Part shown: positions 1 through 5,398 of the stretch, piece after piece
How the letters are laid out: each line of letters opens with the position of its first letter
Position numbering within the stretch: position 1 is the first letter of the stretch
NCBI GenBank assembly: GCA_946481275.1
Contig: CAMLMV010000102.1
Span: 1-5,398, forward strand
Origin: an uncultured Massilia sp.
Lineage (GTDB): Bacteria; Pseudomonadota; Gammaproteobacteria; Burkholderiales; Burkholderiaceae
DNA: 5,398 nt
Direction: 5' to 3'
Notes under the pieces: generated by a model
Seen by the model: the letters and a program-made list of their open reading frames with translations, nothing else
What the model was told of the DNA's origin: nothing
The model's database searches: none
Position numbers and translations under genes: made by a program

Positions 1-5
1 AGTTT
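1..5 (-). rRNA. rrs: 16S rRNA, extreme 5' end (partial, runs off the left edge)
   Basis: Read on the minus strand, the window ends in AAACT directly after a typical pre-16S leader. Mature 16S in E. coli begins AAATTGAAGAG, and related betaproteobacteria carry AAACTGAAGAG at this place, so these five bases are probably the first of the mature RNA. The assignment rests on the leader context and family knowledge. The gene body lies outside the window. Confidence 0.45.
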
Positions 6-16
6 AATCTCTGTTT

Positions 17-32
17 TGTCACTTTCGTGACA
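17..32 (-). other. Leader hairpin with GNRA tetraloop
   Basis: The minus-strand RNA reads UGUCAC-GAAA-GUGACA, a perfect 6-bp stem closed by a GAAA (GNRA) tetraloop. It sits about 11 nt before the presumed 16S 5' end. It could guide 5' end maturation or leader folding; the function is inferred. Confidence 0.7.
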
Positions 33-114
33 TGTCGCTCACTCAAAATACTGACCGTCACTCATTGCTGAGCAACGTATTTCTTTTGCGTGAACATTTG
101 ATAATTTAAGCATT

Positions 115-138
115 CAGCAGCCACTTACGCGACTGCTG
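115..138 (-). other. Leader hairpin CAGCAG/CTGCTG
   Basis: Inverted repeat with 6-bp perfect arms (115-120 and 133-138) and a 12-nt loop inside the rRNA leader, just downstream of the boxC-like element in the transcript. It is probably a structural element of the pre-16S leader. Confidence 0.6.
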
Positions 139-173
139 GCACTTCATCAAACGCCCACACTTATCGACTGTTT

Positions 174-186
174 ATTGTTAAAGAGC
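174..186 (-). promoter_or_regulatory. rRNA antitermination boxA
   Basis: The minus strand reads GCTCTTTAACAAT, matching the E. coli rrn boxA core TGCTCTTTAACAA almost exactly. In rrn operons this RNA site binds NusB-S10 and starts assembly of the antitermination complex. Its place about 60 nt after the proximal promoter, followed by a GTGTGGGC element about 15 nt downstream, is the standard arrangement. Confidence 0.93.
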
Positions 187-205
187 TTCGTATTCGGTAC
201 TGCCT

Positions 206-238
206 TGCTGCGCTTGCGAATCGTTTTGTTCGTCAGCA
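206..238 (-). other. boxB-like stem-loop upstream of boxA
   Basis: In the minus-strand RNA, UGCUG (238-234) pairs with CAGCA (210-206) and CGAA (232-229) pairs with UUCG (220-217). The two helices are separated by an asymmetric internal loop, and the apical loop is 8 nt. It lies about 20 nt before boxA, where rrn leaders carry the boxB hairpin. The assignment rests on position and pairing only. Confidence 0.5.
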
Positions 239-251
239 GCAGAGAAGTGAG

Positions 252-280
252 ATTATGCAGTAGTTCGCCTAACTCGTCAA
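252..280 (-). promoter_or_regulatory. Proximal rrn promoter (P2)
   Basis: On the minus strand there is a -35 TTGACG (280-275), a 17-nt spacer and a -10 CATAAT (257-252), a near-consensus sigma-70 promoter. Transcription would start near 245-248. It lies at the expected distance before boxA. The sequence just upstream of the -35 is not an A/T-rich UP element; instead the 3' arm of an inverted repeat (289-296) lies there. Confidence 0.9.
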
Positions 281-288
281 CCCCTCGT

Positions 289-339
289 CTGTTTTGTCGC
301 GCCGTCGTTACCGACTGATTTTCATGCGCTGCAAAACAG
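289..339 (-). repeat. Nested inverted repeat between the tandem rrn promoters
   Basis: Perfect 8-bp arms CTGTTTTG/CAAAACAG (289-296, 332-339) are followed inward by a 2-nt mismatch and four more pairs, GCGC/GCGC (299-302, 326-329). Nested inside is a second hairpin (304-315) whose minus-strand RNA reads GUCG-GUAA-CGAC, again closed by a GNRA tetraloop. It is transcribed only from the distal promoter and ends just before the proximal -35. No U-tract follows, so it is not a standard intrinsic terminator. It could be a structured RNA, a protein-binding site or a processing site. Confidence 0.7.
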
Positions 340-346
340 GACGCGA

Positions 347-376
347 ACTATAGCAAAGGCTAGCCCCAATGCGCAA
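347..376 (-). promoter_or_regulatory. Distal rrn promoter (P1)
   Basis: On the minus strand there is a -35 TTGCGC (376-371), an 18-nt spacer and a -10 TATAGT (352-347). The -35 begins only 4 bases after the ampC stop codon. Tandem promoters are usual for rrn operons, and this one would produce a leader that includes the inverted repeat at 289-339. It is weaker by consensus than the proximal promoter. Confidence 0.6.
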
Positions 377-380
377 GGGG

Positions 381-1523
381 TTACGGCGCCAACTGTCCAA
401 GAATCGAATACGCCGCCTCCACCCTCGCTGCGTTCGGGTAATTTTTATTGGCCAGCATGACGATCCCGACGCGCCGTTCCGGCACGAACAGTACATACGC
501 ACCAAATCCGCGCGTCGCGCCCGTCTTGTTGAAAAGCGTCCCACGCGGCGCGGCCTGGGACGGCTCCAGCCGGACAGCCGGATTCGGCTCGGCGCTCATC
601 TTCGTGGAATTCCCCGCCTGTAGTGCAGCCAGCGTCACGGGCGCGCGGTACTGCTCCCATCCGAGCCCTTGCACGGTATCGCCGATGCGGAAGTAACCCG
701 TATGCGTGCAATCGATGGCGCGCCGCATCGGGTCCGGCAAGCCGGTGGCGTCGATATTCAGCTGGACGAAGCGGATGATGTCGGCCGCGCTGGCTTTCAC
801 GCCGTACGCCTCCGCGTCAAACGGCCCGGGACTGACGCGCACCGGCCGGTTGGCCTTGTCGTAACCCCAGGCATAGTCGCCCATTGCACCGGCAGGCACG
901 CGGATATGGCTGTGCTTCAGTCCCAGCGCGGGGAACAGCCGGCCTTCGACGGCATCGGCAAACCCTATGCCCAGCGCCCGGGCCGTCACATGCCCGAACA
1001 GGCCGAGACTGGGATTCGAATACCGGCGCAACGTGCCGGGTGCGGCGTCCGGCTGCCAGGCGCGGAAGTATGCGATCGTCTGGGCCTCCGTTTCGACGTC
1101 GTCGGGGAACTGCAGCGGCAGCCCGCCCGGCGTATAGGTGCCCAGTTCGAGCACGCTCGCACGGTCGATCGCGCTGCCCTTCAGCTGCGGGACATATTGG
1201 CCGGGGTGGTCGGCGAACGACAGCTTGCCGAGGCCCTGCGCGTAACAGGCCAACGTCGCCGTGATGGTCTTGCTGACGGAACCCAGTTCGAACAACGTGT
1301 TCTCCGTGACGGGCTTGTGCTCCTGCTTCGACGCCTCGCCGTAATTGAAGAACAGCGCCTGGCCGTCCACCGTGACGGCGACCGCCATGCCGGGCACGTC
1401 GTGCTGCGCCATCAGGGGCTGGATCGCGCGGTCGACGGCGGCGCGCACGGCGGTGGCGTCGACGGCGCCCGCCGTCAGCGGCAGCAACGACAGACATGCG
1501 ATGGCGATGGATTTTGTGGACAC
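381..1523 (-). CDS. ampC: Class C (AmpC-type) serine beta-lactamase
   Basis: Periplasmic serine hydrolase predicted to open beta-lactam rings through an acyl-enzyme. With the GTG start chosen here the product is 380 aa (E. coli AmpC is 377). A signal peptide (about residues 1-20, STKS then a hydrophobic core) ends near TAGA|VDA. The class C motifs are complete: SVSK (nucleophile Ser82, Lys85), YSN (Tyr168, Asn170) and KTG (333-335). Their spacing of 86 and 251 residues is identical to E. coli Ser64/Tyr150/Lys315. Equivalents of Gln120, Tyr221, Asn343 and Asn346 are also present, and the C-terminal GIVMLANKNYPN block is conserved. The GTG at 1523 is preferred because GGAG lies 6 nt upstream and it gives a clean signal peptide; starts at 1544 (ATG) and 1577 (GTG) lack a ribosome site and place DPEN before the hydrophobic stretch. 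No ampR lies beside it. Substrate range cannot be read from sequence. Confidence 0.96.
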   Translation of the reverse strand: MSTKSIAIACLSLLPLTAGAVDATAVRAAVDRAIQPLMAQHDVPGMAVAVTVDGQALFFNYGEASKQEHKPVTENTLFELGSVSKTITATLACYAQGLGKLSFADHPGQYVPQLKGSAIDRASVLELGTYTPGGLPLQFPDDVETEAQTIAYFRAWQPDAAPGTLRRYSNPSLGLFGHVTARALGIGFADAVEGRLFPALGLKHSHIRVPAGAMGDYAWGYDKANRPVRVSPGPFDAEAYGVKASAADIIRFVQLNIDATGLPDPMRRAIDCTHTGYFRIGDTVQGLGWEQYRAPVTLAALQAGNSTKMSAEPNPAVRLEPSQAAPRGTLFNKTGATRGFGAYVLFVPERRVGIVMLANKNYPNAARVEAAYSILGQLAP

Positions 1524-1529
1524 AGCGTT

Positions 1530-1533
1530 CTCC
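1530..1533 (-). promoter_or_regulatory. Ribosome binding site deciding the ampC start
   Basis: GGAG on the minus strand ends 6 nt before the GTG at 1523-1521. Neither upstream in-frame start (1544, 1577) has such a site; the 1544 ATG is preceded by CTCCTC. Confidence 0.7.
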
Positions 1534-1554
1534 GGATCGTTCATGAGGAGCACC

Positions 1555-1560
1555 AGTATA
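1555..1560 (-). promoter_or_regulatory. Possible -10 element of ampC
   Basis: TATACT on the minus strand, about 32 nt before the GTG start, would place the transcript start near 1548. No good -35 is visible at 16-18 nt (GTCGGC at 17 nt). The promoter is therefore either weak or activator-dependent, or ampC is read mainly through from the regulator gene. Confidence 0.4.
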
Positions 1561-1575
1561 GGCAGGGACCTATAC
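1556..1575. repeat. Perfect interrupted palindrome over the ampC -10
   Basis: GTATAGG-N6-CCTATAC, 7-bp perfect arms with a 6-bp centre, overlaps five of the six bases of the putative ampC -10 hexamer. The size and symmetry fit a dimeric regulator operator. No known consensus was recognised, so the binding protein is unknown. Confidence 0.65.
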
Positions 1576-1594
1576 ACGCCGACAGCGCGGCCAT

Positions 1595-1608
1595 CCCGGC
1601 AAACCGGG
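1595..1608 (-). other. Short hairpin between response regulator and ampC
   Basis: The minus-strand RNA reads CCCGG-UUUG-CCGGG, a 5-bp GC stem starting 6 nt after the regulator stop codon. There is no following U-run, so it is unlikely to be an efficient terminator. It may stabilise or partly attenuate read-through into ampC. Confidence 0.4.
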
Positions 1609-1614
1609 CGTTCG

Positions 1615-2370
1615 TCACATTGCCGACTTCAGCGCGCCCAGGTAACGCTCGCTGACGGCGACCGTCGCGCCGCAACGCAGCGTGAGCCGGTAGCTGCCGT
1701 CGCCGACGGAATCCAGGCGCGCGATCTCGCCGCGCCTGACGATCGCGCCGCGGTGCACGCGCAGGAAGTCCTCGGGCGCGAGCAGGGTCTCGAGACGGTT
1801 GAGGGTGATGCGATGCAGGACCGTGCGCCCGGCCAGGTGCAGCTCGACGTAGTTCCCGGCCGATTCGATCCACAGGATGTCGGCCACGCGAATCTGCTCG
1901 ATACGGCCGACGGAACGCACGTTGATCCGCTCCAGCCGGGCCGCCGTCTGGCCGGCGTCGACGTAATCGCGCAGCGCCGCGCCATAGGCTTCGCGCTGCC
2001 GCTGCCCCAGCATCGCGCCGATGCGCTCGACCGCCTGGGCCAGGCGCGCATCGTTGAGGGGCTTGAGCAGGTAGTCGAGTGCGTGCACCTCGAATGCGTC
2101 GATCGCGTGTTCGCTGTAGGCCGTCACGAACACGATGAGCGGCGGCGCGCTCGCGCGGCTGATCTCGCGCGCGAGCACGAGGCCCGATTCGGCCGGCATC
2201 TGGATGTCGAGGAAGATGACGTCGACGTCCTGTGCGGCCAGCACCGCGCGCGCGGCCGCGGTGCCGTCGCATTCGGCGACGAGCCGCCAGTCCGGATGCG
2301 CGGCCAGGGCCAGGCGCAGGTTCGAACGGCTGGGCAGCTCGTCGTCGACGATCAGGTAGCGCACCGGCAT
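1615..2370 (-). CDS. LytTR-family response regulator
   Basis: Cytoplasmic DNA-binding regulator of 251 aa, the usual size for AlgR/LytR-type proteins. The receiver domain (about 3-117) shows the acidic pocket D9-D10, phosphoacceptor Asp55 in FLDIQMP, Thr83 in FVTAY and Lys103 in YLLKP. After a short linker, a LytTR DNA-binding domain occupies about 149-250, with the typical ILWIESAGNYVELH, FLRVHRGAIV and VAVSERY blocks. The ATG at 2370 lies 2 bases after the kinase stop (TGA-AC-ATG). A GGGAG site (2380-2376) sits within the kinase's last codons, so the two are translationally coupled. LytTR proteins bind pairs of about 9-bp direct repeats roughly 21 bp apart; such a pair lies upstream of the kinase (3519-3548). 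Its target genes are not known from sequence; the flanking beta-lactamases are an inferred possibility. Confidence 0.95.
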   Translation of the reverse strand: MPVRYLIVDDELPSRSNLRLALAAHPDWRLVAECDGTAAARAVLAAQDVDVIFLDIQMPAESGLVLAREISRASAPPLIVFVTAYSEHAIDAFEVHALDYLLKPLNDARLAQAVERIGAMLGQRQREAYGAALRDYVDAGQTAARLERINVRSVGRIEQIRVADILWIESAGNYVELHLAGRTVLHRITLNRLETLLAPEDFLRVHRGAIVRRGEIARLDSVGDGSYRLTLRCGATVAVSERYLGALKSAM

Positions 2371-2372
2371 GT

Positions 2373-3479
2373 TCACTCCCGCGCCAGAGGCAGGCGGACT
2401 TGGGCCACGAAGCGGCCGTCCTGCAGATTCGTGCGCAGCGACGCGGTGGGATGCATGAGGCGCAGCCGTTCGCGCGTGTTTGCGAGGCCGAGTCCCGCGC
2501 CGGGATTGGGCGACGCCTGCGCGAGCGCGGGATTCGTCACGCGGATCGTGAGCGCCGCGCCATCGGATACGAAGGACAGGCGAATATCGCTTGGCCCGTT
2601 GTGGCAATCGAGATCGTGGCGCAACGCATTCTCGATGAGCGGCTGCAGCAGCAGCGGCGGACAATCGACGTCGTGCAGCAGCGCGTCGTCGCCATCGATG
2701 CGGACCTGCAGCCGGTCGCCGTAGCGCAGGCGCTGCAGGTCGAGGTAGTCGCGCACGAACTGCAGTTCGTCCGCCACGGTCGCCGTGTTGCGCACGCTGG
2801 CCGACAGCGCATAGCGCAGCAGGTCGCTCAGGCGGCCGATGCCGCCCAGGGCCAGGGTGCGGTCGCCCTCGCGCACGAGCGCGCTGATCGCGTTCAGCGC
2901 ATTGAACAGGAAGTGCGGTTCGAACTGCGCGCGCAGGGCCAGCATGCGCTGCTCTTCCAGCGCGAGGCGCAGGTTCAGCATGTCGGTCTGGCTGCGCTGC
3001 CACGCCAACTCGCGCTCGCGCGCCTGCCGCCAGTAGTGGACCGCGAGGATGGCGGCGAACGTGCCCGTCGTTGAGAACCAGCCGACCAGCAGCATTTTCA
3101 TCAGCAGCCGGCGCGCGTCGTCGATGCTCGCGATGTGCAGGTAGCCGCGCAGCCACGCCATGTACGTCCACTGCGCGGGCTGGAACACGAGCACGAGGCC
3201 CACGAACAGCAGGAACACGTTGCGCGGACGGGCAATCAATCCGGGCCAGCGCGCCAGTGCGATGCTCAGGCCCGCGCTCAGGACGATCAGCGGCACGGCG
3301 TACTCGATGAACCACGTCACCAGCAGCGACGGATAGTGGCTGTCCACGCCGAGGCGTAGATTGTCGCTGTAGGTCTGCAGGGCGCCCAGGGTGCTGATCG
3401 CCGTCCACAACAGCACGACGATGGCGATGGTTCGTACCGCGGGCGGTGTCGATGGCGGGGAAATGGCGTGCTGCGTCAT
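2373..3479 (-). CDS. LytS/YehU-type membrane sensor histidine kinase
   Basis: Inner-membrane kinase of 368 aa that should phosphorylate the regulator encoded next to it. Four hydrophobic segments (about 16-34, 52-75, 86-106 and 127-149) form the N-terminal half. A short coiled region leads to a PF06580-type His kinase domain with FEPHFLFNALN (phosphoacceptor His189). The ATP-binding N-box is LLQPLIENALRH (Asn284) and the G-box GAGLGLANTRERL (about 327-339). No PAS, GAF or large periplasmic domain is seen, so the input is probably sensed within or at the membrane. The ATG at 3479 was chosen because the hydrophobic segment follows directly. The frame stays open to an ATG at 3590, but that would add an Arg-rich tail and cover the repeat-rich intergenic region. 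No ribosome site precedes 3479; a TATACT hexamer 7 nt upstream suggests a leaderless transcript. Confidence 0.93.
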   Translation of the reverse strand: MTQHAISPPSTPPAVRTIAIVVLLWTAISTLGALQTYSDNLRLGVDSHYPSLLVTWFIEYAVPLIVLSAGLSIALARWPGLIARPRNVFLLFVGLVLVFQPAQWTYMAWLRGYLHIASIDDARRLLMKMLLVGWFSTTGTFAAILAVHYWRQARERELAWQRSQTDMLNLRLALEEQRMLALRAQFEPHFLFNALNAISALVREGDRTLALGGIGRLSDLLRYALSASVRNTATVADELQFVRDYLDLQRLRYGDRLQVRIDGDDALLHDVDCPPLLLQPLIENALRHDLDCHNGPSDIRLSFVSDGAALTIRVTNPALAQASPNPGAGLGLANTRERLRLMHPTASLRTNLQDGRFVAQVRLPLARE

Positions 3480-3485
3480 CGGGGA

Positions 3486-3491
3486 AGTATA
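3486..3491 (-). promoter_or_regulatory. Possible -10 of the kinase-regulator operon
   Basis: TATACT on the minus strand, separated from the ATG by TCCCCG. Initiation 7 nt downstream would fall on the A of the start codon, giving a leaderless mRNA. The -35 position (about 3509-3514) is GC-only and poor, as expected for an activator-dependent promoter. Repeats that could bind an activator begin at -40 (3519). Confidence 0.4.
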
Positions 3492-3516
3492 GCCTGCCGC
3501 CGGGCCGCGGCCGGCC

Positions 3517-3534
3517 GCTTCGTCACGTCGAAGC
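3517..3534. repeat. Dyad GCTTCG-N6-CGAAGC
   Basis: Perfect 6-bp arms with a 6-bp centre (TCACGT), overlapping the first copy of the TTCGTCACG direct repeat. It is a possible operator in the divergent intergenic region, about 40-55 bp upstream of the kinase start. Confidence 0.55.
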
Positions 3535-3548
3535 GGCGTTTCGTCACG
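3519..3548. promoter_or_regulatory. Candidate LytTR-type operator (two 9-bp direct repeats)
   Basis: TTCGTCACG occurs at 3519-3527 and again at 3540-3548: identical 9-mers with a 12-bp spacer, 21 bp start to start, two helical turns. This is the layout LytTR-domain regulators recognise (two about 9-bp direct repeats 12-13 bp apart). From the kinase side the copies read CGTGACGAA, centred near -44 and -65 from the start codon. The repeat is seen; binding by the adjacent regulator is inferred. The 7-bp core CGTCACG also occurs by chance in coding sequence, so the spacing and identity carry the argument. Confidence 0.55.
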
Positions 3549-3569
3549 GCGGCGTGTCCGTCGTGACGA
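3541..3569. repeat. Inverted repeat TCGTCACG / CGTGACGA
   Basis: Perfect 8-bp arms (3541-3548 and 3562-3569) with a 13-bp spacer. The left arm is shared with the second direct repeat. The right arm is a third copy of the same motif in opposite orientation, 20-21 bp away centre to centre, pointing toward the metallo-beta-lactamase whose ATG is about 50 bp downstream. Confidence 0.6.
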
Positions 3570-3571
3570 CA

Positions 3572-3589
3572 TGGCCGCAGAATCGGCCA
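3572..3589. repeat. Dyad TGGCCG-N6-CGGCCA
   Basis: Perfect 6-bp arms with a 6-bp centre, 31 bp before the metallo-beta-lactamase start codon. It may be an operator near that gene's promoter. No convincing -35/-10 pair could be found for the gene; a TTTATC at 3599-3604 is the nearest -10-like sequence and is poor. Confidence 0.4.
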
Positions 3590-3620
3590 CGCATCCTCTT
3601 TATCAACTCTCCAGCGAACC

Positions 3621-4469
3621 ATGAAAAACACGATACGCCTGGCCGCCGCGCTCCTGCTCGGCGGCGTCTCCGCTTCCACTGTCGCCGGCATGACGGAGTG
3701 GCTCGCGCCGCAGGATCCGTTCCCCGTCTACGGCAACACGTACTACGTCGGCACGCACGGCATCGGCGCCGTGCTGATCACGTCGCCGGCAGGCCACATC
3801 CTCATCGATGGCGGCCCGCCTGGCGCGGCCGACCAGATCGCGGCGCACATCCGCGCGCTCGGCTTCAAGGTCGAAGACATCCGCTACATCCTGAATGGCC
3901 ACGATCACTTCGACCACGCGGGCGGCATCGCGGCACTGCAAAAGATGAGCGGCGCCACGGTGCTGGGCAGTCCGGCTTCCGTCGCCGTGCTGAAGTCGGG
4001 CCAGCCGGACAAGCGGGACCCGCAATATCCCAACCTGATCCCGATGACACCCGTCGCCAACACGCGCGCCGTACGCGATGGCGAAGTGGTGACGCTCGGA
4101 CCGCTCGCCGTCACGGCGCGCTTCACGCCGGGGCACACGCCGGGTGCCACCAGTTGGACGTGGCAATCGACCGAGGGCGGCAAGACGATGCGCGTGGTGT
4201 ACGCGGACAGCGTTACCGCCATCGCCGCCGACGGCCGCAGTTTCAGCAGGAATCCGCTGTATCCGACGGCGCGGGCGGACGTCGAGCGTTCGATCGCCAC
4301 GATCGAAGGACTCGAATGCGACGTGCTCGTGAGTGCGCATCCGGATTTCAGCGATGTATGGGAGCGGAAAGCGCGCGGGACGTTGGTCGATCGCGGCGCA
4401 TGCCGCAAGTACGCGGAGGCCGGGCGGGCATGGCTGGCGAAGACGCTGGCGGCGGAAGAGCAACCATGA
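3621..4469 (+). CDS. bla: Subclass B3 metallo-beta-lactamase
   Basis: Exported zinc hydrolase of 282 aa, predicted to attack beta-lactams, typically including carbapenems for this subclass. A signal peptide (MKNTIR then a hydrophobic core) ends near residue 20. The zinc ligands are HDHFDH (His94, His96, Asp98, His99), His172 in GHTPGATSWTW and His240 in LVSAHP. YADS (Ser197) matches the B3 Ser221 position. No cysteine ligand occurs, which excludes B1/B2. Cys233 and Cys261 correspond to the disulfide pair seen in L1 from Stenotrophomonas. Related B3 enzymes are known from Janthinobacterium (THIN-B). The ATG at 3621 gives a normal export signal, but no clear ribosome site precedes it. The gene is first of a two-gene operon and divergent from the sensor kinase. 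A generic MBL-fold hydrolase is less likely because the B3-specific motifs are complete; activity is untested. Confidence 0.94.
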   Translation: MKNTIRLAAALLLGGVSASTVAGMTEWLAPQDPFPVYGNTYYVGTHGIGAVLITSPAGHILIDGGPPGAADQIAAHIRALGFKVEDIRYILNGHDHFDHAGGIAALQKMSGATVLGSPASVAVLKSGQPDKRDPQYPNLIPMTPVANTRAVRDGEVVTLGPLAVTARFTPGHTPGATSWTWQSTEGGKTMRVVYADSVTAIAADGRSFSRNPLYPTARADVERSIATIEGLECDVLVSAHPDFSDVWERKARGTLVDRGACRKYAEAGRAWLAKTLAAEEQP

Positions 4470-5353
4470 CGGTGATCCGCAAGCTGCTGTTGGCGTGCTG
4501 CTTCGTGTCCAGCCTGGCCTCGGCCGCGACACCTTATGTGCTCGACGACACGGAAGTGCGCGACGTGCGCGCGGCCGCGCTGAACCGCGACTACCAGGTG
4601 TTCGTCGCGCTGCCGGATTCGTATCGTTCGTCGAACCGGCGGTATCCGGTGCTGTTCGTCGTCGACGCGAATTACGCCTTCCCGGTCGCGCGCGGCATCG
4701 CCCAGCGGCTGGCCAAGCATGCGGGCATGGAAGAGGTCATCGTCGTCGGCCTCTCGTATGCGAAGGGCGACAGTCCCGTGTACAGCCGGCGCCGCGACTA
4801 CACGCCGTCGATGCCCCGCGGCCAGTATGCCTCCGATATGCCGGGACGCAGCGCCGCGTTCGGCGAGGCGCAGGCCTACGGCCGCTTCATCGCGGCCGAC
4901 GTGTTCCCGCTGATCTCGGCGAACTACCGGGCCGACATGAGCCGCAAGATCTTTGCCGGCCATTCCTATGGCAGCCTGCTCGGCCTGCAAATGCTGCTGA
5001 GCGAACCGGCCACGTTCGACCACTACATCCTCGGCAGTCCATCGCTGTGGTTCGACCAGGGCGTGATGTTCGACCGCGAACAGGCGTATGCAAAGGGACA
5101 CAAGGATATCCCGGCGTCCGTGTTCTTCGGTATCGGCGGCCGTGAAACGCTGGCCAGGGACCGGAAGCGGTCACGGTCGGAAGAGAATGCGGACATGGTC
5201 GCGGATGTATGCGACTTCGACGCGGCGCTGAAATCGCACCGTTATCCGAACCTGAAAATCCGGCTCGAAGTGTTTGCGGACGAGGATCATGCCAGCGTTT
5301 TTCCGCTGGTGCTGACCCACGGGTTGCGGGCGTATCTGAAGAAGGTGAAGTAG
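4466..5353 (+). CDS. Exported alpha/beta-hydrolase, putative esterase (PF00756-like)
   Basis: Secreted or periplasmic serine esterase of 295 aa. A signal peptide (MTVIRK, hydrophobic core, cleavage near SLASA|ATP) is followed by an alpha/beta-hydrolase core. Visible are DYQVFVALPDSY and YPVLFVVDANYAF near the start, the nucleophile elbow GHSYG (Ser167), the family block GSPSLWFDQG (190-199) and the catalytic His275 in EDHASVFP. The third, acidic triad residue was not assigned. This layout resembles the esterase D/Fes-IroE group, whose members cleave esters such as siderophore lactones; the real substrate is unknown. The ATG overlaps the metallo-beta-lactamase stop by 4 bases (ATGA), with a purine-rich GGAAGAG site in its end, so the two are co-translated. 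LLAC at residues 8-11 resembles a lipobox, but the preceding hydrophobic stretch is too short for a lipoprotein. Confidence 0.88.
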   Translation: MTVIRKLLLACCFVSSLASAATPYVLDDTEVRDVRAAALNRDYQVFVALPDSYRSSNRRYPVLFVVDANYAFPVARGIAQRLAKHAGMEEVIVVGLSYAKGDSPVYSRRRDYTPSMPRGQYASDMPGRSAAFGEAQAYGRFIAADVFPLISANYRADMSRKIFAGHSYGSLLGLQMLLSEPATFDHYILGSPSLWFDQGVMFDREQAYAKGHKDIPASVFFGIGGRETLARDRKRSRSEENADMVADVCDFDAALKSHRYPNLKIRLEVFADEDHASVFPLVLTHGLRAYLKKVK

Positions 5354-5359
5354 AAAGCA

Positions 5360-5395
5360 AAAAGCCCGCTCAGTGCATACTGAGCGGGCTTTTCT
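5360..5395 (+). terminator. Strong intrinsic terminator, probably bidirectional
   Basis: Perfect 15-bp stem (5360-5374 with 5379-5393), a GCAT loop, a GC-rich middle and TTTTCT at the 3' side. It begins 7 bases after the esterase stop. The matching A-run on the left lets it act on the minus strand too, so a convergent gene may end just beyond the window. Confidence 0.95.
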
Positions 5396-5398
5396 AAT

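Follow-up and report, generated by a model that had tools for sequence, protein, structure and literature searches.

The window, by which we mean the whole stretch of 5,398 nucleotides of uncultured Massilia sp. DNA that was analysed, comprises the entire spacer separating two rRNA operons, and contains five genes. A class C beta-lactamase (ampC; 381-1523), a LytTR response regulator (1615-2370) and a LytS/AlgZ-type histidine kinase (2373-3479) lie on the minus strand, while a subclass B3 metallo-beta-lactamase (MBL; 3621-4469) and an IroE/BES-like esterase of the alpha/beta hydrolase type (4466-5353) lie on the plus strand, with the esterase gene overlapping the MBL stop codon through ATGA. 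A preliminary description of this DNA had called the identities of the first four genes firm, and these are confirmed by NCBIfam and Pfam profiles and by catalytic motifs; it had overlooked the esterase and the rRNA operons on both sides. Positions 1-356 (minus strand) form the leader and promoter region of one operon, whose 16S gene starts just past base 1 (based on Rfam 16S positions), and positions 1-356/380 match the DNA preceding both 16S genes of locus L055 at 93-94%. At the other end, an inverted repeat (5363-5393), a putative terminator hairpin, separates the esterase gene from the 5S end of the second operon, and this region matches the DNA next to the 5S gene in L005, L007, L055 and L056. 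The cassette also lies between rRNA operons in genomes G341, G384 and G360, and in several short contigs.

The ampC product scores 524 bits against NF033085 (cut-off 415), matches PF00144, and has the SxxK, YxN and KTG motifs of class C enzymes, which appear as SxSK, Y[SA]N and K[TS]G in all 22 linked AmpCs of the comparison. Its reading frame is open from 1577, with the GTG at 1523 being the more likely start, judging by a -10-like TATACT at 1560-1555 and a GGAG immediately 5' of 1523. As had been described, a divergent ampR is absent: there is no LysR-type gene next to ampC, whose neighbours are the response regulator gene and the rRNA leader. The MBL scores 317.7 bits against NF033105 (cut-off 240), and its best solved relatives are MEM-A1 and SMB-1-type enzymes (structure matches, 6e0s and 3vpe). 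It contains HxHxDH, which is found in 16/16 linked MBLs; a stricter second motif, PGH[TS]..SAHPD, is found in just nine of the 16. The esterase matches PF00756 and structures 2qm0, 6guo and 2gzr, and resembles the IroE/BES siderophore esterases in sequence (E = 1.3e-18 to 2qm0). The response regulator combines a receiver domain (PF00072, Response_reg) with a LytTR output domain (PF04397), which sets it apart from the OmpR-type regulators of beta-lactamase systems such as BesRS and BlrAB, and its nearest NCBIfam model is BtsR (151 bits, under the cut-off of 246). Its partner kinase belongs to PF06580 (His_kinase) and has about four membrane helices as judged by hydropathy, and several of its relatives carry the JGI name AlgZ.

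Two candidate operators are present in the window, both direct repeats with a 21-bp period. Operator 1 (TTCGTCAC-N13-TTCGTCAC, consensus TTCRTCMC-N13-TTCRTCAC; 3519-3547, plus strand, with the direct repeat at 3516-3551) lies between the divergent kinase and MBL promoters. Operator 2 (GCCATCCC-N13-TTCGTCAC; 1590-1618, plus strand) is a more degenerate copy that lies between the response regulator gene and ampC, and overlaps the stop codon of the former; the shared repeats of the preliminary description are thus real. LytTR sites typically consist of two 9-11 nt repeats separated by 11-13 nt (PMC4847170), an arrangement with which the 8-nt cores, 13-nt spacer and 21-bp period agree. A -10-like CAGAAT of the MBL promoter (3578-3583, plus strand) lies 30 bp from operator 1, and a -10-like TATACT of the ampC promoter (1555-1560, minus strand) lies 29 bp from operator 2. 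The kinase-regulator promoter has a second TATACT (3486-3491, minus strand) six bases 5' of the kinase ATG, and its GTATAG is kept in a 10-locus alignment and in further examples. When scored out of sample with a matrix built from 33 of 39 distant orthologous loci that lack adjacent beta-lactamases (background 99.99% point, -2.9 bits), operators 1 and 2 reach 29.9 and 28.1 bits, respectively. The operator 1 pattern has no mismatch in the window, L001-L008 or L014, and its perfect matches number two in genome G341 and one in G384, each count including the cassette site.

The order AmpC, response regulator, kinase and divergent MBL was found in the window and in 13 other genomes, giving 14 loci in which both enzymes are adjacent, so the arrangement is not confined to one strain; the rows compared are related, and these and the following counts are not numbers of independent events. 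The site upstream of the kinase exceeds 9 bits in 33 of 36 close loci and in 39/39 distant loci (33 of which trained the matrix). The site on the ampC side is found in all 22 loci with an adjacent AmpC, and where no AmpC is adjacent it is found in one of ten close loci and one of 38 distant loci; in this single distant locus, a TonB receptor gene follows the response regulator. The spacing to the promoter is likewise conserved, with a gap of 29 being the best -10 offset in the 22 AmpC-linked loci (mean of 3.45 of six matches vs a median of 1.07), and a gap of 30 the best on the MBL side in 33 close and 39 distant loci. Over 22 loci, distances between kinases correlate with those between AmpCs at r = 0.95, which equals in tightness their correlation with distances between response regulators (r = 0.93). 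Unlinked AmpCs number 20 in the comparison. In the AmpC tree, the 22 linked AmpCs all fall on one side of a fork that is weak (74/95) and located at a midpoint root.

The comparison thus establishes gene order, repeats, spacing, and, at the level of sequence, that the repeat accompanies the gene in several rearrangements. Of 19 MBLs that are unlinked in the close cases, six have a site and 13 do not, and none was found among 12 unlinked MBLs of genomes with a distant system or among six of genomes without one. All six keep the hexamer at a gap of 30, and they represent two MBL lineages; five of the six sites score 14.5-23.7 bits. Single scores are not unique genome-wide, because repeat-like matches within genes reach 14.7 and 19.6 bits (L127 and L140). 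Beyond the two expected places, only six sites exceed 12 bits in approximately 2.4 million positions. Four of these precede TonB receptor genes (L064, L079 and L080 by Pfam, L097 by tblastn), one precedes a 2Fe-2S oxidoreductase gene (L105), a similar gene adjoining the two-component system in L106, and one precedes a DUF5916 gene (L110).

On this basis we propose that both beta-lactamases are under the direct control of the one LytS/LytTR system that lies between them, a reading that we consider well supported and to which we assign a probability of roughly 0.78. The membrane kinase would phosphorylate the response regulator, which would then bind the two half-sites of the 21-bp direct repeat. 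Operator 1 would serve both the kinase-regulator and the MBL-esterase promoters, and the more degenerate operator 2 would serve ampC. The regulator is most likely an activator rather than a repressor, because both repeats lie at a fixed 29-30 bp from a -10-like element. Production of the class C enzyme, the zinc-dependent B3 enzyme and the esterase would thereby be coordinated, and the system would also regulate itself. The stimulus is most likely a disturbance of the cell envelope or peptidoglycan, which is favoured because close relatives carry a PBP4-type carboxypeptidase (DacB; Peptidase_S13 in L074-L077) in the MBL promoter slot.

In other loci this slot contains esterase, PBP4, acyltransferase or TonB receptor genes, reading frames of the divergent genes having been chosen by codon-GC score in this GC-rich DNA. 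Six of the 36 close rows (L064, L067, L068, L072, L079 and L080) have no beta-lactamase with a site, and L073 and L067 have strong kinase-side sites with no recognised target gene there. Since so many kinds of gene use the same slot, the two-component system is older, and has a wider role, than beta-lactam resistance. The dedicated resistance-control module of the preliminary description is supported by the order in 14 loci and by the repeats at both beta-lactamase promoters, in several cases with relocated genes, although its role is not restricted to resistance.

The commonest occupants of the slot in distant loci are TonB receptors, and these, together with the resemblance of the esterase to siderophore esterases, are what would be expected if the system sensed a nutrient or siderophore-like molecule, with the beta-lactamases recruited against accompanying compounds (e.g., siderophore-linked beta-lactams) rather than as a response to envelope damage. 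We consider this unlikely, as the slot also holds PBP4 and acyltransferase genes, and IroE-like folds act on many esters. A further alternative is that the system controls itself and the MBL-esterase pair, the repeat between the regulator and ampC being weak or autoregulatory and ampC being constitutive or otherwise controlled. The promoter-side half-site of the ampC operator is indeed degenerate in 22/22 loci, and the operator is oriented oppositely, relative to transcription, to that of the MBL, so that control of ampC could differ in sign or strength. However, a site at this end is nearly absent where no AmpC follows (in L067, a 13.3-bit site is kept although AmpC is absent), the TATACT spacing is kept, and L064, L079 and L080 have a similar site and TATACT before a TonB receptor gene, all of which makes an independent ampC quite improbable. 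Mere passive linkage, in which a rarely rearranged rRNA spacer holds together a system that controls only its own promoter and the esterase, would fit the recurrent rRNA setting and the esterase as divergent neighbour in seven loci without an MBL, but is very improbable given that AmpC, regulator and kinase stay together without a 16S start motif in the DNA examined at L060 (also by Rfam), L062, L063, L066, L069-L071 and L073, that the ampC-side site accompanies AmpC throughout, and that six unlinked MBLs have the site at identical promoter spacing.

Direct control of both enzymes by a LytTR system would differ from the known arrangements in several respects. AmpR-ampC, CreBC, BlrAB and VbrKR also regulate beta-lactamase expression, through regulators of the LysR or OmpR families. 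BesRS-penL of Burkholderia thailandensis likewise places a beta-lactamase under a two-component system that responds to envelope disturbance, but its regulator resembles RstA and OmpR, its enzyme is of class A, and the term LytTR does not occur in the main text of that report (PMC9426598); the window has a LytTR regulator, and two enzyme classes flank the system. AlgZR of Pseudomonas aeruginosa is of the LytTR type, and the AlgR core site, CCGTTCGTC, resembles CGTTCGTCAC of the window; one AlgR site (algD-RB3) is opposite in orientation to the rest, and the targets named there are alginate, pilus and rhamnolipid genes, with no beta-lactamase (PMC4064291). In E. coli, the LytTR regulators of YpdAB and BtsSR likewise bind a tandem repeat (PMC4847170), but BtsSR is described as a pyruvate sensor that activates a transporter gene, without a beta-lactamase (PMC10653868). 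In Oxalobacteraceae (PMC5967600), BlaI-BlaR1 is a local regulator found next to class C and B3 enzymes, in our comparison sometimes next to both in one row. It differs in consisting of a repressor (PF03965) and an M56/transpeptidase sensor (PF05569 and PF00905), neither of which has a match among the five genes of the window. In L010, L167-L170 and L179-L181 this pair is found before the MBL, whereas the preliminary description stated that B3 genes usually lack a recognised local regulator. Within one bacterial group, class C and B3 enzymes occur next to local regulators of two unrelated kinds, the LytTR system or BlaI-BlaR1.

More tentatively, and with a probability that we place somewhat short of even, the LytTR operator may be viewed as a socket, formed by an invariant unit (21-bp repeat, approximately 30 bp, -10 element) that either stays with the two-component system or occurs at a relocated gene, and whose cargo is exchanged among TonB receptors, acyltransferase, PBP4, esterase, class C enzymes and two B3 lineages. 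In the Massilia crown this would yield a two-enzyme response with two thresholds, the MBL operator having two strong half-sites and the AmpC operator one that is degenerate. No match listed in our literature search (titles and abstract openings, mostly outside the subscription literature) describes LytTR control of a beta-lactamase, and the socket, if true, would give the first LytTR-controlled beta-lactamase regulon in the literature searched. To our knowledge, the control of MBLs in Oxalobacteraceae has been little studied. The family is mentioned in the literature as one from which acquired MBLs may have come (PMC5967600), and the system described here is a candidate regulator, with defined predicted operators, that would serve a serine and a zinc beta-lactamase jointly. 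Matching sites before both enzymes in soil relatives of Massilia, sometimes with one enzyme relocated, suggest one switch for both.

The repeat with at most one mismatch has 37 matches in eight genomes, vs four for the reversed pattern. Many of the 37 lie within genes and are low-scoring; some coding matches reach 8-20 bits, and so single matches were used only with context. We left out of the evidence a recurring TTCATCCCGC..TTCGTCGC site, which seems to represent another family of sites, perhaps that of a paralogous two-component system. A plasmid origin of the cassette was rejected, there being no near match among 72,556 plasmid records. Its frequent position between rRNA operons causes the cassette to assemble on its own, as a contig of approximately 5 kb that may drop out of genome bins.

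Five genes fill the spacer between two rRNA operons in the window: ampC, encoding a class C enzyme (381-1577, minus strand, probable start at 1523), a LytTR response regulator (RR; 1615-2370, minus), a PF06580 histidine kinase (HK; 2373-3479, minus), a subclass B3 metallo-beta-lactamase (MBL; 3621-4469, plus) and an IroE/BES-like esterase (4466-5353, plus). Two co-oriented rRNA operons also flank this cassette in three related loci (L055, L056 and L058), as they do in the window (1-356 and 5363-5398), and the DNA ahead of both 16S genes of L055 matches window bases 1-356. The right end of L005 and L007 is a 5S gene, and the left end of L004 is a 16S start. It is because of this setting between rRNA operons that assemblies contain the cassette as an isolated contig of about 5 kb.

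The preliminary description had proposed that the two beta-lactamases and the two-component system form one module, whose gene order should be sought in relatives, and there the order does recur. With the MBL as query against genome contigs, 19 loci were returned. Nine (L001-L008 and L014, from Massilia and Telluria) keep AmpC-RR-HK with a divergent MBL; in five (L009-L013) the MBL has none of these neighbours, and five (L015-L019) are remote. Among 392 genomes of the same family, taken from a larger group, 107 have an HK match at E<=1e-50, 130 an AmpC at 1e-60 and 168 an MBL at 1e-40. Besides the window, we examined 74 HK neighbourhoods; of the 107 HK-positive genomes, 71 are represented, and the 36 left out all have distant HK matches. 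The 36 close rows (window included; HK 70-100% identical) fall in a single clade with support of 100/100, and the HKs of the 39 distant rows are 39-57% identical. AmpC is adjacent in 22 close rows, the MBL in 16 and both in 14, and the esterase lies on the divergent side in 19; the rows are related to one another, and these are counts from kindred loci.

An alignment of ten loci reveals a conserved block in the HK-MBL gap (3519-3547), TTCRTCMC-N13-TTCRTCAC, which has no mismatches in the window or in the nine loci that keep the order. Most distant loci have like repeats between the HK and its divergent gene, and 33 of the 39 (the other six having no site at <=2 mismatches) were the source of a matrix, which is in-sample for those 33 sites. 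This matrix gives 29.9 bits to the window's HK-MBL site and 28.1 to a second site between RR and ampC (1590-1618), with the 99.99% point of the background at -2.9 (2.27 million positions, outside those two places). Of the 36 close rows, 33 have an HK-upstream site above 9 bits, and the other three (L064, L079 and L080) all lack an adjacent RR. A fourth close row without one, L065, yet retains the site; the closest RR relative that its genome contains sits elsewhere.

The RR/ampC site is present in all 22 AmpC-bearing loci (16.7-34 bits), in one of ten close loci with an RR and no AmpC (L067, 13.3 bits), and in one of 38 distant loci with an RR (L086), where the repeat faces a TonB receptor gene next after the RR. 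Outside the two expected places, six sites exceed 12 bits in ~2.4 million positions. Three (L064, L079 and L080) lie just past the HK and upstream of Pfam-identified TonB receptors, with TATACT kept as at ampC; another (L097) has a TonB receptor ~1 kb downstream, and the others are upstream of a 2Fe-2S oxidoreductase gene (L105), of a kind that adjoins the two-component system in L106, and of a DUF5916 gene (L110). L064, L079 and L080 share an arrangement of crown-type kinase, operator and TonB receptor gene; the L080 kinase has an internal stop.

The repeats also keep a fixed distance to a -10-like hexamer. For the divergent gene, matches peak at an offset of 30 bp, in the close set (33 rows; 3.67/6 matches, all-offset median 1.02) as well as in the distant one (39 rows; 2.92/6, median 1.05). 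For ampC the peak is at 29 bp (22 rows; 3.45/6, median 1.07). On the HK side the offset is mostly 38 bp, and is 27 in the window.

We retrieved 40 loci with an MBL or AmpC unlinked to the two-component system. In close genomes, 6 of 19 unlinked MBLs have an upstream site (14.5-34.8 bits), and the remaining 13 score no higher than 4.4. Five of the six come from the clade that has PBP4 and/or a TonB receptor beside the two-component system, one in each of its five genomes, and form a B3 lineage apart from the window's; the sixth is from G356. All six have TCAACT, TCCACT or TACAAT at a gap of 30, the best among the offsets tried. Some repeat-like stretches within genes also score 14-20 bits, so that the case for the weaker unlinked sites depends on kept spacing and conservation. 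No upstream site was found at 18 further unlinked MBLs (0/12 in distant-system genomes, 0/6 in genomes without a system match at E<=1e-50), at the AmpCs of G288, G305 and G364, or at the four MBL-adjoining AmpCs of L167-L170. In all, a site accompanies one or more beta-lactamases in 30 of the 36 close rows (22 AmpCs, two adjacent MBLs without AmpC in L059 and L061, and six unlinked MBLs). These patterns strongly support direct control by the two-component system, which would act in cis and, in certain species, also in trans; we infer that it may activate its targets, through a phosphorelay, upon sensing the envelope. With roughly four helices and two short loops in the kinase, the signal cannot be read from any sensor domain.

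The genes in the divergent slot beside the HK, which include the MBL, the esterase, PBP4 (Peptidase_S13; L074-L077), TonB receptors (L020 and L078 by Pfam, others by BLAST cluster) and Acyl_transf_3 (L084, L087, L088 and L096 by Pfam, four more by cluster), point by their kinds to the cell envelope. In L063 and L069 the esterase lies past AmpC on the same strand, so that its linkage is kept regardless of slot. A 984-aa protein convergent with the MBL takes the esterase's place in L005 (4413-7367; by Pfam, a two-component-regulator propeller plus GGDEF) and L006 (4238-7192). In L073, a 281-aa Lactamase_B-superfamily protein (7778-8620), B3 by no test applied, converges on the HK, and a 33-bit site lies between the two.

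BlaI-BlaR1 offers an alternative local regulator. Four genomes (L167-L170; G150, G123, G193 and G171) have the order BlaI-BlaR1-MBL-AmpC; the pair is directly upstream of AmpC at eight of another 20 AmpC loci, L185-L204 (L189, L193, L195-L198, L201 and L204), and of an MBL alone in L010 and L179-L181. Pfam confirms BlaI (PF03965) and BlaR1 (PF05569, PF00905) in L169 and one BlaR1 in L164, the other calls being tblastn relatives. BlaR1-like genes have been reported to adjoin class C-D fusions in the same family (PMC5967600). Class C and B3 enzymes thus occur together beside two unrelated regulators, BlaI-BlaR1 or the LytTR system, in one bacterial group. In L164-L166, PBP4-like (DacB) and BlaR1 genes are close to an unlinked AmpC, with no BlaI match in these three loci.

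A second repeat family, TTCRTCCCGCNTTTNNNGCNNTTCGTCGC, has 51 matches at <=2 mismatches versus 0 for the reversed pattern, and occurs in 23 of 35 close genomes and in L116, L136 and L142. In G001-G006, one match lies ~0.6 kb from a paralogous kinase. TACAGT follows the repeat at a gap of 30 in L116, L136 and L142, and in L116 and L136 a short, exported-looking ORF of 63-66 codons lies downstream.
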